Assembly (NCBI GenBank): GCA_021736985.1
Contig: JAIPEW010000001.1
Span: 1 to 64,000, forward strand
DNA from: Clostridiales bacterium
GTDB taxonomy: Bacteria; Bacillota; Desulfotomaculia; Desulfotomaculales; VENG01
Length of the DNA stretch: 64,000 bases
Reading direction: 5' to 3'
Made by a program: the position numbers and the translations under genes. Positions 1 through 64,000 of this stretch are shown piece by piece. The notes below the pieces were generated by a model, which was not told where the DNA came from, ran no database searches, and saw only the letters and a program-made list of their open reading frames with translations. How positions within the stretch are numbered: the stretch's first letter is position 1; each line of letters starts with the position of its first letter.

Positions 1-139
1 GTGGAGTATCCCCTGGTGACCTATATCATTCCGGGCAACGTAGCACTCGAAGTGCTTAGGCTAATCAACCGGGCTTGCAGCGTTACTCCTGCAAGCCCCC
101 ACTTCAAGCCCCGTTAGGGGCTAAGTGGGGGTAGTTGAC
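1..139 (+). ncRNA. TnpB omega-RNA / IS200-IS605 right end (element cut by window edge)
   Basis: No open frame. A 10-bp hairpin (GGGCTTGCAG at 71-80 with CTGCAAGCCC at 89-98) is followed by a GC-rich terminal hairpin at about 97-131, and the end reads GGGGTAGTTGAC. The right end of the TnpB remnant near 3290 finishes almost identically (GGGGTAGTTTAC), which identifies this as a transposon right end and omega-RNA scaffold. The matching tnpB would lie left of the window. Downstream sequence from about 140 would be the guide position if the RNA is made. Confidence 0.6.
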
Positions 140-248
140 TATAAACATATAAGATTTTTTCAGATTTTAATTTTATATTATTAACTGGTTGAACAGTTTG
201 AATTATGTCACTATCAAATATAATGATTGTTATATCTTCATTGATAGA

Positions 249-318
249 TTTAACGAATTTCTAACCATTCATCTCCTACCTGTAGAGGTAGGAGACTTCT
301 GGTTAGAAATTCGTTAAA
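249..318. repeat. 70-bp perfect inverted repeat with nested hairpin
   Basis: An 18-bp arm at 249-266 is exactly complementary to 301-318 (it starts TTTAACGAATTTC). Nested between the arms is a 9-bp stem (CTCCTACCT at 273-281 with AGGTAGGAG at 286-294) around a GTAG loop. The inner hairpin looks like an IS200/IS605 terminal hairpin. The right arm abuts the first readable codon of the TnpB remnant, so this may be the scar or a miniature derivative of an IS200-type insertion. Confidence 0.75.
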
Positions 319-582
319 AACAAGCACCTGTCCCGGCATATAGCAGACGTTGGCTGGGGAGAGTTCAGGAGGATGCTGGAATACAAGACCAGGTGGTACG
401 GCTCGGAGTTAAAAACAGTTCCAAGATTTTACCCTTCAAGTAAGACATGCAGTACATGCGGGTACGTACTTGAAAAGCTAGAACTATCTACAAGATATTG
501 GCAATGCCCGCAGTGCGCCAAATACCATGACCGCGATATAAACGCGGCCATAAACTTGCTCAAATATTACCTGGCTGCCTAG
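319..582 (+). pseudogene. TnpB C-terminal fragment (IS200/IS605 family)
   Basis: The readable frame begins just right of the inverted repeat with a DVGWGEF stretch shared with the second TnpB remnant. It continues through the zinc finger (CSTCG and CPQC) and the RuvC-III motif (DRDINAAINL). RuvC-I, RuvC-II and the whole N-terminal lobe are missing, so it cannot be an active RNA-guided nuclease. An ATG at 373 would give a 69-residue peptide, but this is decay rather than a designed gene. Confidence 0.85.
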
Positions 583-705
583 TTATAAAAACTAAATAAT
601 ACCGCGAGTTCCGCGGGAATTGACGCCTGTGGAGACTGGCCCTGCGGCGGAACGGTCTATACCGGTCTACGAGCACCCAATCTGTGAAGCAGGAATCTGT
701 AGATA
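583..705 (+). ncRNA. omega-RNA / right end of the TnpB remnant
   Basis: GC-rich noncoding sequence directly after the tnpB stop contains short complementary blocks (CCGCG/CGCGG; ACGGTCTATACCGGTCT) and ends in a GAAGCAGGAATCT block of the kind that closes many Firmicutes IS605-type elements. This is the expected place for an omega-RNA. Function is unlikely because the protein is truncated. Confidence is moderate, as no folding was run. Confidence 0.5.
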
Positions 706-710
706 TTTTT

Positions 711-911
711 CTATTTACAGAGGAACGGCTCATATCCTGCATTATAAGCTTCTTCCTTGGAATCAAACTTAATCAGGTTATCCTCATGTATCTTTTTAGC
801 CCACTTGCAGTCGGGACGGTGAAATTTATCGCTGTTTTTACTGCCTATATAATAGTCCTGTGTTTCTTTTAATTCAGAGCCCTGCGGGTGGTGTGAACCG
901 TAAATATTGTC
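711..911 (-). pseudogene. Ada-like zinc-binding domain fragment
   Basis: The minus strand reads an open frame ending at a TAG (complement of 711-713). It contains IGSKNSDKFHRPDCKWAKKI and later KEEAYNAGYEPFLCK, the hallmark of the small Ada-type metal-binding domain often found at the C-terminus of secreted nucleases and lipoproteins. No start codon or upstream domain is present; the frame meets a stop near 980. It is probably the tail of a gene destroyed by the neighbouring transposon. Assignment is by motif only. Confidence 0.55.
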
Positions 912-1060
912 GAATAATAGGTCGAGGGAATAATAAACATTTGACGAAATATAATGATAAGTTAGTTATTTACAAAATAATGCTTAAATTTATGTTCCAA
1001 TGTAAACAAATTTACTATATTCCCTTATATTATTTAGATTGAGAAAAGGGGGAGACAGTT

Positions 1061-1813
1061 TTGAAGATAAAAAAGATAATATTGGTACTAATAGTTATAT
1101 TATTGTCTGCTATTATACTATGTGGTTGTGTTGAAGGAAAGTTTCATATCACGCTTAATGAAGACGGAAGTGCAGATACTAATTATCGTATTGGATTTAA
1201 TAAAACCCTGTTAGGTTTTATGTCCGAACAGGAAAACCCTTTAAAGGAAATGCGTAAAACAGCAAGAGAAGAAGGTTTTACAGTTTCTAATTATAATGAA
1301 GGAAATATGATAGGTATTATTGCGAAAAAACATGTAAAGTCTCTAGATGAGTTGCCCAAGTTTGCGGATCTAGGTACGAAGGTAGGAACAGATAAGACAC
1401 CTCTTGTAATAGAAGAAGGTTTTTTTAAGGATAAGTATCATTTTGAAAGCAGCGTAGACCTTTCAGATATGAAAGAAAAGCCTGAAGATAACCTCAGTGG
1501 CATGGGTGATGCTATGCTTAACCAGGTAAATTTACGATTTATACTAACTCTACCTTTCGTTCCTGAGAATCACAATGCTTCTGCTGTAAGAGATGAAGGG
1601 CGAACCTTGGAATGGCATCTTATCCCTGGTCAAGATAATCAGATTACTATGAATGCATCTGTATCCAATGTTACAAATATTGTGTTGACAATAATTGGTT
1701 CAGTATTAATATTGGTATGCTTAGTCGTTGTTATATACCGTAAAAGAGCTTCTAAAAAAGCAGAAGTATCTGATGAAGATAATTCTGTTGTTCAAGATAA
1801 TGAAAGTCCTTAA
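1061..1813 (+). CDS. lipoprotein with C-terminal membrane anchor (DUF3153/LppM-like)
   Basis: The TTG start at 1061 follows a GGGGGAG ribosome-binding site. The first 25 residues form a lipoprotein signal with the lipobox L-C-G-C, so Cys23 is probably lipidated. A predicted beta-rich domain fills residues 25-200, one transmembrane helix lies at about 205-228, and a short charged Lys/Glu/Asp tail would be cytoplasmic. The pattern (signal peptide, DGSADTNY-type beta repeats, late membrane helix) fits DUF3153/LppM-like proteins, whose function is unknown. It stands alone between transposon remnants. Confidence 0.65.
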   Translation: MKIKKIILVLIVILLSAIILCGCVEGKFHITLNEDGSADTNYRIGFNKTLLGFMSEQENPLKEMRKTAREEGFTVSNYNEGNMIGIIAKKHVKSLDELPKFADLGTKVGTDKTPLVIEEGFFKDKYHFESSVDLSDMKEKPEDNLSGMGDAMLNQVNLRFILTLPFVPENHNASAVRDEGRTLEWHLIPGQDNQITMNASVSNVTNIVLTIIGSVLILVCLVVVIYRKRASKKAEVSDEDNSVVQDNESP

Positions 1814-1920
1814 TTTTTGTATGTTAATATAGATATAAAACCAATAGTTAATAGTTACATGAATAGTTTTCATTATATAAGCAGAAAATTAATTAAAAAT
1901 GAAAAATGGGGGTGACTCTT

Positions 1921-2484
1921 ATGCCTAAAAAATTATATGGCGAAAAAAAAGTTTTTAGAGTAGCTAATATCAATACTGACACGAATTACAAACCGATCAG
2001 ATTTAAAGAAGTGAGAAAATATAGTTTTTTTGAACGCTGCATGGCAATAAAGCATCTTCCAGGAACTATGCAAATGCTTATGGCTATAGACGAAGGATTA
2101 AATTCCGAAGAAAGGCCTGTTGAATGGATAAAAGAAACTAAATGCTCGATTATTTTTGAAAATGGCACTATTATTAATAATAGTTTTTTTGATACAGATG
2201 TTAATATAAGGCCTGGAGATCTATTTGACGTATTTTTAGTAAATGGAAATATAACTTTTGCAAAAAGTACAGTTAATGGATTAGTCGTTTATGATGAACC
2301 GATTGTAGATCAGCCAAATGAGCTTTACAAAAGACTCTGGTGGAAAAGAAAACTGGCTGATATAGATAATGTTAAAAATTATTTAATTGCATCATTAAAG
2401 TTTCTTTATAATGAAAATAAAAAAAAATTGTCAATAAATACTCAGCAAAAGCGCCCTTTTTCCAAACGCCATTCGTCAAGGTAG
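1921..2484 (+). CDS. hypothetical protein
   Basis: I do not recognise this protein. The ATG at 1921 is preferred because GGGGGTG lies 6-7 nt before it; an upstream GTG at 1906 would sit on that site. The product has about 187 residues and is soluble and charged, with a lysine/arginine-rich C-terminus (NENKKKLS...KRHSSR) and no signal peptide or membrane helix. A central RPGDLFDVFLVNG stretch resembles a small beta-barrel turn, but that is only an impression. It lies between a lipoprotein and a TnpB remnant, so horizontal origin is likely. Confidence 0.55.
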   Translation: MPKKLYGEKKVFRVANINTDTNYKPIRFKEVRKYSFFERCMAIKHLPGTMQMLMAIDEGLNSEERPVEWIKETKCSIIFENGTIINNSFFDTDVNIRPGDLFDVFLVNGNITFAKSTVNGLVVYDEPIVDQPNELYKRLWWKRKLADIDNVKNYLIASLKFLYNENKKKLSINTQQKRPFSKRHSSR

Positions 2485-2580
2485 AGGGCGTGTTATTTTA
2501 TATATTTTTTTTGTAAGCAATTTAACTTCCTGGCGGAGTTATTGTTTCTAGTGATGGTCTATTGGTAATTATGGTTATAG

Positions 2581-3141
2581 AACTGCCAATCCATTGGCTC
2601 AGATGTAGGAGTGAAGGAGTTTGCCGTGCTATCTAATGGCAATAAGATACTCAACCCCAAGCATCTACAAAAGGCCGAGCGCAGATTCAAAACCCTGCAG
2701 AAAACCCTGTCGCGTAAGCAGAAAGGTTCCCGGAACCGGGCTAAGGTCCGGGTAAAGTTGGCCCGCCAACATGAAAAGGTACGCAATCAGCGCAAAGACT
2801 TCCACCATAAGGTATCCAGCCAATTAGTTTGGCAATACGGTATGATTGTAGTAGAAGACTTGCATATTAAAAACCTGGTCAAAAACCACAACCTGGCGAA
2901 GTGTATCTCTGACGTTGGGTGGGGTGAATTCATCTCAATGTTATCCTACAAGGCTGAAAGTGCCGGTAGGGTATTGAAAAAAGTTCCTCCCCACGGGACA
3001 ACTCAGGAGTGCAGCCAGTGTGGTAATACTGTTGCTAAAGACCTTTCGGTTAGAACACATAAATGCCCGCATTGTGGTTTGGTTATGTACCGCGACTATA
3101 ATGCGGCAATCAACATTTTGCATAGATACAAAGCTTCTTAG
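2581..3141 (+). pseudogene. TnpB, N-terminally truncated, RuvC core intact
   Basis: The frame opens after a TAG at 2578-2580 and immediately enters RuvC-I (GSDVGVKEFAVLSNG). RuvC-II (MIVVEDLHIKNL), the zinc finger (CSQCG, CPHCG) and RuvC-III (RDYNAAINIL) follow. All three acidic residues of the nuclease site are therefore kept, but the roughly 180-residue N-terminal recognition half is gone. A GTG at 2611 could start a 176-residue product, but that would begin after the RuvC-I aspartate. Probably a decaying IS605-type accessory nuclease. Confidence 0.85.
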
Positions 3142-3293
3142 CTTTTCATAAAAAACTGTGCCGCTGGGACGGCGGTCAAATGCCTGGGGAGCTAGGTTGC
3201 AAGAAGGGCCTACTATGAACCAGGAAGCCCTGTAACTTTGCTTTTGTTTTTGGAAGCCCCTTCCTGATCGAAGCGAAGAAAGGGGTAGTTTAC
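3142..3293 (+). ncRNA. omega-RNA / right end of the second TnpB remnant
   Basis: Noncoding sequence follows the tnpB stop and ends in a hairpin (GCCCCTT at about 3255 with AAGGGG at about 3280) and GGGGTAGTTTAC. The first block of the window ends the same way, apart from one base. TnpB omega-RNAs overlap the 3' end of tnpB and extend past the right end into the flank. The guide position here would be the leader of the MazG-like gene. Confidence 0.6.
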
Positions 3294-3318
3294 CTGCTAA
3301 ATTCTGGGAGGAATTATA

Positions 3319-3654
3319 ATGCCAGATGATACTGCCAATGTGCAGGAACTCAGAGACCTGGTAGCAAATTTTGTAGAAGAACGCGATTGGAACCAGTTTC
3401 ATTCACCCAAAAATTTGTCTATGTCTATTGCCATTGAAGCTGCGGAATTAATGGAATTATTTCAATGGGTTGACCAGAAAAATATGGATGAAATCTCTAT
3501 AGAAAAAATTCGGGAAGAACTGGCTGATGTAGTAATTTATTGCCTTTCCATGGCTAATGCAACGGGCATAGACGTGGCTTCGGCAGTCAGGGATAAAGTC
3601 AAAGTCAATGCTAATAAATATCCCGTGGAAAGATTTAAAGGTAAGTATAAATAG
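3319..3654 (+). CDS. MazG-like nucleotide pyrophosphohydrolase
   Basis: A small all-alpha NTP-PPase of the MazG/dCTPase superfamily, expected to hydrolyse a (d)NTP to (d)NMP and pyrophosphate. Its 111 residues are normal for the short form. The two metal-binding helices are visible: EAAELMELFQW near residue 37 and EELADVVIY near residue 72 (ExxE...ExxD). It ends with the typical VxxNxxKYPVERFKGK tail. The ATG follows GGGAGG. It sits 23 nt upstream of a nuclease-like gene, probably co-transcribed. The true substrate cannot be read from sequence. Confidence 0.9.
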   Translation: MPDDTANVQELRDLVANFVEERDWNQFHSPKNLSMSIAIEAAELMELFQWVDQKNMDEISIEKIREELADVVIYCLSMANATGIDVASAVRDKVKVNANKYPVERFKGKYK

Positions 3655-3677
3655 TATAAAGATAGGAAGTGAATAAT

Positions 3678-4586
3678 ATGCCCTTATTTTCTATGGAAAA
3701 TGGTCAAGTAGCTCAAATACCAAAAAGCCGGTTTAAAAAGGAAAAAGAAATTCAATCTCTCTTTGAGAATAATTTACATATTCTTTTAAATATTAATTTT
3801 ATAAAAAGTGAACATTCTACTGGAAAACATGGAGGAAGGATTGATACCCTGGGTTTAGATGAAAATGGATTCCCCGTAATAATAGAATATAAAAAGAGTG
3901 AAAATGATTCTGTTTTAAATCAAGGGCTTTACTATTTGGACTGGCTTGTTGACCACAAAGGTGATTTTGAATTATTGGTACGTGAGAAATCTTTAGAAAT
4001 TCCGGTAAACTGGAACAATGTCAGACTGATACTAGTAGCAGAAAAATTTAATAAATTTGACAAACATGCAGTTAATCGTATTGGCGGGGAAATTGAGTTA
4101 ATGCAATTTACTAAATATGGTGAAGGACTTCTTTATATAGAACAAATAAATGAAGGCACTGAATCAGGAGGAAAGAATAAATATACAAAACAGGGAGAGA
4201 AAGAACCGTTAAATGATAATCTTTCGTCAGTAGAATATACAATTGATGAACACTTAGATAACAAGACTGACAATATTAAAGAGTTATTTAATTCTTTCCG
4301 GGAAGCGGTAATGACGTTAGGTGATGATGTAGAGGAAAAAGTAACAAAACAATACATTGCGTACAAAACCAATAGGAATTTTGCTGAAGTAGTGGTTCAA
4401 GCAAAGTCTTTAAAAGTATACCTGGATGTTAAAGAAAACCAATTAAATGATTCATATAATATTACAGAAGATTGCTCCAGTATTGGACACTGGGCTACCG
4501 GTAATAGGAGATTTAATTTACAGTCGCTGAAAGAACTAGATGCAGCAGTAGATTTAGTCAGACAGTCTTATGAATTAACAGTGTAA
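3678..4586 (+). CDS. DUF5655 protein with PD-(D/E)XK-like N-terminal domain
   Basis: The start is taken at ATG 3678 after AGGAAG; an in-frame GTG at 3669 overlaps that site. Residues 25-110 resemble the DUF91/NucS-type restriction-like fold: RIDTLGLD then IIEYKK supply the D...ExK signature. The middle is a charged linker, and the last 110 residues (KTNRNFAEVVVQAKSLKVYL...HWATGNRRF) match DUF5655. Such proteins are usually annotated as predicted nucleases or transport-associated and occur in mobile islands. Proximity to type I restriction genes suggests a defence role, which is inference. Confidence 0.8.
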   Translation: MPLFSMENGQVAQIPKSRFKKEKEIQSLFENNLHILLNINFIKSEHSTGKHGGRIDTLGLDENGFPVIIEYKKSENDSVLNQGLYYLDWLVDHKGDFELLVREKSLEIPVNWNNVRLILVAEKFNKFDKHAVNRIGGEIELMQFTKYGEGLLYIEQINEGTESGGKNKYTKQGEKEPLNDNLSSVEYTIDEHLDNKTDNIKELFNSFREAVMTLGDDVEEKVTKQYIAYKTNRNFAEVVVQAKSLKVYLDVKENQLNDSYNITEDCSSIGHWATGNRRFNLQSLKELDAAVDLVRQSYELTV

Positions 4587-4629
4587 GATTGTTTTTTTTT
4601 ATAGAAAGAAAATAAAAATTGTTGCTTAA

Positions 4630-4825
4630 TTAAACAGTTTCTATCGTTGGTTTTGATCCGAAAACATTTTGCGGTAAGTTTACTAGAGCTTCTTTTTTCC
4701 ACCGGTTTAACTGTGATACGTGGATTCTATGTTATGAAGACAGCTGAGAATAGTTTTTCTTCTTTGAGAATTTTCAGAACTATTTTGGCTTTTAATTTTA
4801 GACTGTAATTTTTCCTTTTGGTCAT
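4630..4825 (-). pseudogene. IS3-family transposase OrfA remnant
   Basis: The minus strand has a good ribosome site (AAAAGGAGG) and an ATG at 4825 reading MTKRKNYSLKLKAKIVLKIL. It stops after about 30 codons, and a +1 shift then recovers IHVSQLNRWKKEALVNLPQ to a TAA at 4630-4632. This is the helix-turn-helix half of an IS3-family OrfA with one frameshift. No OrfB follows, so the element is dead. Confidence 0.75.
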
Positions 4826-4859
4826 ACTATAGCTTTATTACCTCCTTTTCACTGTCTAA

Positions 4860-5187
4860 ATTTATGGGTTTATTAAAGAATATTTACGAGAATATAAGCT
4901 AGATTGGGATATAACCTTTTTTTTTAAGCAGAAAAAAAGGTAATGGTTCGATCTCACGCTAACACGCACATAGGATATTAAATGAAGCTGCTAGAAGTGT
5001 GGGTATAAAAGACAAAATTGGTACTCATACTCTGCGAAAAACTTTTGGTTATCATGCTTATAAAAAGGGGTACGACATTACGATTCTGCAGAAGTTATTT
5101 AACCATACAGCTCCTTTGATAACTTTACGTTATATTGGAATAATTCAGGATGAGCTAGTTGGTTTTTATCTAAGCTTAGATTCGTAA
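4860..5187 (+). pseudogene. degenerate tyrosine recombinase (phage integrase) C-terminus
   Basis: The last segment (GTHTLRKTFGYHAY, then NHTAPLITLRYIGI) carries the catalytic HxxR box and the nucleophilic tyrosine of tyrosine recombinases. A GTG at 4999 would start a 62-residue peptide. Upstream, other frames still read FIKEYLREYKLDWDI and THRILNEAARSVG. The frame is therefore broken at least twice, near a run of nine T and a run of seven A (4917-4939). The N-terminus is lost. It probably marks the left edge of an integrated island carrying the restriction genes. Confidence 0.8.
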
Positions 5188-5246
5188 TTTTAAACAATCA
5201 TCTAAGAAATTAATTTAATTTAAATCAAAGAGGTGAACGAAAAGAA

Positions 5247-7271
5247 ATGGAAGCATCCCGTTTTCAAGAAAAAGTAAATTTTATCTGGAGCATTGCTGAC
5301 CTGTTGAGGGGGGATTATAAACGCGCCGACTTTGGCAAGGTAATTCTTCCTTTTACTGTTTTGAGACGATTGGACTGCACCTTGAAACCCACAAAGGAAC
5401 AGGTATTAGAAAGACACGAAAAATTAAAAGTACAAGGAATGGACGATACTAAAACTGCAGAAGTAATCTTAAACAATATTACAAAAAAATACTTTCATAA
5501 TATCAGTAATTTTGATTTTGAAAGGCTCAAAGATGAGCCCGATAATATAGGAGAAAACCTGCGGCATTTTATTAACGGTTTTTCTGTAAATGCCAGAGAT
5601 GTTATAGAACACTTCAATTTATATTATCATTTGGAACGGTTGGAAAATTCAAATCTTCTTTACCTGATAGTAAGCAGGTTTGCTGAAATAGATTTAAGCC
5701 CTGACAAGGTAAGCAATCTTGAAATGGGTTACATATTTGAAGAATTGATAAGAAAGTTTTCAGAGCAGTCAAACGAAACAGCTGGTGAACACTTCACACC
5801 TAGAGAAACAATCAAACTAATGGTTAATCTATTATTTAATGAAGACTCAAATTTATTACAAAAAGAAGGGCTTATTCGAACTATTTACGACCCGGCCTGT
5901 GGGACAGGCGGTATGCTTTCAGAAGCTAGGAATTATCTCCTTAAACTAAACACCGATGCTAAGTTAGAGATATTCGGCCAGGAATTAAACCCCGAGTCAT
6001 ATGCCATTTGCAAGGCAGATATGATGATCAAGGGTTTGGACCCTAACAATATTAAATTAGGGAATAGCTTTACTAATGATGGTTTTACGAGTACAAAATA
6101 TGATTATATGCTTTCAAATCCCCCGTTTGGCAGGGAGTGGAAAAAGGAAGAAAAAGAGATTAAAGACGAACATGAGAAAATGGGCTTTACGGGGCGATTT
6201 GGTGCAGGGCTTCCTCGTATTAACGATGGTTCTATCCTTTTTCTGCAGCACATGATTTCAAAAATGCAGCCTGAAAATGGAGGTTCCAGAATTGCTATAG
6301 TATTGAATGGTTCACCTTTATTTACAGGTGATGCAGGTTCAGGAGAAAGTGAAATCCGCAAATGGATAATTGAAAATGATTTATTAGAAACAATAGTAGC
6401 TTTGCCTGAACAATTATTTTATAACACGGGAATCAATACCTATGTATGGGTATTAAGCAACAGGAAGAAAAGCTGGCGCGAGGGCAAAATACAGCTTATA
6501 AACGCCGTTGATTTCTATAAAAAAATGCGTAAAAGCCTGGGGGAAAAAAGGCATGAAATTACAGAGGAGCAGATTGAAGAGATCAGCAAGATTTATGGCG
6601 ACTTCCGGAACAGTGAATACTCCAAGATCTTCGATAAAGAAGATTTCGGCTATTACAAAGTAACGGTGGAGAGGCCTTTAAGATTAAATTTCCAGGCAGG
6701 CAATGACCGAATTGAACTGCTAAAAGAGCAGCGTGCATTTGAAAACCTGGCAAAATCCAAAAAGAAAGACGAAAAAGAAAAGGAAAAAGAAATTGAAGAG
6801 GGCCAGAAGCAGCAGAAAGAAATAATTCAGGTGCTTAATAACATGGATGACAGCATTTATCAGAACCGAGAAAAGTTTATTAATGTATTGGACAAGGCAT
6901 TTAAAAATGCCAACGTTAAACTAACGGCTACACTTAAAAAAGCTGTTTTAAATGCCCTTTCTGAGAGAGATGAAGAAGCTAATATTTGTTATGACTCTAA
7001 AGGCAATCCAGAACCAGACCCCGAGTTAAGGGATTATGAAATAGTGCCTTTAAAAGATGATATTTACGAATACTTTGAAAGGGAAGTAAAACCCCATGTT
7101 CCGGATGCCTGGATTGATGAATCAAAGACAAGGACAGGCTATGAGATTCCATTTACAAGACATTTTTATAAGTATGAACCACCCAGGGAACCTGAAGTTA
7201 TCCTGGAAGAAATAAAGGAGTTGGAACAAAATATACAGGATAACTTAAAGAAGGTGTTGGGTGATGCCTAA
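5247..7271 (+). CDS. hsdM: type I restriction-modification DNA methyltransferase subunit M
   Basis: N6-adenine methyltransferase that pairs with HsdS to methylate the host sequence. The N-terminal HsdM domain is at 10-130. The SAM-binding motif DPACGTGGM is near residues 215-223 and the catalytic NPPFG near 291-295. At 674 residues it exceeds the roughly 500-residue classical form: after about 500 there is a Lys/Glu coiled coil and an extra acidic C-terminal domain, which some type I families have. The start at 5247 follows AGAGGTGAACG. It overlaps hsdS by 8 nt, so the two subunits are translationally coupled. Confidence 0.95.
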   Translation: MEASRFQEKVNFIWSIADLLRGDYKRADFGKVILPFTVLRRLDCTLKPTKEQVLERHEKLKVQGMDDTKTAEVILNNITKKYFHNISNFDFERLKDEPDNIGENLRHFINGFSVNARDVIEHFNLYYHLERLENSNLLYLIVSRFAEIDLSPDKVSNLEMGYIFEELIRKFSEQSNETAGEHFTPRETIKLMVNLLFNEDSNLLQKEGLIRTIYDPACGTGGMLSEARNYLLKLNTDAKLEIFGQELNPESYAICKADMMIKGLDPNNIKLGNSFTNDGFTSTKYDYMLSNPPFGREWKKEEKEIKDEHEKMGFTGRFGAGLPRINDGSILFLQHMISKMQPENGGSRIAIVLNGSPLFTGDAGSGESEIRKWIIENDLLETIVALPEQLFYNTGINTYVWVLSNRKKSWREGKIQLINAVDFYKKMRKSLGEKRHEITEEQIEEISKIYGDFRNSEYSKIFDKEDFGYYKVTVERPLRLNFQAGNDRIELLKEQRAFENLAKSKKKDEKEKEKEIEEGQKQQKEIIQVLNNMDDSIYQNREKFINVLDKAFKNANVKLTATLKKAVLNALSERDEEANICYDSKGNPEPDPELRDYEIVPLKDDIYEYFEREVKPHVPDAWIDESKTRTGYEIPFTRHFYKYEPPREPEVILEEIKELEQNIQDNLKKVLGDA

Positions 7272-8568
7272 ATTTAAGAGGTATGAAAAATATAAAGACA
7301 GCCGTATTGAGTGGATTGGAGAAGTACCAAAACATTGGGAAATAAAAAAATTGAAATATGTAAGTAAAATTAATATGGGGCAATCACCAGTAGGTTCAGA
7401 TATCAATACAGATGAAAAAGGTCTTCCATTTTTACAAGGGAATGCGGAATTTAGAGATTTGTATCCTAAAGAAAAATATTACTGTGAGTCTGCTAACAAA
7501 TATGCTGAAAAAGATAACATATTATTATCTGTTAGAGCTCCTGTTGGTGAACAAAATATAGCAGATAAGAAATATGGCATTGGTCGAGGTCTCTGTGCTA
7601 TAAATATAGGTTCAATACAAGGGACCTGTTATATATGGTATTTACTTAAAGTTGTTAGAAATGAACTGTATTATAAAGCTACAGGAAGTACATATGAAGC
7701 AGTGTCAACAGAAGACATTAAAAATTTGAATATTCTACAACCTTTATTTAAAGAGCAAAAAGCAATTAATAATTTTTTAAAACAAAAAACATTTCAAATT
7801 GACTCCCTCATCACCAATAAAGAAAAACTAATCGAAAAACTTCAGGAGTACAAACAGTCTCTTATAACAAAGGCTGTTACTAAAGGGCTTGATCCTAATG
7901 TAAAAATGAAAAATTCGGGAATTGAGTGGATAGGTGAAATACCAGAGAATTGGAGAATATCAAAAATTAAAGAAATTAGTTATATTAACCCTCCAAAGCC
8001 TAAATTATTAAAAAAGAAAAATCTTGAAATTACATTTTTGCCTATGGAAAAAATAAAAGAAACTGGCCAAATAGATATAGATAATACAAAAAATAGTGAT
8101 GAAGTTTATGAAGGATATACTTATTTTGAGGATGATGATGTAATAATTGCAAAGATTACTCCTTGCTTTGAAAATGGTAAATTTGCAATTTGCAATAATT
8201 TAATGAATGGAATCGGTTTTGGAACAACCGAGTTGCACGTGTTGAGACCAAAAGAAAAAACAGATCCAAGATTTCTTTATTATTGGACACGGAACTATTC
8301 ATTTAGAGAAGTAGGAAAATCAGAAATGTATGGTGCTGCAGGTCAAAAACGTATTTCACCATTTTTTATCAAAGAATTTAAATTAACATTTCCACAATTT
8401 ATCGAACAGAAAAATATAGCTGATTATTTAGATACAATGGTTAAAAATATTGATCTCCAAATATATAAAATATATCAATCTATCCAAAAACTCAAAGAAT
8501 GCCGCCAGTCTCTTATAACCCATACCGTTACCGGTAAAATTGATGTTAGAGATTACGTTGAGGGGTGA
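7264..8568 (+). CDS. hsdS: type I restriction-modification specificity subunit S
   Basis: Selects the DNA target for both methylation and cleavage. The protein is a tandem of two target-recognition domains (about 10-165 and 215-375), each beginning with an IEWIGE(V/I)P motif. Each is followed by a conserved helical spacer (FKEQKAINNFL...; FIEQKNIADYL...) ending QSLIT. This bipartite layout predicts a split recognition sequence. The ATG at 7264 overlaps the hsdM stop; a GTG at 7261 is an alternative. The stop lies 4 nt before hsdR. No disruption is visible. Confidence 0.95.
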   Translation: MPKFKRYEKYKDSRIEWIGEVPKHWEIKKLKYVSKINMGQSPVGSDINTDEKGLPFLQGNAEFRDLYPKEKYYCESANKYAEKDNILLSVRAPVGEQNIADKKYGIGRGLCAINIGSIQGTCYIWYLLKVVRNELYYKATGSTYEAVSTEDIKNLNILQPLFKEQKAINNFLKQKTFQIDSLITNKEKLIEKLQEYKQSLITKAVTKGLDPNVKMKNSGIEWIGEIPENWRISKIKEISYINPPKPKLLKKKNLEITFLPMEKIKETGQIDIDNTKNSDEVYEGYTYFEDDDVIIAKITPCFENGKFAICNNLMNGIGFGTTELHVLRPKEKTDPRFLYYWTRNYSFREVGKSEMYGAAGQKRISPFFIKEFKLTFPQFIEQKNIADYLDTMVKNIDLQIYKIYQSIQKLKECRQSLITHTVTGKIDVRDYVEG

Positions 8569-8572
8569 TTTC

Positions 8573-11560
8573 ATGTCCCTAGACCATAGTGAAAAGACCT
8601 TGGAAGAATCAGTCGAGGACAGTCTTCTACAAAAAGGATATATTAAAATAGACCATTCAGAATTTGACCGGGAAAAAGCTCTTTTCCCTGGTACTTTTAT
8701 TGAATTTATAAAAGACACCCAACCTGAAAAGTGGGAAAAAATTAAAAAAAATCACGGTCCCCAGGCAGAAAATAAAATAATTAATCGGCTAATACGTGAA
8801 TTAAACCAGCACGGCACTATAAAGGTTTTACGCAAAGGAATTGATGATTACGGAGTACATTTAAATACTGCTTACTTTGCCCCTGCCAGCGGTCTTAATC
8901 CTGAAATGAAGAAACTTTATGATAAAAATCGCCTGGGCGTTTCCAGGCAGATAAGGTACAGCACCAAAAATGAAAATTCCATTGATATAGTCTTGAGTTT
9001 AAACGGGATACCAGTTGCCACGGCAGAATTGAAAAAGCCATCTAAAGGACAGAATTATAAATATGCCAAGAAACAGTATAAAGAAGACCGCGATCCTAAA
9101 GAATTATTATTTCAATTTAAAAAGCGTGCTGTAGTTCATTTTGCCGTAGATACCGAAGAAGTTTATATGGCTACTAAGCTTGAAAAACAAATGACTGTAT
9201 TTTTCCCTTTTAACAAGGGTAACAAGGGAGGCAGGGGAAACCCTTACAATCCTCACGGATATAGAACATCATATTTGTGGGAAGAAATTTGGGCTAAAGA
9301 TGTATGGCTAAATATCCTTTCTAAGTATGTAAATGTAATAAAGGATAAAAAGGGTAAAGAAACTTTGATATTTCCCCGCTATCACCAATTGGAAGCAGTT
9401 CAAGAACTTATAAAATATGCTCGGAAAAATAGTGCAGGGAAAAACTATCTTATCCAGCACTCAGCAGGAAGCGGAAAAAGCCTTACTATAGGTTGGCTGG
9501 CACACAGATTGTCCAACATGCACGGGAAAGATGATCGACCTGTTTTTGATTCCGTTGTCGTGATTACGGATAGAGTGGTACTGGACAAGCAGCTCCAGGA
9601 TACCATTTACGAGATAGACCACCAGCAGGGCGTGGTAGAGAGAATAACTAAACACTCATGGCAATTAAAAGAAGCTCTTGAAAAAGGAAAGAAAATAATT
9701 ATTACTACACTTCAAAAGTTCCCTGTGGTTATTGATAAAATAGGCTATCTTCCTAAGAGAAACTACGCAGTAATAGTCGACGAAGCACATAGTTCACAGA
9801 CGGGGGAATCAGCTAAAGCCCTGAAAGAAGTTTTATCTGCTGAATCTTTGGAAGAAGCGGCCCGTAAACAGGAAACAATGGAAGAAGAATATGATCCGGA
9901 TGATGAGATTATTAAGCATTCCATAAAAGTTCAGGGAAAACAAGATAACCTCAGCTTTTTTGCCTTTACTGCAACACCAAAAGCTAAAACCCTGGAGACT
10001 TTCGGCCAGCCTGGGCCTGACGGGAAACCTGTGCCTTTTCACTTATACCCCATGCGCCAGGCTATTGAAGAAGGATTTATAATGGATGTTCTGAAAAACT
10101 ATACAACATATAAAACCTATTTCAAGCTGATGAAGAGTATTGAAGACGATCCTGAATTCGATAAACAAAAAGCTTCTAAGGCCGCTGCCCGGTTCGTAGA
10201 CTTACACCCCCATAACCTGGCGCAAAAAACGCAGGTCATGGTAGAACATTTTCGCAATAAGACAATGAAAAAAATAAATGGGAAAGCAAAAGCAATGCTG
10301 GTAACAAGCTCTCGCCTGCATGCCTATCGGTATAAACAGGAGTTTGACAGTTATATACAAGAAAATGGCTATGACAATATAAAAACTCTAGTTGCTTATT
10401 CTGGTAAGGTAAAAGATCCAAATACGGAATATGAATTTAGCGAATCGGAAATTAATGAAATCAGGGAATCCGAGCTGCCTCAAAAATTTAAGGAAAACGA
10501 TGAATACAGGGTTTTGCTGGTGGCAGACAAGTACCAGACAGGTTTTGACGAGCCCCTGCTCCATACTATGTTTGTAGATAAAAAACTGGGTGATGTAAAG
10601 GCAGTACAGACTCTGTCCAGGTTAAACCGTACACACCCCCAAAAGGATGACACGTTTGTATTGGATTTTGTAAATGATGCTGAAGATATAAAAAAAGCAT
10701 TTCAACCATTTTATGAGCAGACAACTGTTGATGAAACTACCGACCCCAATTTATTATATGATCTTAAAAAGAAACTGGACGAGTATCAAGTATATTGGCA
10801 CAGTGAAGTAGATAATTTCTGTAAACTATTTTTTAAACCCGGTAAGCAGAGAAAAGGCGAGGCGGATAAACTGGACTCTTATGTTGATCCGGCCGTCGAT
10901 CGCTTCAAAAATAAGCCCCAGGAAGAGCAGGAAGCATTTAGAAAGTCTTTAAGTCAATTTGTCAGACTGTACTCATTCTTACTGCAAATAATTCCTTTTC
11001 AAGATCCCGAACTTCATAAGCTTGAAACTTACGGCCGGTACTTATTAAGCAAGCTCCCGCAAAAAAATACAGGGGGAAAAGTAATATTAAATAAAGAAAT
11101 TGACCTGGAATATTACAGGTTGGAGAAAACAGCACAACAGAATATAGAATTGGAGAAACAAGGGACGGGTGAAGTTAAGGGCCCTCGAGTTAACGGCGTT
11201 TCTAAAAACAAAAGTGAAGAAAAAGCACTTCTTTCTGAGATTTTAGAAATCATGAATAAGCTCTTTGGCAAGTCTGATTTATCCGAAAATGACCTTTTAT
11301 ATCTTAAACAAATAGAAAACGATATAACCAGTGACGAAAAGTTAACCGAAGTAGCAAAAAATAATTCTTTAGAAAATTTTGGGTACGCGTATAAAGAAAA
11401 ATTTATAAATAAAGCAGTGGAAAGAAGCGAACAGAATAATGAAATGTTTCAGATGATCATGGAAAACGTATTAACAAACCTTGATGACCCAACTGCTTAT
11501 GACTTTTTTATTAGATATCTTGTTAAACCAGCTTATAATGAGTTAAGGCAAGAAGGATAG
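8573..11560 (+). CDS. hsdR: type I restriction endonuclease subunit R
   Basis: ATP-dependent DNA translocase and nuclease of the complex. The start is set at ATG 8573, 6 nt after GAGGGGTG, giving about 995 residues. An N-terminal restriction-nuclease domain shows D (IDIVLSL) and ELK near residues 138-155. Walker A HSAGSGKS is near 296, the helicase box DEAH near 403, FTATPK near 466, and the late helicase motifs DKYQTGFDEP and QTLSRLNR follow. The C-terminal third is helical, as usual for HsdM/S contact. The gene appears intact, so the whole system is probably active. Confidence 0.95.
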   Translation: MSLDHSEKTLEESVEDSLLQKGYIKIDHSEFDREKALFPGTFIEFIKDTQPEKWEKIKKNHGPQAENKIINRLIRELNQHGTIKVLRKGIDDYGVHLNTAYFAPASGLNPEMKKLYDKNRLGVSRQIRYSTKNENSIDIVLSLNGIPVATAELKKPSKGQNYKYAKKQYKEDRDPKELLFQFKKRAVVHFAVDTEEVYMATKLEKQMTVFFPFNKGNKGGRGNPYNPHGYRTSYLWEEIWAKDVWLNILSKYVNVIKDKKGKETLIFPRYHQLEAVQELIKYARKNSAGKNYLIQHSAGSGKSLTIGWLAHRLSNMHGKDDRPVFDSVVVITDRVVLDKQLQDTIYEIDHQQGVVERITKHSWQLKEALEKGKKIIITTLQKFPVVIDKIGYLPKRNYAVIVDEAHSSQTGESAKALKEVLSAESLEEAARKQETMEEEYDPDDEIIKHSIKVQGKQDNLSFFAFTATPKAKTLETFGQPGPDGKPVPFHLYPMRQAIEEGFIMDVLKNYTTYKTYFKLMKSIEDDPEFDKQKASKAAARFVDLHPHNLAQKTQVMVEHFRNKTMKKINGKAKAMLVTSSRLHAYRYKQEFDSYIQENGYDNIKTLVAYSGKVKDPNTEYEFSESEINEIRESELPQKFKENDEYRVLLVADKYQTGFDEPLLHTMFVDKKLGDVKAVQTLSRLNRTHPQKDDTFVLDFVNDAEDIKKAFQPFYEQTTVDETTDPNLLYDLKKKLDEYQVYWHSEVDNFCKLFFKPGKQRKGEADKLDSYVDPAVDRFKNKPQEEQEAFRKSLSQFVRLYSFLLQIIPFQDPELHKLETYGRYLLSKLPQKNTGGKVILNKEIDLEYYRLEKTAQQNIELEKQGTGEVKGPRVNGVSKNKSEEKALLSEILEIMNKLFGKSDLSENDLLYLKQIENDITSDEKLTEVAKNNSLENFGYAYKEKFINKAVERSEQNNEMFQMIMENVLTNLDDPTAYDFFIRYLVKPAYNELRQEG

Positions 11561-11853
11561 ATAAAATATACAGATTAGAGGTCACATACAATAAGATCTG
11601 CAAATAAGAAGATCTATTAAATATTTTTATTAAATAAAAAAATCGGTCCTAACAGCCGAAAGTGAAAGTTATTTATCTTCTTTTTTATGGTTTTTATTTT
11701 CTTTGATTAGTCTTGTCTTTGGTGGTTTTGGTTATCATAACAGCAATAAAAAGTGTAAACATTTTTCTAAGAAACCTTGAGGTAGGGGATCTATTCTAAA
11801 AGCGTAGTTATTTGGTAGTGAATGGAGTAATTATAAAAAATGAGGTGAGAAAT
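11561..11853. other. intergenic gap, no gene seen
   Basis: AT-rich spacer between the restriction operon and the GmrSD-type gene. I see no convincing open frame, terminator or RNA. The GAGGTGAGA at 11842-11850 is the ribosome-binding site used to place the next start. Confidence 0.4.
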
Positions 11854-13530
11854 TTGGCATCTGGAAAAATTGATGCAGATAAAATTATACTACAAAAGAT
11901 TTTTTCTCAAGACTTTTGGTTTGTAATACCAGAATATCAGCGTTCTTATGTATGGCAATCTGATAATGTATCTGAATTGATTGAAGATCTATATTATGCA
12001 TTTAAGAATAAACCAAATAGTCAGTATTTTTTAGGTTCCCTGGTTTTAAAAAGATTGGAAAATGATGAATACCCAGAATATGAAGTATTGGATGGACAGC
12101 AACGTTTAACTACATTTTTTATGATGTTAGCGGTTTTAAGAGATTTGCTGGATAATAAGAAGTTTAAAGAAAACCTGCAGGGAAAAATTTATCAAGAAGA
12201 AGATGTGTTAGATAAAGTTCCTTCCAGGCAGAGGATAACATATAAAATTCGGGATGATGTAGAAGATTTTATTTATGAATATATTATAAAATTGGATGGT
12301 ACAACCCATAGAGAAGATTTAACGAAGAAAAAGGAAAAAAATAATATATCTATTTCAAATATGGCTAATGCTATATTAGTGCTAATACATAATTTACAAA
12401 ACAAAGATGATTTGCAAGATTTTGTAAAATTCTTGTTTAATGAAGCATTATTTATTTATGTATCTACTGATAATCATGAAGATGCATTTCGTATGTTTAC
12501 AATTTTAAATGATAGAGGTATTCCTCTAACAAGTGCGGATATAATAAAGTCCATAAATATTGGGAATTTAGAAACTAAAGAAAACGTAAATAAATATGCA
12601 AAAATATGGGAAGATATTGAAGGCAGACATGGAGAATATTTTGATAGATTTTTAGGGTTTGTAAGAACAATTTTAGTTAAGGATAAAGCTAGAACAAATC
12701 TGCTTGATGAATTTGAATCTAAAATATATAAAGCAAAGAAACTATCAAAAGGAAAAGAAACTTTTAAATTAGTTCAGGAATATGATGAAATATATGAAGA
12801 TATAATTGAATTGGGAAACAGTAATTTAAGTAATGAGTTTAAAAATCTTATTACAATAATGAAAATAGGATTGCGTTCAGAGGATTGGATACCTCCCCTG
12901 ATGTTTTATTATTATAAGTTTGGTTCTTATGGCTTAGATCAATTTTTAAGAAATTTAGAATATAAATTTACAGGAAATTGGGTTTGTGGTTTAACACCTA
13001 CATTAAGATTAGATGCTATGAATAATATTCTTAAAGTGATAGAAAATACGAGTTTTGAACAGGTTGATGAAAAATTATTGAATAACAATGAGCTATTTAA
13101 TATTGACATTGAAACTTTTAAAAATAACATAAGTGGAAATATTTACAAAAAGCAGTATGCACGTTACTTATTATTAAAAATTGAATTTTTATTAAGTGAT
13201 AATACTGTACATTTAACTGGTTATAATTACATAACAGTAGAACATGTATTGCCACAAAATCCAGATAGCAACAGCCAATGGGTGAAAGATTTTTTTGATG
13301 AAGAAAGAGAGTATTGGACAGATAAGCTTGCAAATTTAGTATTAATAAGTAAAAAGAAAAATAGTACACTTAATAATCTAGATTTTAAAGAGAAAAAGGA
13401 AAGATATTTAAATAAGCGAATAGATCCTTTTCATGGTAATAAAATATTTATCCAGCGACATTCGGAATGGAATCCCAGAGTACTAGAAGAAAGACAAAAT
13501 GAATTAGTTAATCTGTTATGTAATAATTAA
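11854..13530 (+). CDS. GmrSD-type protein, DUF262 + DUF1524 fusion
   Basis: The DUF262 (GmrS-like) domain has PEYQRSYVW near residue 25 and the nucleotide-handling motif DGQQRLT near residue 80. The DUF1524 (GmrD-like) domain at the C-terminus has EHVLPQNP near residue 465 and KLANLVLISKKKNSTLNN, a His-Me finger nuclease signature. Fused GmrSD enzymes are type IV restriction systems that cut modified (for example glucosylated hydroxymethylcytosine) phage DNA; other DUF262 fusions defend by other means. TTG 11854 is chosen for its GAGGTG site; a GTG at 11812 lacks one. Confidence 0.85.
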   Translation: MASGKIDADKIILQKIFSQDFWFVIPEYQRSYVWQSDNVSELIEDLYYAFKNKPNSQYFLGSLVLKRLENDEYPEYEVLDGQQRLTTFFMMLAVLRDLLDNKKFKENLQGKIYQEEDVLDKVPSRQRITYKIRDDVEDFIYEYIIKLDGTTHREDLTKKKEKNNISISNMANAILVLIHNLQNKDDLQDFVKFLFNEALFIYVSTDNHEDAFRMFTILNDRGIPLTSADIIKSINIGNLETKENVNKYAKIWEDIEGRHGEYFDRFLGFVRTILVKDKARTNLLDEFESKIYKAKKLSKGKETFKLVQEYDEIYEDIIELGNSNLSNEFKNLITIMKIGLRSEDWIPPLMFYYYKFGSYGLDQFLRNLEYKFTGNWVCGLTPTLRLDAMNNILKVIENTSFEQVDEKLLNNNELFNIDIETFKNNISGNIYKKQYARYLLLKIEFLLSDNTVHLTGYNYITVEHVLPQNPDSNSQWVKDFFDEEREYWTDKLANLVLISKKKNSTLNNLDFKEKKERYLNKRIDPFHGNKIFIQRHSEWNPRVLEERQNELVNLLCNN

Positions 13531-13616
13531 CAGCATGTGTAATATAAGTACTGATAAAAGTGACCGAACATATTTTATATGGGTCTTTGAGATATTAATA
13601 AAATAAACATAATGTA

Positions 13617-13645
13617 TTGACAGACAACTAATTGTTTAGTACTAT
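13617..13645 (+). promoter_or_regulatory. sigma-A promoter of candidate small RNA
   Basis: TTGACA at 13617-13622, a 17-nt spacer, and TACTAT at 13640-13645. It faces right into a region without an open frame that ends in a strong terminator about 90 nt later. Confidence 0.6.
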
Positions 13646-13651
13646 CTTTGT

Positions 13652-13779
13652 AAGACCTAAACGTGTACCAAGCTAAGTTAAAAAAAATGCAACCGGTGTC
13701 AATTTTTTCACTATTTAAAGATAGTTTTTATAAAGCGCAGGTTGAGTGGTTAAAGCCATTTCAGCCTGCGCTTTTTTTG
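13652..13779 (+). ncRNA. candidate small RNA
   Basis: A consensus promoter and a rho-independent terminator enclose about 125 nt without a ribosome-binding site plus open frame. A small internal hairpin (ACTAT/ATAGT near 13710-13725) precedes the terminator. It may be a stand-alone sRNA of the island or the leader of the small open frame downstream. No known family was recognised. Confidence 0.45.
13734..13779 (+). terminator. rho-independent terminator
   Basis: A 12-bp stem (AGCGCAGGTTGA at 13734-13745 with TCAGCCTGCGCT at 13761-13772) is followed by seven T. Confidence 0.85.
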
Positions 13780-13818
13780 TAGGAATTTATAACGGCGAAA
13801 GGAGTTTTTACCCCGAAA

Positions 13819-14009
13819 TGGAAATAAGAATAACAACAACAAAAAAAGGGAAGGCAGATATTGACCTGGCTGCACGGCTTTTAGTAAAAGGGGCACTGCG
13901 GTTGGCAAAAAAAGAATTAAATGAAAAAAATTCTATCAAAAACCCAGTTCGGGATCGATCTTCTCCCGAGTTCCCAGCACTGGATCGTGTCTCTGGAAAC
14001 CCCGATTAA
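13819..14009 (+). CDS. small hypothetical ORF, probably truncated
   Basis: An ATG at 13819 lies 15 nt after AAAGGAG. The first 33 residues (MEIRITTTKKGKADIDLAARLL...) look protein-like and basic. From about 13917 on, the frame is antisense to the HTH gene on the minus strand, so the tail is probably accidental and the original 3' end lost. I do not recognise a family. Confidence 0.3.
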
Positions 14010-14333
14010 TCCGGCTAAGTCGTCCTGCTTCAGCCCTTTTGATGCACGGGTAATTTTTAATTTGTCGTGCTCTCCTCGGCATTCATAGAAATAGTCAAGT
14101 GGTATTCTTAAATAGGAAGAAACTCGGTTAAGGGTGAGTAAATTTGGTTCTATATTTCCTTTTTCCCATTGAGATATGTGGGATTCACCAATAGAACATG
14201 CCTCTGCTATCTCTTTAATTGTTAAACCTTTTTGCATTCGTACTCGTTTAAGCCTGTTACCTAACGTGTTTTCCGGCGGCAGCCAGGGTTCTGGCGTTTC
14301 AAGTATCAGTGATATTAGTTGTGTTTTATTGAT
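13917..14333 (-). pseudogene. double XRE-type HTH regulator, start codon lost
   Basis: Two helix-turn-helix domains are visible: TIKEIAEACSIGESHISQWE and, after a YFYECRGEHDKL linker, KQDDLAGLIGVSRDTIQCWE. An ATG at 14237 lies inside the first HTH. Upstream the frame continues to 14333 with sensible protein (NKTQLISLILETPEPWLP, then TLGNRLKRVRM), but no ATG, GTG or TTG is found where it should begin. The coding sequence stops exactly where the yifB remnant begins on the other strand. It is probably a 5'-truncated transcription factor; rare-start expression cannot be excluded. Confidence 0.6.
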
Positions 14334-14835
14334 GAATGCATGCCCGTGTGGATATTTGTTTGATGAAGAAAAAGAATGTAAATGTACACCACTGCAAATT
14401 CAACGTTATTTAGGTAGAATATCGGGCCCATTTCTAGACCGGCTGGATATTCACATAGAAATATCCCGACCCAAGTTTAACGATTTGGAATCTGCTCCAA
14501 ATGGCGAAAGTTCCCCTGTTATAAAAAAAAGAGTTGAAAAAGCACGTTTAATACAGCAAAAGCGTATACAAGAACACGATATAGATGAAAATATTATAAA
14601 TAGCAATTCACATATACCTGCTTCTGTAGTACAAAAAATTTGCCAGGTTACTGTCGATGGTAAACAAATGTTAAAGCATGCGTTTAGCAGTTTAAATCTG
14701 ACAGCACGTTCTTATAATAAAATTTTAAAAGTAGCACGAACCATAGCAGACCTGGCCGGCCAGGATTTAATCGACACTGAACACATTGCCGAAGCAATAC
14801 AATACCGCAGCTTAGAAAGAAAGTTATGGAGATAA
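14332..14835 (+). pseudogene. YifB/ComM Mg-chelatase-like C-terminal remnant
   Basis: From MNACPCGY onward the frame matches the C-terminal half of YifB/ComM AAA+ proteins: TPLQIQRYLGRISGPFLDRL (sensor region), a long helical part, then LTARSYNKILKVARTIADL and AEAIQYRSLERKLW. Walker A and B and the N-terminal Lon-like domain are absent. An ATG at 14176 would add about 52 residues, but those are antisense to the HTH gene and not YifB-like. It is a broken gene of about 165 residues. Confidence 0.85.
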
Positions 14836-14962
14836 TAATACTTACTAAAAAGAAAGTTATAAAAACAAGAAGGTGATCCATTTAAAATAAGAAATATGAT
14901 TAATATTATGATTTTGAACATATGTTATAATTTATATAAAAATTATACTAGGAGACGATAGA

Positions 14963-15895
14963 ATGGAAAACAATTACTTATTTGGCCCGGTTCCTTCCAG
15001 GCGGCTCGGTATATCATTAGGTGTAGATCTGGTTCCTTTTAAAACATGTACTTTAAATTGTATATATTGTGAATGCGGGAAAACAACAAATTTAACAGTA
15101 GAAAGAAAAGAATATGTACCGGTTAGAGAAGTGTTAGACCAGCTGAGCGCATACTTAAATAATGAACCTGAACTTGATTACATTACTTTTTCTGGTTCAG
15201 GTGAACCAACCTTACACAGTAAGATAGGTGAAATAATTAGTTTTATAAAGGAAAATTACCCGCAGTACAATGTAGCTGTACTGACAAATGGAAACCTCTT
15301 GCCACTAGAAAGTGTTCGAAAACAGCTAAAAAATGCTGACCTTATTGTTCCCTCCCTGGATGCTGCTTCAGAAGAAGCTTTCCAGGCGATAAACCGTCCA
15401 CACAGCAGTCTGGTATGTAAGGATATTATTTCTGGATTAATTCAATTTCGGGAGGAATTCACAGGAGAAATAAGCCTGGAAGTATTTATAGTTCCCGGTA
15501 TAAATACTACTGAAAAGGAATTAGAATTATTAAAAACAGCAATTCAATCTGTAAAGCCGGATAACGTGCAGATTGGTACCCTGGACAGGCCCGGAACTGA
15601 AAGCTGGGTAAAACCAGCCAGTGACGAAGAAATGAAAAAAGTCGCTGCCCGGTTGGAACATGTTGAGGTTATTACTGATTTTAACTCTCGTAAAAAAGTA
15701 GCCAGTTTTAGCGAAGATATGCAGCAAGAAATAATGACAACTGTTAAAAGAAGACCTTGCACTGTAAAAGATCTTGCAGATATATTAAATTCAACAGTAG
15801 CAGAAATTAATAAATATTTACAGGTTCTACTAGAAGAAAATAAAATAGAATGTGAACAGCAAAACCGGGGTAATTTTTTTAAAGCAAAAAAGTAA
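14963..15895 (+). CDS. radical SAM protein (TYW1-related family)
   Basis: A SAM-dependent radical enzyme with the CxxxCxxC cluster (CTLNCIYC, residues 29-36) after the family signature GPVPSRRLG. A TIM-barrel follows (TFSGSGEPT near residue 75). The C-terminal 70 residues form a winged-helix-like segment (CTVKDLADILNSTVAEINKYLQ). Such proteins are annotated as Fe-S oxidoreductases related to wyosine synthesis; the substrate is unknown in bacteria. The ATG follows AGGAGACG. It is single, with no obvious partner. Confidence 0.85.
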   Translation: MENNYLFGPVPSRRLGISLGVDLVPFKTCTLNCIYCECGKTTNLTVERKEYVPVREVLDQLSAYLNNEPELDYITFSGSGEPTLHSKIGEIISFIKENYPQYNVAVLTNGNLLPLESVRKQLKNADLIVPSLDAASEEAFQAINRPHSSLVCKDIISGLIQFREEFTGEISLEVFIVPGINTTEKELELLKTAIQSVKPDNVQIGTLDRPGTESWVKPASDEEMKKVAARLEHVEVITDFNSRKKVASFSEDMQQEIMTTVKRRPCTVKDLADILNSTVAEINKYLQVLLEENKIECEQQNRGNFFKAKK

Positions 15896-15919
15896 TAACG
15901 TAAGAGAGGAGTGATTTTA

Positions 15920-16249
15920 ATGAATAGAAAAGAGATAATGAACTTAGAAGAAAAGCCTTTACTGGACTTGGTGGAAAAAAACTTTAATATAAAACTAGAT
16001 GGGGTGAAAGATGAAGAAAATATCTGTGCTGCCTGGCAGATAGTAGATATTTTAGCCCAAAAGGGGTGGATGATTAATATTAGAAGGGATCCAGATTTGA
16101 AAAACGTGGATGGATGTAAATTTAATAATGGTCCTGGTACCATTTTTGCTCAATATGGTTCCCTGCCTAATTTTAATACTATTAGTGAGGGGATTTGTAA
16201 AACAAGCTTAATTGCACTCAAATCAACTGAAGGAATTAAAACAGACTAG
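15920..16249 (+). CDS. phage ABA-sandwich (BC1872-like) protein
   Basis: About 109 residues from ATG 15920, which has GAGAGGAGTG 8 nt upstream. The order MNRKEIMNLE, AAWQIVDILAQKGW, CKFNNGPG and ISEGICKTSLIAL follows the BC1872 family, a small alpha-beta-alpha fold common in Firmicutes prophages, of unknown function. No other phage genes are nearby. Moderate confidence from pattern memory. Confidence 0.6.
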   Translation: MNRKEIMNLEEKPLLDLVEKNFNIKLDGVKDEENICAAWQIVDILAQKGWMINIRRDPDLKNVDGCKFNNGPGTIFAQYGSLPNFNTISEGICKTSLIALKSTEGIKTD

Positions 16250-16477
16250 ATTTTGTTTTAATTATAATATTCCGGGTTAAAATGTAATCGACAACCTGTA
16301 AATGCTGTCTTTACCAGAAGGGCTTGAAAGCAACTATTGTCCCTTTTCCACAAGTATATAGTACCGGCAGGTAAATGGTAATTCAAGTCAAGAACTTTCG
16401 CTAGTGTTACAGCTAATTGATTAAGTATATGTAGAAGAGAACACGTATATAGACGTTTACCATAGAAGGTGAAAATT

Positions 16478-17227
16478 TTGCTGTACGTAATTAAATTTAT
16501 TTATCATTTTTTCCTTCCTCCGGGTATTTTTGTAATACTGCTGTTTATCCTTGCTGCGTGGACGTATAAAAATAGAAGAAGAGCAGCAGTACTGATTATG
16601 ATAACCGCTACCTGCCTGTATATTATATCAACATCGTTTGTAGGAAATACGCTTATAAGAAGCCTGGAAAAATGTTATGGATTGCCGGATAAAATCACGG
16701 CAGATGTTATAGTTATGCTTGGCGGTGGTGCTACACTGGATACTCCAAACATAGAGGGTAAAGGTCATCTTTCTGGTTCTGCATCCAACCGTTTGTTGAC
16801 AGCGGTAAGGCTGTACAAAAAAACGGGCTTGCCTGTAATTATTGCGGGGGGACAGGTTTATAAAAATTCCGGTAATGAAGCTCAAATAGCAAAAAGATAT
16901 ATGGTTGACCTGGGAGTAAATCCAGATAAGATAATTATTGAAAACAAGAGCCGGAATACTACTGAAAATGCTAAAAATACAGCTAGGGTCATGAATGAAT
17001 ATAATTATGAAAAGGTTTCACTAGTGACATCTGCTTTTCATATGCGCCGCGCTGTGATTAATTTTCAAAAAGTAGGGGTAACTGTGCAGCCTTATCCTAC
17101 TGACTATAAGTCCAGTATAAAGCTAGCCTTATATCCTAACAATTTTGTACCCTGTCATGATGGAATTTATAAGTCAGGACTGGCTGCAAAAGAATACCTG
17201 GGAATATTGTACTTGTCCTTGTTTTAA
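16478..17227 (+). CDS. YdcF/ElyC-family membrane protein (DUF218)
   Basis: TTG 16478 is favoured because GAAGGTG lies 6 nt upstream; a GTG at 16469 overlaps it. Two transmembrane helices occupy about 10-30 and 38-60. A DUF218 domain follows: ADVIVMLGGG, GLPVIIAGGQ, ENKSRNTTENA and VTSAFHMRRA are classic. ElyC of this family affects envelope/undecaprenyl-phosphate metabolism in E. coli. The last residues (AAKEYLGILYL) resemble the usual re-entry helix. It is upstream of a flavodoxin without evident link. Confidence 0.85.
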   Translation: MLYVIKFIYHFFLPPGIFVILLFILAAWTYKNRRRAAVLIMITATCLYIISTSFVGNTLIRSLEKCYGLPDKITADVIVMLGGGATLDTPNIEGKGHLSGSASNRLLTAVRLYKKTGLPVIIAGGQVYKNSGNEAQIAKRYMVDLGVNPDKIIIENKSRNTTENAKNTARVMNEYNYEKVSLVTSAFHMRRAVINFQKVGVTVQPYPTDYKSSIKLALYPNNFVPCHDGIYKSGLAAKEYLGILYLSLF

Positions 17228-17299
17228 AAAATATTCTGAATAGCTATGTACTGGCTTTTTTTTTTTTTGAATAATATTAAAAGAGAAAGGAGATTAATT

Positions 17300-17848
17300 A
17301 TGAGGATTGCAGTATTATACTGGTCAAAAAGCGGCAATACAGAAAAAGTTGCCAATGCTATTAAAGAAGCAAGTGAAGAAAAAGAGCATGATGTTTTTTT
17401 TAAGAAGTGCGAGGGCCCGGATGAAAATAATGATATCGATTATTTTGATTATGATTTAATTTTTGCTGGATCTCCAACATACCAGTGGTTATCTCCCAAA
17501 CCTTTTTATGACTTTCTTCACGACAAGTTCAACAAACACAAAAAAGAAGGTTTGATTAAATTAAAATCTCCTATAATAGAAGGAAAAAACGCTGTGATGT
17601 TTTGTACTTACTCGGGCCCACATACTGGAATAAATGAAGCAATTCCTCTTACAAAATATAATGGTCAATTTTTCGAGCATATAGGTTTTAATATTCTGGG
17701 GGAATGGCACATTGTAGGTGAATTTCATGGAAGTGAAGAAAATAGTACACAGGGTAAGTTGGGAGATATAAGGGGACTACCTTCCCGGGAAGACCTGGAT
17801 AAAGTAAAAAGCAGTGTTTTCGAGATATTAGAACAAATTAAAAAATAA
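17300..17848 (+). CDS. flavodoxin family protein
   Basis: About 182 residues from ATG 17300 with AAAGGAGA upstream. The FMN phosphate-binding loop is at the N-terminus (YWSKSGNTEKVA, residues 5-16), followed by FAGSPTYQWL and the flavin-contacting TYSGPHTG. It is an electron carrier or NAD(P)H-linked flavodoxin/ArsR-associated type; the partner is not visible. A terminator follows. Confidence 0.85.
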   Translation: MRIAVLYWSKSGNTEKVANAIKEASEEKEHDVFFKKCEGPDENNDIDYFDYDLIFAGSPTYQWLSPKPFYDFLHDKFNKHKKEGLIKLKSPIIEGKNAVMFCTYSGPHTGINEAIPLTKYNGQFFEHIGFNILGEWHIVGEFHGSEENSTQGKLGDIRGLPSREDLDKVKSSVFEILEQIKK

Positions 17849-17926
17849 ATCTTTACTAAATATTTTGATGTTTAAAATTCATAGCAAAATATTAATGTAA
17901 AATGAACGCAAATAACTAATTTGAGG

Positions 17927-17955
17927 CAGTGTGTTAATTCACACTGTTTTTTTTT
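17927..17955 (+). terminator. rho-independent terminator after flavodoxin gene
   Basis: CAGTGTG and CACACTG arms around TTAATT (17927-17946), then nine T. It separates the flavodoxin gene from the palindromic operator downstream. Confidence 0.85.
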
Positions 17956-17994
17956 GTTAAAAGTCTCTTAATATATACTTAAAAATTTTGTACT

Positions 17995-18046
17995 TTGTAG
18001 TATAAACTACAAGCCTGAGATAGCTCAAATGATTATTATATATAAT
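17995..18046 (+). promoter_or_regulatory. Crp/Fnr-type operator and promoter, probably of the gcvH operon
   Basis: The palindrome TTGTAGT-N4-ACTACAA occupies 17995-18012. A -10-like TATTAT at 18034-18039 puts the operator centre near -42, the class II activator position. An almost identical site lies before lpd (25222-25239). Because a terminator precedes it, the site must serve a gene to the right. The first non-transposon gene is gcvH, now almost 2 kb away because of the IS110 insertion. Confidence 0.65.
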
Positions 18047-18184
18047 AAATACTATTAAATTGTGTAATTATTAAAAATAAAACTATATGTATATTTCAGT
18101 TAGGGTAAGCGCAACTTGAATTAATGAAAAATATCTCTAAAAAGGAGCATTCCTGTAATGAAATAAGCAATGTTTGAATAAAAA

Positions 18185-18251
18185 AGTACCTCCTGCTACG
18201 ATACGGGGTGTAGTTGCGCAACTACCCCTAATTTTGAGCAGAGGAGGTACT
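18185..18251 (+). promoter_or_regulatory. hairpin sequestering the transposase ribosome-binding site
   Basis: AGTACCTCCTGCT (18185-18197) pairs with 18237-18251 (2-nt bulge), enclosing a second stem: GGGG with CCCC around the 14-base palindrome at 18211-18224. The outer right arm contains the AGGAGG that serves the ATG at 18256. Transcripts entering from upstream would fold and hide the ribosome-binding site. It may also be part of a bridge RNA. Confidence 0.6.
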
Positions 18252-18255
18252 CACC

Positions 18256-19539
18256 ATGCAGTATAAAACAAATTACAAAATTGAGCAAATAATTGAATCC
18301 ACAGTAATTGTAGGAACAGACATTGCCAAAAATCAACACGTAGCAAGAGCTCTTGATTTCCGCGGAATTGAGCTCGGTAGACCTTTAACGTTTAAAAACA
18401 GTCAAAGTGGATTTATAAAACTCTACAACTGGCTTGAAAAACTAATAAGCAAACACGACAAAAAAGGTGTAATTTTTGGTGTAGAGCCCACCGGCCACTA
18501 CTGGCTGTCCTTAGCACAATTTTTACGTGAAAACGGAATAAAAATAGTACTTGTGAATCCCATGCACGTTAAGAAAAGCAAAGAACTTGACGATAACTCA
18601 CCTACAAAAAACGATGCTAAAGACGCCCGGGTCATAGCACAGCTGGTCAAAGACGGGCGGTACTCCGAACCCCATATTCCTACCGGGATCTATGCAGAGC
18701 TACGGGCAGGAATGAATCTTAGAGACCGCTTAACAGAAGACCTCAGGCGTGTACAAGGGCGTATATATAACTGGCTGGACCGTTTCTTTCCCGAATTTCT
18801 TACCGTCTTTAAAAAGTGGGAAGGTAAAGCAGCTATGCTTATATTAAAGTCCTTTCCACTACCACAGGAAATTGTGGATAAAGGCGTAGACGGAATTATG
18901 GAATGTTGGAAACAAGGAATGAAACGTAGTGCCGGTAAGAAAAAAGCAATAGAACTCGTAGATGCAGCTTTGACCAGCATTGGACTTACAGAAGGGGTAA
19001 TCATGGGCCGACAGGAACTTAATATGCTTTTAGCCCAGTATGAATCAATACAGCACGAGATAGAGCAATTAATGCAGCAGATTGAAAACATGTTGGAGAA
19101 GGTGCCAGGTGCTCAAGAAATGATGACCATAACAGGTGTAGGATTGGCAACGGTGGCCGGGTTTATCGCTGAAGTAGGAGACTTAAATAATTACTCGCAC
19201 CCGCGGCAGATACAAAAGTTAGCAGGCCTGAACCTGAAAGAAAACAGTTCAGGAGAATATAAAGGCCAAACCAGCATCACCAAGAGAGGACGCCCGCGCT
19301 TAAGAGCCTTACTTTTTAAATGTATCATGCCGCTGGTAGCTAAAAACCAAGAATTTAAGGCCCTGCACAACTACTACACCACAAGAACTGAAAACCCCCT
19401 TAAGAAGATGCAATCGATGATTGCGCTATGCTGCAAATTAATTCGAGTTATGTTTGCCATAGGCAGAAAAAAGACGCCGTATGACGGTGAAGAACTGGTA
19501 AAGAACAGTTCAGTGCTTTCATTACAGGAAGCAGCTTAA
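18256..19539 (+). CDS. IS110-family transposase (DEDD recombinase)
   Basis: 427 residues, complete. The RuvC-like DEDD domain shows Asp22 (VGTDIAKNQ), Glu77 (GVEPTG) and Asp120/Asp123 (KNDAKDAR). A coiled-coil middle is followed by the Tnp20 domain with a helix-hairpin-helix (TITGVGLATVAGF) and the serine-bearing segment NSSGEYKGQTS. The protein uses a bridge RNA encoded in the element's noncoding end to pair target and donor DNA. No stops or shifts, so the element may be active. Confidence 0.95.
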   Translation: MQYKTNYKIEQIIESTVIVGTDIAKNQHVARALDFRGIELGRPLTFKNSQSGFIKLYNWLEKLISKHDKKGVIFGVEPTGHYWLSLAQFLRENGIKIVLVNPMHVKKSKELDDNSPTKNDAKDARVIAQLVKDGRYSEPHIPTGIYAELRAGMNLRDRLTEDLRRVQGRIYNWLDRFFPEFLTVFKKWEGKAAMLILKSFPLPQEIVDKGVDGIMECWKQGMKRSAGKKKAIELVDAALTSIGLTEGVIMGRQELNMLLAQYESIQHEIEQLMQQIENMLEKVPGAQEMMTITGVGLATVAGFIAEVGDLNNYSHPRQIQKLAGLNLKENSSGEYKGQTSITKRGRPRLRALLFKCIMPLVAKNQEFKALHNYYTTRTENPLKKMQSMIALCCKLIRVMFAIGRKKTPYDGEELVKNSSVLSLQEAA

Positions 19540-19599
19540 TCAGGACATTTGGCGGTTTAAACTGATAAATACTCATAACGTTAATACATTCTTTAAATA

Positions 19600-19800
19600 C
19601 GTTAACCATTAACAATAGGAGCACGGAGCAGCCAGACTTTTTAAATACCATTCGGGCCTAGACCCTGCAAAGGAGCTTATCTGGCCTCCACCCTCTGGAT
19701 AGGTAGGACGAAGGAATGTAGAGGGCCATAAGGACCCAGCGAGACATGGGAGGGTGAACCACCAGGGGTAATGTGGAGATCCAATGTGCTATCATATTTT
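19600..19800 (+). ncRNA. candidate IS110/IS1111-type bridge RNA region
   Basis: About 300 bp of noncoding sequence follows the transposase. It is much more GC-rich than its surroundings and full of short complementary blocks, for example GGCCTCCACCCTCT near 19682 with AGAGGGCC near 19719, and TGGGAGGGTGAACCACCA near 19747. IS1111-group elements carry the bridge RNA downstream of the transposase, whereas the IS110 group carries it upstream. The longer 3' flank here suggests the former. No fold was computed. Confidence 0.4.
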
Positions 19801-19961
19801 TCCAAAAAAGAGTATCCCCTTGTTGGAGATCGCCCTTTGCTAACAGATAATTGCATTGCTTCAATTTTTATCTATCTATCAAATTGTTGATGGTAACGAA
19901 ATCTTGAGAATGTGTGAGCATATAGGAAAAATATCAAATTTTAAAGAGGGAGTGTTTTATT

Positions 19962-20375
19962 ATGAGCGATGATAAAAAAACATTAGAAGAACTTACTTTT
20001 TTGAATGACATTTATTATCACAGTGAGCATACTTGGGCAAGAATTGAAGGCGAGCAAGTAAGGGTAGGGATTACAGATTTTGCCCAGGACCAATTGGGAA
20101 GCATAATATTTATTGAAATTCCCGAAGCTGGAGATGCGTTCAGCGAAGGGGACGAGTTCGGTCAGGCCGAGTCAGCAAAGACGGTATCTTCACTGCACAT
20201 GCCTGTCAGCGGTGAGGTGGTTTCTGTAAATCCTGAAGTAGAAGATACTCCTGAAACCGTTAATAATGATCCTTATGGAGACGGGTGGATAATCATTGTT
20301 AAACCAAAAGATATGGATGAAGTTAACCAGTTATTAACCAGGGACGGGTATATTAATATGTTAAAGGAATCTTAA
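19962..20375 (+). CDS. lipoyl-carrier protein, GcvH-like
   Basis: A 137-residue H-protein homologue. The lipoylation hairpin QAESAKTVSSLHMPVSGEV places the lipoyl lysine at Lys73, with ESAKT in place of the usual ESVKA. The N-terminus is about 15 residues longer than typical GcvH, and HTW and GITDFAQDQLG are conserved. No gcvP or gcvT is near; the neighbours are a glutaredoxin fusion, an arylsulfotransferase homologue, and lpd/lipB/lipA. It is therefore more likely the swinging arm of another pathway than of glycine cleavage. GAGGGAG precedes the ATG. Confidence 0.9.
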   Translation: MSDDKKTLEELTFLNDIYYHSEHTWARIEGEQVRVGITDFAQDQLGSIIFIEIPEAGDAFSEGDEFGQAESAKTVSSLHMPVSGEVVSVNPEVEDTPETVNNDPYGDGWIIIVKPKDMDEVNQLLTRDGYINMLKES

Positions 20376-20408
20376 AGTAGATAAAGAGATAGAAAGGAGA
20401 TGGAATAT

Positions 20409-21257
20409 ATGAGTAATACGCTTTATACTGCTACCGGGTGTACACGCTGCAAAATAGTAAAAAATTTCATGGAAGAGCGCGATATTCCCTATGTTGAGAA
20501 AGATATGAAGGCAGAAGGTAAAGAAGAATTTCAACAGTTTTATAAGGCTAATCGTAAGTATATATACCGCGGCGAAAATGGGATTGAATTCCCGGTTTTT
20601 ACTGATGGTGACGTAATATATCAGGGTATCGGTCCGGCTGTTGCTTACCTGCTTTCCAGGGGTAAGCTGGATAAATTTTTTAGCGTAGGAACTTTACATA
20701 AGGAGTGGGTAGACGGTATCCATGTTTTTCGCGGTAATCCCGAATATGCCGGAGAGTTTATCGAGGTTCTGCGTTATTTAAAAAATAATAACTTAAAACT
20801 GCAGGTAGATACAAAAGGGAAAAACAGCCATATTCTTCAGCAAATTCTAGATGAAGGATTAGGAGATGCAGTTATAATGGATGTGCTTGGCCCGGGAGAA
20901 TTGTACAGTGAGATTCTGGGAGAAGATATTGACATTAATGAAGTGGAAAAGAGCATAAAAACAGCAGCTAATTTTCCTGAATTTTACTTTCAAACAACTG
21001 TTGTACCTGTAGTACGCCAGGATGGTGATACTCCGGAAATTAGTTACCTGGCTCCGGAGGAAGTTGCTGAAGCAGCAAAATTAATTGAAGCAGTTACAGG
21101 AAGCAAAAAAAATCCTTATCTTATTAAGCTTTTTAAAACAAAAGAAGCTAAGGATAAGCGTTTAAAGGCAGTAGAGCCTTTATCTGCTGCAGAATTACTA
21201 CCCTACCGGAGTAAGGCAAGAACTTATCAGGTATTTACAGAAGTTGAAAAAGTTTAA
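20409..21257 (+). CDS. glutaredoxin fused to a cysteine-less radical-SAM-like barrel
   Basis: The ATG at 20409 follows AAAGGAG by 9 nt; an ATG at 20400 overlaps that site. Residues 1-90 are a glutaredoxin with redox pair Cys11/Cys14 (TGCTRCK) and a late EFPVFTDGDVIYQG strand. Residues 95-245 resemble the latter part of anaerobic-RNR-activase (NrdG2-type) radical SAM barrels: DGIHVFRGNPE, LKLQVDTKGKN, DAVIMDVLGPGELY, FQTTVVPVV. The CxxxCxxC loop that should start the barrel is absent, as if the glutaredoxin replaced it. It probably acts on the lipoyl/thiol chemistry of its neighbours; the reaction is unknown. Confidence 0.75.
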   Translation: MSNTLYTATGCTRCKIVKNFMEERDIPYVEKDMKAEGKEEFQQFYKANRKYIYRGENGIEFPVFTDGDVIYQGIGPAVAYLLSRGKLDKFFSVGTLHKEWVDGIHVFRGNPEYAGEFIEVLRYLKNNNLKLQVDTKGKNSHILQQILDEGLGDAVIMDVLGPGELYSEILGEDIDINEVEKSIKTAANFPEFYFQTTVVPVVRQDGDTPEISYLAPEEVAEAAKLIEAVTGSKKNPYLIKLFKTKEAKDKRLKAVEPLSAAELLPYRSKARTYQVFTEVEKV

Positions 21258-21314
21258 CTGGTGATTTTTTAATAAATTACCTGTTTAATAAATTAAATCA
21301 AAGGGGGAGGTAAG

Positions 21315-22760
21315 ATGACTTATCCGAGTGTTTTTCCAACAGGAACTACTGTTTATAACCCTGAGAAATGTTGGAGCGGGTACACTATTTACCAGGCAAG
21401 GGAATTAGGCGCTTTGCTGGTTGATATGAATGGAAAAGAAGTTAAACTATGGAAGGGTCTGCATGGCTTTCCAAATAAACTTCTGCCAGGTGGCTACGTG
21501 ATGGGGCATACCGGTGAGAGAAATAATGCCTACGGTATGCAGGACCAGATTGATCTGGTCCAGGTGGACTGGGACGGAAATATAGTCTGGAAGTTTAACC
21601 AGTATGAGTTTATTGAAGACCCGGGAGAAGAACCGCAGTGGATGGCCAGACAGCACCATGATTACCAAAGAGAAGGAAATCCCGTAGGTTATTATACACC
21701 GGGCATGGAACCTGAAGTTGACGGTGGAAATACCCTGATTCTGGGCCACAAAAATGTTAGAAATACGGATATTTCCGATAAGAATCTTCTTGATGATGTA
21801 ATCATTGAAGTGGACTGGGAAGGTAATATTTTATGGGAATGGGCCTGCAACGAGCATTTTCATGAATTGGGTTTTGATGAAACAGCGAAAAATATTTTAG
21901 CTAGAGATCCAAATATGCGCCAGGCAGGAGAAGGCATGGGAGATTGGATGCATATTAATTCTATGTCAAAGCTGGGTCCGAATAAATGGTACGATGCTGG
22001 AGATGAACGTTTTCACCCGGAAAATATTATCTGGGATGCTCGAGAAACAAATATAAATGCAATAATAGATAAAAAGACCGGAAAAATTGTTTGGAAGTTA
22101 GGTCCCCGTTATGATACCAGTGAAGAGCTCAAAAACCTGGGTTGGATTATTGGGCAGCATCATACTCATATGGTTCCCAGGGGGCTTCCCGGTGAAGGAA
22201 ACATCTTAACATTTGACAATGGTGGATGGGCTGGATATGGCTCGCCTAACCCGGGCTCTCCAACAGGAAGAATGAATGCAGTTAGAGATTATTCCAGGGT
22301 TCTGGAGATTGACCCGACTACTTTTAAAATAGTATGGCAGTATACACCAGTCGAGGCTGGCTTGGTCCACCCCGTTGATTCCAACCGCTTTTACAGTCCT
22401 TTTATAAGTGGAGCTCAAAGATTACCAAATGGTAACACGTTAATTACTGAAGGTTCTGGCGGGCGCATAATTGAAGTTACTTCGGATTACGAGGTGGTCT
22501 GGGAGTATATAAGTCCTTACTGGGGGAAGTTTTTAAATATGAATATGGTTTACAGGGCTTACCGCGTACCTTATGATTGGGTCCCACAGTTAGAGAAACC
22601 AGGTGAAATTCCTATAGAAAAAACAGATGTAACGACATTCCGTATGCCTGGTGCTGCACCGTCTGGCTGTGAAGATGAAACAGAAGTGCCGGGAGTAGTG
22701 CCTTATCAGGGGGATAATGCATTATGTGTTGCTGCTGAGGAAGAACTAGATGAAGAATAA
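21315..22760 (+). CDS. arylsulfotransferase (ASST)-like beta-propeller protein
   Basis: 481 residues after a GGGGGAGG ribosome-binding site. Repeated blade motifs (DWDGNIVWKF, DWEGNILWEW, DKKTGKIVWKLG, DPTTFKIVWQYT, YEVVWEYISP) and the histidine-rich GQHHTHMVPRG followed by NILTFDNGG are those of the ASST family, which moves sulfuryl groups between phenols through a histidine intermediate. Characterised ASSTs are periplasmic or lipoproteins; this one has no signal peptide and is presumably cytoplasmic. An acidic tail ends the protein. It is third in the gcvH operon. A lyase or thiol-acceptor activity is possible. Confidence 0.8.
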   Translation: MTYPSVFPTGTTVYNPEKCWSGYTIYQARELGALLVDMNGKEVKLWKGLHGFPNKLLPGGYVMGHTGERNNAYGMQDQIDLVQVDWDGNIVWKFNQYEFIEDPGEEPQWMARQHHDYQREGNPVGYYTPGMEPEVDGGNTLILGHKNVRNTDISDKNLLDDVIIEVDWEGNILWEWACNEHFHELGFDETAKNILARDPNMRQAGEGMGDWMHINSMSKLGPNKWYDAGDERFHPENIIWDARETNINAIIDKKTGKIVWKLGPRYDTSEELKNLGWIIGQHHTHMVPRGLPGEGNILTFDNGGWAGYGSPNPGSPTGRMNAVRDYSRVLEIDPTTFKIVWQYTPVEAGLVHPVDSNRFYSPFISGAQRLPNGNTLITEGSGGRIIEVTSDYEVVWEYISPYWGKFLNMNMVYRAYRVPYDWVPQLEKPGEIPIEKTDVTTFRMPGAAPSGCEDETEVPGVVPYQGDNALCVAAEEELDEE

Positions 22761-22764
22761 AAAA

Positions 22765-22782
22765 GGGGGCTTATAAGCCCCC
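22765..22782 (+). terminator. intercistronic hairpin
   Basis: A perfect 18-nt palindrome, GGGGGCTTATAAGCCCCC, lies just after the ASST stop. The downstream tract is only partly T-rich (TACCCTTTTATTT), so partial termination or transcript processing before the transporter gene is likely. Confidence 0.6.
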
Positions 22783-22812
22783 TACCCTTTTATTTAAAAA
22801 GGAGGCCATCTT

Positions 22813-24231
22813 ATGAATCAACAACCTGAAATCAATACTATTATATCAAAAAGTATAAATATAAAAAAATTAATTATGTGGGCAATTACAATTATAGTGC
22901 CTCTGATTATTTTAGCAATACCAACAACTGAAAGTTTTACACCGGATATTAGGCTATTTTTTGCTTTAACTTTAAGCGTAATACTTATGTGGGCTTTTGA
23001 GTTATTGCCGTTTCTTATTCCTTCTTTAATATTACCTGTTATGTATATATTATTTAATATAGCACCTGCGGCAAAGGTTTTTTTGCCATGGTCTCATTAT
23101 ATTCCCTGGATGATAGTTGGTGGAATGATTCTGACCAAAATATTTGAAGATAATGGCTTGCTAAAAAGAATTTCCTACTGGTGTATTATAAAAGCAGGAG
23201 GGTCTTACCGGGCTCTAATATACGGCTTAATGATGTCAGGTATTCTAATGGCTATAATTCTTCCTGATATTGCCTCCAGGGTGATTTTGTATTCAGCATT
23301 AGCTTATGGTATTTGTAAAGCATTAGAATTAGAACCCAAATCAAAATCCAGTGCGGGTATTATGATGGCTGGAGTTCTTGCTGCTCTTACTCCGGCATAT
23401 ATGTTTTCTATTTCAGCGGCACAAACATTGATAGTTAATAATATCGCTGCACAGTATGATATCAATGTTACATTTATGGGGTATCTTTTAAAACATGGTT
23501 TACCTACACTGGTATGGTGTTTTATTACTGCAGGTCTTATAGATTTTCTCTTTAAACCAGGTAAAGATGACAATACAAATTACAAAGAATATTTCCAGGA
23601 AGAACGTAAGAAAATGGGGAAAATGACAGCTAAAGAAATAAAGTTAAGTATTATCTCTTTAGCAATTTGTATAGGAGTTTTAACTGAAAGTATTCATGGA
23701 ATAAGTGTTGGATGGGTTTTTCTGATAGCAGCTTTTATATGTTATTTGCCGGGGATTAATCTTGGTAAAGAAGACGATCTTAATGTTAATTATCCTCTGG
23801 TAATATTTGTTGCAGCATGTATGACAATAGGTGTAGTTTCCAATATTATTGGAGCAGGTAAATTTGTAGCAACTATTCTTTATCCATTTATAAGTGGAGG
23901 ACAATTGCATGTTATTTCAGCCGGCTGGTTGCTGGCTGTTATATTAAATTTCGTTATGACTCCTTTAGCAGCAGTAAGCAGTGTTACAGGTCCTCTTGTA
24001 GATATTGCTGTAAATTCCGGGGTTGCTGTTAAGCCTGTTTTATATGCATGGAATCAGGGGTTAGAACAAATTATTTTACCATATGAATACGCGCTGGTAT
24101 TGTTTGCTTTTGGATATGGTTATATTTCATTAAAAGATTTAATAAAAACCTTTGGTTTTAGAATGCTGTTAAACATTGTATTTTTATGGGTTATTTGTGT
24201 TCCTTTCTGGAAATTGATAGGTTTATTTTAA
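22813..24231 (+). CDS. SLC13/DASS-type anion transporter
   Basis: 472 residues with about 11-12 hydrophobic helices, a long cytoplasmic loop (residues 250-285) and two similar halves. The helix-break ILPDIASR in the first half and MTPLAAVSSVTGP in the second resemble the substrate/Na+ loops of the divalent-anion:Na+ symporter superfamily. Substrates there are dicarboxylates, sulfate or organic sulfur anions. Placement directly behind the ASST-like gene suggests uptake of the pathway's substrate. AAAGGAGG precedes the ATG. Confidence 0.75.
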   Translation: MNQQPEINTIISKSINIKKLIMWAITIIVPLIILAIPTTESFTPDIRLFFALTLSVILMWAFELLPFLIPSLILPVMYILFNIAPAAKVFLPWSHYIPWMIVGGMILTKIFEDNGLLKRISYWCIIKAGGSYRALIYGLMMSGILMAIILPDIASRVILYSALAYGICKALELEPKSKSSAGIMMAGVLAALTPAYMFSISAAQTLIVNNIAAQYDINVTFMGYLLKHGLPTLVWCFITAGLIDFLFKPGKDDNTNYKEYFQEERKKMGKMTAKEIKLSIISLAICIGVLTESIHGISVGWVFLIAAFICYLPGINLGKEDDLNVNYPLVIFVAACMTIGVVSNIIGAGKFVATILYPFISGGQLHVISAGWLLAVILNFVMTPLAAVSSVTGPLVDIAVNSGVAVKPVLYAWNQGLEQIILPYEYALVLFAFGYGYISLKDLIKTFGFRMLLNIVFLWVICVPFWKLIGLF

Positions 24232-24271
24232 TAAATATTATTAAAATAAATTCAATATATATAGTAAAAGT

Positions 24272-24303
24272 AATCCCCTTCATTAAAAAATGGAGGGGAT
24301 TAT
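24272..24303. terminator. bidirectional terminator
   Basis: AATCCCCTTCATT pairs with ATGGAGGGGATT around an A-run, with T/A tracts on both sides. It lies between the convergent transporter and regulator genes. Confidence 0.75.
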
Positions 24304-24366
24304 TCAAAAAAATTAAATTGATTTTTTTGATAATTTAAAAGTAACTAATAGTATTTAGCTTAAATA

Positions 24367-25074
24367 TTAATATCCAAATCCTATTTCGCGAAGTTTTGAT
24401 CTGTCTTTTACTATTAAGTTATTATTATAATAATTTATAATGTTATCTTTTCTTAATTTCTTTAGCGTATTAGTTATTGATACCCTGTGAGCCCCTACAA
24501 GAAGTGCTAGTTCCTGGTGAGAAAGTTTGTATTCAAAGTTTGTATCATCCTGTTTATCATATGAAGTAAAACAATATAATATCCGGCATAATTTTTCCAG
24601 TGTATTACGAGAAGTGAAGTCATCCAATTGAGCCGCAAGAACTCTGGACTTTAATGCTAGTGAATTTATAATGAAATAGGATATTTGATAATCTGTTTTA
24701 ATTAATTCTTTTATAACTTCTTTAGGAAAAACATAAACTTCTAACCTGGTCAATGCTTTAGCGTAGTATAAAATAGGTTGATTATGAAAAAGTGCTTCTT
24801 CTCCTAAAATACAACCTGGACCTACTACGACAACACATTTTTGTGAACCGTCTTTTCCAATTTGAATATATTGTACAATTCCTTTTTGAATATAAAATAG
24901 TGTATTTAATTTGTCTCCAACTTCTGTTAAATTAGTGGATTTTGTATAAGACTTTTTTTGAGATAGGTGTAGATATTCTTCCCATGTATTATCAGATGAT
25001 TCTTTATTGGTAAGTAAATTAAAATTAATCCAGGGAGAAGTAGACAAGAATTCAATTTCATTGTTTATCTTCAT
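24367..25074 (-). CDS. Crp/Fnr-family transcription regulator
   Basis: 235 residues. The N-terminal cyclic-nucleotide-binding fold is at 40-150 (IQKGIVQYIQIGKDGSQKCV, GPGCILGEEALF). A long dimer helix follows, then a winged HTH at about 180-215 (LSHQELALLVGAHRVSITNT). No cysteine cluster as in Fnr is seen, so the effector is probably a small molecule or redox partner. It is divergent from lpd, sharing a 244-bp gap that holds the palindrome TTGTAGT-N4-ACTACAG. It is the obvious candidate to control both lpd-lipB-lipA and the gcvH operon. AAAAGGTG precedes the ATG. Confidence 0.9.
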   Translation of the reverse strand: MKINNEIEFLSTSPWINFNLLTNKESSDNTWEEYLHLSQKKSYTKSTNLTEVGDKLNTLFYIQKGIVQYIQIGKDGSQKCVVVVGPGCILGEEALFHNQPILYYAKALTRLEVYVFPKEVIKELIKTDYQISYFIINSLALKSRVLAAQLDDFTSRNTLEKLCRILYCFTSYDKQDDTNFEYKLSHQELALLVGAHRVSITNTLKKLRKDNIINYYNNNLIVKDRSKLREIGFGY

Positions 25075-25105
25075 AATATCACCTTTTATTTAGTGTTATT
25101 AACAA

Positions 25106-25120
25106 TTGTATCATGTACAA
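25106..25120. promoter_or_regulatory. possible autoregulatory palindrome before the Crp/Fnr gene
   Basis: TTGTA-N5-TACAA, 32 nt upstream of the regulator's start codon. It shares only the outer TTGTA/TACAA with the main operator, so it may be chance. Confidence 0.25.
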
Positions 25121-25221
25121 AAGGTGAATAGCTATATATTTTAATGGTTAATTAGGTAAATTGTTTCTTGTTTATTTCTGTTGTACTTATTTTTTGAATA
25201 CAAATAATAAAAATTTTTTAT

Positions 25222-25265
25222 TTGTAGTTAAAACTACAGCCTTATGAGTTATAAGTAAGTAATAT
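25222..25265 (+). promoter_or_regulatory. Crp/Fnr-type operator and promoter of lpd-lipB-lipA
   Basis: The palindrome TTGTAGT-N4-ACTACAG (25222-25239) is one base off perfect symmetry. A -10-like TAATAT at 25260-25265 would start RNA near 25272, which places the operator centre at about -41.5, the class II activation position. The same palindrome precedes the gcvH operon. Confidence 0.7.
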
Positions 25266-25318
25266 TAATATAAGCAATATACTAAATCATTAAATTATTA
25301 GTTCAAGGGGGAATTGTT

Positions 25319-26689
25319 TTGGACTTTGATATAGCAGTTATTGGGGGAGGGCCCGGAGGTTATGTTGCAGCAATCCGGGCGGCACAGCTTGGAGCCAAAG
25401 TAGCAGTTATTGAAAAAGATGAACTAGGTGGAACATGCCTGAACAGGGGATGTATCCCTACCAAATCGCTTTTGGCTTCTGCTGAGAAACTTGATGACGT
25501 TAAAAAAGCTGCTGAATTCGGTATAGAAGTTGAAGAGCCGAAAATTAATATGCGAAAGGTTCAGGAGCGCAAAAACGACGTAGTAAAAAAACTTGTTGGT
25601 GGAATAAATCAATTATTTAAAAAGAATAAAGTTGAGTATATAAAAGGAACAGCAAAGGTATCTTCACCAAATGAGATAGTTTGTTCAGGAGAAGAAACAA
25701 AAACAATAACTTGCAGCAATATAATCATAGCTGCAGGTTCAAAACCTGCTTTAATCAAATCACTGGGGTATAATGGAAAGACTGTGATTACCAGTGAAGA
25801 GGCCTTGCAGTTGGAAAAAATACCTGAAAGCCTGTTGGTTATCGGTGCAGGAGTAATAGGATGTGAGTTTGCCAGTTTTTATAACAGCATGGGCACAAAA
25901 GTTACCATGATTGAAGCAATGCCCAATGTACTTCCAATGCTGGATAAGGAATTTTCTCGCCGTATGCAGACTTTATTAAAGAAAAAAATAGATTTAAAAA
26001 CAAAAACAATGATAAAAAATATAAGTGAAACAGGTGAGGGAATAGAAGCTGAACTGGATAGCGGTGAAAAAATTAAAGCTGAAAAAGGACTTATTTCAAT
26101 AGGGAGAAGCTTAAATACTTCCGGGCTTGGATTGGAAGAAGCGGGAATAAAAATAGAAGAAAACGGTACTATCCTTGTAAATGATAGTATGCAGACTAAT
26201 GTTGAAGGAATCTATGCCGTAGGCGATATAACAGGTAAAATGCAGCTTGCCCATGTTGCTTCTATGCAGGGAATTATTGCTGCTGAGAACATCATGGGAA
26301 AAGAGAAGAAGATGAATTATAATGCTGTTCCCAGCTGTATTTTTACATCACCTGAAATAGGCTCAGTAGGAATTACAACAGAGGAAGCAAAAGAAAAGGG
26401 TGTCCCGGTAAAAACAGGGAAATTCAATTTTATGGCCAACGGTAAGGCACTTAGCATGGGAGAAGGAGAAGGTGTAGTAAAAATTATTTCTCACAGGGAA
26501 AATGATACTGTTCTGGGAGTTCATATCATGGGCCCGCATGCTTCCGACTTAATAGCAGAAGCAGCACTTGCCGTGAATAAAAGCTTAACTGTAGAAGATG
26601 TAATCAATACTATACATGCTCACCCAACACTTGCCGAGTCAGTCATGGAAGCTGCTGAGGCAGTACACGGCATGTGTATTCACGGGTAA
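25319..26689 (+). CDS. lpd: dihydrolipoyl dehydrogenase
   Basis: Flavoprotein that reoxidises dihydrolipoyl groups with NAD+. The FAD site is GGGPGGY (residues 9-15), the redox disulfide Cys40/Cys45 in GGTCLNRGCIPTK, the NAD site VIGAGVIGCEFA, the second FAD contact AVGDITG, and the catalytic His-Glu HAHPTLAES near 436. 456 residues is normal length. The TTG start follows AAGGGGG. It is first gene of lpd-lipB-lipA. With no E1/E2 or gcvP nearby, its partner is probably the GcvH-like protein. Confidence 0.95.
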   Translation: MDFDIAVIGGGPGGYVAAIRAAQLGAKVAVIEKDELGGTCLNRGCIPTKSLLASAEKLDDVKKAAEFGIEVEEPKINMRKVQERKNDVVKKLVGGINQLFKKNKVEYIKGTAKVSSPNEIVCSGEETKTITCSNIIIAAGSKPALIKSLGYNGKTVITSEEALQLEKIPESLLVIGAGVIGCEFASFYNSMGTKVTMIEAMPNVLPMLDKEFSRRMQTLLKKKIDLKTKTMIKNISETGEGIEAELDSGEKIKAEKGLISIGRSLNTSGLGLEEAGIKIEENGTILVNDSMQTNVEGIYAVGDITGKMQLAHVASMQGIIAAENIMGKEKKMNYNAVPSCIFTSPEIGSVGITTEEAKEKGVPVKTGKFNFMANGKALSMGEGEGVVKIISHRENDTVLGVHIMGPHASDLIAEAALAVNKSLTVEDVINTIHAHPTLAESVMEAAEAVHGMCIHG

Positions 26690-26761
26690 CTATGTAAATG
26701 CAAGGCTTTTCTATTGTTTATACTGTATATCAATGCCTTATTACATTAAGAGGTGAGATAT

Positions 26762-27451
26762 GTGCCTAAGCTGTTAGTTTCAGTACAGGGTGAAACGGAT
26801 TATGATAAAGCTTTAAAAGTGCAGGAAAAATTATTATATTTGCGGCAGCAAAATAAAGTAGAAGATATTATGCTTATCCTTCAGCATCCACCTACATTGA
26901 CCATGGGTAAAAATGCTAAAGATTGTAATGTTATTATTCCCGAAGAAGAATTAAAAAAGCAGGGTGGAAATATCTACAAAACCAGCCGGGGTGGGGATGT
27001 AACGTATCACGGTCCCGGACAAATAGTTGGCTATCCTATTATAGACTTAAAATATAATGGTATAAGTGTACGGGAGTATATATATAAAATCGAAGAAACT
27101 TTTATACAGTTATTAAACTATGAATATAAAATAGCAGCTGTTAAGGGAAAAGCATACCGCGGTGTATGGATAGATAATGAAAAGATAACTGCTATCGGAT
27201 GTGCAGTAAAACGGTGGGTTACAATGCATGGCTTTGCTTTCAATATAAATACCAACTTAGAACACTACAATTGGATTATCCCCTGTGGGATTACAGGTAA
27301 GGGTATAACTTCTTTACAAAAGATATTGGGACAACCGCAGGATATCGTGCAAGTTAATAAACAGGTAATAAAATATTTTTGTAAGATTTTAAATCTTGAA
27401 CCTGAAATTATTAATGAACAGAAATTACACGAGGTATTGGAGAGAAATTAA
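26762..27451 (+). CDS. lipB: octanoyl-[carrier protein]:protein octanoyltransferase
   Basis: Moves the octanoyl chain from acyl carrier protein to the target lysine, the first step of de novo lipoylation. The motifs [12 protein letters not shown] and [11 protein letters not shown] (nucleophile Cys and the nearby Lys of LipB) are intact. GTG 26762 has AGAGGTGAGA just upstream; the longer frame from 26753 would start within that site. Ends 1 nt before the lipA ATG. Confidence 0.95.
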
Positions 27452-27452
27452 C

Positions 27453-28316
27453 ATGCATAAAAGAAAACCCGACTGGCTAAAGGTGAAATTGCAAGGAACA
27501 GAAAAATTATACCAGGTTAAAAAAATGTTAAACAGGCTTTCCCTAAATACCGTATGTGAAGAAGCTAATTGTCCAAATATAGTAGAATGTTTTGCTAAAA
27601 AAACGGCTACTTTTATGATTTTAGGGAAGATATGTACTCGAAATTGTACTTACTGTAATGTTACCAGGGGAACTCCTCAAGATGTTGACCCGGGGGAACC
27701 ATTTCACGTGGCAGAGGCAGTAAAAGAACTTGGCCTAAAACACGTTGTAATAACTTCTGTAACCAGGGATGATCTTCCTGACGGTGGTGCCAGCCATTTT
27801 GCCAGAGTTATAGAAAAAATAAGGGATATTAATGATAATACTATAATAGAAGTTTTAATTCCTGATTTTCAGGGTGATTATGAAGCATTATCTATGGTAA
27901 TAAATGCTAATCCACATATAATTAATCATAACATTGAAACAATTTCTAGATTATATCCTGTTGTTCGGGCTAAGGCAGATTATTTTCGTTCCCTGGAGCT
28001 TTTAAAAAAGGTAAAACAAGCAAAAAACAGCATATATACAAAATCAGGAATGATGCTGGGACTGGGAGAAAAGGAACAAGAAGTAGTGGATGCTCTGAAA
28101 GACTTGAGAAAAGTTGACTGTGAACTATTGACAATAGGACAATATTTAGCACCATCAAGTAAACATCATCCTGTAATTGAATATATATATCCTGAAACAT
28201 TTGACAAGTATAAAGAGCTGGGTTATGAAATGGGTTTTAAATATGTTGCCTCGGCGCCCCTTGTAAGAAGTTCTTATAATGCCGAAGAAGTTTCGCAAAT
28301 GCTTATAAAGAATTAA
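27453..28316 (+). CDS. lipA: lipoyl synthase
   Basis: Radical SAM enzyme that inserts two sulfurs into the octanoyl chain. The auxiliary cluster cysteines are C35, C40 and C46 ([12 protein letters not shown]), the SAM cluster cysteines C61, C65 and C68 (CTRNCTYC), and the C-terminal RSSYNA serine ligand is present. 287 residues from ATG 27453. It completes a self-sufficient lipoylation module with lipB, controlled by the same promoter as lpd. Confidence 0.97.
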
Positions 28317-28353
28317 AAACAATAATTTTTTAAGTTAAAAAAGGTGTAATATT

Positions 28354-28395
28354 AAAAACACCGGAAGGGACAGAAAGTTCTTTGCGGTGTTTTTG
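28354..28395 (+). terminator. rho-independent terminator after lipA
   Basis: AAAAACACCG (28354-28363) and CGGTGTTTTT (28385-28394) arms with a T-run. It ends the lpd-lipB-lipA transcript. Confidence 0.8.
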
Positions 28396-28781
28396 ATGTT
28401 TACCACTATTATTCTGAGGAAGAAAATATGTTGCTTAAAAAAGCTATAATGATTTTTAGTAAAATAATTTCTGTAAGTAGTTTATGTATATTCTGCAGGC
28501 TGTTGGCAGTACTAGAAAGCAAAAAATTAGCTGTCCCTTATCCATGTGGATAAATGGGAATCTTAAGGGGTAGAACGTTAGTTTGTATTATATAATCCAG
28601 TATTGTATAATGTAGTTGTGGAATATAAGCCCAACGGTAAAAATTTATAAATTGAATTACATCAATATTAAATTAAAATATTTTTAGGGAAGGTGTAGGA
28701 AAGACTTTACAGAAGTTAATAAAAAGTATTTTTAAAACCGGAATAAATTTTGAGAGTTATACTTTGAAAGGATGTTATTTT
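28396..28781 (+). other. long intergenic region before hfq
   Basis: No gene recognised. Two TATAAT boxes occur (28591-28596 and 28606-28611), the second 17 nt after a weak TTGTAT, so an hfq promoter may lie here with a leader of about 160 nt. I see no known riboswitch. Confidence 0.35.
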
Positions 28782-28973
28782 ATGCAGGACAATTTTTTAA
28801 ATCGCGTTAGAAAGGCCCAAACTCCTGTGACGGTGTATTTGGTTAATGGTGTACAGTTAAAAGGGGTAGTAACTGGTTTTGACACGTTTAGTTTGACATT
28901 AGATAGTAATAACAAGCAGCAGATGATTTACAAGCATGCAATCTCCACTATTTCCCCGGAGCAAGTCTTATAA
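28782..28973 (+). CDS. hfq: RNA chaperone Hfq
   Basis: 63-residue Sm-like protein, a hexameric ring that binds small RNAs and A-rich or U-rich tails. The Sm1 region [21 protein letters not shown] and Sm2 [10 protein letters not shown] are typical. The ATG at 28782 follows GAAAGGA; a TTG at 28764 is less likely. In most Clostridia hfq sits beside mutL/miaA; here it stands next to a DUF3786 gene. Confidence 0.95.
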
Positions 28974-29007
28974 ATGGCAGGTACTTTATCAATAGCGAGG
29001 TTTTTTT

Positions 29008-29646
29008 ATGTGTAATGTTGTTAATGCTTATCACCTGGCAGTAAAAAAATTCATGGAATTGGATCATAAAGATATAGAACTAAGATGTGGTACTGTTTTT
29101 GATAAACACGAACAGGCTTTTTTTTTAGATTACTTTGGCCGTAAGTGCAAGATAAGTTGGGACGGTATGGTTACTTGTGACGGGGAAGAAGTAGATTATA
29201 ATGACCGTACGATTATAATGCAGTATTTATGTTACTGCAGTGGGCTGCCTCCCCGTGGAAAATGGATTTCATTTTTAGATTTGCCCGGTGGAGATCTTCA
29301 TCACGGGCCTTTTCAAAAAGACGGAACTATTCCCCTGGCTAAAAATTTCGATAACAAGTTAAAAGAATTTGAGAGTGCTGCATTGAATTTGGGCGGAACC
29401 AGTATTAGTCCGGGAGACGCGGGATTTTATGTTCCTGCTCTACCGAAGCTTCCGATGGCAGTGACTTTATGGGAGGGAGATGAGGAATTCCCGGCCCGTG
29501 CAAATATATTGTTTGATTCTGTTGCACCTAACCATCTGAGTACTGCAGCGCTCTGGGTTCTAGGTATTGAACTGGTTACTAAAATGTTGAAAGGAATTGA
29601 TACAAAGGCTGCTCAAGAGCAAACGGTAGATTGGTTTGGAAAATAA
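29008..29646 (+). CDS. DUF3786 protein
   Basis: 212 residues. The layout (cysteine-containing N-terminal half, LPPRGKWISFLDLPGGDLHHGPF, LPMAVTLWEGDEEFPARANILFD and a C-terminal helix) matches DUF3786, a family of anaerobes often near corrinoid or Fe-S metabolism genes but without assigned function. It has no signal peptide or membrane helix. It is followed 51 nt later by acylphosphatase. Confidence 0.8.
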   Translation: MCNVVNAYHLAVKKFMELDHKDIELRCGTVFDKHEQAFFLDYFGRKCKISWDGMVTCDGEEVDYNDRTIIMQYLCYCSGLPPRGKWISFLDLPGGDLHHGPFQKDGTIPLAKNFDNKLKEFESAALNLGGTSISPGDAGFYVPALPKLPMAVTLWEGDEEFPARANILFDSVAPNHLSTAALWVLGIELVTKMLKGIDTKAAQEQTVDWFGK

Positions 29647-29697
29647 AACTTAAGCGAAAACGCCTGCTAAAGAAAGAGTTTATAGAGGTGATATTTT

Positions 29698-29973
29698 ATG
29701 GTTACTAAGCACGTTTTTATTTCCGGCAAAGTTCAGGGAGTTTATTACCGGGATAGTACTAGAGAGCAGGCTGACAGGCTGGGTATTACAGGCTGGGTTC
29801 GTAATCTTTTAGACGGCAGGGTAGAGGCTGTTTTTCAAGGTCCGGACGACAAAGTGGTTGAAATGATACAGTGGTGTTGGAAAGGTCCTCCCATGTCGAA
29901 AGTAGAGGATGTAGAAGCCTGTGAGAATACTAATGCTGAAAGCTATGGAGATTTCCAAATAAAGCACAGTTAA
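29698..29973 (+). CDS. acyP: acylphosphatase
   Basis: Hydrolyses carboxyl-phosphate bonds such as acetyl phosphate. 91 residues with the phosphate-binding loop GKVQGVYYRDSTREQA (catalytic Arg18) and Asn36 in GWVRNL. AGAGGTG lies upstream of the ATG. It is followed by a terminator. Confidence 0.95.
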   Translation: MVTKHVFISGKVQGVYYRDSTREQADRLGITGWVRNLLDGRVEAVFQGPDDKVVEMIQWCWKGPPMSKVEDVEACENTNAESYGDFQIKHS

Positions 29974-29996
29974 GTGCCTTTTGTTTTTCTTTTTTG

Positions 29997-30032
29997 AAAA
30001 ACGCGGTCTGCTTGACAGCCGTGTTTTTTTTG
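29997..30032 (+). terminator. rho-independent terminator after acyP
   Basis: AAAAACGCGGTCTG pairs imperfectly with CAGCCGTGTTTTT, followed by eight T. Confidence 0.75.
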
Positions 30033-30081
30033 TTTTGTTATAATTGATAATTAGTTGTATATTGTATATAATTTTTAAACA

Positions 30082-30252
30082 GAAAACTTTGTGGTAATAG
30101 TTCACTGGTTCCCCCGCGGCAAAACTCTAGTTTAAATGCAGTTAACAAAGCGTAAACTTAAAGGGCTGGTGGATTTCCGTGTTGGATTTATCTAGCACTC
30201 AGAAAAGTTTTCATACTTAGTTGTGAGCAAAAAGCTCGCGGGTCTTTAAATA
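30082..30252 (+). repeat. dispersed structured repeat, copy A
   Basis: Contains the family's two modules: GCAGTTAACAA...GGGCTGGTGG (30138-30172), then TCAGAAAAGTTTTCATAC and GTGAGCAAAAAGCTCG (30200-30239). Arms GGGC and GCTC can pair. It lies 27 nt upstream of recJ, in the gene's direction. Confidence 0.75.
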
Positions 30253-30278
30253 GAATTTTTTATAAGAGGGATTTAAAC

Positions 30279-32978
30279 GTGAACCAGAAAATATGGAGAG
30301 TAAAAGAAGCAGCCCCGGTTTTAAAGACTATACTGGCAAAAGAGTTGAATATTTCTCCTGTAGTGGCGCAGCTGTTAATAAACCGGGGAATTTATACAGT
30401 AGATGCTGCACAATCTTTTTTATTTGGAGATTATGAAAGTGCTTATTCACCTGAATTATTAAAAGATATGAATGAAGCAGTTAACCGTATTCTTAGAGCA
30501 CTGGAAAAAGGTGAAAAGATACTGGTATATGGTGATTATGATGCTGACGGTATTACTTCTACAGCGCTGTTAATAAATTTTTTTCACAGGGTAGGCGGTA
30601 TTGTAGATTATTATATTCCGCACAGGATCGAGGAGGGCTACGGGCTTCATTTACCTGCATTAGAAAGGGCCCGTGACAAGGGCTATACCCTGGTGATTAC
30701 TGTGGATTGTGGTATAAGCGATTGGGAAATAGTGAAACAGAATAACCATGACTGCGGGCCCGATATTATAATAACTGATCACCATGAACCTCCGGATATT
30801 TTACCTTCTGCTTTTGCAATAATAAACCCCAAAAGAAGCGACTGCCAGTATCCTTTTAAGGAACTGGCCGGTGTAGGAGTAGCTTATAAACTCTGCCAGG
30901 GGCTGCAAAAAAAATTAAGACAAGCTGTTGGTGAGCAGGAACTGGGCCAGTATTTAGACCTGGTTTGCCTGGGAACGGTAGCAGATATAGTTCCCTTGCT
31001 CGGTGAAAACAGGGTACTGGTTAAAAGCGGTCTTCAGGTCATGGCAAATACATGTAATCCAGGGCTGCAGGCCTTAATGTATGTTAGCTCAGTGAAAAGT
31101 GAAGATATCGGTGCACATAAAATAAGTTTTGCACTGGCTCCCCGCTTGAACGCTGCCGGGCGCATGGGAGATGCTGTTTTAGCAGTAGAGCTTTTGCTGG
31201 CAGGTGAGTACAGCGAGGCATTAGAAAAAGCTAATACCCTGAATAGCCAGAACCAGCAGCGGCAAAAAATTGAATCAATGGTAATGTCAGAAGCCATGGA
31301 AATGCTGGAAAAACAGCCTGACCTGGCAAGTAAAAAGGTTATAGTGCTGGGAATGCAGAACTGGCACCCCGGGGTTATTGGAATAGTAGCCTCCAAACTG
31401 CTGGATAAATTTTACCGGCCGGTACTGCTTGTTTCCATAGAAGATAATATGGGTAAAGGATCTGCCCGCAGTATACCAGGGCTTAATATGTACTCTGCCT
31501 TAAAAAACTGCCAGGAATATCTTCTGGCTTACGGGGGACATGCACAGGCTGCCGGTTTCTCTCTCTTAAGCAGTCAGCTGGATGAATTTCGTGAAAAAAT
31601 AAATAGTTATGCTGATGCCGTGCTGAGTGATAATGACATGATCCCGGAAGTAAAATTAGATACTGTGATTTCTCTTGACCAGTTAAATGAAGAGTTAATC
31701 AACCAATTGAATATGCTTCTGCCATACGGCTGTGGAAACCCGAGGCCGGTTTTAGCCTGCCGGGACGTCTCTCTTGTTAACTGCTATGGTGTTGGCAGGG
31801 GTAAGTCGCATTTAAAAATGCAGGTAAGAGACAAAAACATAAATCTTGAAGGTATAGGTTTTAATTTGGGAACATATGAACAGGAACTTGCTGCTGCTCG
31901 CGAAGTTGACCTGGCTTTTTTGCCTCAAATAAACCAGTGGAATGGTAAAAGAATGCTGCAGTTGGAAGTTAAAGAAATACAGCAGGCATGTACCGGCATG
32001 TACTCAAACAGTGATAATCCAGTTGAACTTGAAGTTGACATGTTGATAGAACAGCGTGAAATTATGCAGGAACAATCACAAGAAATGTTCTTACCTACAT
32101 TTATAAGTAAAGAGCTTGTTAAATTCGGTATATTAAAAAATGAAAGCAAAAGTTTTGAGGACATTATACCTTATACAGAATACATATCATTACCTGGTAG
32201 TGTAGAGGATTATAGAAATTGCCCGGCCAAAGAAGAGATTTTAAGAGACATATGCTCATGCAACGGCAAAAAATTAATAGTTGTAAATTATCCCTATCAA
32301 ACCGTGGAAATATTTTTGTTTTTAATTAATTATAATTTAGCAACTCCGGAAGAAATATTATTAAATTCTTACTGTAAGCCTAAAAATTGGGACATGATAC
32401 GAGAAGTACTGGACGGGGATAGGGTTAAAATTATTATTTCAACGCCTGAAATAAGTTTTTATGGGAAAATACCGGTAGATTCGCTGGTACTTTACACTAT
32501 CCCTATGCACCCTTCGGAATTTTACAGTTTAATTGAAATTTGTGCACCATGCCTTGTATATTCGTTGTTTAATGAGAAAGACGGGACAAAAGCAGGGAAA
32601 TACCTGGATTCTTTGGCCCCGGAACGCAGTGATTTAGCTGGTTTTTACAATTTTTTAAAGTATATATCTAAAGTAAAGAACAGTAATTCTTTTTCGATTG
32701 AAGAAGCTGTAAACGTAATGGCAAAAAATAATTTTTCAAGTATATACGACTTTAGCATTATACTGGCATTAAAAGTATTTAAAGAATTAGACCTGGCTGA
32801 TTATGAGTATCTTCAAGATAATAACTACCGCTTTGAATTGCATGCTGTTCCCGGTCAAAAAATGAGTTTAAATAGATCCACGACTTATGATCATTTATGG
32901 AAAACCAAGCAAGCTTCTTTAACTTGGCAGCAAAAGATTTTAAACATCGATGATTTTGCAAATTTAAACACGTGTTGA
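30279..32978 (+). CDS. recJ: single-stranded-DNA-specific exonuclease RecJ
   Basis: 5'-3' exonuclease of recombination and repair. The DHH domain shows YGDYDADG (residues 84-91) and TDHHEP (166-171). DHHA1 includes LAPRLNAAGRMG and SGYGGHAQAAGF-like YGGHAQAAGF, and an OB fold follows to about 570. The protein has 899 residues, about 320 beyond E. coli RecJ, with a C-terminal region of the kind seen in long Firmicutes RecJ (YrvE). The GTG start follows AAGAGGG. It lies just after a dispersed structured repeat and upstream of relA. Confidence 0.95.
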   Translation: MNQKIWRVKEAAPVLKTILAKELNISPVVAQLLINRGIYTVDAAQSFLFGDYESAYSPELLKDMNEAVNRILRALEKGEKILVYGDYDADGITSTALLINFFHRVGGIVDYYIPHRIEEGYGLHLPALERARDKGYTLVITVDCGISDWEIVKQNNHDCGPDIIITDHHEPPDILPSAFAIINPKRSDCQYPFKELAGVGVAYKLCQGLQKKLRQAVGEQELGQYLDLVCLGTVADIVPLLGENRVLVKSGLQVMANTCNPGLQALMYVSSVKSEDIGAHKISFALAPRLNAAGRMGDAVLAVELLLAGEYSEALEKANTLNSQNQQRQKIESMVMSEAMEMLEKQPDLASKKVIVLGMQNWHPGVIGIVASKLLDKFYRPVLLVSIEDNMGKGSARSIPGLNMYSALKNCQEYLLAYGGHAQAAGFSLLSSQLDEFREKINSYADAVLSDNDMIPEVKLDTVISLDQLNEELINQLNMLLPYGCGNPRPVLACRDVSLVNCYGVGRGKSHLKMQVRDKNINLEGIGFNLGTYEQELAAAREVDLAFLPQINQWNGKRMLQLEVKEIQQACTGMYSNSDNPVELEVDMLIEQREIMQEQSQEMFLPTFISKELVKFGILKNESKSFEDIIPYTEYISLPGSVEDYRNCPAKEEILRDICSCNGKKLIVVNYPYQTVEIFLFLINYNLATPEEILLNSYCKPKNWDMIREVLDGDRVKIIISTPEISFYGKIPVDSLVLYTIPMHPSEFYSLIEICAPCLVYSLFNEKDGTKAGKYLDSLAPERSDLAGFYNFLKYISKVKNSNSFSIEEAVNVMAKNNFSSIYDFSIILALKVFKELDLADYEYLQDNNYRFELHAVPGQKMSLNRSTTYDHLWKTKQASLTWQQKILNIDDFANLNTC

Positions 32979-33065
32979 GTTAGATGTTACTTAAAACATG
33001 CTTTAGATGCTATAATACGAAAGAAGTCTACTTTTACTTGCCTTTTTACGAAAGGAGGGAGTCTG

Positions 33066-35240
33066 GTGGTATTTGAAAATATTATCAAAAGAGTCTCCAA
33101 CTACAGCCCTGCCGCTGATCTCTCTCTGCTGAGAAAAGCTTATGATTTTGCCGAAAAGAATCACAGGGGACAGGTTCGCAATTCCGGTGATCCGTACATA
33201 GATCATCCTGTTGCCGTATCCTATATTTTAGCCGGTCTTGAGCTGGACACTGAAACGTTGGAAGCAGGGCTTTTACATGATACAGTAGAAGATACTGGTG
33301 TTACTTTAGAGCAAATAGAAGAAGAATTTGGCAATGAAGTTGCGCTGCTTGTGGATGGTGTTACCAAACTGAGCCGTCTGGAGTATCATACCAAAGAAGA
33401 GAGGCAAGTAGAGAATTTAAGAAAAATGTTTTTGGCCATGGCCAAAGATATAAGGGTAGTTTTAATTAAGCTGGCTGACAGGCTTCATAATATGCGTACT
33501 CTAGAACACCAGTCAGAAGAAAAGCAAAAAGAGATAGCCGGGGAAACCCTGGATATTTATGCTCCCCTGGCCCATCGCCTGGGTATATCTCACTTTAAGT
33601 GGGAGTTAGAAGACCTGGCTTTTAGGTATTCTGCCCCGGTAAAATATTATGAGATGGCTGATAAGTTGAAGCGCAGCAGGCGAATGCGCGAGGAATATAT
33701 AAATGATATTATTACAAAATTAAAATACAAACTGGCTAAAATGAAGATTAATGCTGAGATAAACGGGCGGCCCAAACACCTTTACAGCATATATCAAAAA
33801 ATGAGCCGGCAGAATATCAACTTTAACGAAGTATTTGATGTTATGGCAGTGAGGATAATAGTTGATACCGTGAGAGATTGTTATGCCAGCCTGGGCATAG
33901 TACATACCATGTGGGTTCCAATTCCAGGCAGGTTTAAAGATTATATTGCCATGCCCAAGTCGAACATGTACCAATCACTGCATACAACAGTAGTCGGGCC
34001 CCATGGAGAGCCCTTTGAAATACAGATTCGTACGTGGGAAATGCACCGCACGGCTGAATATGGTATTGCTGCACACTGGATGTATAAAGAAGGAAAGCTG
34101 GAGGGGCAGGAAACCAACGAAAAATTAAGCTGGCTCAGGCAAATACTTGAATGGCAGCACGAGTTACGGGATACCAGGGAATTCATGGAGAACTTGAAAA
34201 TTGATCTTTTTACCGATACTGTTTTTGTCTTTACACCGCAGGGCGATGTTATAGAACTGCCTGCCGGTGCTGTGCCTATTGACTTTGCCTATCGCATTCA
34301 TACCCATGTTGGTCACAGCTGTGTGGGTGCTAAGGTTAATAACCGCATAGTACCGCTTGATTATAAACTGAAAAACGGGGATATTGTTGAGATTACAACA
34401 TCCAAGCAGAACAATGGGCCCAGCAGGGATTGGCTCAATATAGTAAAAACTTCTCAAGCTAAAACTCGTGTTCGCCACTGGTTTAAAAAAGAAGAAAGAG
34501 AAGATGATATTACTAAAGGAAAAGAAAACCTGGAAAAAGAAGCTAAAAAACAGGGTGTCGATATAGATGAAATAAAGAATGAAAAGTTGTTGGAATATGG
34601 AAAGAAAATAAGTGTTAATTCCGCTGAAGATGTCCTGGCAGCCATAGGTTGCGGTAAAGTATCTGCCCAGGGAATAATTAACCGTTTCCTGGAAGAACGT
34701 ACTGAGCCGGATAAAAAAGGTTTCCTGGAAGAAGAAAAGCAGGCCCTGGTTACAGAGACCAAACCTTCTTTCCCCCATCAAAAACCGGCAGAGGGCATAA
34801 AAGTTAAAGGTATGGATAATTTACTGGTCAGGCTTGCACACTGCTGCAACCCGGTGCCCGGGGATTCCATAATTGGTTATATCACCCGGGGTAGAGGGGT
34901 TTCTATACACCGTGCTGACTGCCGCAATTTACAGTCTCTGATAGCAGAGGATGAATCCCGTATTGTTGAAGTAGAGTGGGAAGAAGGTTTTGATTCACCG
35001 TTCCAGGTGAGGCTTGAGGTTGTTGGAACAGACCGGGCAGGACTTTTAAGTGATATAATGGCTATACTTACTGATATAAAAATGAGTGCTAACTGGGTGA
35101 ATGCACGTGGAAGCAAAAACCACCAGGCAATCATTGAATTAATATTGCAGGCTAAAAGCTTGGAACAGCTCACCTATGTTATGAACCGTATAAATAAAGT
35201 CCAGGACGTGTACAGGGTATATCGTAGAGGTCACCACTAA
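33066..35240 (+). CDS. relA: bifunctional (p)ppGpp synthetase/hydrolase
   Basis: 724 residues. The HD hydrolase domain covers about 25-170 (GLLHDTVEDT, ADRLHNMRTL), the synthetase about 235-345 (PGRFKDYIAMPKSNMYQSLHT), the TGS domain about 385-445, a conserved-cysteine region (LAHCCNPVPGD) near 595, and the C-terminal ACT domain 650-720. Both halves keep their catalytic motifs, so it is the Rel (Rsh) type. GAAAGGAGGGAG precedes the GTG. It heads relA-dtd-MBL, a standard Firmicutes order. Confidence 0.97.
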   Translation: MVFENIIKRVSNYSPAADLSLLRKAYDFAEKNHRGQVRNSGDPYIDHPVAVSYILAGLELDTETLEAGLLHDTVEDTGVTLEQIEEEFGNEVALLVDGVTKLSRLEYHTKEERQVENLRKMFLAMAKDIRVVLIKLADRLHNMRTLEHQSEEKQKEIAGETLDIYAPLAHRLGISHFKWELEDLAFRYSAPVKYYEMADKLKRSRRMREEYINDIITKLKYKLAKMKINAEINGRPKHLYSIYQKMSRQNINFNEVFDVMAVRIIVDTVRDCYASLGIVHTMWVPIPGRFKDYIAMPKSNMYQSLHTTVVGPHGEPFEIQIRTWEMHRTAEYGIAAHWMYKEGKLEGQETNEKLSWLRQILEWQHELRDTREFMENLKIDLFTDTVFVFTPQGDVIELPAGAVPIDFAYRIHTHVGHSCVGAKVNNRIVPLDYKLKNGDIVEITTSKQNNGPSRDWLNIVKTSQAKTRVRHWFKKEEREDDITKGKENLEKEAKKQGVDIDEIKNEKLLEYGKKISVNSAEDVLAAIGCGKVSAQGIINRFLEERTEPDKKGFLEEEKQALVTETKPSFPHQKPAEGIKVKGMDNLLVRLAHCCNPVPGDSIIGYITRGRGVSIHRADCRNLQSLIAEDESRIVEVEWEEGFDSPFQVRLEVVGTDRAGLLSDIMAILTDIKMSANWVNARGSKNHQAIIELILQAKSLEQLTYVMNRINKVQDVYRVYRRGHH

Positions 35241-35270
35241 CTTTAATATAATGAAAGGTGCTGTGTTTTA

Positions 35271-35720
35271 ATGCGGGCAGTAATCCAGAGGGTAACCCGT
35301 AGTTCTGTTCAAATTGAAGGAGAAACTGTTTCTTCAATTGGTCCCGGTGCAGTCATATTGTTGGGAGTAGGGGACGGGGATACTGCAAAAGATGCAGAAT
35401 ACCTGGCAGAAAAGATTGCAAAACTGCGCATTTTTAGCGATGAAAGCGGAAAAATGAATTTGTCTCTGCTAGATACGGGAAATGAAGTGCTTGTTGTTTC
35501 CCAATTTACCTTGTATGCTGACTGCCGTAAAGGCAGGCGCCCGGGCTTTGACAAAGCTGCACCACCGGATGAAGGAGAAGAATATTACAAGGTATTTACA
35601 AATAAATTAAAAGATCACGGTGTAGCTGTTTTTACAGGGGTATTTCGTGCACACATGACCGTGGAAATTATAAATGACGGTCCGGTGACACTACTGCTTG
35701 ACAGCAGCAAACAGTTTTGA
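35271..35720 (+). CDS. dtd: D-aminoacyl-tRNA deacylase
   Basis: Removes D-amino acids (and glycine) mischarged on tRNA. 149 residues with the active-site strands [11 protein letters not shown] (near residue 77) and the C-terminal [11 protein letters not shown] holding the Gly-cisPro-like motif. It overlaps in transcription with relA (30-nt gap), and the next gene follows within 16 nt. Confidence 0.97.
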
Positions 35721-35735
35721 TTGGAGGTATATTTG

Positions 35736-36356
35736 ATGATTTTAGAAAGAATGTCTGTTGGTCCTATGGAGTCTAATTGTTATATTATCGGGTGTGAAGA
35801 AACAAAAGAGGTAGCTGTGATAGATCCAGGTGATGAAGAGGAACGAATTATCGATTGCATAAAGCAGCTGGAAGTTAAGTGCAGTAAAATAATCTTAACT
35901 CACGGGCATGTAGATCATATAGGTGCACTGGAAAAAGTGCAGCAGGCTACTGGTGCAAAGGTTTATATTCATGAAGATGATGCTGAAATGTTAAAAGACC
36001 CTTCTAAAAACCTTTCTCAATTCATGGGTTTTGATATAAGGTATGATGGGGTAGATTTTCTACTTAAGGATACAGAAAAGATTAGTGTTGGAAATATAGA
36101 CCTGGAAGTAATTCATACACCGGGACACACGCCCGGTGGAATATGCCTTAAGGTTGGAGAAACATTAATTACCGGTGATACCCTGTTTGCAGGATCGGTT
36201 GGACGTTCAGATTTCCCCGGTGGCAATCATAATACCTTGATACAATCAATAAAAACTAAGCTGCTGCATTTTTCGGAAAAAACCAGGGTATATCCCGGAC
36301 ACGGCCCGGCATCCAGTATTGAAATGGAAAAACGTTCGAATCCATTTTTAAACTAA
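35736..36356 (+). CDS. MBL-fold metallohydrolase (glyoxalase II-like)
   Basis: 206 residues from ATG 35736 after GGAGGT; the longer frame from TTG 35721 lacks a site. The zinc motif is THGHVDHIGAL (near 55), with further ligands in HTPGHTPGG, ITGDTLF and the final YPGHGP. Proteins of this short type next to dtd/hisS are annotated GloB-like, but the substrate is uncertain. Confidence 0.9.
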   Translation: MILERMSVGPMESNCYIIGCEETKEVAVIDPGDEEERIIDCIKQLEVKCSKIILTHGHVDHIGALEKVQQATGAKVYIHEDDAEMLKDPSKNLSQFMGFDIRYDGVDFLLKDTEKISVGNIDLEVIHTPGHTPGGICLKVGETLITGDTLFAGSVGRSDFPGGNHNTLIQSIKTKLLHFSEKTRVYPGHGPASSIEMEKRSNPFLN

Positions 36357-36437
36357 ACATTATGAGCTTTCCGTTCAGATGGAGTAATCACACCTTTTGG
36401 TGAAAATATCATCTAAAACTAGTTTTTTTTGATTAAG

Positions 36438-36614
36438 TTAATTTTTTTGGGAAAATCCTGAATCATCAAGTGTATCAGTAATTTGTTTGCGGATGCACTT
36501 TAAGTAATCTTGTCTTAATTTGTCTTGTTCATTCTTTTCACCGGGTGTCAGTCCTTCAGACCTTTGTTTTCTGGACAAATAATTTATTCTCTGGATCATT
36601 TCTTTTGTAATCAA
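36438..36614 (-). CDS. DUF896 (YnzC-like) small protein
   Basis: 58 residues on the minus strand, TTG at 36614 with CTGGGGGTGA upstream. The sequence MITKEMIQRINYLSRKQRSE, then EGLTPGEKNEQDKLRQDYL, matches DUF896, a two-helix hairpin family of Firmicutes (B. subtilis YnzC/YozX type) with no settled function. It lies convergent to the MBL gene, and its promoter would face away from the hisS leader. Confidence 0.85.
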   Translation of the reverse strand: MITKEMIQRINYLSRKQRSEGLTPGEKNEQDKLRQDYLKCIRKQITDTLDDSGFSQKN

Positions 36615-36706
36615 TTTTAGTTCACCCCCAGAACTTCATTATAACATCTTATATATATGGTTAAAAACTTTTTTCTAGTATAATCATAATTGGCAAGCAA
36701 ACAAGC

Positions 36707-36735
36707 TTGACAAGGTAGAAGCTCTAAAATAGAAT
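36707..36735 (+). promoter_or_regulatory. sigma-A promoter of the hisS leader
   Basis: Perfect -35 TTGACA (36707-36712), 17-nt spacer, TAGAAT (36730-36735). The start near 36742 would give a leader of about 450 nt before hisS. Confidence 0.8.
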
Positions 36736-36794
36736 TAATTCGGTTATGTTTAATTCGAAAACTTTCTAAAAGGCTATGTTCAGGGCCGAAAGTG

Positions 36795-36885
36795 TCCAGC
36801 ACTCAGCCCATCTCTGCATAGGAAGGACAGGGGTGAAAGTATATTGCTATTTAACACAGTTTTTTAAAGTGCATTGAGTGCTGGA
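36795..36885 (+). other. 11-bp inverted repeat at the head of the hisS leader
   Basis: TCCAGCACTCA (36795-36805) is complementary to TGAGTGCTGGA (36875-36885), bracketing about 70 nt that has no open frame. It lies inside the transcript but upstream of the recognisable T-box. It could be an extra leader domain. Confidence 0.5.
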
Positions 36886-36889
36886 TTAC

Positions 36890-37155
36890 TCAGCTATCAG
36901 AAAAGTATTATTATACAGAAACTCGTTGACCGGGAAAGTAGATGTAGTATTTTGCTGCAGGGAGGAAAGTCCGCGACTGAAAGTCTTTCCAGTAAAACTA
37001 TATTGAATGACACCCGGGAGTGGCTGGTTGAACTTGTAGTAGATTGGCCCGGTGGCCCCGTTACAGGCCCCTGTGAGCGGGATACTCTGTATCCAATAAG
37101 GGTGGCAACGCGGGAAATACTCTCGTCCCTGTTAAGGGTCGGGAGTTTTGTATTA
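36890..37155 (+). promoter_or_regulatory. T-box leader of hisS
   Basis: The T-box antiterminator core AGGGTGGCAACGCGGG is at 37099-37114. It is followed by a terminator (ACTCTCGTCCCT 37119-37130 with AGGGTCGGGAGT 37135-37146, then T-rich). Upstream, GGGAAAGTAGATG resembles the Stem I start, and GAATGACACCC near 37004 offers a CAC (His) specifier. Uncharged tRNA-His would stabilise antitermination and switch on hisS. Confidence 0.85.
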
Positions 37156-37189
37156 TTTTAAAATAAATAGAAACGAGGTATTGGCATAT

Positions 37190-38464
37190 ATGCTTACTAA
37201 CAGGCCAAGGGGGACAAATGACATTCTTCCGGGGCAGGTTGAAAAATGGCAACTTATAGAAGAGACTATGCGCTGCATCTCTGCGGAGTATAATTACCAG
37301 GAAATTCGCACCCCTATTTTTGAGCATACTGAGTTATTTATTCGCGGTGTAGGCGAGACAACTGATATAGTTGAAAAAGAGATGTATACATTTGTAGACC
37401 GGGGAGAACGCAGTGTCACTCTGAGACCTGAAGGTACTGCCCCGGTTGTCCGGTCTTACCTGGAAAACAGGTTAAATTCCGGGCCCCAGCCGGTTAAGTT
37501 GTATTATACAGGGCCCATGTTTCGTTATGACCGCCCCCAGTCAGGCAGATATCGCCAGTTTCACCAGGTAGGGGTAGAGGCATTTGGATCTCACCACCCG
37601 GCTTTGGATGCCGAAGTAATGTCAATGGCCATGGAGTTTTACAGGCGCATAGGGCTGGTTGACGTGGAACTACATATAAACAGTGTTGGTTGCCCCGAGT
37701 GCCGTCCCCAACTTAAAGAAAAACTTTGTGAATATTTTCGTCCCAGGGAAAGTGATCTATGTTCTAACTGCAGGCAGAGACTGGTTAAAAATCCCCTGCG
37801 AATAATTGACTGCAAAAATCCGGGCTGTCAGGAAATAGCAAAGGATGCTCCTACACCGCTGGATCATCTATGTTCAGATTGCAAAGAGCATTTTGATTCT
37901 GTTTGTGAATACCTGAAGGCGCTGGGTATTCCCTTTGTAATAAACCCCAGGCTTGTAAGGGGACTTGATTACTATACTCATACTGCCTTTGAAATAATGG
38001 CAAAAGGTCTGGGTGCTCAAAGTTCTGTAGGAGGTGGAGGAAGGTATAACCGTCTTATAGAGGAATGCGGCGGACCTTCTATTCCCGGTATAGGTTATGC
38101 CCTCGGAGTAGAGCGTATAATACTGGCGCTTGAACAGCAGGGGGTGGAAACAGCACCTTCCCCGGGGCCCGATGTTTTTGTGGCTATCTTAACACCAGAT
38201 TTAAAGGCAGATGCCTTTAAAATACTTTCTAAACTTCGCAAGAAAGGAATTTCTTCAGACCAGGATTACCTGGGGCGCAGCCTCAAGGCTCAAATGAAAT
38301 ATGCTTCTAAAATAAATGCTAAGTACACAATTATTGTGGGGAACGATGAGTTAGAACGCGAAATGGTAATATTACGTGAAATGGATACCGGTGAACAATC
38401 CGAAGTACCCGTTGAAGATGCAGCTGCAAAAATAAAAGAAAGACTGGCCAGTTGTACAGATTAA
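37190..38464 (+). CDS. hisS: histidyl-tRNA synthetase
   Basis: Class II synthetase, about 424 residues from ATG 37190 (GAGGT upstream; the frame opens earlier at 37148 inside the terminator). Motif 2 region MFRYDRPQSGRYRQFHQVG, the histidine-binding VRGLDYYTHTAFE and GIGYALGVERI, and the C-terminal anticodon domain are present. A four-cysteine patch (CRPQ...CSNC...CKNPGC...CSDC) between 185 and 260 could bind zinc, as in some Clostridia. Controlled by the T-box in front. Confidence 0.97.
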   Translation: MLTNRPRGTNDILPGQVEKWQLIEETMRCISAEYNYQEIRTPIFEHTELFIRGVGETTDIVEKEMYTFVDRGERSVTLRPEGTAPVVRSYLENRLNSGPQPVKLYYTGPMFRYDRPQSGRYRQFHQVGVEAFGSHHPALDAEVMSMAMEFYRRIGLVDVELHINSVGCPECRPQLKEKLCEYFRPRESDLCSNCRQRLVKNPLRIIDCKNPGCQEIAKDAPTPLDHLCSDCKEHFDSVCEYLKALGIPFVINPRLVRGLDYYTHTAFEIMAKGLGAQSSVGGGGRYNRLIEECGGPSIPGIGYALGVERIILALEQQGVETAPSPGPDVFVAILTPDLKADAFKILSKLRKKGISSDQDYLGRSLKAQMKYASKINAKYTIIVGNDELEREMVILREMDTGEQSEVPVEDAAAKIKERLASCTD

Positions 38465-38488
38465 TTCATAAAGAGGGAGGTTAATAAA

Positions 38489-40294
38489 TTGCCGGAATCA
38501 ATGCAGAATTGGAAAAGGACCGTTTACTGCGGCGACTTAAATAAAGACAATATTAGTGAAACAGTTGTTTTGACAGGTTGGGTAGATACGCGCAGAGATC
38601 ATGGCGGCTTAATATTTATTGATTTGCGAGATCGCACTGGAATAGTTCAAGTAGTTATTAGTCCTGATACCGTGCCAGAAGCTTTCAGTAAGGCCGAGGG
38701 AGTGCGCTCGGAATATGTGCTTGCAGTCACCGGTAACGTGGGAAAAAGGCCCGAGGGAAGCGAGAATCCCAATATAAACACCGGTGATGTAGAAATAATC
38801 ACCAGCGAATTAAAAGTATTAAACAGGGCTAAAACTACACCTATTAGTATAGAAGATAATATAAATGCTGATGAAAACATACGCTTGCGCTATCGCTACC
38901 TGGATTTAAGACGGCCGGAGATGCAAAAAAATCTTATGTTGAGGCACCGGGCTTCCAAGATAATTCGTGATTTTCTTGATGTAAATAACTTTCTGGAAAT
39001 AGAAACTCCCATGCTGACCCGCAGTACTCCGGAAGGTGCAAGAGATTACCTGGTACCCAGCAGGCTGCATACAGGAAATTTTTATGCACTGCCCCAATCA
39101 CCGCAAATATTTAAACAATTATTAATGGTTTCCGGTGTTGACCGCTATTTTCAAATAGTTCGCTGTTTTAGAGATGAAGACTTGAGGTCGGACAGGCAGC
39201 CCGAATTTACACAGGTAGATCTCGAAATGTCATTTGTTGATGAAGATGATATTATGTCTCTCATGGAAAAAATGATAGCCCGCCTGTGCAGTGAAACAAT
39301 AGATGTGCAGGTTGACCAGCCTTTTCAACGGCTTTCTTATTACGAAGCTATGGAACGCTACGGGTCGGATAAACCTGATACCCGTTTTGGAATGGAACTG
39401 GTAGATATAGGGGATATTGCAGAAAAGTGTGAGTTTAAAGTATTTAATTCTGTCACGAGCGGCGGCGGCAAAGTGAAAGGGATAAAAGCCCCCGGGTGTG
39501 CCAGTTTTAGCCGCAAAGAGATAGATGATCTTACAGAATTTGCTGCTATTTATAAGGCTAGGGGACTGGCTTATTTTATAGTTACTGAGAGTGGTGTAAA
39601 ATCTCCAATTGCCAAGTTCTTTAAAGAAGACGAGATAAATATTCTGTTAGAACGCTTTGAGGCCGGGCCCGGAGATTTGCTGCTTTTTGTAGCGGACAAG
39701 CCCAAAATAGTTTATAGTGCACTGGGTGCATTGAGGCTGCATCTTGCCGAGATGCTTGATTTGATACCTTATAATAAGTATAACTTCCTCTGGGTATCGG
39801 ATTTTCCACTGCTGGAGTATGATGAAGAAGAAAGGCGCTGGGTAGCTATGCACCATCCCTTTACTTCGCCCAGAGAAGAAGATATTGAACTGCTGGAATC
39901 TGATCCGGGGAAAGTTCGGGCCCGGGCATACGACCTTGTTTTTAACGGTGTTGAAGCCGGCGGCGGCAGCGTGCGCATTCATAACCGCGATGTACAGGAA
40001 AAGATGTTTTCTGCTATCGGGCTCAGTGAAGAAGAAGCCCGGGAAAAGTTCGGGTTTATGCTGGATGCTTTTGATTATGGAACTCCACCTCACGGAGGTA
40101 TTGCTTTTGGTCTGGACAGGCTTCTAATGCTTTTAGCCGGCAAAAAAACCATAAGGGATGTTATCCCTTTTCCAAAGACACAGAGCGGCACGGACTTAAT
40201 GATGTCTTCTCCCGGCTCTGTTGACCCGGCACAGTTACAAGAACTGCATATAAAAATTGCAGGAAAAAATAGTAAAAACAAAACCCGGGTATAA
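38489..40294 (+). CDS. aspS: aspartyl-tRNA synthetase
   Basis: 601 residues, the bacterial type with N-terminal OB anticodon domain (VVLTGWVDTRRDHGGLIFID), class II core (RYLDLRRPEMQ, FRDEDLRSDRQPEFTQVD), the bacterial GAD insertion (290-410) and C-terminal motif 3 GIAFGLDRLLMLL. The TTG start has AGAGGGAGG. Whether it is discriminating or charges tRNA-Asn as well cannot be judged here because gatCAB lies outside the window. 24 nt after hisS. Confidence 0.97.
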   Translation: MPESMQNWKRTVYCGDLNKDNISETVVLTGWVDTRRDHGGLIFIDLRDRTGIVQVVISPDTVPEAFSKAEGVRSEYVLAVTGNVGKRPEGSENPNINTGDVEIITSELKVLNRAKTTPISIEDNINADENIRLRYRYLDLRRPEMQKNLMLRHRASKIIRDFLDVNNFLEIETPMLTRSTPEGARDYLVPSRLHTGNFYALPQSPQIFKQLLMVSGVDRYFQIVRCFRDEDLRSDRQPEFTQVDLEMSFVDEDDIMSLMEKMIARLCSETIDVQVDQPFQRLSYYEAMERYGSDKPDTRFGMELVDIGDIAEKCEFKVFNSVTSGGGKVKGIKAPGCASFSRKEIDDLTEFAAIYKARGLAYFIVTESGVKSPIAKFFKEDEINILLERFEAGPGDLLLFVADKPKIVYSALGALRLHLAEMLDLIPYNKYNFLWVSDFPLLEYDEEERRWVAMHHPFTSPREEDIELLESDPGKVRARAYDLVFNGVEAGGGSVRIHNRDVQEKMFSAIGLSEEEAREKFGFMLDAFDYGTPPHGGIAFGLDRLLMLLAGKKTIRDVIPFPKTQSGTDLMMSSPGSVDPAQLQELHIKIAGKNSKNKTRV

Positions 40295-40360
40295 CTTTTT
40301 AATTTTCTTGCTTTTACGGCGTGGTTTGTGTTAATATTAACTTAACAATTTAAAGACAGT

Positions 40361-40538
40361 ACCCTGCGGTGTACGTGATTGCCTTATAGTTCTGATCCAA
40401 CACTATGTAAAAGGGAGCTTGACTCTGCTTGTGGCTTGCACGCCGTTTTTATAAGACGGACACAAAAAGCAGGCAGGAGGGCACCCACCTGTCAGGACGG
40501 GGTTCATGAACCTTGGAGGAGCACGGCACGTGTGGGGT
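40361..40538 (+). ncRNA. ssrS: 6S RNA
   Basis: About 178 nt with the long closing stem (ACCCTGCGGTGTACGTG at 40361 with CACGGCACGTGTGGGGT at 40522), a large central bubble, and internal segments GGGAGCTTGACTCTGCTTGT / GGCAGGAGGGCACCCACCTG typical of Firmicutes 6S. It lies next to aspS, as bsrA does in B. subtilis, and is followed by a strong terminator. It would bind sigma-A RNA polymerase in stationary phase. Confidence 0.85.
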
Positions 40539-40555
40539 ATGAACTTAAATGTATT

Positions 40556-40586
40556 TAAAAAAACCCACCTGTACAGGTGGGTTTTT
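40556..40586 (+). terminator. rho-independent terminator after 6S RNA
   Basis: An A-run, the perfect palindrome ACCCACCTGTACAGGTGGGT, then five T. Confidence 0.9.
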
Positions 40587-40627
40587 CATTACACGTACTG
40601 TTCGTGTATAAGGGACATTATATTATA

Positions 40628-40657
40628 TTGACAAATTCTTTAAATTGATATTATAAT
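40628..40657 (+). promoter_or_regulatory. sigma-A promoter of trxA
   Basis: TTGACA (40628-40633), 18-nt spacer, TATAAT (40652-40657). Confidence 0.75.
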
Positions 40658-40722
40658 AATTTAAAAGTTAGGGTACATAAACCTTGATTATCATAGCAAG
40701 CAATAGAAAGGAGAGGAAATCC

Positions 40723-41052
40723 TTGGCCAGTGAAAACATCAAACAATTAAGTGTAGATACGTTTAAATCTTTGGTGGAAAATACTAGCGAGCCAGTACTA
40801 GTTGATTTTTGGGCTGAATGGTGTGGGCCTTGTAAGATGATTGCTCCTGTATTAGAAGAGATTGCAAATGAAAACAGCGAAAATGTGGTTATCGGTAAAG
40901 TGAACGTTGATGAAAATAAAAGTATTGCAGAAGAGTATAAAGTAGTAAGTATACCGACCTTAATGTTTTTTAAGGATGGACAAGAAGTAGAACGTGTTAT
41001 CGGATTTAAGACCAAGAAAGAACTGCAGGAACTGCTGGATAAATACAAATAA
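40723..41052 (+). CDS. trxA: thioredoxin
   Basis: 109 residues from TTG 40723 behind GAAAGGAGAGG; the frame's upstream ATG at 40684 has no site. The redox motif WCGPC is at residues 33-37 and the cis-proline in VSIPTLMFF. General protein-disulfide reductant. Monocistronic, with its own promoter and terminator. Confidence 0.96.
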   Translation: MASENIKQLSVDTFKSLVENTSEPVLVDFWAEWCGPCKMIAPVLEEIANENSENVVIGKVNVDENKSIAEEYKVVSIPTLMFFKDGQEVERVIGFKTKKELQELLDKYK

Positions 41053-41091
41053 TAAAAAAAAAGAACACGCTGCGGCGTGTTCTTTTTTTTT
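41053..41091. terminator. terminator between trxA and rrf2 gene
   Basis: AAGAACACGC pairs with GCGTGTTCTT between an A-run and a T-run; it works in both directions. Confidence 0.9.
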
Positions 41092-41097
41092 ATTATT

Positions 41098-41157
41098 AAA
41101 TTCCTATTAAAACAGTAGGAATTTAATTGACAACTATGATTATACTGTGCTAGTATA
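41098..41157 (+). promoter_or_regulatory. Rrf2/IscR operator candidate and promoter
   Basis: The inverted repeat AAATTCCTATT-N5-AGTAGGAATTT (41098-41124) stands directly before TTGACA (41128-41133), with TAGTAT at about 41152-41157 as -10. This is where an Rrf2 repressor would autoregulate the isc operon. Confidence 0.6.
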
Positions 41158-41209
41158 TGAAAATATAAAACCTAGTATTTCAGTCGGAATTAGGAGGGTG
41201 GTATTAAGG

Positions 41210-41659
41210 TTGAAACTTTCCACTCGAGGACATTACGGCCTTAAAGCTATGTATGATTTAGCATTAAATTATAATAATAATCCTGTACCCCTGAAAAGTA
41301 TTGCCAGGCGCCAGAACCTGTCAAACAATTACCTGGAACAGTTAGTTGCTATGCTGCGGAAAAATGGTCTGGTTCGAGGAGTAAGGGGTGCACAGGGTGG
41401 ATACGTGCTTACTAAAGATCCAGCAGATATTACAGTAGGAGAAATTATAAGAACGCTGGAGGGCCCTATTGCCCCTATAAATTGCGTAAGTGAGGTTAGA
41501 ACAAATACATGTCAACAATGTAATTACTGTATCATTCATATATTATGGGCACAAGTGAGAGATAGTATAGCAGAGGTGTTGGATTCTACCACCCTTGCTG
41601 ATATGTGTCATGATACCGGTAAGATTCAAGATATTACTGGGACTATACAAGAAGTTTAA
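41210..41659 (+). CDS. iscR: Rrf2-family regulator (IscR-like)
   Basis: 149 residues from TTG 41210 after TAGGAGGGTGG. The N-terminal winged HTH is typical (LSTRGHYGLKAMYDLAL, NNYLEQLVAMLRKNGLVRG, GAQGGYVL). Three cysteines in CVSEVRTNTCQQCNYC match the position of the IscR Fe-S ligands, spaced slightly differently from E. coli. It heads iscS-iscU-mnmA, so it probably senses Fe-S demand. Confidence 0.88.
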   Translation: MKLSTRGHYGLKAMYDLALNYNNNPVPLKSIARRQNLSNNYLEQLVAMLRKNGLVRGVRGAQGGYVLTKDPADITVGEIIRTLEGPIAPINCVSEVRTNTCQQCNYCIIHILWAQVRDSIAEVLDSTTLADMCHDTGKIQDITGTIQEV

Positions 41660-41672
41660 GGAGGAATAGCAG

Positions 41673-42884
41673 TTGCGCAGAGTTTATTTAGATCATAGTG
41701 CTACAACACCTGTATGTCCAGAAGTAGCAGAAGAGATGTATAAATATATAACAGGTAACTATGGTAATCCTACGAGCGTTCATTATTATGGTCGCCAGGT
41801 AAGAAATGCAGTAGAAGAAGCGAGGGAGAAAGTAGCTGCTTCTATTGGCGCAAATGCAAAGGAGATTGTATTTACCAGCGGCGGCACCGAATCGGATAAT
41901 ATGGCTGTACACGGAATAGTTTATACTAATAAAAACAAAGGTAATCATATAATAACATCTGCCGTAGAGCATCATGCAGTATTAAACATGGTACAAGCAT
42001 TAGAAAAAGAAGGTTTTGATATAACTGTTTTGCCTGTAGATCAATACGGCATGGTAAATCCTGAAGATGTTCGTAATGCTATTACTGGTAACACCATATT
42101 AGTAAGTATAATGCATGCAAATAATGAGATAGGCACAATACAGCCTGTTGAAGAAATAAGCAAAATTACCCGGGAGCACGGAATCCCTTTTCATATTGAT
42201 GCAGTGCAAAGTTTTGGTAAAATCCCCGTAAACGTTGATGACCTGGGAGCGGATCTACTAACTATCAGCGGGCATAAAGTATATGCGCCTAAAGGAATTG
42301 GAGCTTTATATGTACGCAAGGGGACTCGTTGGAAACAGACGCTTTTTCACGGCGGGGCCCAGGAACGGTTGCGCCGTGCAGGTACGGAAAATGTTCCGGG
42401 AATTATAGCCATGGGGAAAGCTTGTGAACTGGCTGTAGCTGATCTGCAGGAAGAGTCTGATCACCTTAGAAAGTTAAGAGATGCTGTAATTGAAAAAGTT
42501 TTAAATAAAATTGAGCATGTAAGACTAACAGGGCATCCTGCTGAGCGCATTCCGGGGCACGCGAGTTTTTGCTTTGAATTCATAGAAGGAGAATCTATGC
42601 TTTTAAGCCTGGACATGAAAGGAATCGCTGCTTCCAGCGGATCTGCATGTACATCTGGTTCACTGGAACCCTCGCATGTGCTGCTGGCAACTGGTATTCC
42701 TCACGAAGTTGCTCATGGTTCAATAAGGACAAGTTTTGGTAAAGATAATACTCTTGATGATGTTGAATATTTTGTTGAAACTATGCAGTCCATCGTAGAA
42801 AGACTTCGTTCTATGTCTCCAATAGACCAGGATTTTGATAGTACATGTGCAAGTTGCAAAGAAGGCAAAAGCTGTCATGCGTAA
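41673..42884 (+). CDS. iscS: cysteine desulfurase (NifS/IscS)
   Basis: PLP enzyme that supplies persulfide sulfur for Fe-S clusters and tRNA thiolation. PLP lysine Lys202 in SGHKVYAPKG, His100 in SAVEHHAV, and the mobile-loop Cys326 in SSGSACTSGS are all present. A cysteine-rich tail (CASCKEGKSC) is common in clostridial NifS. The TTG start follows AAGGAGG. 403 residues. Confidence 0.96.
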   Translation: MRRVYLDHSATTPVCPEVAEEMYKYITGNYGNPTSVHYYGRQVRNAVEEAREKVAASIGANAKEIVFTSGGTESDNMAVHGIVYTNKNKGNHIITSAVEHHAVLNMVQALEKEGFDITVLPVDQYGMVNPEDVRNAITGNTILVSIMHANNEIGTIQPVEEISKITREHGIPFHIDAVQSFGKIPVNVDDLGADLLTISGHKVYAPKGIGALYVRKGTRWKQTLFHGGAQERLRRAGTENVPGIIAMGKACELAVADLQEESDHLRKLRDAVIEKVLNKIEHVRLTGHPAERIPGHASFCFEFIEGESMLLSLDMKGIAASSGSACTSGSLEPSHVLLATGIPHEVAHGSIRTSFGKDNTLDDVEYFVETMQSIVERLRSMSPIDQDFDSTCASCKEGKSCHA

Positions 42885-42917
42885 AAATACATTTTAATGC
42901 AGGGTAGGGGGAATATT

Positions 42918-43301
42918 ATGTATACTGAAAAGGTAATGGATCATTTCGAAAATCCCAGGAATGTAGGCGAGCTAAGTAATGCTGACGGAATTGGCCAGGT
43001 GGGAAATCCTACTTGTGGAGATATAATGAAGATATTTATTAAAGTAGATGGGGACGGAGGCGAACGCATCAGCGATATCAAGTTTAAGACATTTGGATGT
43101 GGTGCTGCTATTGCTACCAGCAGTATGGTTACTGAACTTGTTAAAGGGAAGACTATAGACGAGGCATTGAGTATTAGCAATAAAACTGTTGCGGAGGCTC
43201 TTGACGGTTTACCGCCTCAAAAAATGCACTGTTCTAACCTGGCAGCAGATGCACTGCATACAGCTATTAAAGATTATAAAGATAAAAAGTACGCAGAATA
43301 A
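42918..43301 (+). CDS. iscU: Fe-S scaffold protein (NifU/IscU)
   Basis: 127 residues from ATG 42918 with GTAGGGGG upstream. Three ligand cysteines are visible in GNPTCGD, FGCGAA and MHCSNL. Receives sulfur from IscS next door and hands clusters on. It is followed 20 nt later by mnmA. Confidence 0.96.
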   Translation: MYTEKVMDHFENPRNVGELSNADGIGQVGNPTCGDIMKIFIKVDGDGGERISDIKFKTFGCGAAIATSSMVTELVKGKTIDEALSISNKTVAEALDGLPPQKMHCSNLAADALHTAIKDYKDKKYAE

Positions 43302-43321
43302 ATTATTGCAGGTGGGTAGTT

Positions 43322-44371
43322 GTGAAAAGCAAAAAAGTTGCAGTTGCCATTAGCGGCGGGGTAGACAGTTCTTTAACCGCCGCTCTTTTATTAGAACAAG
43401 GTTATGAAATATTTGGAGTTACAATGCAGCTCATGGATTCTCAAGGATCAGTTGAAGATGCCCGCTCAGTAGCGGAATCACTGGATATACCTTTTTATGT
43501 CTTTGATTTATCCCCTGTTTTTGAAAAAGAAGTAATTAATAATTTTGTAAAAGAATATGTAAGCGGCCGTACTCCAAACCCTTGTATATTGTGTAATAAG
43601 AAAATAAAGTTTCAATCATTATTGAATAGTGCGCTGGAAATGGGCGCTGATTACCTGGCAACGGGACATTATGCACGCCTTTCTTTTGATGAAAAAATTA
43701 ATCGTCATGTTATAAAAAAAGCTTATGATCAGAAGAAAAACCAGACGTATTTTCTTTATAACATGAACCAGAGTCAAATTGCCAGCACCCTTATGCCCCT
43801 GGGCGAATATACAAAAGAAGAAGTGCGCGATATGGCCTGGGAGCGGGATATCAAAACGTCTCAAAAGCCCGAAAGCCAGGAAATATGCTTTATAGCTAAC
43901 AATGATTATCACAGCTTTATTAGAAAACACACAGTTGATAATATAAAGCCCGGCCCTTTTTTAGATTTAGAAGGGAACATATTGGGACAGCACAAAGGTA
44001 TTCCTTTTTATACAATTGGACAGAGAAGGGGATTGGGCCTTTCAATGGGCCAGAGGGTATATGTGGTAGATATTGATATTGCAAGGAATGCCGTGATAAT
44101 TGGTCCCTGTGAAGCACTGGACTGCAGTGAATTGACAGCTCAAGATAATAATTTTATTCTTTTTGATAAACTTGAGAAAAAGATGGAAGTGTTTGCACAG
44201 ATACGTTACAATGCTCCTCCAGTTCCGGCAGTGCTTAGCCCGGGTAATAATGATAGTATACGGGTGCGGTTTTCAATCCCTCAGAAGGCAGTTGCCCCGG
44301 GCCAGTCGGTAGTTTATTATTCCGGAGATGTTTTGCTGGGTGGAGGTACAATAATAAAACGTACCGGGTAA
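43322..44371 (+). CDS. mnmA: tRNA-specific 2-thiouridylase
   Basis: 349 residues. The ATP PP-loop SGGVDSS is at 10-16, the catalytic cysteines in NPCILCN and EICFI, and the C-terminal beta-barrel ends with YYSGDVLLGGG. It thiolates U34 of Lys/Glu/Gln tRNAs with sulfur from IscS, so its place in the isc operon is logical. A terminator follows at once. Confidence 0.96.
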   Translation: MKSKKVAVAISGGVDSSLTAALLLEQGYEIFGVTMQLMDSQGSVEDARSVAESLDIPFYVFDLSPVFEKEVINNFVKEYVSGRTPNPCILCNKKIKFQSLLNSALEMGADYLATGHYARLSFDEKINRHVIKKAYDQKKNQTYFLYNMNQSQIASTLMPLGEYTKEEVRDMAWERDIKTSQKPESQEICFIANNDYHSFIRKHTVDNIKPGPFLDLEGNILGQHKGIPFYTIGQRRGLGLSMGQRVYVVDIDIARNAVIIGPCEALDCSELTAQDNNFILFDKLEKKMEVFAQIRYNAPPVPAVLSPGNNDSIRVRFSIPQKAVAPGQSVVYYSGDVLLGGGTIIKRTG

Positions 44372-44398
44372 TGCACAGTGTTAAACTGTGCATTTTTT
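44370..44398 (+). terminator. rho-independent terminator after mnmA
   Basis: AATGCACAGT and ACTGTGCATT arms with GTTAA loop, then a T-run. Its left arm begins at the stop codon. Confidence 0.85.
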
Positions 44399-44466
44399 AT
44401 TTTTATTATGGCAATACTCAAAGAAAAGGTCTAATATAATAAAAAATAATTTCAGGAGGCTTTACT

Positions 44467-44640
44467 ATGGATTGTCCTATTTGCGGAGGCAAATCAACCG
44501 GAAAAGTAGGAGTAGACCAGTATTACTGCAGGGACTGCTGCAGGGAGTACAGGATTACTAAAGAAGGCGTTGAAATTTATGATGTATCAGAAGACGGCAG
44601 TTTAGTAGCTTTTGACCCGGATAACAGGTATCTTCTTTGA
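44467..44640 (+). CDS. small zinc-ribbon protein
   Basis: 57 residues, with TCAGGAGG before the ATG. Two CxxC pairs (CPICGG at residue 3 and CRDCC near residue 21) form a mini zinc ribbon, followed by an acidic tail ending DPDNRYLL. I do not recognise a named family. The clear ribosome site and intact frame support a real gene. Confidence 0.75.
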   Translation: MDCPICGGKSTGKVGVDQYYCRDCCREYRITKEGVEIYDVSEDGSLVAFDPDNRYLL

Positions 44641-44642
44641 TT

Positions 44643-44810
44643 GGAAAACTTTTATTTAAAAGCAGTTAACAATTGCAACCCCGAAGAGCCGGTGGATTTT
44701 CGTAAGGTAGCGGAGTCTCCTGGAGGAAACCACGGTCCTCCACACAGCTGTCAAAAGAGTTTTTATTCTCTGTTGTGAGCAAGAAGCTCGTGGGAGTTTG
44801 ATCAGAAAAC
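44643..44810 (+). repeat. dispersed structured repeat, copy B
   Basis: Module 1: GCAGTTAACAA...GAGCCGGTGGATTTTCG. Middle: GGTAGCGGAGTC plus a local hairpin TGGAGG/CCTCCA. Module 2: TGTCAAAAGAG...GTTGTGAGCAAGAAGCTCGTGG. GAGC and GCTC arms pair exactly. It ends 36 nt before the YtxH-like gene. Confidence 0.8.
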
Positions 44811-44846
44811 AATGCCAAGTTAACAAGTAAGGGGTGAAAATAATTA

Positions 44847-45038
44847 GTGCGTAATAATTTTATCAGGGGAATAGTTACCGGCAGTGTGCTTGGAACAGTA
44901 ATGGCGATGATGTTTGGGTCGCAAAGAAAAATTAAAAAGGGTGTAACCGGTATGATGAAAGATGATGATTCCAAGCTTCAGGCAGGCAGAGTTGTTCGTA
45001 ATGTTGGCAAAACAGTAAATGATTTTATGAAAAGATGA
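44847..45038 (+). CDS. YtxH-like small membrane-associated protein
   Basis: 63 residues with GTG start after AAGGGGTG. An N-terminal glycine-rich hydrophobic helix (GIVTGSVLGTVMAMMFG) is followed by a basic, then amphipathic tail, the layout of YtxH-type proteins. Function unknown. It sits between a dispersed repeat and a permease gene. Confidence 0.65.
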   Translation: MRNNFIRGIVTGSVLGTVMAMMFGSQRKIKKGVTGMMKDDDSKLQAGRVVRNVGKTVNDFMKR

Positions 45039-45112
45039 AGGCATTAATAAAAAGTATGTAGAATTTTGTGAGGGATTAAAATTCCTCACAAATTTTTTTG
45101 GTGGTGTTTACT

Positions 45113-46153
45113 TTGCCCTGGTGGAAAGAAAAAAAATATTACAGGATTATTTTATGGAGCATATTAACAATAATTGGTTTGTACTTTATATATTTGGTAA
45201 GAGGTGTTTTTCTTTCTTTTATTTTAGCTATTACCCTGGCTTATTTGCTCAATCCAGTTATTACGTCCCTGGAATATAGGGGTACTCCCAGGGTGTTGTC
45301 TATATTAATTACATATGCTGTTCTTGTAATAATAATAACCAGTGTTATTTTATACGGCATGCCCCATATGCAAGCGCAATTAAATCATCTTGCCGAGGTT
45401 ATTCCAGAGTATGCAGCGCAAGTTAAGGATTTTAGCCTGTTTGTTCAAGAAGAATACGCCCGGGCAGGAATTCCTGCGACAGTTCGCGATGTTATAGAAG
45501 AAAGAATTGAATGGTTACAGAATAGCCTGGTAGGCTTTGCTAAAACAATTACAAAAAGTATTGTTGGCGCAGCAAGTTATTTGTTTAACATTTTATTAGC
45601 ACCCGTTCTTGCCTTTTATATTTTAAAAGATAAAGAACTTTTTAGAGAAAGAATTGTACATGTTATGCCTGCCCGTTGGCGGGACGATATGTTTGAGCTG
45701 GGTGCAGAAATTAATAAAGTAGTAAATAATTTTATACATGGTTATGCAATGGTGAGTTTGCTGGTAGGATCTCTGGTCTGGATATCTATGGGGATTCTGG
45801 GAGTGGAATTTCCTCTTATGCTCGGGATATTTGCTGGTATAACAAACATAATTCCTTATTTTGGGCCCATTATAGGGTTGCTTCCTGCTGCAGCCCTGGC
45901 CCTTTTAAGTTCCAAGTGGTTGACCATAAAAGTAATAATTGCTTTTACCATAATTCAGCAGTTGGAAGGAAATTTCATTTCGCCCAAGATATTAGGCGAC
46001 AGGGTAGGTCTGCACCCGCTTTTTGTAATACTTATCTTACTTGCCGGCGGGCAGTTGTTCGGGCTTATAGGTATCATTCTGGCTGTTCCGGTATCTGCTA
46101 TATTAAGAGTAATAATAAAATTTATATTGAAAAAATTGTTGCTTTTGTACTGA
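45113..46153 (+). CDS. AI-2E/PerM-family transporter
   Basis: About 346 residues from TTG 45113 behind GGTGGTG. Roughly eight membrane helices are visible, with LAYLLNP near the N-terminus and the signature region TNIIPYFGPIIG plus QQLEGNFISPKILG in the second half. The family includes TqsA/YdiK and Na+(Li+)/H+ antiporters; substrate not predictable. It lies just upstream of alaS, as in many Firmicutes. Confidence 0.9.
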   Translation: MPWWKEKKYYRIILWSILTIIGLYFIYLVRGVFLSFILAITLAYLLNPVITSLEYRGTPRVLSILITYAVLVIIITSVILYGMPHMQAQLNHLAEVIPEYAAQVKDFSLFVQEEYARAGIPATVRDVIEERIEWLQNSLVGFAKTITKSIVGAASYLFNILLAPVLAFYILKDKELFRERIVHVMPARWRDDMFELGAEINKVVNNFIHGYAMVSLLVGSLVWISMGILGVEFPLMLGIFAGITNIIPYFGPIIGLLPAAALALLSSKWLTIKVIIAFTIIQQLEGNFISPKILGDRVGLHPLFVILILLAGGQLFGLIGIILAVPVSAILRVIIKFILKKLLLLY

Positions 46154-46165
46154 ATTGCCCTTTTC

Positions 46166-46195
46166 TTGACATCAAAGAGGTATATTTTGTATACT
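46166..46195 (+). promoter_or_regulatory. sigma-A promoter of alaS
   Basis: TTGACA (46166-46171), 18-nt spacer, TATACT (46190-46195). Confidence 0.75.
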
Positions 46196-46266
46196 TGAAT
46201 TACTAATCTTGCTAGTCTTATATTGTATAATTAAATAAAATATTTATAGATATTATAACCTCGGAG

Positions 46267-46301
46267 CCTTTCCGTCCCCGACCGGGGAGAAAGGTTTTTT
46301 T
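46267..46301 (+). terminator. terminator/attenuator before alaS
   Basis: CCTTT and AAAGG arms around TCCCC/GGGGA (46267-46294), then seven T. It lies downstream of the alaS promoter, so either it attenuates alaS or the promoter makes a short RNA. No T-box core is seen. Confidence 0.7.
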
Positions 46302-46336
46302 CATTTATTACATTATTATTAGTGGGGGGATAAATT

Positions 46337-48982
46337 TTGACCGGTAATGAAATAAGAGATAAATTTTTAAAGTTTTTTGAGCAAAAAAATCATAAAATAC
46401 TTCCCAGTGCATCACTTATTCCGGCTAACGACCCCAGTATACTGTGGACTGCTGCCGGGATGATTCAGTTTAAACCTTATTTTACTGGAGCAGCTAAACC
46501 TGATTGCAAGAGAGTTACTACTTGCCAGAAATGCCTGCGTACACCTGATATAGAGGAAGTGGGAAAGACAGCCAGGCACCACACTTTTTTTGAAATGCTG
46601 GGTAATTTTTCTTTTGGAGATTATTTTAAAGATGAAGCTGTACACTGGGCATGGGAATTTGTGACTGAACATCTTGGTTTTGCTAAAGAAAGATTGTGGA
46701 TTAGTATTTACCTGGATGATGATGAAGCATTTGAAATATGGAATAAAAAAATAGGAGTTCCGGAAGATCGAATTGTAAGAATGGGAAAGGAAGAAAATTT
46801 TTGGGAGATAGGAGTAGGCCCTTGCGGGCCGTGTTCTGAAATATATCTTGATTTAGGAGAAGCCAGGGGGTGCGGTTCTCCCAGCTGCGGGCCCGGCTGT
46901 GACTGCGATCGTTTTCTAGAAATATGGAATCTTGTTTTTATACAGTTCTTTCAAAATGAAGAGGGTGAGCTTAGCCCGTTAACCAATAAAGGCATAGATA
47001 CCGGAATGGGCCTGGAAAGAGTAGCTTCTGCTATGCAGAATGTGCCTACTAATTTTGATACAGATCTGCTGCAGGAGATTATGAGCTATACTGGCGATAT
47101 TCTGGGCGTTAAGTACGGTGGTGATCCAGATACTGACAAGGCATTAAAAGTGATAGCTGACCATACCAGGGCTATTACTTTTGCTATTTCCGACGGGGCG
47201 CTTCCTTCTAACGAGGGACGAGGATATGTAGTGCGCCGTCTTTTGCGCAGAGCTTTCAGGTTTGGCCGCATGATGGACAGGCAGGAACCTTTTCTGAATG
47301 ATGTTGCCAGGGCAGTTATCAAGCAAATGAAGGGTGCTTATCCTGAGCTTGTTGAAAACGAAAAACGCATTGTTAAAGTTATATTTAGCGAAGAGCAGAA
47401 GTTTGGGGAAACCCTGGCCCAGGGATCTGAAATATTGTACAAGTTAATTAATGACGCTAAAGATGCAGGTCAGGAAATTGTAGCAGGCAGGGATGCTTTC
47501 CGTTTGTATGATACATATGGATTTCCATTGGAACTTACCAGGGAAATTGCTGCAGAAGCTGGCTTGTCGGTAGATGAGGACGAGTTTTCCAAAGCCCTGG
47601 AAGAGCAGAGAGAGAGGGCTCGTAACGCGCATAAAGATTTTGATTACTTGTCCGAAAGAGATGCTCTTTTTGGTACTTTACTGGTGGAGATCGAAAAAAC
47701 GATTTTTACAGGGTACGATGTTTTACAAACTAGCTCACAGGTAATGTGTATGATAGCCGGGGAGGAAAAAATACATGAAGCCGGGCCCGGCCAAACAGTA
47801 GATATAATACTTGATAAAACCCCCTGTTATGCTGAATCCGGCGGGCAGGTTGCAGATAAGGCCGAAATCACGGGCCCGGAACTAAAAGCCTTTGTTACTG
47901 ATGTTTTTACACCGGTTGAAGGCCTAATTGTACATCGCTGTAAAATAAATAACGGAATTCTAAAAGTAAAGCAGGAAGTAAACGTACAGGTAGACAGCGA
48001 CCGGAGGAAGAAACTTGCACGCAATCATACTGCTACTCACCTGCTGCACCAAGCTTTAAAAAATGTTCTGGGTGAACATGTGAATCAAGCGGGTTCACTG
48101 GTAGAGCCTGAAAAACTGCGTTTTGATTTCACACATTTTGAGCCAGTGAAAAAAGATGAGTTAAGGCAGGTTGAAGATATTGTTAACGATGCTGTGCTGC
48201 GTAACTATGCAGTTGAATCATTTGAAACTTCCCTGGAAGATGCAAAATCCAGGGGAGCGGCTGCCTTATTCGGTGAAAAATACGGTGAGCGCGTCCGGGT
48301 TATAAAAATAGGCAGCTTTAGTATAGAATTGTGCGGGGGTACTCATCTGCATACTACTGCACAGGCAGGGATATTTAAACTGCTGGGGGAAAGCAGCGTA
48401 GGTTCGGGTGTTCGCCGGTTGGAAGCAGTGACCGGGGAAGGAGGCCTTGAGTACATTAAAAACTGTGAGCAGCAAATTAGCGATATTGCAGCTAAACTTA
48501 AGAGCAAACCTTCTGAGATTGTGTCCAGGGTGGAAATGATGACTGCTGGTTACCAGGAATTGGAGAGAAAATTGGAATCGCTGCGGGCACGATTGGCCAG
48601 GTACGAAGTTGAAAGCCTTTTAAATAAAATACACGAAACCAGCGGCGTTAGGGTTCTGGCAGAGCAGGTAGAAGCTCGCGACATGGACAGCCTTCGTGCT
48701 ATGGTTGACTTGTTGAAGGATAAAATGGGATCTGGTATAGTTGTCCTGGGAACATGCCCGGAAGAAAATAAAGTTAACCTGGTTGCCGGTGTCAGTAAAG
48801 AGTTAAATTCGCGTGGGATGCATGCTGGTAAAATAGTTAAAAACTTAGCTTCCATGGTAGGCGGGGGAGGCGGCGGTCGTCCAGATATGGCCCAGGCCGG
48901 AGGAAAAGACCCGTCTCGATTGAGTGAGGCACTGGATAAGGTAAATTCAATAATAGAAGAGCAGGCATCTATATCATCTTAA
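46337..48982 (+). CDS. alaS: alanyl-tRNA synthetase
   Basis: 881 residues. The class II catalytic core (TAAGMIQFKPYF, ARHHTFFEMLGNFSFGDYFK) is followed by the tRNA recognition part, the editing domain with zinc ligands (HTATHLLH and CGGTHLHTT) and the C-terminal DHHA1 (GGGGGGRPDMAQAGG). A cysteine-rich loop (CGSPSCGPGCDCDRF, near 175) is common in clostridial AlaRS. The TTG start follows GTGGGGGG. Confidence 0.97.
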   Translation: MTGNEIRDKFLKFFEQKNHKILPSASLIPANDPSILWTAAGMIQFKPYFTGAAKPDCKRVTTCQKCLRTPDIEEVGKTARHHTFFEMLGNFSFGDYFKDEAVHWAWEFVTEHLGFAKERLWISIYLDDDEAFEIWNKKIGVPEDRIVRMGKEENFWEIGVGPCGPCSEIYLDLGEARGCGSPSCGPGCDCDRFLEIWNLVFIQFFQNEEGELSPLTNKGIDTGMGLERVASAMQNVPTNFDTDLLQEIMSYTGDILGVKYGGDPDTDKALKVIADHTRAITFAISDGALPSNEGRGYVVRRLLRRAFRFGRMMDRQEPFLNDVARAVIKQMKGAYPELVENEKRIVKVIFSEEQKFGETLAQGSEILYKLINDAKDAGQEIVAGRDAFRLYDTYGFPLELTREIAAEAGLSVDEDEFSKALEEQRERARNAHKDFDYLSERDALFGTLLVEIEKTIFTGYDVLQTSSQVMCMIAGEEKIHEAGPGQTVDIILDKTPCYAESGGQVADKAEITGPELKAFVTDVFTPVEGLIVHRCKINNGILKVKQEVNVQVDSDRRKKLARNHTATHLLHQALKNVLGEHVNQAGSLVEPEKLRFDFTHFEPVKKDELRQVEDIVNDAVLRNYAVESFETSLEDAKSRGAAALFGEKYGERVRVIKIGSFSIELCGGTHLHTTAQAGIFKLLGESSVGSGVRRLEAVTGEGGLEYIKNCEQQISDIAAKLKSKPSEIVSRVEMMTAGYQELERKLESLRARLARYEVESLLNKIHETSGVRVLAEQVEARDMDSLRAMVDLLKDKMGSGIVVLGTCPEENKVNLVAGVSKELNSRGMHAGKIVKNLASMVGGGGGGRPDMAQAGGKDPSRLSEALDKVNSIIEEQASISS

Positions 48983-49123
48983 AAACCTTTATTGTCGTGT
49001 AAAACGGCAGCACAAAATGTACTCTAAGGGCATAATATCTGGGTGGTAATACTTATTGATTTAAGATATAATATTGCTATGATTATTATGTAGACGCGTA
49101 AGGTATACTGGGGGGCGGTATAA

Positions 49124-49393
49124 TTGAACGGGAACTTTAAGGATGAAACTGTCAGGTTTAAAATGCAGCAAGAAGATGTTAACCAGGCCAGGGATATATT
49201 ATTAACAGTATACCAGGCACTTAAAGAAAAAGGCTATAATCCTGTTAACCAGATGGTAGGATACTTGATCTCTGGAGATCCCGCATATGTAACCAGTCAT
49301 AATAATGCCAGGAGCCTTATTCGTAAGTTGGAACGTGATGAACTCTTAGAAGAACTGGTAAAATATTATGTAGGCAGTAATGATGATAGTTAA
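49124..49393 (+). CDS. IreB-family regulatory phosphoprotein (DUF965)
   Basis: 89 residues. The core [34 protein letters not shown] is diagnostic for the IreB/YrzL family, a target of the PASTA kinase IreK in Enterococcus that affects envelope-stress tolerance. The N-terminal threonine in DETVRF is the known phosphorylation region. Its alaS-ireB-ruvX order is standard for Firmicutes. The start is TTG 49124 with a weak GGGGGCGG site. Confidence 0.93.
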
Positions 49394-49397
49394 TTAG

Positions 49398-49428
49398 TAC
49401 CGCTCTTTACGGGGCGGTTATTTTTTAA
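49398..49428 (+). terminator. terminator after ireB
   Basis: ACCGCTC and GGGGCGGT arms around TTTAC, then a T-run. Confidence 0.65.
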
Positions 49429-49448
49429 ATATGAAGAGGTATAATAAT

Positions 49449-50396
49449 ATGTATTATAGAGAATTAGGTACTACGGGAATGAAAGTATCTAGACTTTGCT
49501 TCGGTAGCCTGACCGTGGGGCCCCTGCAGTCATGCTTGCCGGTTCGGGAAGGGAGCGCAGTAATTCGAAGTGCCCTGGAAAAAGGGGTGAATTTTATTGA
49601 TACATCCCACTTTTATAACAATTATGCATATATAAAAGAAGCAATAAGAGATGGATTTCAAGATACAATAATTACATCCAAGTCTTATGATTATACATAC
49701 CGGGGCATGGAAAGCACTTTTTATGAATGCCTTAATTCCCTGGGAAGAGACTATATTGACATTTTTTTACTGCATGAACAGGAATCTGCTTTAACCATAA
49801 AAGGACACTGGGATGCAGTCGAGTTTTTAATTTCAGCCCGGGAAAAAGGATTGGTTAGAGCAATAGGAATATCTACTCACAGCGTAGAAGGAGTAAAGGC
49901 TGCTGCGCTTATCCCGGAAATGGAAATTATACATCCCCTTATTAATAAGGCTGGTATAGGTATACAAAAAGGTACAGTTAATGATATGCTGGAAACGATA
50001 TCTTTTGCATACTCACTGGGAAAAGGACTTTACGGCATGAAGGCCCTGGGTGGTGGTAATCTCATAGCTGACAGCAGTGCAGCGCTTAAATATGTTAATG
50101 AGATCAATGAACTTTCTTCGATAGCAGTTGGAATGCAGAGTCATGAGGAAGTTTTATATAATACCGCTTTTTTTTCTGGAGAACAAGTACCGCGAGAAAT
50201 AGAAGAAAAAATTTTAAATCGCAACCGCCGGTTGCTTATCGAAGACTGGTGTACGGGATGTGGGGAGTGCGTGCAGAGATGTTCATCCGGGGCACTATCT
50301 GTTGTAAACGGTAAAGCACAGGTTGACCCCGAACTCTGTTGTCTCTGTGGATATTGTGGTGCTGTTTGCCCGGAATTATGTATAAAAATCATATAA
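49449..50396 (+). CDS. aldo/keto reductase with C-terminal ferredoxin domain
   Basis: About 315 residues from ATG 49449 (GAAGAGGT upstream). The AKR barrel has FIDTSHFYNN (catalytic Asp and Tyr), an LLHEQE strand and GISTHSVEGVKAA. The last 55 residues are a 2[4Fe-4S] ferredoxin: CTGCGECVQRC then CCLCGYCGAVCPELC. These AKR-ferredoxin fusions are frequent in anaerobes and presumably link carbonyl reduction to ferredoxin; the substrate is unknown. Confidence 0.9.
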   Translation: MYYRELGTTGMKVSRLCFGSLTVGPLQSCLPVREGSAVIRSALEKGVNFIDTSHFYNNYAYIKEAIRDGFQDTIITSKSYDYTYRGMESTFYECLNSLGRDYIDIFLLHEQESALTIKGHWDAVEFLISAREKGLVRAIGISTHSVEGVKAAALIPEMEIIHPLINKAGIGIQKGTVNDMLETISFAYSLGKGLYGMKALGGGNLIADSSAALKYVNEINELSSIAVGMQSHEEVLYNTAFFSGEQVPREIEEKILNRNRRLLIEDWCTGCGECVQRCSSGALSVVNGKAQVDPELCCLCGYCGAVCPELCIKII

Positions 50397-50409
50397 AGAG
50401 GTTATTTTT

Positions 50410-50826
50410 TTGAGAATAATGGGCCTAGATATAGGGAATAAAACAATTGGAGTAGCCGTAAGCGATCTTATGGGACTTACTGCTCAAGGTGTAGAGGTAA
50501 TAAGACGGTCGGGAAGTATTGAAGAGGAAATGTACAGCCTGCAAAACTTAATTAACGAGAAAGAGGTTAACAGGATTGTTGTTGGCCTGCCGATTAACAT
50601 GAATGGTACTATCGGGCCGCAGTGTGAAAAAGTACTGGAGTATAAAGAAAAACTGGAAACAGTACTCCAACTACCCGTAGAGACATGGGACGAGAGATTA
50701 ACTACCGTAGAAGCTGAGAGACTGCTTATAAACGCTGATATGAGTAGAAAAAAGCGTAAATCGGTGATTGATAAAATGGCTGCCGTTATAATTTTACAGG
50801 GGTTTTTAGATTCTAAGAATAACTGA
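50410..50826 (+). CDS. ruvX: Holliday junction resolvase-like RuvX (YqgF)
   Basis: 138 residues, RNase H-like fold: LDIGNKTIGVAVSD at the N-terminus (first catalytic Asp), VVGLPINMNGTIG, then WDERLTTVEAERLL and the C-terminal DKMAAVIILQGFLD. Implicated in 16S rRNA 5' processing. TTG start at 50410 with AGAGG upstream. Confidence 0.95.
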   Translation: MRIMGLDIGNKTIGVAVSDLMGLTAQGVEVIRRSGSIEEEMYSLQNLINEKEVNRIVVGLPINMNGTIGPQCEKVLEYKEKLETVLQLPVETWDERLTTVEAERLLINADMSRKKRKSVIDKMAAVIILQGFLDSKNN

Positions 50827-50851
50827 TATTGTTGTATGTTTAAAGCTTTTC

Positions 50852-50880
50852 TTGACATTTAATGGTTAAACTTATAGAAT
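50852..50880 (+). promoter_or_regulatory. sigma-A promoter of DUF1292 gene
   Basis: TTGACA (50852-50857), 17-nt spacer, TAGAAT (50875-50880). Confidence 0.8.
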
Positions 50881-50914
50881 AAGCCTAACTTTTGCAAGAA
50901 AGAGGTGAATATAT

Positions 50915-51208
50915 TTGTCCAGTGCTGACAATGGTCAGGAAAACCAGCCTGAAATAATTACACTATTGGATGAAGAAGGACAGGAGCACCAGTTTGAATT
51001 AATTGATATTATCGAGGTGGAGGAGAATGAATATGCTATACTTTTACCTCCGGTAGAAGACGCTACCGAAGCCGTAGTTCTCAAAAAATCCACCGATGAA
51101 GATGGTAATGAAATCCTGGTAGATATTGAAGATGAAGATGAATGGGAAAAAATCGAAGCTGCATGGGAACAATTTATTGAAAGTGATGATGATGAAAATC
51201 TAGATTAA
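50915..51208 (+). CDS. DUF1292 protein
   Basis: 97 residues, very acidic. The core ITLLDEEGQEHQFELIDIIE, then EYAILLPPVEDATEAVVLK, is the conserved DUF1292 (YrzB) domain of Firmicutes, always near ruvX; no function is established. AAGAGGTGA precedes the TTG. It has its own promoter and a strong terminator. Confidence 0.93.
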   Translation: MSSADNGQENQPEIITLLDEEGQEHQFELIDIIEVEENEYAILLPPVEDATEAVVLKKSTDEDGNEILVDIEDEDEWEKIEAAWEQFIESDDDENLD

Positions 51209-51211
51209 AAT

Positions 51212-51252
51212 AAAAAATACCGGCACGCTGTTATAGCGTGCCGGTATTTTTT
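51212..51252. terminator. rho-independent terminator
   Basis: A perfect inverted repeat AATACCGGCACGCT / AGCGTGCCGGTATT between an A-run and a T-run. Confidence 0.92.
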
Positions 51253-51393
51253 ATATTATACATAATATAAAGTTAAATATGTTGAAAATATATTAACCAC
51301 CCATGATGCTCATAACGAAGAATGAAATTTTTTTACAGCCAGGTGGGGACGGTGGAGGAAAATAAGTCATTTCTTAAAGGGGGGCGGTAAATA

Positions 51394-52839
51394 ATGTTCC
51401 GAAAGAGAAGTATTATAGTTTCTGTTTTTATAGCAATTTTTATCATTATTGCCTTTATAACATTACAGGGTTCATACGTCCCCCTTGGCCATGCTAAAGT
51501 TATACCAAACGTGTATGCCGGCGAAGTGGAATTAAGCGAAATGACGCGTGACCAGGGAATTAATGAACTGTCTAATTTAGCCGGGCAGATAAGGGGAAAA
51601 AAAGTGAGCCTTAAATACAAGGAATACGATTGGGAGTTATCCTTAAAGAAAATTAATGTAGAAATTGATAAGAAAGCAGTTATGGAGCAGGCCATGGAGT
51701 TCGGGCACAGGGGGAACCCCTGGCAAAGATGGCAGGAAAAAAAACAGGTTAGGGCAAATAGAGTGAATCTTCCCCTGGTAATAGAGATTGATAAAGAAAA
51801 ATTGCGCGTCGAAGTGGAAAGTTTATTAAAAGATTTTATTCGTCCCCCGCAAGATGCCGGTTTTAAGATAATACCCGGGGAAACTATAAAAATAATCCCC
51901 GGTAAAAAAGGTCTGCAGGTTGATATTGATAAGCTTTATAATAACTTATGTGAGCGCTTATCTAAAAACGCTGTGAATTTAAACATTGAAATACCCGTAA
52001 TTAAAGTTTCTCCTTCCCGGACAACTGAAGATGTGCAGGCTATGGGCTTAAAAGGATTGGTTTCTTCGTATTCAACAAAATTTGATCCGGAAGAAAAATC
52101 CCGTACTTACAACATTAAAACAGCAGCTTCTGCACTAGACGGGTTACTTGTTTCTCCGGGAGAAAAAGTTTCATTTAATAAAGTAGTCGGGCCGCGAAGT
52201 TCAGAAGCAGGTTACAAGAACGCAAAAGTTATATTGAACAGGAAACTTGTAGAAGGTCTTGGCGGAGGGGTATGCCAGGTTTCATCAACGCTCTATAATG
52301 CAGTGCTGTTAAGTGATCTTACCGTAATTGAGCGAACAAATCATTCACTGCCTGTTAGTTATGTTCCACTGGGCAGGGATGCAACCGTTGTATATGATTT
52401 TTTGGATCTTCGTTTTCGGAATGATAGTGACAGCTATATACTTATAAAATCGGAAGTTGAGTACGATACGCTGTGTTTTAAAATATACGGCAGTAATAAC
52501 TCTAATAAGCATGTTTCTATTGAAACATGGGTGGAAAAAGTAATTGAGCCCGGGGTAGTTTATAAAGAGGACTCTGACCTGGATAAAGATGATAAAAAAG
52601 TTAAGCAGGAGGGAATACAGGGTTACAAAGTGTGTGGACGTATAGTATTAGATAGTAACGGAGAAGAAGATATACGTCCTTTGCCTGAAAGTTATTACGA
52701 GCCCCGGAAAAAAATAATTGCAGTTGGTGTTGATAGTGAAGAGATAACGGGGGAAGAATCAGAGCAGGAAGAAAACCAGCCTGAGAAAAAAGAAAAGGAA
52801 CCTGAAAAAGAAACTGAAGATAATGATAATACAAATTAA
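51394..52839 (+). CDS. VanW-family cell-wall protein
   Basis: 481 residues. One N-terminal membrane anchor (about 7-27), then a putative peptidoglycan-binding domain (50-215), then VanW (about 220-380: FNKVVGPRSSEAGYKNA, GGGVCQVSSTLYNAVL, HSLPVSYVPLGRDATV). The tail of about 50 residues is almost pure Glu/Lys/Gln and disordered. Extracellular; VanW proteins are linked to wall remodelling and, in van clusters, to glycopeptide resistance accessories. No vanA/B genes are present. Confidence 0.93.
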   Translation: MFRKRSIIVSVFIAIFIIIAFITLQGSYVPLGHAKVIPNVYAGEVELSEMTRDQGINELSNLAGQIRGKKVSLKYKEYDWELSLKKINVEIDKKAVMEQAMEFGHRGNPWQRWQEKKQVRANRVNLPLVIEIDKEKLRVEVESLLKDFIRPPQDAGFKIIPGETIKIIPGKKGLQVDIDKLYNNLCERLSKNAVNLNIEIPVIKVSPSRTTEDVQAMGLKGLVSSYSTKFDPEEKSRTYNIKTAASALDGLLVSPGEKVSFNKVVGPRSSEAGYKNAKVILNRKLVEGLGGGVCQVSSTLYNAVLLSDLTVIERTNHSLPVSYVPLGRDATVVYDFLDLRFRNDSDSYILIKSEVEYDTLCFKIYGSNNSNKHVSIETWVEKVIEPGVVYKEDSDLDKDDKKVKQEGIQGYKVCGRIVLDSNGEEDIRPLPESYYEPRKKIIAVGVDSEEITGEESEQEENQPEKKEKEPEKETEDNDNTN

Positions 52840-52857
52840 ATCCCATACAAATTTAAA

Positions 52858-53003
52858 TTGAAAACGCTGGTTTGAACGCAGTTAACAATCTGTAAATTTT
52901 AAAAGACCGGTGGATATTCGGAAGATAGCGGCTTAGCACCGGGTTGTTAGAAAAGTTTTCATACTCTTTTGTGAGCAAAAAACTTGTGGAAGTTCAATTA
53001 AAA
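52858..53003 (+). repeat. dispersed structured repeat, copy C
   Basis: GCAGTTAACAATCTG...GACCGGTGGATATTCGG, GATAGCGGCTTAGC, then TTAGAAAAGTTTTCATAC and GTGAGCAAAAAACTTGTGG. The distal arms pair less well here than in copies A, B, D and E. It lies about 100 nt before mltG. Confidence 0.75.
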
Positions 53004-53103
53004 TTATTTTGCTGCTGCCACCATAGTAATGTAATACTTGTTTAATACTGCGAGTAAAAGGTATAATTAGGTTAACTTAAATTATAATAATCAGGGTGAA
53101 AAA

Positions 53104-54159
53104 ATGGCAGAAAACAATTATAAACAAAAACCCCGGACTGCTAAAAATAAAGGTCTATTTAAATTATATGCACTGGCTGCAGTAGTTTTTATTCTGCTTG
53201 CCGGGACGGCTTATGTGTATTTTTACAGTGTTTTTTCTGCAGTTCAGCCCGGGGTTGAAAAAAGGGTTAAAGTTACAGTACCCGAGGGATCTGACAGCCA
53301 TCATATTGCATCTATATTGAAAGACAAGGGTCTTATAAAAAATAAAACAGTATTTGTGTATTATTCTAAATTTACCGGTTCTGCTTCCAGGTTAAAGGCT
53401 GGGGAATATGATTTAAGTCCATCCAGAAGTCTTCCGGCAATTATAGATTCATTAGTTGCCGGCACCAGGGAGAAGACAATAAAGTATACTATCCCCGAAG
53501 GCTATACACTGGAACAGATAGGTAAGCTGCTGGAAAAAAAGGGCCTGGTAGAACTAGACAAGTTTAAAAAGGCTGCAAACAGGGGAGATTTTGATTATCC
53601 TTTTTTAGAAGATATTACTGAAGGGCCCGGGAGAATGGAGGGGTACCTTTTTCCGGATACTTACCAGGTAACAAATTCATATTCTGAGAAAGAAATTATT
53701 AATATTATGCTCGAGCGTTTTCAAGAAGTGACTGAAAAAATGAATTTTTCCCGGCGGTCTCAAAATATAGATCTCAGTTTCAGGGAAGCAGTGACCATTG
53801 CTTCTATGGTAGAAGAAGAAGCTAAAGTTGATCCCGAGAGACCTGTAATAGCAGGAGTTATTTTAAACCGGCTGTATAAGGGGCAGCTGCTGCAAATAGA
53901 CGCCACTGTACAATATGCCCTGGGAGAACACCATGCTAAGCTTTATAATAAAGATTTAAAAGTAGATTCTCCTTATAATACATATAAGTATCCCGGGCTA
54001 CCCCCGGGCCCTATAAGTTCTCCGGGAAAAAATTCTTTACAGGCTGTATTAGAGGCACAAAAAACCAATTATCTTTATTATGTTGCCAGGCCGGATGGTA
54101 CACATGCTTTTGCTGAGACACTGCATCAGCACAATGTTAATATAAATAAATACCAGTAG
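53104..54159 (+). CDS. mltG: endolytic murein transglycosylase MltG
   Basis: 351 residues: a membrane anchor at 20-42, a LysM-like domain (50-110), and the YceG catalytic domain with ASMVEEEA, where Glu237 is the expected acid. GVILNRLYKGQLLQIDATVQYALG and SPYNTYKYPGLPPGPISSPG are typical. It cuts nascent glycan strands at the membrane. CAGGGTG precedes the ATG. Confidence 0.96.
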   Translation: MAENNYKQKPRTAKNKGLFKLYALAAVVFILLAGTAYVYFYSVFSAVQPGVEKRVKVTVPEGSDSHHIASILKDKGLIKNKTVFVYYSKFTGSASRLKAGEYDLSPSRSLPAIIDSLVAGTREKTIKYTIPEGYTLEQIGKLLEKKGLVELDKFKKAANRGDFDYPFLEDITEGPGRMEGYLFPDTYQVTNSYSEKEIINIMLERFQEVTEKMNFSRRSQNIDLSFREAVTIASMVEEEAKVDPERPVIAGVILNRLYKGQLLQIDATVQYALGEHHAKLYNKDLKVDSPYNTYKYPGLPPGPISSPGKNSLQAVLEAQKTNYLYYVARPDGTHAFAETLHQHNVNINKYQ

Positions 54160-54168
54160 GTGATGTAA

Positions 54169-55389
54169 TTGAAAAAACCAGAACTGCTGGCGCCAGCAGG
54201 GGATATGGAAAAACTAGAAGTTGCTGTAGCCTATGGTGCCGATGCTGTCTACCTGGGGGGAACATCATTCGGCCTGCGGGCTGCAGCGGCAACTTTCGAT
54301 GAAAATGAACTGGTCAGGGCTGTTGGTTTCGCCCACTGGTACGGAGTAAAAGTATATGTTACAGTAAATATTTTTGCTCACAACAAGGATATACAAGAAT
54401 TACAGAGTTATCTAAAATACCTGGAGAAAATCGAAGTGGACGGGGTTATAATATCTGACCCGGGAGTCATTGAACTGGCACGAGAAACAGTACCCAGGCT
54501 GCCGGTACATTTGAGCACACAGGCTAATACTACTAACTGGAAAAGCGCGCGATTCTGGGAAAAACAGGGCGTTAAGCGTATTATATTGGCCCGTGAGCTG
54601 TCGTTAAAAGAAATAAAGGAAATAAAAGAGAATGTTAACCTGCCCCTGGAAATGTTTGTACACGGTGCCATGTGTATATCTTATTCCGGGCGGTGCTTGC
54701 TGAGCAATTATATGACAGGCAGGGATTCTAACATGGGAGATTGCTCTCAGGCCTGCCGCTGGAAATATGCCCTGGTCGAGGAAAAACGACCTGGAGAATA
54801 TTATCCTATAGAAGAAGACCGGCGCGGTACTTATATTTTAAGCTCCCGGGATTTATGCTTGCTGCATCAACTGCCGCGCCTGATAGATGCAGGGGTAGAC
54901 AGTTTTAAAATTGAGGGACGGGTAAAAAGTATTCATTATGTTGCTGCGGTTACGCGGGTTTACAGGAAAGCCATAGATGCTTGCATAAATGACCCGGAAG
55001 GTTATTCCATGCAGGAAGAATGGGCTAACGAGATAGGTAAAGTAAGCAACAGGGAATATATATCCGGGTTCATTGACGGCCCTCCTGATAAAGATGGTTT
55101 TACCCCGGTAAAAGGTATTTACAACAGGCCGTATACTTTTGTGGGTGTGGCCAGGAATGTTGATAAACAGAACGGGTGGATAGAAATAGAGCAGAGGAAT
55201 CATTTTTCCCGCGGGGAAGAACTGGAAGTTATGCCTCCACGGGGAGATATTTTTAGTATTAAGGTTGATGAAATGTATGACATAGAAGGAAATCCTATAG
55301 AGAAGGCACCTCATCCGAGGATGACGGTTTATCTAGCCGGCATGCCGTTTGTAGAGCCGCATACTATGCTGCGGCGAAAAGAAAAATAA
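54169..55389 (+). CDS. U32-family peptidase / RlhA-TrhP-like protein
   Basis: 406 residues. The N-terminal barrel begins KPELLAPAGDMEKLEVAVAYGADAVYLGG, and the U32 signature EMFVHGAMCISYSGRCLLS is near 160-180. Cysteines of GDCSQACRWKY and ISSRDLCLL could bind a 4Fe-4S cluster, as in tRNA/rRNA hydroxylation proteins (TrhP, RlhA) of this family. Thus RNA modification is likelier than proteolysis. TTG start, 10 nt after mltG. Confidence 0.92.
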   Translation: MKKPELLAPAGDMEKLEVAVAYGADAVYLGGTSFGLRAAAATFDENELVRAVGFAHWYGVKVYVTVNIFAHNKDIQELQSYLKYLEKIEVDGVIISDPGVIELARETVPRLPVHLSTQANTTNWKSARFWEKQGVKRIILARELSLKEIKEIKENVNLPLEMFVHGAMCISYSGRCLLSNYMTGRDSNMGDCSQACRWKYALVEEKRPGEYYPIEEDRRGTYILSSRDLCLLHQLPRLIDAGVDSFKIEGRVKSIHYVAAVTRVYRKAIDACINDPEGYSMQEEWANEIGKVSNREYISGFIDGPPDKDGFTPVKGIYNRPYTFVGVARNVDKQNGWIEIEQRNHFSRGEELEVMPPRGDIFSIKVDEMYDIEGNPIEKAPHPRMTVYLAGMPFVEPHTMLRRKEK

Positions 55390-55449
55390 GCATAAAACTG
55401 TATTCCAGGGGGCAACCTTATTAATAGGAAAAGCTTGGAAGGTGTTTTT

Positions 55450-57144
55450 ATGCGGTTTTTTATGGAGAAACGTATAATTAGTTTGTTTTGTGTATTTATA
55501 CTGGGGTTCGTTTTTTTATCGTTACGGTTGGGATACATACAGTTGGATCAAGGTAGTAAACTGGCAAGGCAGGCACTGGCACGGAACACTTTTTTTCTGG
55601 CAGCAGAAGATTATTGCCGGGGGGATATTTTAGACAGCAGCGGCATGTCTTTAACTGGTGCTGTTACAGTTAATAGAGTTGCTGTTTTTCCCGGGCTAAT
55701 CGAGGACACGGGTGCAGCAGTGAGCAATCTTGCGGGTATTTTTAATAAAAAGAAGATTTATTTTACAAAATATTTTTCAGGAGCCCCCTGTTATATACCA
55801 GTAGATGTTTCCCGGGAGCAAGCATCTCTGGTCAGGCAAAATACCGGGGCGGGGATATATATACTGCCTTTTAAATGTCGCTACAGCTCTTCATCCCTGG
55901 CCTGCCACGTTACAGGTTACCCGGGTAAAATTCCTTCTCTTGAGGTTTACAGGGAGTTTGAATCTAATTCAGGGAAAAATTATAATTATGATGACTGGAT
56001 CGGAATAACAGGTATAGAAAAGTTTTACGAGAGGTATCTTAAGGGTGATTTTGCTGCCAGGCAGGCTTTTATACCCATAGATGCTGTGCAGAGGCCGGTG
56101 TCTCGAGAAGTGGCGTTTCGCCATGTACCGGATAAAAACAGGTATGATGTGATAACGACTATTGACCGGCATATACAAGAGGCAGTACAGGACGTAATGG
56201 ACAGGGAAGTGCCCAGCGGCGCAGTGGTTGTAATGGAGCCCGGGAGTGGCAATATTCTTGCATCTGCAAGCTGCCCGGGGTATAATCCAGATCCTGAAAA
56301 AATGCCGGGTAATAATCGTCAGGACGGTGTTTTTATAAACAGGGCAACTTCATTTTATCAGCCCGGGTCGTTGTTCAAAATTGTTTTGGCGTGTGCAGCC
56401 CTGGAAGAAGGTGCAGCGGGCCCGGATACCACGTTCACATGCCTGGGAGCCGAAGATAGTCCTGTGCGCTGCTGGTATTCCCCGGGGCACGGCGAAATTA
56501 CTTTATATGAAGCCTTAATAAATTCCTGCAACCCGGCGTTTGTTCAGCTGGGGCAAAAACTTGGGGCCCGTACAATAATAGAATATGCCCATAAAATGGG
56601 ACTTTCTGATAGCCGGATAATTGGTTTCCCCGAAAATGATGAGACCAGGCAGGATTGGAGTGCAGTTGCAAAGCCTAATAATCTGGCTAACAGCTCCATA
56701 GGGCAGGGGCCCGTACTCACAACACCTGTTCAAATTACAGCTATGATGAACATAATAGCCTCCGGGGGACGCTATTATCGCCCCCGTATTATTAAAAAGC
56801 TTTCCTCCCCGGATTCTGAGATAAGTTTTCCTGCTGCATCTCCTGAAAAGGTGATTTCTACAAAAACTGCCGGTACTTTAAAAGAGATGCTGTATGGCGT
56901 TACCCGGAAAGGCGTAGGCCGCAATGCTTTTCTTAAAAACTGCGGCAGCAGCGGTAAAACTGGATCGGCCCAGGTAAGCAGCGGCGGCAATGAAAATATT
57001 AATGCATGGTTCTCTGGATATTTTCCAAGTGAAAACCCTGAATATGTTATAACTATCCTGGTCGAAGATGGTAAAAGTGGTTCTGAAAGCGCTGCCCCGG
57101 TCTTCAAAGAAATAGCACAGAAGTTGATAAATTTAAATAAATAG
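55450..57144 (+). CDS. class B penicillin-binding protein
   Basis: About 564 residues from ATG 55450 after GGAAGGTG. A membrane anchor at 8-30 is followed by a PBP dimerisation domain, then the transpeptidase: SxxK at Ser307-Lys310 (QPGSLFK), SxN at Ser359-Asn361 (NSCN), KTG near 484 (SGKTGSAQ). It is short for PBP2/FtsI and lacks PASTA domains. Peptidoglycan cross-linking; next to mltG and VanW genes. Confidence 0.92.
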   Translation: MRFFMEKRIISLFCVFILGFVFLSLRLGYIQLDQGSKLARQALARNTFFLAAEDYCRGDILDSSGMSLTGAVTVNRVAVFPGLIEDTGAAVSNLAGIFNKKKIYFTKYFSGAPCYIPVDVSREQASLVRQNTGAGIYILPFKCRYSSSSLACHVTGYPGKIPSLEVYREFESNSGKNYNYDDWIGITGIEKFYERYLKGDFAARQAFIPIDAVQRPVSREVAFRHVPDKNRYDVITTIDRHIQEAVQDVMDREVPSGAVVVMEPGSGNILASASCPGYNPDPEKMPGNNRQDGVFINRATSFYQPGSLFKIVLACAALEEGAAGPDTTFTCLGAEDSPVRCWYSPGHGEITLYEALINSCNPAFVQLGQKLGARTIIEYAHKMGLSDSRIIGFPENDETRQDWSAVAKPNNLANSSIGQGPVLTTPVQITAMMNIIASGGRYYRPRIIKKLSSPDSEISFPAASPEKVISTKTAGTLKEMLYGVTRKGVGRNAFLKNCGSSGKTGSAQVSSGGNENINAWFSGYFPSENPEYVITILVEDGKSGSESAAPVFKEIAQKLINLNK

Positions 57145-57280
57145 TAAGCGCATACTTTATATATTTATTAGTTCTGGAGGATTATCAACTTAACTTTCAT
57201 TGCACTGCAGCTAAACTTTCTATATAATTAACCGAAAATACCTATGTCACTGTTTTGATTATTGGCTGTGCCTGATTGGT

Positions 57281-57395
57281 ATAAGTAGTTAACCAACTCC
57301 GGTTGTACAAACGGGCCGGTGGAAACTAGTCTCACTATCTATCAGAAAAGTTTTCATACTCCGTTATGAGCAAAAAGCCCGTGGAGTTTAATATT
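57281..57395 (+). repeat. dispersed structured repeat, copy D
   Basis: Shortest copy: GTAGTTAACCAA...CGGGCCGGTGG, then TATCAGAAAAGTTTTCATAC, and TATGAGCAAAAAGCCCGTGG. GGGC and GCCC arms pair exactly. It ends 18 nt before the ferredoxin start. Confidence 0.78.
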
Positions 57396-57412
57396 GTATC
57401 ATAGGGGTTAAA

Positions 57413-57586
57413 ATGAGTGTTATAATTGTAAAAGATTTATGTATTGGTTGCGGGAACTGCGCTGATGCTTGTCCCCAAAAAGCAATAACCATTAAGGCAA
57501 AACAAGCCATAGTGGACCCGCAAAAATGTGATGATTGTGAAGAGTGCGTATTTGTATGTATTTATGGTGCAATAGTACCGGGATAA
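57413..57586 (+). CDS. 2[4Fe-4S] ferredoxin
   Basis: 57 residues from ATG 57413 (ATAGGGG upstream), below many gene-finder limits. Two cluster motifs, CIGCGNCADACP and CDDCEECVFVCIYGA, make a classical clostridial-type ferredoxin. Electron carrier; no obvious partner in the neighbourhood. Confidence 0.93.
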   Translation: MSVIIVKDLCIGCGNCADACPQKAITIKAKQAIVDPQKCDDCEECVFVCIYGAIVPG

Positions 57587-57616
57587 ATATATAGAATTTT
57601 TTTGGGGGGTGAAAAT

Positions 57617-57802
57617 GTGCCCAGTTACGATTATAAATGCAAAAACTGCGGACAAAAGTTCTGCGTAATTGTAAGTATTGAAGACAGGGAAAAAGTAACT
57701 TGTCCCGAATGTAAATCAAAAAATGTTACTCAAATAATTACCGGTTGTTCTATAAATACCGGCAGCTGCGGTGGTTCAACACCATCTAAAGGAGGCGGCT
57801 GA
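57617..57802 (+). CDS. FmdB-family zinc-ribbon protein
   Basis: 61 residues from GTG 57617 (GGGGGGTG upstream). PSYDYKCKNCGQKF, then CPECKSKNVTQI, is the FmdB/CxxC_CxxC_SSSS ribbon, and a Gly/Ser/Cys-rich tail follows. The FmdB name comes from a putative regulator of formamidase; actual role unknown. Confidence 0.9.
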   Translation: MPSYDYKCKNCGQKFCVIVSIEDREKVTCPECKSKNVTQIITGCSINTGSCGGSTPSKGGG

Positions 57803-57861
57803 GCAATTTAATGCTGCCGGAAGGTTTTCGGCAAAATTTTATAAAGATTAAATATGATTTT

Positions 57862-57893
57862 AAAAGCCCGTTATAATCTATAAACGGGCTTTT
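57862..57893. terminator. bidirectional terminator
   Basis: AAAAGCCCGTT and AACGGGCTTTT arms between the convergent FmdB-type and glutaredoxin genes. Confidence 0.88.
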
Positions 57894-57899
57894 AAGGCA

Positions 57900-58139
57900 T
57901 TAAGACAGGTTAAGTACATTCTCCAGCTTGTTTTTGTCAAATCCTACTATTACTTCGTCACCTACTATAACAGTGGGAACCGCCATTTTATCAGATTTCT
58001 GGATCATTTCATTTTTAGCACTTTCATCCCTGGATACATCAAATTCTTCGAAGTCAAGATTATTATTTGTTAAAAATTCTTTTACCGAGGTGCAGTGTGG
58101 GCAAGACGGAGTAGTGTAAACTTTTATTTCACTATTCAT
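57900..58139 (-). CDS. glutaredoxin-family protein
   Basis: 79 residues, minus strand. Redox motif CPHC (residues 13-16) after VYTTPS, and cis-Pro VPTVIVGDEVIVGFDK. This is the NrdH/YruB-type small glutaredoxin of anaerobes. ACAGGAGG precedes the ATG. It is distinct from the fusion at 20409. Confidence 0.92.
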   Translation of the reverse strand: MNSEIKVYTTPSCPHCTSVKEFLTNNNLDFEEFDVSRDESAKNEMIQKSDKMAVPTVIVGDEVIVGFDKNKLENVLNLS

Positions 58140-58298
58140 AAAATAACCTCCTGTATGTTTAAGTTTTACACTTCATTATGTTTTGTTAATGCAGGTATTT
58201 TTATACATATTGGCTAAAAAGTTGCCCTGTTAGGCTGGTTGCTTTAGTATATACGGGGTGATAAAATAAACTGGTAAATTGTTGAAAGGAAGCAGCGC

Positions 58299-58910
58299 AT
58301 GTATAAATTAACAGGAATTATAATGGCAGGTGGAAAAAATTCGCGCATGGGCATGGACAAGGCTTTACTGCGCGTAGGTGAAAGGACAATCGTGGAAAAA
58401 AATGCTCTGCTTTTTAAAGCTGCAGCCGGCCGGGTAATGATTGTTACATCAAGGCCGGAGGATTTTGCTTTTCTCGGGCTGGAAACTACCAGTGATATTT
58501 TTCCGGGCTGTGGCCCGCTGGGAGGCATACATGCAGGGTTAACTTATTCGCGCAGTAATGTTAATTTAGTAACAGCATGTGATATGCCGTTCCTGGAAGT
58601 GGGATTGTTAAAGTATCTTGCCAGTTATGGAGAAGCTTATGATGTAGTTGTACCCCGGATAAATGGGTATCTTGAGCCCCTGGTTGCTTGTTATAACAAA
58701 ACCTGTCTGAAAATTATTGAAAATTGCTTAAAAGAAAAAAATCTAAAAATTACTTCTTTTTTTGACCAGGTGAATGTCCGTTACGTGGAAGAAAATGAGA
58801 TAGCAGAAATAGCAGACCCGGAGCGTGTTTTTTTTAATATTAATACTCCACGGGAACTTGAGAGGGCAAAATTAATAGAAAATAAACAGGGGTTGCCTCA
58901 CCGCCTGTAA
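58299..58910 (+). CDS. mobA: molybdenum cofactor guanylyltransferase
   Basis: 203 residues. The nucleotidyltransferase signature GIIMAGGKNSRMGMDKALL is at the N-terminus, with GPLGGIHAGL, ACDMPFL and FFNINTPREL conserved. It attaches GMP to molybdopterin, so the cell makes a bis-MGD enzyme. No other moco gene is nearby. GAAAGGAAG precedes the ATG. Confidence 0.93.
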   Translation: MYKLTGIIMAGGKNSRMGMDKALLRVGERTIVEKNALLFKAAAGRVMIVTSRPEDFAFLGLETTSDIFPGCGPLGGIHAGLTYSRSNVNLVTACDMPFLEVGLLKYLASYGEAYDVVVPRINGYLEPLVACYNKTCLKIIENCLKEKNLKITSFFDQVNVRYVEENEIAEIADPERVFFNINTPRELERAKLIENKQGLPHRL

Positions 58911-58956
58911 AATTATATAATACCCGAAGTCATTTATATAAGGCGGTGTAGTATAA

Positions 58957-59487
58957 TTGAAAAAATTGTTTTATCCAGATATGTACCTTTCTTCCCTGTG
59001 TTTTTTAGATTGTCAAGCACTCAAGGATAAAGGTATTAATAATATTTTAATGGATTTAGATAATACTATAATACGTAGAGATAGTGAACAAATTGACCCG
59101 GAGATTAATAAATGGGTAAAAGAATTGCTGCAGCAAGGTTTTTCACTGGCTGTCGTATCTAATAACAGCGAGAGGAGAGTAAACGCTCTTGCTGGAAAAT
59201 TAAACATATTAACTGTTTCGAAAGCTATGAAACCCACTAAAAGAGCTTTTCGCAGGGGCATGGAGCTTTTAAACAGCAGGCCGGAAAACACAGCTGTGCT
59301 CGGTGATCAAATTTTTACTGATATCCTGGGCGGCAACAGGTTGGGGCTTTTTACTATATTAGTTGCTCCCCTGGAGGGTAAGGAGTTCTGGGCAACCAGG
59401 CATTTTAATCGCCGCATAGAGAAACTGGTTTTAATGAAAATGAGACGTTATATTAATAAAAAAACAGGATGCATTTTTATAAAATAG
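58957..59487 (+). CDS. YqeG-family HAD-IIIA phosphatase
   Basis: 176 residues. The HAD motif MDLDNTI (near 28-34), VVSNNSERR and LGDQIFTDILGGNRLG are present. The family lies beside aroE/yqeH genes in Firmicutes; substrate unknown (phosphatidylglycerophosphate phosphatase activity is reported for relatives). TTG start after AAGGCGG. Confidence 0.93.
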   Translation: MKKLFYPDMYLSSLCFLDCQALKDKGINNILMDLDNTIIRRDSEQIDPEINKWVKELLQQGFSLAVVSNNSERRVNALAGKLNILTVSKAMKPTKRAFRRGMELLNSRPENTAVLGDQIFTDILGGNRLGLFTILVAPLEGKEFWATRHFNRRIEKLVLMKMRRYINKKTGCIFIK

Positions 59488-59500
59488 TGAGGTGGCGTAT

Positions 59501-60391
59501 TTGAGTTCTGTTTATATAGATACGGATACACAGGTGTATGCTCTTTTTGGTCATCCTGTAAAGCATTCTTTTTCGCCTGTATTACATAATAGTGCTTTTA
59601 AATATTTGAATTTGAATTATATATATACTGCATTTGATATAATGCCCAGGAATTTAGAACCGGCAATTTTTGCAGTAGAAATGTTAAACCTTGGTGGAGT
59701 TAATATAACAATTCCCCATAAAGAAAAAGTCATAGATTTTTTGGACGAGTTAGATATTTCTGCTCAATTAAGTGGTTCAGTAAATACGGTAGTAAATCGT
59801 AATAATAAGTTAACTGGTTATAATACTGATGGCCCGGGGTTTACTCGTTCACTACAGGAAGACTGCTCTTTTAATCCTGCAAAAAAAACAGTGCTTATAG
59901 CCGGTGCGGGCGGTGCAGCCAGGGCAGTAGGTATGCAGCTGGCCCTTTCGGGGGCTTCTGCAATAGGTATTTTTAACCGCCGCAGTGAAAAGGCTTCAGA
60001 ATTAGCACAAAAGATAAAAGAATCCACAGGGGTAAGCACAGAGGTTTTGCCATGGCCCCGTGAAGAGCATCCAGTGCAGCAGAAAAGTTTATCCAGTTTT
60101 TTCAGCCAGGCCGACCTGGTAGTGAACTGTACTCCACTGGGAATGAGCGGTGTTGCAGGTCAAATGCCGCCTCTTCCTTACCACCTGGCTAATCCAGGGC
60201 AGGTAGCTTATGATTTAATATATAACCCTCGGCAAACGCGTTTTATTAAAAAATTCAAGGAAAAGGGCTGTACTGCTGTTAACGGAACTGGAATGCTTTT
60301 ACACCAGGGGGCGCAGGCTTTTGAGCTTTGGACGGGATTATCTGCACCACTTGATGTAATGCATCGTGCACTGCAAAATTATATAAAATAA
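59501..60391 (+). CDS. aroE: shikimate dehydrogenase
   Basis: About 296 residues from TTG 59501, preceded by GAGGTGG; the longer frame from GTG 59492 would start within that site. Shikimate site SFSPVLHN, catalytic Lys in TIPHKEK, NADP loop GAGGAARAV and C-terminal GMLLHQGAQAFELW. Reduces 3-dehydroshikimate. Upstream partner of aroC-aroK-aroB. Confidence 0.95.
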   Translation: MSSVYIDTDTQVYALFGHPVKHSFSPVLHNSAFKYLNLNYIYTAFDIMPRNLEPAIFAVEMLNLGGVNITIPHKEKVIDFLDELDISAQLSGSVNTVVNRNNKLTGYNTDGPGFTRSLQEDCSFNPAKKTVLIAGAGGAARAVGMQLALSGASAIGIFNRRSEKASELAQKIKESTGVSTEVLPWPREEHPVQQKSLSSFFSQADLVVNCTPLGMSGVAGQMPPLPYHLANPGQVAYDLIYNPRQTRFIKKFKEKGCTAVNGTGMLLHQGAQAFELWTGLSAPLDVMHRALQNYIK

Positions 60392-60397
60392 CCGGGG

Positions 60398-61165
60398 TTG
60401 AAATGTAAAATTATGATGTATTACATATATTTATTATTCTTTGTACTGGGATTGTGTACCGGGAGTTTTTTAAATGTCTGTATATGCCGGATGCCGGGGG
60501 GGAGTTCTGTAGTTGCTCCGCCTTCTTCCTGCCCGCACTGCAATACCAGGCTTGGTGCCTGTGATTTAATTCCTGTCTTGAGTTATATTTTTCTCGGGGG
60601 AAAATGCCGGTATTGCGGCAGCCGTGTATCACTGCAGTACCCGGTTATAGAAATGCTTGCCGGCATGTTTTTTGTCCTGGCGGCATGGCATTTTGGTTCT
60701 ACTCAGGGCGCTCTTTCAGCTTCTGTTTTTATTTCATTTTTACTTGCTGTATCTGTAATAGATCTTTATCATCATATAATACCGGATAAAATAGTAGTAT
60801 TCGGAATGGTTTCAGGAATCTTATTAAATTTTTATTCTATTCCCGCTGTACTCAATGGAATACTTGGTTTTTTAATTGGAGGAGGAATTTTATTCCTGGT
60901 AGCCCTTGTTTCCAGGGGCGGCATGGGCGGTGGTGATATTAAGCTAGCAGCGGCCGCAGGAATATACCTGGGATGGCAGAATACACTGCTTATGCTTTTC
61001 CTGGGATTCTTACTGGGCTCAGTTATTGGTCTTACAATAGTTTTATTGCAGAGAAAGACCATAAAAGAAAAAATACCCTTCGGGCCTTTTTTATCAGCAG
61101 CAGCTGTCATTTCTCTCTTCTGGGGGAATATATTGATTGAATGGTACCTGGCTTTATTGATGTAA
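60398..61165 (+). CDS. pilD: prepilin peptidase (A24 family)
   Basis: About 250 residues with seven to eight membrane helices. The N-terminal methyltransferase-type loop has CPHC and CRYCG. The two catalytic aspartates lie in VIDLYHHIIPD and GGGDIKL. Cleaves and methylates type IV pilins or competence pseudopilins; no pilin genes are in the window. The start is uncertain: TTG 60398 versus ATG 60413/60416. Confidence 0.93.
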   Translation: MKCKIMMYYIYLLFFVLGLCTGSFLNVCICRMPGGSSVVAPPSSCPHCNTRLGACDLIPVLSYIFLGGKCRYCGSRVSLQYPVIEMLAGMFFVLAAWHFGSTQGALSASVFISFLLAVSVIDLYHHIIPDKIVVFGMVSGILLNFYSIPAVLNGILGFLIGGGILFLVALVSRGGMGGGDIKLAAAAGIYLGWQNTLLMLFLGFLLGSVIGLTIVLLQRKTIKEKIPFGPFLSAAAVISLFWGNILIEWYLALLM

Positions 61166-61411
61166 TTTAATTCGAAAACCCTGATTTAAACTGCGGATAA
61201 CAATCTGCAAATTAAAGGGCCGGGGGATTTCCGGAAGGTAGCGGAGTCTGGGTGCGCTGCATAGCCCGTCATTTGCGAAGTGTGATGTGGGAGGTTGGAA
61301 GTGTGACAATTTTTCACTTCTTACCTCTGCCTTTTACTCCCTACCTGGCTGTCAGAAGAGTTTTATTCTCCGTTGTGAGCCGGAGGCCCGTGGAAATTTA
61401 ATTCGAAAACT
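61166..61411 (+). repeat. dispersed structured repeat, copy E (expanded)
   Basis: Full modules: GATAACAATCTGC...GGGCCGGGGGATTTCCGG, GGTAGCGGAGTCTG, then CTGTCAGAAGAG and GTTGTGAGC...GGCCCGTGG. About 100 extra bp in the middle contain a GAAGTG/CACTTC hairpin. It is flanked by direct repeats AATTTAATTCGAAAAC at about 61165-61180 and 61396-61411. Confidence 0.78.
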
Positions 61412-61645
61412 TTAGTTTTTGCCAGGCCTGTGGTACTTTCCGCTCCCTACTCCGGCATATAAAATTGTCTGAGCTCAATCGGCCTCGGGCGCCGGAGAAC
61501 TCGCTCCTTCCGGTCGCTCAGACAGCACCGGCGCTTTTTCTTCGGCCTCATTCGCTCTCTGAATGCGCCTCCGTATGTCCGCTCCGAGTACCACCGGCCT
61601 AACACGGCTGCTGAAAGAGTTTTCAAGTTTAATATTTTAATAAAT
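61397..61645 (+). repeat. degenerate second copy in tandem with copy E
   Basis: Starts with the shared AATTCGAAAAC, has GGCCTGTGGTACTTTCCG in place of the module-1 core and CTGCTGAAAGAGTTTTCAAG in place of module 2. The middle is unusually GC-rich, with a 9-bp stem TGTCTGAGC / GCTCAGACA (about 61468 and 61514). No open frame. It fills the gap before aroC. Confidence 0.5.
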
Positions 61646-61667
61646 TGTTCTTCTAAGGAGGAGTAAT

Positions 61668-62828
61668 ATGCTGCGCCTTCTTACTGCCGGCGAATCTCAT
61701 GGACCGGCTGTTACTGCCGTGCTTGAGGGGCTTCCTGCGGGGATTCCTGTTAAGCATGAGTATATAAATCAATATTTAGCCTGCCGCCAGAAAGGCTACG
61801 GGCGAGGCGGGCGTATGCAAATTGAAAAAGATGAGGTACAGATACTTTCCGGGATAAGAAAAGGTTTAACCTTGGGAAGTCCTGTTACCATGCAAATTTT
61901 GAACCGGGATTGGGAAAATTGGAAGCATGTAATGGACCCCGGTGAAAACAAGGAAAATGAAGGTAAAAAAGTAACCAGTCCCCGGCCAGGGCACGCTGAT
62001 TTGCCGGGGGGGGTAAAATATGGGCACAGGGATTTGCGTAATGTGCTGGAGCGTTCCAGTGCGCGGGAAACTGCTGCTCGAGCTGCTGCCGGGGCTGTTG
62101 CCAGTAGGTTCCTGGAAGAACTGGGGATTGAGCTTGCAGCAGGAGTAATTTCAATAGGCGGCGTCCAGGCACGGTGGCCTGAAAAGCCTCTTGACAGCAT
62201 TATTAATACTTTGAATAATTCAGAATTGAATTGTCCCGATCCGGAAGCAGAAATAAAAATGAAAAAAGAAATTGATGATGCTCGTGAAAAAGGGGATTCT
62301 CTGGGAGGTATTTTTGAAGTACATGTACAGGGTCTTCCTGCCGGGCTAGGAAGCCACGTTCAATGGGATAGAAAACTTGATGGAAGGCTTGCCGGGGCAC
62401 TTATGAGCATCCAGGCTATAAAGGGCGTTGAGGTAGGCTGCGGGTTTGAGAGTGCTAACCTTCCTGGCTCAAGCGTACATGATGAAATTTACCATTCCGC
62501 TGAAAAAGGTTTTTACAGGTCCTCTAACCGTGCAGGAGGAATCGAGGGAGGTATCTCCAACGGGGAAACAGTGGTTGTAAGTGCTGCAATGAAACCTATA
62601 CCGACATTATATAAACCGCTCTACAGTGTAGACCTGGAGACAAAGGAAAGAGTCAATGCTTCGGTGGAGCGCTCGGATGTATGTGCTGTACCTGCAGCCA
62701 GTATAGTTGGAAAAGCAGTTGCTGCATATGTACTTGCAGGTGTTGTTTTGGAGAAGTTTGGAGGGGATCACTTAGAGGAAGTAAAAGAAAGAGTAAAGAA
62801 TTGGAGAGATTACGTATATAGATTATAA
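61668..62828 (+). CDS. aroC: chorismate synthase
   Basis: 386 residues. FMN-dependent conversion of EPSP to chorismate. LLTAGESHGPAVTAVLEGLP at the N-terminus, RPGHADLPGGVKYG, RSSARETAARAAAGAVA and GGISNGETVVVSAAMKP are signatures. TAAGGAGGAG precedes the ATG. Confidence 0.97.
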   Translation: MLRLLTAGESHGPAVTAVLEGLPAGIPVKHEYINQYLACRQKGYGRGGRMQIEKDEVQILSGIRKGLTLGSPVTMQILNRDWENWKHVMDPGENKENEGKKVTSPRPGHADLPGGVKYGHRDLRNVLERSSARETAARAAAGAVASRFLEELGIELAAGVISIGGVQARWPEKPLDSIINTLNNSELNCPDPEAEIKMKKEIDDAREKGDSLGGIFEVHVQGLPAGLGSHVQWDRKLDGRLAGALMSIQAIKGVEVGCGFESANLPGSSVHDEIYHSAEKGFYRSSNRAGGIEGGISNGETVVVSAAMKPIPTLYKPLYSVDLETKERVNASVERSDVCAVPAASIVGKAVAAYVLAGVVLEKFGGDHLEEVKERVKNWRDYVYRL

Positions 62829-62854
62829 GGAAATATTAACCGGGAGATGGTTTT

Positions 62855-64000
<1,146 letters not shown>

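Follow-up and report, generated by a model that had tools for sequence, protein, structure and literature searches.

A two-tier palindrome beside an interrupted tnpB as a possible fusion of two IS605-type left ends

Introduction

The target of IS605 is given as TTTAA or TTTAAA in excerpts of PMC2993954, and the TTTAA-target IS605 elements, which include IS605 of Helicobacter pylori (PMC2993954) and the TnpB7 element of Sulfolobus (PMC11043419), share their target letters, as the excerpted texts give them, with the locus described here, a palindrome at positions 249-318 of the window (the whole stretch of 64,000 nucleotides that we analysed). For TnpB7, the excerpt (PMC11043419) describes TTTAA as the TAM and notes that a conserved UUCAC precedes the guide, and a passage of PMC8266576 places a guide sequence 5' of each palindrome in IS200/IS605 elements. 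ISEfa4 has a left end (LE) that consists of the TTTAA target, AGAAG, a hairpin and TGAA, and the same plan is found in 249-318.

Several small sequences related to such elements invite comparison with this locus. The mini-IS605 of H. pylori is, in excerpts of PMC2993954, an IS605 deletion derivative that lies beside TTTAA, as 249-318 does; however, it keeps both ends, some 100-150 bp each, whereas 249-318 shows no right end (RE). In Haloquadratum, passages of PMC3119063 describe a terminal-only PATE of 52 bp, which is a small IS605 remnant like 249-318, and attribute such PATEs to repeat-mediated core deletion at near-terminal palindromes. PATE-like sequence is also known in Halanaerobium, according to an excerpt of PMC7290912. 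As these excerpts present them, PATEs retain both LE and RE and have no terminal inverted repeats, whereas 249-318 has an LE together with an inverted LE arm and its arms are perfectly inverted. The REP/BIME sequences and TnpA_REP, as described in part of PMC8266576, likewise tie palindromes to relatives of IS200/IS605 transposases. They differ from 249-318 in their high copy number and in the GTAG motif of one group, while 249-318 was found in one copy and has AGAAG as its 5' box. No LE-LE fusion of IS605-type ends appears in the titles and abstract openings of the literature matches listed.

Structure of the palindrome

Contig C35, which begins with the window, belongs to a genome of 2.84 Mb and 65 contigs. 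The perfect 18-bp inverted repeat with a nested hairpin that had been predicted there is real, and it is one base pair longer than claimed. Overlapping 18-mers join into perfect outer arms of 19 bp, 249-267 with 300-318 (TTTAACGAATTTCTAACCA and TGGTTAGAAATTCGTTAAA), and short unpaired boxes separate them from an inner stem (272-281 with 286-295) that is perfect over 10 bp and closed by a loop of 4 nt. The whole is a two-tier palindrome of 70 bases whose 33-nt arms, 249-281 and 286-318, are 88% complementary. Its DNA fold reaches -27.8 kcal/mol (z = -10.7), and none of 200 shuffles was equally stable.

That such a structure is merely a transcription terminator or a chance palindrome can hardly be credited. 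At the RNA level it is a strong hairpin, which agrees with a terminator, but a T-run is absent on both sides of 249-318, whereas T-runs follow the window's two further long perfect inverted repeats, 41048-41090 and 51210-51255, which are probably terminators. The original prediction had also argued that this is not a decayed terminator and had related it to IS200/IS605 elements, and both statements hold. As for chance, the window has three sites with perfect arms of at least 18 bp and a loop of at most 60 nt, whereas 30 Markov-1 simulations gave none, and the LE letters described below recur in unrelated records.

Identity of the left end

Read on the minus strand, 249-318 has the order TTTAA/CGAATTTCTAACC AGAAG TCTCCTACCT CTAC AGGTAGGAGA TGAA TGGTTAGAAATTCG TTAAA (Table 1). 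Comparison with other loci gives good support to reading it as the LE of a TTTAA-target IS605-type element, with the plan TTTAA, then C, about 12 nt, AGAAG, the inner hairpin and TGAA; like other IS605-type left ends, it has a subterminal hairpin with a conserved 5' box. Records of Ruminococcus, Brevibacillus, Paenibacillus and Enterococcus (ISEfa4) contain ordinary LEs of this plan, and so do three contigs of the same genome (C9, C27 and C31), which carry them at their ends beside unrelated flanks.

Table 1. Features of the palindrome and its flanks (window coordinates)
Feature	Position	Strand	Basis
Two-tier palindrome: IS605-type LE and inverted copy of its outer arm	249-318	-	
TTTAA target (TTAAA on the plus strand) at the authentic LE junction, part of the interrupted tnpB	314-318	-	empty site in C8; TTTAA at ISEfa4 left ends
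LE outer arm CGAATTTCTAACC	301-313	-	position same as that of the arm in other LEs
AGAAG box (candidate guide sequence) on the 5' side of the inner hairpin	296-300	-	
Inner LE hairpin TCTCCTACCT-CTAC-AGGTAGGAGA, presumed TnpA binding site	272-295	-	
TGAA box on the 3' side of the inner hairpin	268-271	-	
Second arm GGTTAGAAATTCGTTAAA, the LE arm and TTTAA inverted; absent from the ordinary LEs examined	249-266	-	
3' part of tnpB (TNB domain) of an IS607-type element	314-582	+	PF07282, E 7e-26 on 319-579; C8 identity
Right end region of the IS607-type element	583-728	+	C8 identity stops at 728
AT-rich flank, unlike LE leader regions, no own-genome match	140-248	.	

A scan of genome_contigs for boxed hairpins gave 18 ends, nine of which derive from one Ruminococcus MAG, and TTTAAC lies at most 25 nt upstream in all of them. 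Frames that look TnpA-like by eye follow the LE in four of these 18 ends (L074, L082, L085 and L086), several of the 18 stopping at contig ends, and the frame in L086 is a Y1_Tnp (E 3e-45). Judged in the same way, a TnpB-like frame lies behind the LE of L073, and a tnpB-like frame follows the TTTAA LE plan on a plasmid of Paenibacillus larvae (L132). On a Brevibacillus halotolerans plasmid (L133) the plan has the box AGAAT and adjoins an annotated transposase. The three copies of ISEfa4 have different 5' flanks, and each begins directly after TTTAA and has the RE ...GTAGTTCAC. Together with plasmid L148, which has the ISEfa4 site with TTTAA and without the element, these copies fix both ends of ISEfa4.

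TTTAA stands 5' of 24 of the 26 distinct pattern-matched ends among the loci examined, a count of ends fitting one pattern that leaves out ISEfa4 (L131), L130, L134 and two Bifidobacterium ends (L128 and L129); the last two have no TTTAA at the LE. The outer stem is 19 bp long in the window and 0-9 bp in 24 ordinary ends, the remaining one of the 26 being L071, a locus in a Ruminococcus MAG. Long LE stems do exist, since the LE on an Alkalihalophilus pseudofirmus plasmid (L130), which adjoins an annotated tnpA and lies outside the 26-end count, forms a stem of 16 bp or more without interruption. By alignment, the short outer stem is a trait of the LE family: both sides have changed at three of five pairs, and 93% of cells are paired in 12 sequences whose kinship can inflate these counts. 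In a test against 500 shuffles that used the structure of the window itself, 52 and 34 shuffles, respectively, reached two of the five measures, and no shuffle reached any of the other three. By analogy with the IS200/IS605 guide sequences, AGAAG may be the guide sequence of this LE.

The tnpB junction and the far side

Window positions 314-728 are 99% identical to C8:5109-5523 of the same genome. The C8 copy has a resolvase-type frame (PF00239) and an intact tnpB of 360 codons, and from this gene pair we take it to be an IS607-type element. It also supplies the empty site, reading antisense ...cttgtttttaa/TCATG where the window has ...cttgtttttaa/CGAATTTC. Within tnpB, the LE starts immediately after TTTAA, where a target-adjacent insertion belongs, and the right-hand arm therefore closes with 5 bp of target sequence. 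The original prediction had the outer arm end where the TnpB frame begins and had the palindrome split a tnpB. The abutment is indeed exact, but the tnpB homology begins at 314, inside the arm; the gene is interrupted as stated, but of the two halves the 3' part alone is present, its 5' part not being found in 1-248 of a contig that begins at 1. Parts of the right end region also occur elsewhere in the genome, 654-730 at C21:5262-5338 and 654-728 at C52:43458-43532, where the rest of the IS607-type element is absent.

On the far side of the palindrome the visible flank is an unrelated AT-rich stretch of 109 nt (140-248); next to it comes the end of another element, at 1-139, with which the contig begins. 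Neither an element body nor a recognisable RE is present in these 109 nt, and TTCAC, the RE of the ISEfa4 type, does not occur on the minus strand of 140-318; the RE letters for this comparison are those of ISEfa4 and of an excerpt of PMC11043419 alone. Compared with the stretches after other LEs, 140-248 scores 24, with a shuffle mean of 24.2 and 52 of 100 shuffles scoring as high. With 1-139 being another element and the contig beginning 249 nt before the palindrome, the body or the 5' part of tnpB could lie off the contig. We have filed 249-318 as a left-end remnant and not as a complete IS605-type element.

Copies and rarity

The original prediction had compared the locus to palindrome-associated miniature transposons and had made this depend on further copies in this or related genomes. 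There is no further copy of 249-318 in its own genome and no full-length copy in 59 relatives. Partial matches of the 70-mer occur in 17 of these 59 (E at most 1), and the four contexts inspected (L006-L009) are all hairpin-only. Three other hairpins of the own genome, matched with 3 mismatches, belong to ordinary LEs at the ends of contigs. Having one copy in its genome and no RE of the ISEfa4 kind, the locus does not bear out the comparison.

The palindrome pattern (...TGAA, 6-16 nt, GTTAAA) was matched in one of 113 genomes of the order and in one of 398 genomes of the phylum, two overlapping sets in which both matches are the window. In 396 genomes of the family of the Ruminococcus MAG it was matched once, at L071. 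All palindrome patterns required TGAA, so that symmetrical AGAAG...CTTCT centres fall outside their scope. Among viral_contigs the palindrome match was L088 alone, which has GTTAAA and a stem of 6 bp. The pattern for ordinary LEs gave 11 matches in four of the 398 genomes. Because the patterns are strict, the ordinary and the palindromic counts are both lower bounds. When the arm and AGAAG were sought with at most 3 mismatches in 112 genomes, the sole match outside the window was L152, which is without the hairpin. Plasmid and phage searches with 140-330 gave hairpin-part or weak matches alone among the best 20 of 143 and of 83 records, respectively.

A second palindrome in a Ruminococcus MAG

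L071 is one case of a palindrome of the same plan with other arm letters. Between its arms 16 of 18 positions match, the stem running over 9 pairs, one mismatch and 8 more pairs, and the symmetry stops exactly at TTTAA there as it does in the window. Of the 11 LE arms in this MAG (at most 2 mismatches), 10 are ordinary and one is palindromic, and the exact second arm was found once; a backwards control pattern also gave one match there. In both the window and L071 the authentic flank, on the AGAAG side, is tnpB sequence; in L071 this is a tnpB-like remnant at a distance of some tens of nt, with a TNB score of 24.9 bits, slightly under the curated cut-off of 26.3. TTCAC does not occur in the 300 nt from the start of the L071 palindrome. 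A gene for ATP synthase subunit D lies within about 200 nt, and there is no adjacent IS body in a record where 1078 nt follow. Compared at the sequence level, the palindromic LE architecture recurs although the arm sequence does not.

Eight relatives have matches to both neighbour genes of L071. These are adjacent and in the same orientation in two (G561 and G599), near each other but inverted in two (G508 and G571), while in the remaining four (G503, G515, G560 and G593) they are widely separated or lie on different contigs. The adjacency in two of the eight makes a plain insertion possible there. The intergenic stretch does not align, however, and thus the locus shows neither a plain insertion nor a fusion.

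Discussion

We consider that 249-318 may well be a rare dead scar left by the fusion of two LEs that faced each other head to head at separate TTTAA sites. An IS605-type LE on the minus strand would have inserted 3' of TTTAA inside the IS607-type tnpB; a second LE in the opposite orientation, at another TTTAA site, would then have contributed its outer arm, joined to the first LE at the hairpin. Both element bodies, both right ends and the 5' part of tnpB would have been lost from between the two LEs, by deletion and not by lying beyond the contig start. The join may have been made through a short repeat of the LE, as the 3' strand of the outer stem is also the start of the inverted arm. With two insertion-like ends, different flanks and one half of tnpB missing, a deletion between head-to-head copies is the most simple account, and the fusion product, having no right end, should not transpose. 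Against this account, no other copy of the window LE was found in its own genome, an assembly of 65 contigs from which repeats may be missing, and hence the account needs two near-identical copies that have both since been consumed. In addition, the join reads AGAAG...TGAA, whereas a crossover inside the inner hairpin is expected to give AGAAG...CTTCT, and L130, outside the 26 ends, shows that another LE is also long-stemmed.

A single LE could also have produced the symmetry if a strand had folded back at its natural hairpin during repair or replication, copied its own outer arm and TTTAA and been joined to unrelated DNA. This would need one IS copy only, in line with the one copy found, and the natural outer stem would put the 3' end on the right template; yet copying should continue into the flank, whereas the symmetry ends exactly at TTTAA in both cases, and we regard such snap-back duplication as somewhat unlikely. 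We judge it rather improbable that the LE is ordinary but for an unusually long stem, in which case the element body would be 140-248 and would resume past the element at 1-139, off the contig. The contig start does conceal the sequence further left, and stem length does vary, as the L130 stem illustrates. But the ordinary LEs examined have a short outer stem, with none above 9 bp in the 24 other pattern-matched ends, L071 aside, while in 249-318 the arm is fully inverted and neither body nor RE is seen. Moreover, 140-248 is unlike the stretches after other LEs, although these diverge fast, and an ordinary LE leaves unexplained both the inverted TTTAA and L071, where no body stands next to the palindrome.

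Whether 249-318 could be a palindromic mini-element, moved as a unit by TnpA acting in trans in the manner of PATEs or MITEs, is quite doubtful. In its favour are the same plan in two distant bacteria with TTTAA at both ends, the neighbours of L071 that are adjacent in two of eight relatives, and passages of PMC3119063 in which the 52-bp terminal-only PATEs of Haloquadratum may be mobile. However, one copy was found per genome, and tnpB does not resume on the other side within the visible 248 nt. PATEs have both IS605 ends without a transposase, no terminal inverted repeats, and multiple copies or strain-specific insertions, whereas no TTCAC right end is present in the palindrome or in 140-248, the inverted arms are perfect over 19 bp, and this genome has one copy and the 59 relatives no full-length copy. 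MITEs have the terminal inverted repeats of a known transposon, a target duplication and multiple copies, and here there is one copy whose flanks are not one tnpB site. A terminal-only PATE made of LE and RE was set aside because the RE of the family ends in TTCAC.

As a remnant the feature is largely explained; what is unusual is its LE-LE form, which has been seen twice. It is conceivable, though we think it distinctly improbable, that IS605 elements repeatedly give rise to such LE-LE palindromes and that TnpA itself forms or moves them; the symmetrical unit would have one TTTAA cleavage site per strand and no RE, and would have arisen independently in distant bacteria. The locus shows how the decay of IS605-type elements can yield perfect palindromes resembling miniature transposons, and before a palindrome beside tnpB is named a mobile element its right end should be looked for. 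If LE-LE fusions such as our preferred reading proposes are recurrent, they record deletions between inverted single-strand transposons.

Other features of the window

On the minus strand, window 1-139 matches the 5' part of the HEARO RNA (RF02033) with 48 bits, under the gathering score. Copies of 1-139 at 97-100% identity are found on six other contigs, C1, C9, C36, C37, C47 and C52, and on C36 (L057 2134-2369) a full HEARO with 108 bits is followed by an IS605-type tnpA and tnpB, not by iscB. Positions 727-857 are 82% identical to C28:40130-40260. On the plus strand, 1061-1813 is a lipoprotein-like frame with an LppM domain, and 2611-3141 is a second tnpB fragment of 176 codons, in which OrfB_IS605 is matched only from profile position 26 on.

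Follow-up and report, generated by a model that had tools for sequence, protein, structure and literature searches.

A protein of 282 amino acids, encoded at 20409..21257 on the forward strand of the window (the stretch of 64,000 nucleotides analysed here), raises the question of what a radical-SAM barrel can do without its iron-sulfur cluster and with a glutaredoxin at its front. We call it GrxSAM, for its glutaredoxin head and its cluster-less barrel of the NrdG2-like type. Its sequence, its predicted structure and its gene neighbours suggest that GrxSAM, a conserved protein of sulfite-reducing anaerobes, probably provides the electrons for a conversion of aryl sulfates to sulfite that serves respiration. 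The open-access literature yielded no report of this combination of genes.

Results

A predicted glutaredoxin at the place of the cluster loop

The mechanical call of the open reading frame is 20400-21257; the ATG at 20409 is the better start, since a spaced AAAGGAG precedes it and most homologues begin there. Counted from this ATG, the protein has cysteines at positions 11 and 14 and no others, exactly the pair that the initial annotation had assigned to a glutaredoxin preceding the barrel. Twenty-two full-length relatives (54-86% identity) have the same architecture; GCxRCK is kept in all 22, both cysteines of the CxxC are invariant, and no further cysteine is conserved among these homologues. 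Judged from the alignment, this architecture is thus far from chance, and the reading frame and the fusion are confirmed at the level of sequence and modelling.

The glutaredoxin-like domain takes up 20409..20669 (forward strand), with the CxxC codons at 20439-20441 and 20448-20450. Pfam and NCBIfam scans match it to glutaredoxin families with E=1e-3 to 1e-5, the Pfam glutaredoxin score of 19.4 lying under the cut-off of 22.9. F64-P65 (numbering from 20400) is invariant at the cis-Pro position, and the head of the AlphaFold2 model matches Spx, NrdH and Grx in Foldseek. A search of solved structures with the GrxSAM family profile returned glutaredoxin-like heads and noise only. By its active site, a CxxC in a thioredoxin fold with cis-Pro, and by its fold, GrxSAM is a predicted glutaredoxin in a new architecture.

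The partial barrel (20700..21254, forward strand) comprises NrdG2 strands 2-6. This C-terminal half matches the NCBIfam NrdG2 model TIGR02495 with E=7.6e-14, below the family cut-off, over model positions 60-181 of 193; the part of the model missing in GrxSAM is therefore the N-terminal cluster loop. When the profile of the 22 relatives was compared by hhalign with nine intact, CxxxCxxC-bearing NrdG2 proteins, the probability was 99.6% (E=1e-24), and the alignment begins only at about residue 101, past the cluster loop. In the AlphaFold2 model (pLDDT 93.8), the barrel has the PFL-activating enzyme, NifB, lipoyl synthase (LIAS) and biotin synthase (BioB) as its top Foldseek matches, and it is a partial TIM barrel with the strand order of radical-SAM enzymes. 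The initial annotation had held that the C-terminal part keeps the NrdG2 fold and had proposed structure prediction and Foldseek against radical SAM enzymes as the check; profile, hhalign and AlphaFold2/Foldseek agree on that fold. It had also noted the loss of CxxxCxxC. Indeed, this 4Fe-4S motif is missing from GrxSAM and its 22 homologues, and the SAM-binding GGEP has become GGNP or RGNP. A cluster bound by other cysteines, which the annotation had itself weighed against its idea, is ruled out because none besides C11 and C14 is conserved. From the profile, hhalign and modelling results, the glutaredoxin is placed where a radical-SAM barrel has its first strand and cluster loop, and GrxSAM, as read from its sequence, is not a radical-SAM enzyme by the defining cluster.

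Such a barrel could still bind S-adenosylmethionine or a related ligand, as a sensor or a non-radical enzyme switched by the Grx head; G112, T138, G140 and N142 around the old SAM cleft are invariant, beyond the need of a bare scaffold. However, the barrel lacks the cluster to which SAM is anchored, GGEP is altered, and no alternative set of conserved ligands was seen; we regard this explanation as very improbable.

No anaerobic ribonucleotide reductase gene was recognised beside GrxSAM. At another locus, an open reading frame that adjoins an intact NrdG2 (L042:31-1308) reads like an intein that interrupts an anaerobic ribonucleotide reductase shortly before its end. Within the window, a fragment at 2611-3141 is similar to TnpB-type transposon proteins in their C-terminal region (CxxC...CxxC, DYNAAINI).

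The cassette and its neighbourhood across genomes

The window holds the full set of cassette genes, all on the forward strand except the regulator: a GcvH-like lipoyl carrier (19962..20375), whose lipoyl lysine K73 (codon 20178-20180) lies in an invariant ESxK; GrxSAM; a PAPS-independent aryl sulfotransferase of the 54-kDa type (ASST, 21315..22760); a DASS/SLC13-type anion symporter, the putative substrate importer (22813..24231); a Crp/FNR-family regulator that recurs in the loci (24367..25074, reverse strand); a dihydrolipoamide dehydrogenase-like flavoprotein (Dld, 25319..26689), assigned from its sequence and its recurrence; and, by sequence reading, a LipB-like octanoyltransferase (26753..27451) and a LipA-like lipoyl synthase, a radical-SAM protein with its cluster motif intact (27444..28316). 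The gaps in the run from GcvH to the symporter are 33 to 57 bases, Dld and LipB lie 63 bases apart, and the genes for LipB and LipA overlap.

Across the 28 loci with a full-length GrxSAM that were compared, the most constant neighbour is the aryl sulfotransferase. The initial annotation missed it, and with it the likely sulfite-releasing role. The 54-kDa ASST stands near GrxSAM in 24 of these loci; L006 has only an ASST of the 70-kDa type nearby, L003 and L054 have theirs elsewhere in the genome, on a different contig, and L011, which has none near GrxSAM, is a short contig. GcvH-like genes lie close by in 20 loci, lipoamide dehydrogenase in 16 and LipB/LipA in 6; the eight loci with no GcvH-like gene nearby count against the lipoyl chain proposed below.

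A phylum panel of 398 genomes contains 11 GrxSAM carriers, including one (G312) with a broken gene. ASST occurs in 10/10 intact carriers vs 24/398 genomes overall (hypergeometric P=8e-14, the kinship of the genomes being ignored), and G312 has none. The carriers of GrxSAM span seven families.

Several features of these loci may be added. Directly upstream of the cassette lies an IS110-type transposase gene (18256-19539), and the cassette in L015 also has a transposase from this sequence cluster nearby. A perfect palindrome with an 8-bp stem and T runs on both strands, a possible bidirectional terminator, lies between ASST and the symporter (22764-22783). The same genome has a second cassette (L017:8388-12968, G000:C1) with a symporter, a GrxSAM that is 86% identical, ASST and Crp/FNR, and without GcvH, Dld and LipA/LipB. 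Two cassettes are present in Desulforamulus aeronauticus DSM 10349. Elsewhere, the lipoyl carrier gene of a cassette is separated from Dld by a short open reading frame of GMQ repeats (L014:11643-12158). In G312, the first two thirds of GrxSAM are fused to a transporter reading frame (L041:1495-2361).

The aryl sulfotransferase and its redox partners

The predicted structure of the neighbouring ASST is a propeller; among solved structures, the PAPS-independent sulfotransferase Cpz4 matches it best. The catalytic residues were assigned by motif comparison through the 70-kDa type and the AssT numbering (His252, His356, Asn358, Arg374 and His436); the His/Asn/Arg set is invariant in 45 ASSTs, save for undetermined residues in one sequence. 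Propeller fold and AssT catalytic set are thus found together. No signal peptide was recognised in the neighbouring ASST. A tail cysteine (Cys471, codon 22725-22727) is present in 45/45 ASSTs, one of them misaligned and read by eye, and it lies in a C-terminal tail that is predicted to be disordered (pLDDT <50); further cysteines at 19, 144 and 178 are partly conserved. The tail cysteine is not specific to ASSTs paired with GrxSAM, as those without GrxSAM have it too, and the ASSTs with and without GrxSAM do not form two clean clades, with 5 changes on the tree.

What PAPS-independent aryl sulfotransferases (ASTs) do in the cell, and which acceptors they naturally use, is described as poorly understood (PMC13426309, 2026). 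Known ASTs were assayed with phenols, alcohols and amines as acceptors; a thiol acceptor was not found in the AST literature examined.

Fourteen genomes of the phylum panel have ASST without GrxSAM. In one locus (L102:9606-11423), a thioredoxin domain is fused to the C-terminal end of ASST immediately after the tail cysteine, and a flavoprotein reductase is encoded upstream; in L100 and L101, Trx and a TrxR-like protein adjoin ASST. L103:5645-12515 is a run in which ASST is accompanied by an NMT1-like binding protein, a Cys/Met PLP enzyme, a sulfite-reductase-like protein, TusA and thioredoxin, and which also encodes ThiF and JAB proteins; by its gene content, it is an apparent sulfur-assimilation operon. 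Five genomes of 6-7 Mb have ASST with an NMT1-type ABC importer, and in L007, Trx, TrxR and GrxSAM stand at the place of the lipoyl genes. Since ASSTs in other genomes come with Trx, TrxR or a Trx fusion, the need common to many of these enzymes looks like thiol reduction and not the barrel.

These pairings with plain thioredoxins also suit the idea that the C-terminal half of GrxSAM is a decaying, functionless pseudo-domain and only the Grx head matters. We find this hardly credible, the least probable of the explanations weighed here, as the barrel is kept at 54-86% identity over 22 proteins, has invariant residues up to its C-terminus and is predicted with high confidence.

A lipoyl carrier without classical lipoyl enzymes in the window's genome

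The GcvH-like carrier scores 139.7 against TIGR00527, above the cut-off of 115.9, and the lipoyl lysine in ESxK is present in all 19 cassette GcvH-like proteins examined. The genome of the window, which is 100% complete, lacks glycine decarboxylase (gcvP, GDC-P) and a 2-oxoacid dehydrogenase E2, and its single GcvH is the one beside GrxSAM. A glycine-cleavage role for this protein is ruled out there by the missing decarboxylase, and since E2 and any other GcvH are also absent, the lipoyl chain appears dedicated to the GrxSAM cassette. The other 19 GrxSAM carriers searched have glycine decarboxylase; the absence test therefore speaks for the window's genome only.

A lipoyl or glycyl-type partner had been suggested for the barrel. 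The lipoyl half of this suggestion gains support, because the carrier is near in 20 of 28 loci and has no classical role in the window's genome; nothing points to the glycyl-radical half, with no such gene recognised beside the cassette.

The carrier also brings another sulfur substrate into consideration. GcvH-like proteins of the LbpA kind take part in sulfur oxidation (PMC6067878), and the cassette may likewise move sulfur on a lipoyl group, or act on an alkyl sulfate, a sulfonate or an S-sulfo compound, ASST being a relative with a different donor; the importers near the loci do differ (DASS, MFS, TRAP and NMT1-type ABC). We hold this to be improbable, in view of an ASST that keeps all AssT catalytic residues and has a PAPS-independent aryl sulfotransferase as its closest fold, and of a window whose open reading frame list and cassette surroundings gave no recognisable Hdr-like genes.

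Link to sulfite reduction

DsrA is present in 11/11 GrxSAM carriers of the phylum panel vs 55/398 genomes overall (P=1e-10, uncorrected for relatedness). The order panel has DsrA in 46 of its 57 genomes, so that a test at this level is uninformative, the phylum panel was used instead, and part of the association is ancestry. A second set of 11 genomes has DsrA in ten. One carrier genome, G449, shows no dsrA, which counts against the reading given below. In about ten carriers, DsrA is present and AprA is not over the cut-off, a count in which G445 (AprA split in two frames) and G057 (AprA cut by the contig end) are scored as AprA-positive. Such bacteria could reduce sulfite without being able to produce it from sulfate.

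This link bears on a more modest role for GrxSAM, that of a maintenance factor which holds the cysteines of ASST in the reduced state, or else serves as an activator or regulator of ASST, and is not oxidised at each turnover, ASST itself transferring sulfo groups between phenols. In Gram-negatives, the gene of AssT comes together with that of a periplasmic thiol oxidoreductase (DsbL/DsbI or DsbA), which makes the disulfide of AssT (PMC13426309), and the partly conserved cysteines at 19, 144 and 178 of ASST could be the object of such care. However, a housekeeping thioredoxin would be enough for this, and a maintenance role would explain neither the dedicated chain from NADH to the lipoyl group, LipA/LipB included, nor the link to DsrA, nor the operon of ASST with a sulfite reductase. 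Thus, we consider a maintenance factor unlikely, ranking it first among the alternatives.

Discussion

We propose that the cassette is a thiol-driven aryl sulfate reductase, in which GrxSAM is the dithiol that releases sulfite and the dedicated redox partner of a cytosolic ASST, and we give this reading a probability of about 0.6. It is built on architecture, conservation, gene neighbours, catalytic residues, the absence of other lipoyl enzymes from the window's genome and the co-occurrence with DsrA; from these we infer the substrate, every catalytic step, the direction of electron flow and the role of the barrel.

In the proposed process, the sulfo group of an imported aryl (or similar) sulfate would pass to the catalytic histidine of ASST, and the phenol would leave. 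The sulfo group would then move from the histidine to a thiol, in the simplest case the tail Cys471 of ASST or a cysteine of Grx. Attack by the Grx CxxC would free sulfite and leave a disulfide, which the dihydrolipoyl arm of the GcvH-like protein would re-reduce; lipoamide dehydrogenase would in turn re-reduce the lipoyl group with NADH, LipB and LipA having built it. The sulfite would feed DsrAB without ATP-dependent sulfate activation, the net reaction being ArOSO3- + NADH + H+ -> ArOH + HSO3- + NAD+. The cluster-less barrel would most likely serve to dock ASST, the lipoyl carrier or both, which is the weakest step of the proposal. The sulfite-release chemistry is supported by two precedents: in APS reductase, an enzyme thiosulfonate is resolved by a partner with Trx fold (PMC6827007), and the reduction of S-sulfocysteine by Grx1 and NrdH yields sulfite (PMC3528435).

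The odds are about even that the cassette amounts to a previously undescribed respiratory route, in which NADH would drive the reductive desulfation of aryl sulfates by way of lipoate and glutaredoxin, DsrAB would receive the sulfite, and a cluster-less barrel would be reused as docking module. If this is true, bacteria with DsrAB but no APS reductase could respire organic sulfate esters, and aryl sulfotransferases would gain a natural acceptor. The gene context yields a concrete proposal, with a protein thiol as the AST acceptor and sulfite as the product, and also a candidate sulfite source for these bacteria. GrxSAM would also be a clear case of a radical-SAM barrel without cluster, rebuilt around a glutaredoxin, and the cassette adds a lipoyl carrier in a genome without any classical lipoyl enzyme.

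GrxSAM shares barrel strands 2-6 and their motifs with the NrdG2-type activases (TIGR02495), but has a glutaredoxin instead of the first strand and cluster loop, and no CxxxCxxC. With glutaredoxin, NrdH and Spx-like proteins it has the CxxC, the fold and the cis-Pro position in common; unlike them, its head is joined to a radical-SAM remnant, and its predicted partners are the lipoyl carrier and ASST, not glutathione. The ASST has the propeller fold and the catalytic His/Asn/Arg of the PAPS-independent aryl sulfotransferases EcAssT, DhAST and Cpz4, and differs from them in its size of about 54 kDa, its invariant tail cysteine and its redox partner genes.

As a pathway, the proposal follows the logic of APS/PAPS reductase with Trx/Grx, in which a cysteine thiosulfonate is turned into sulfite via a Trx-fold protein, the redox domain being fused in plant APR (PMC6827007). 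Here the donor would instead be an aryl sulfate activated on the histidine of a propeller enzyme, and the electrons would come via lipoate. Pfam and NCBIfam scans gave no match to the sulfonucleotide reductase family; the pathway would thus resemble sulfonucleotide reduction without belonging to that family, by analogy of the proposed mechanism only. A parallel for the lipoyl part is LbpA/sHdr, where a GcvH-like lipoyl protein with dedicated lipoate assembly serves sulfur metabolism (PMC6067878), as it would in the GrxSAM cassette. The carrier of the cassette is, however, close to true GcvH, above the TIGR00527 cut-off, and in contrast to the sulfur oxidation of LbpA/sHdr, the direction proposed here is reductive.
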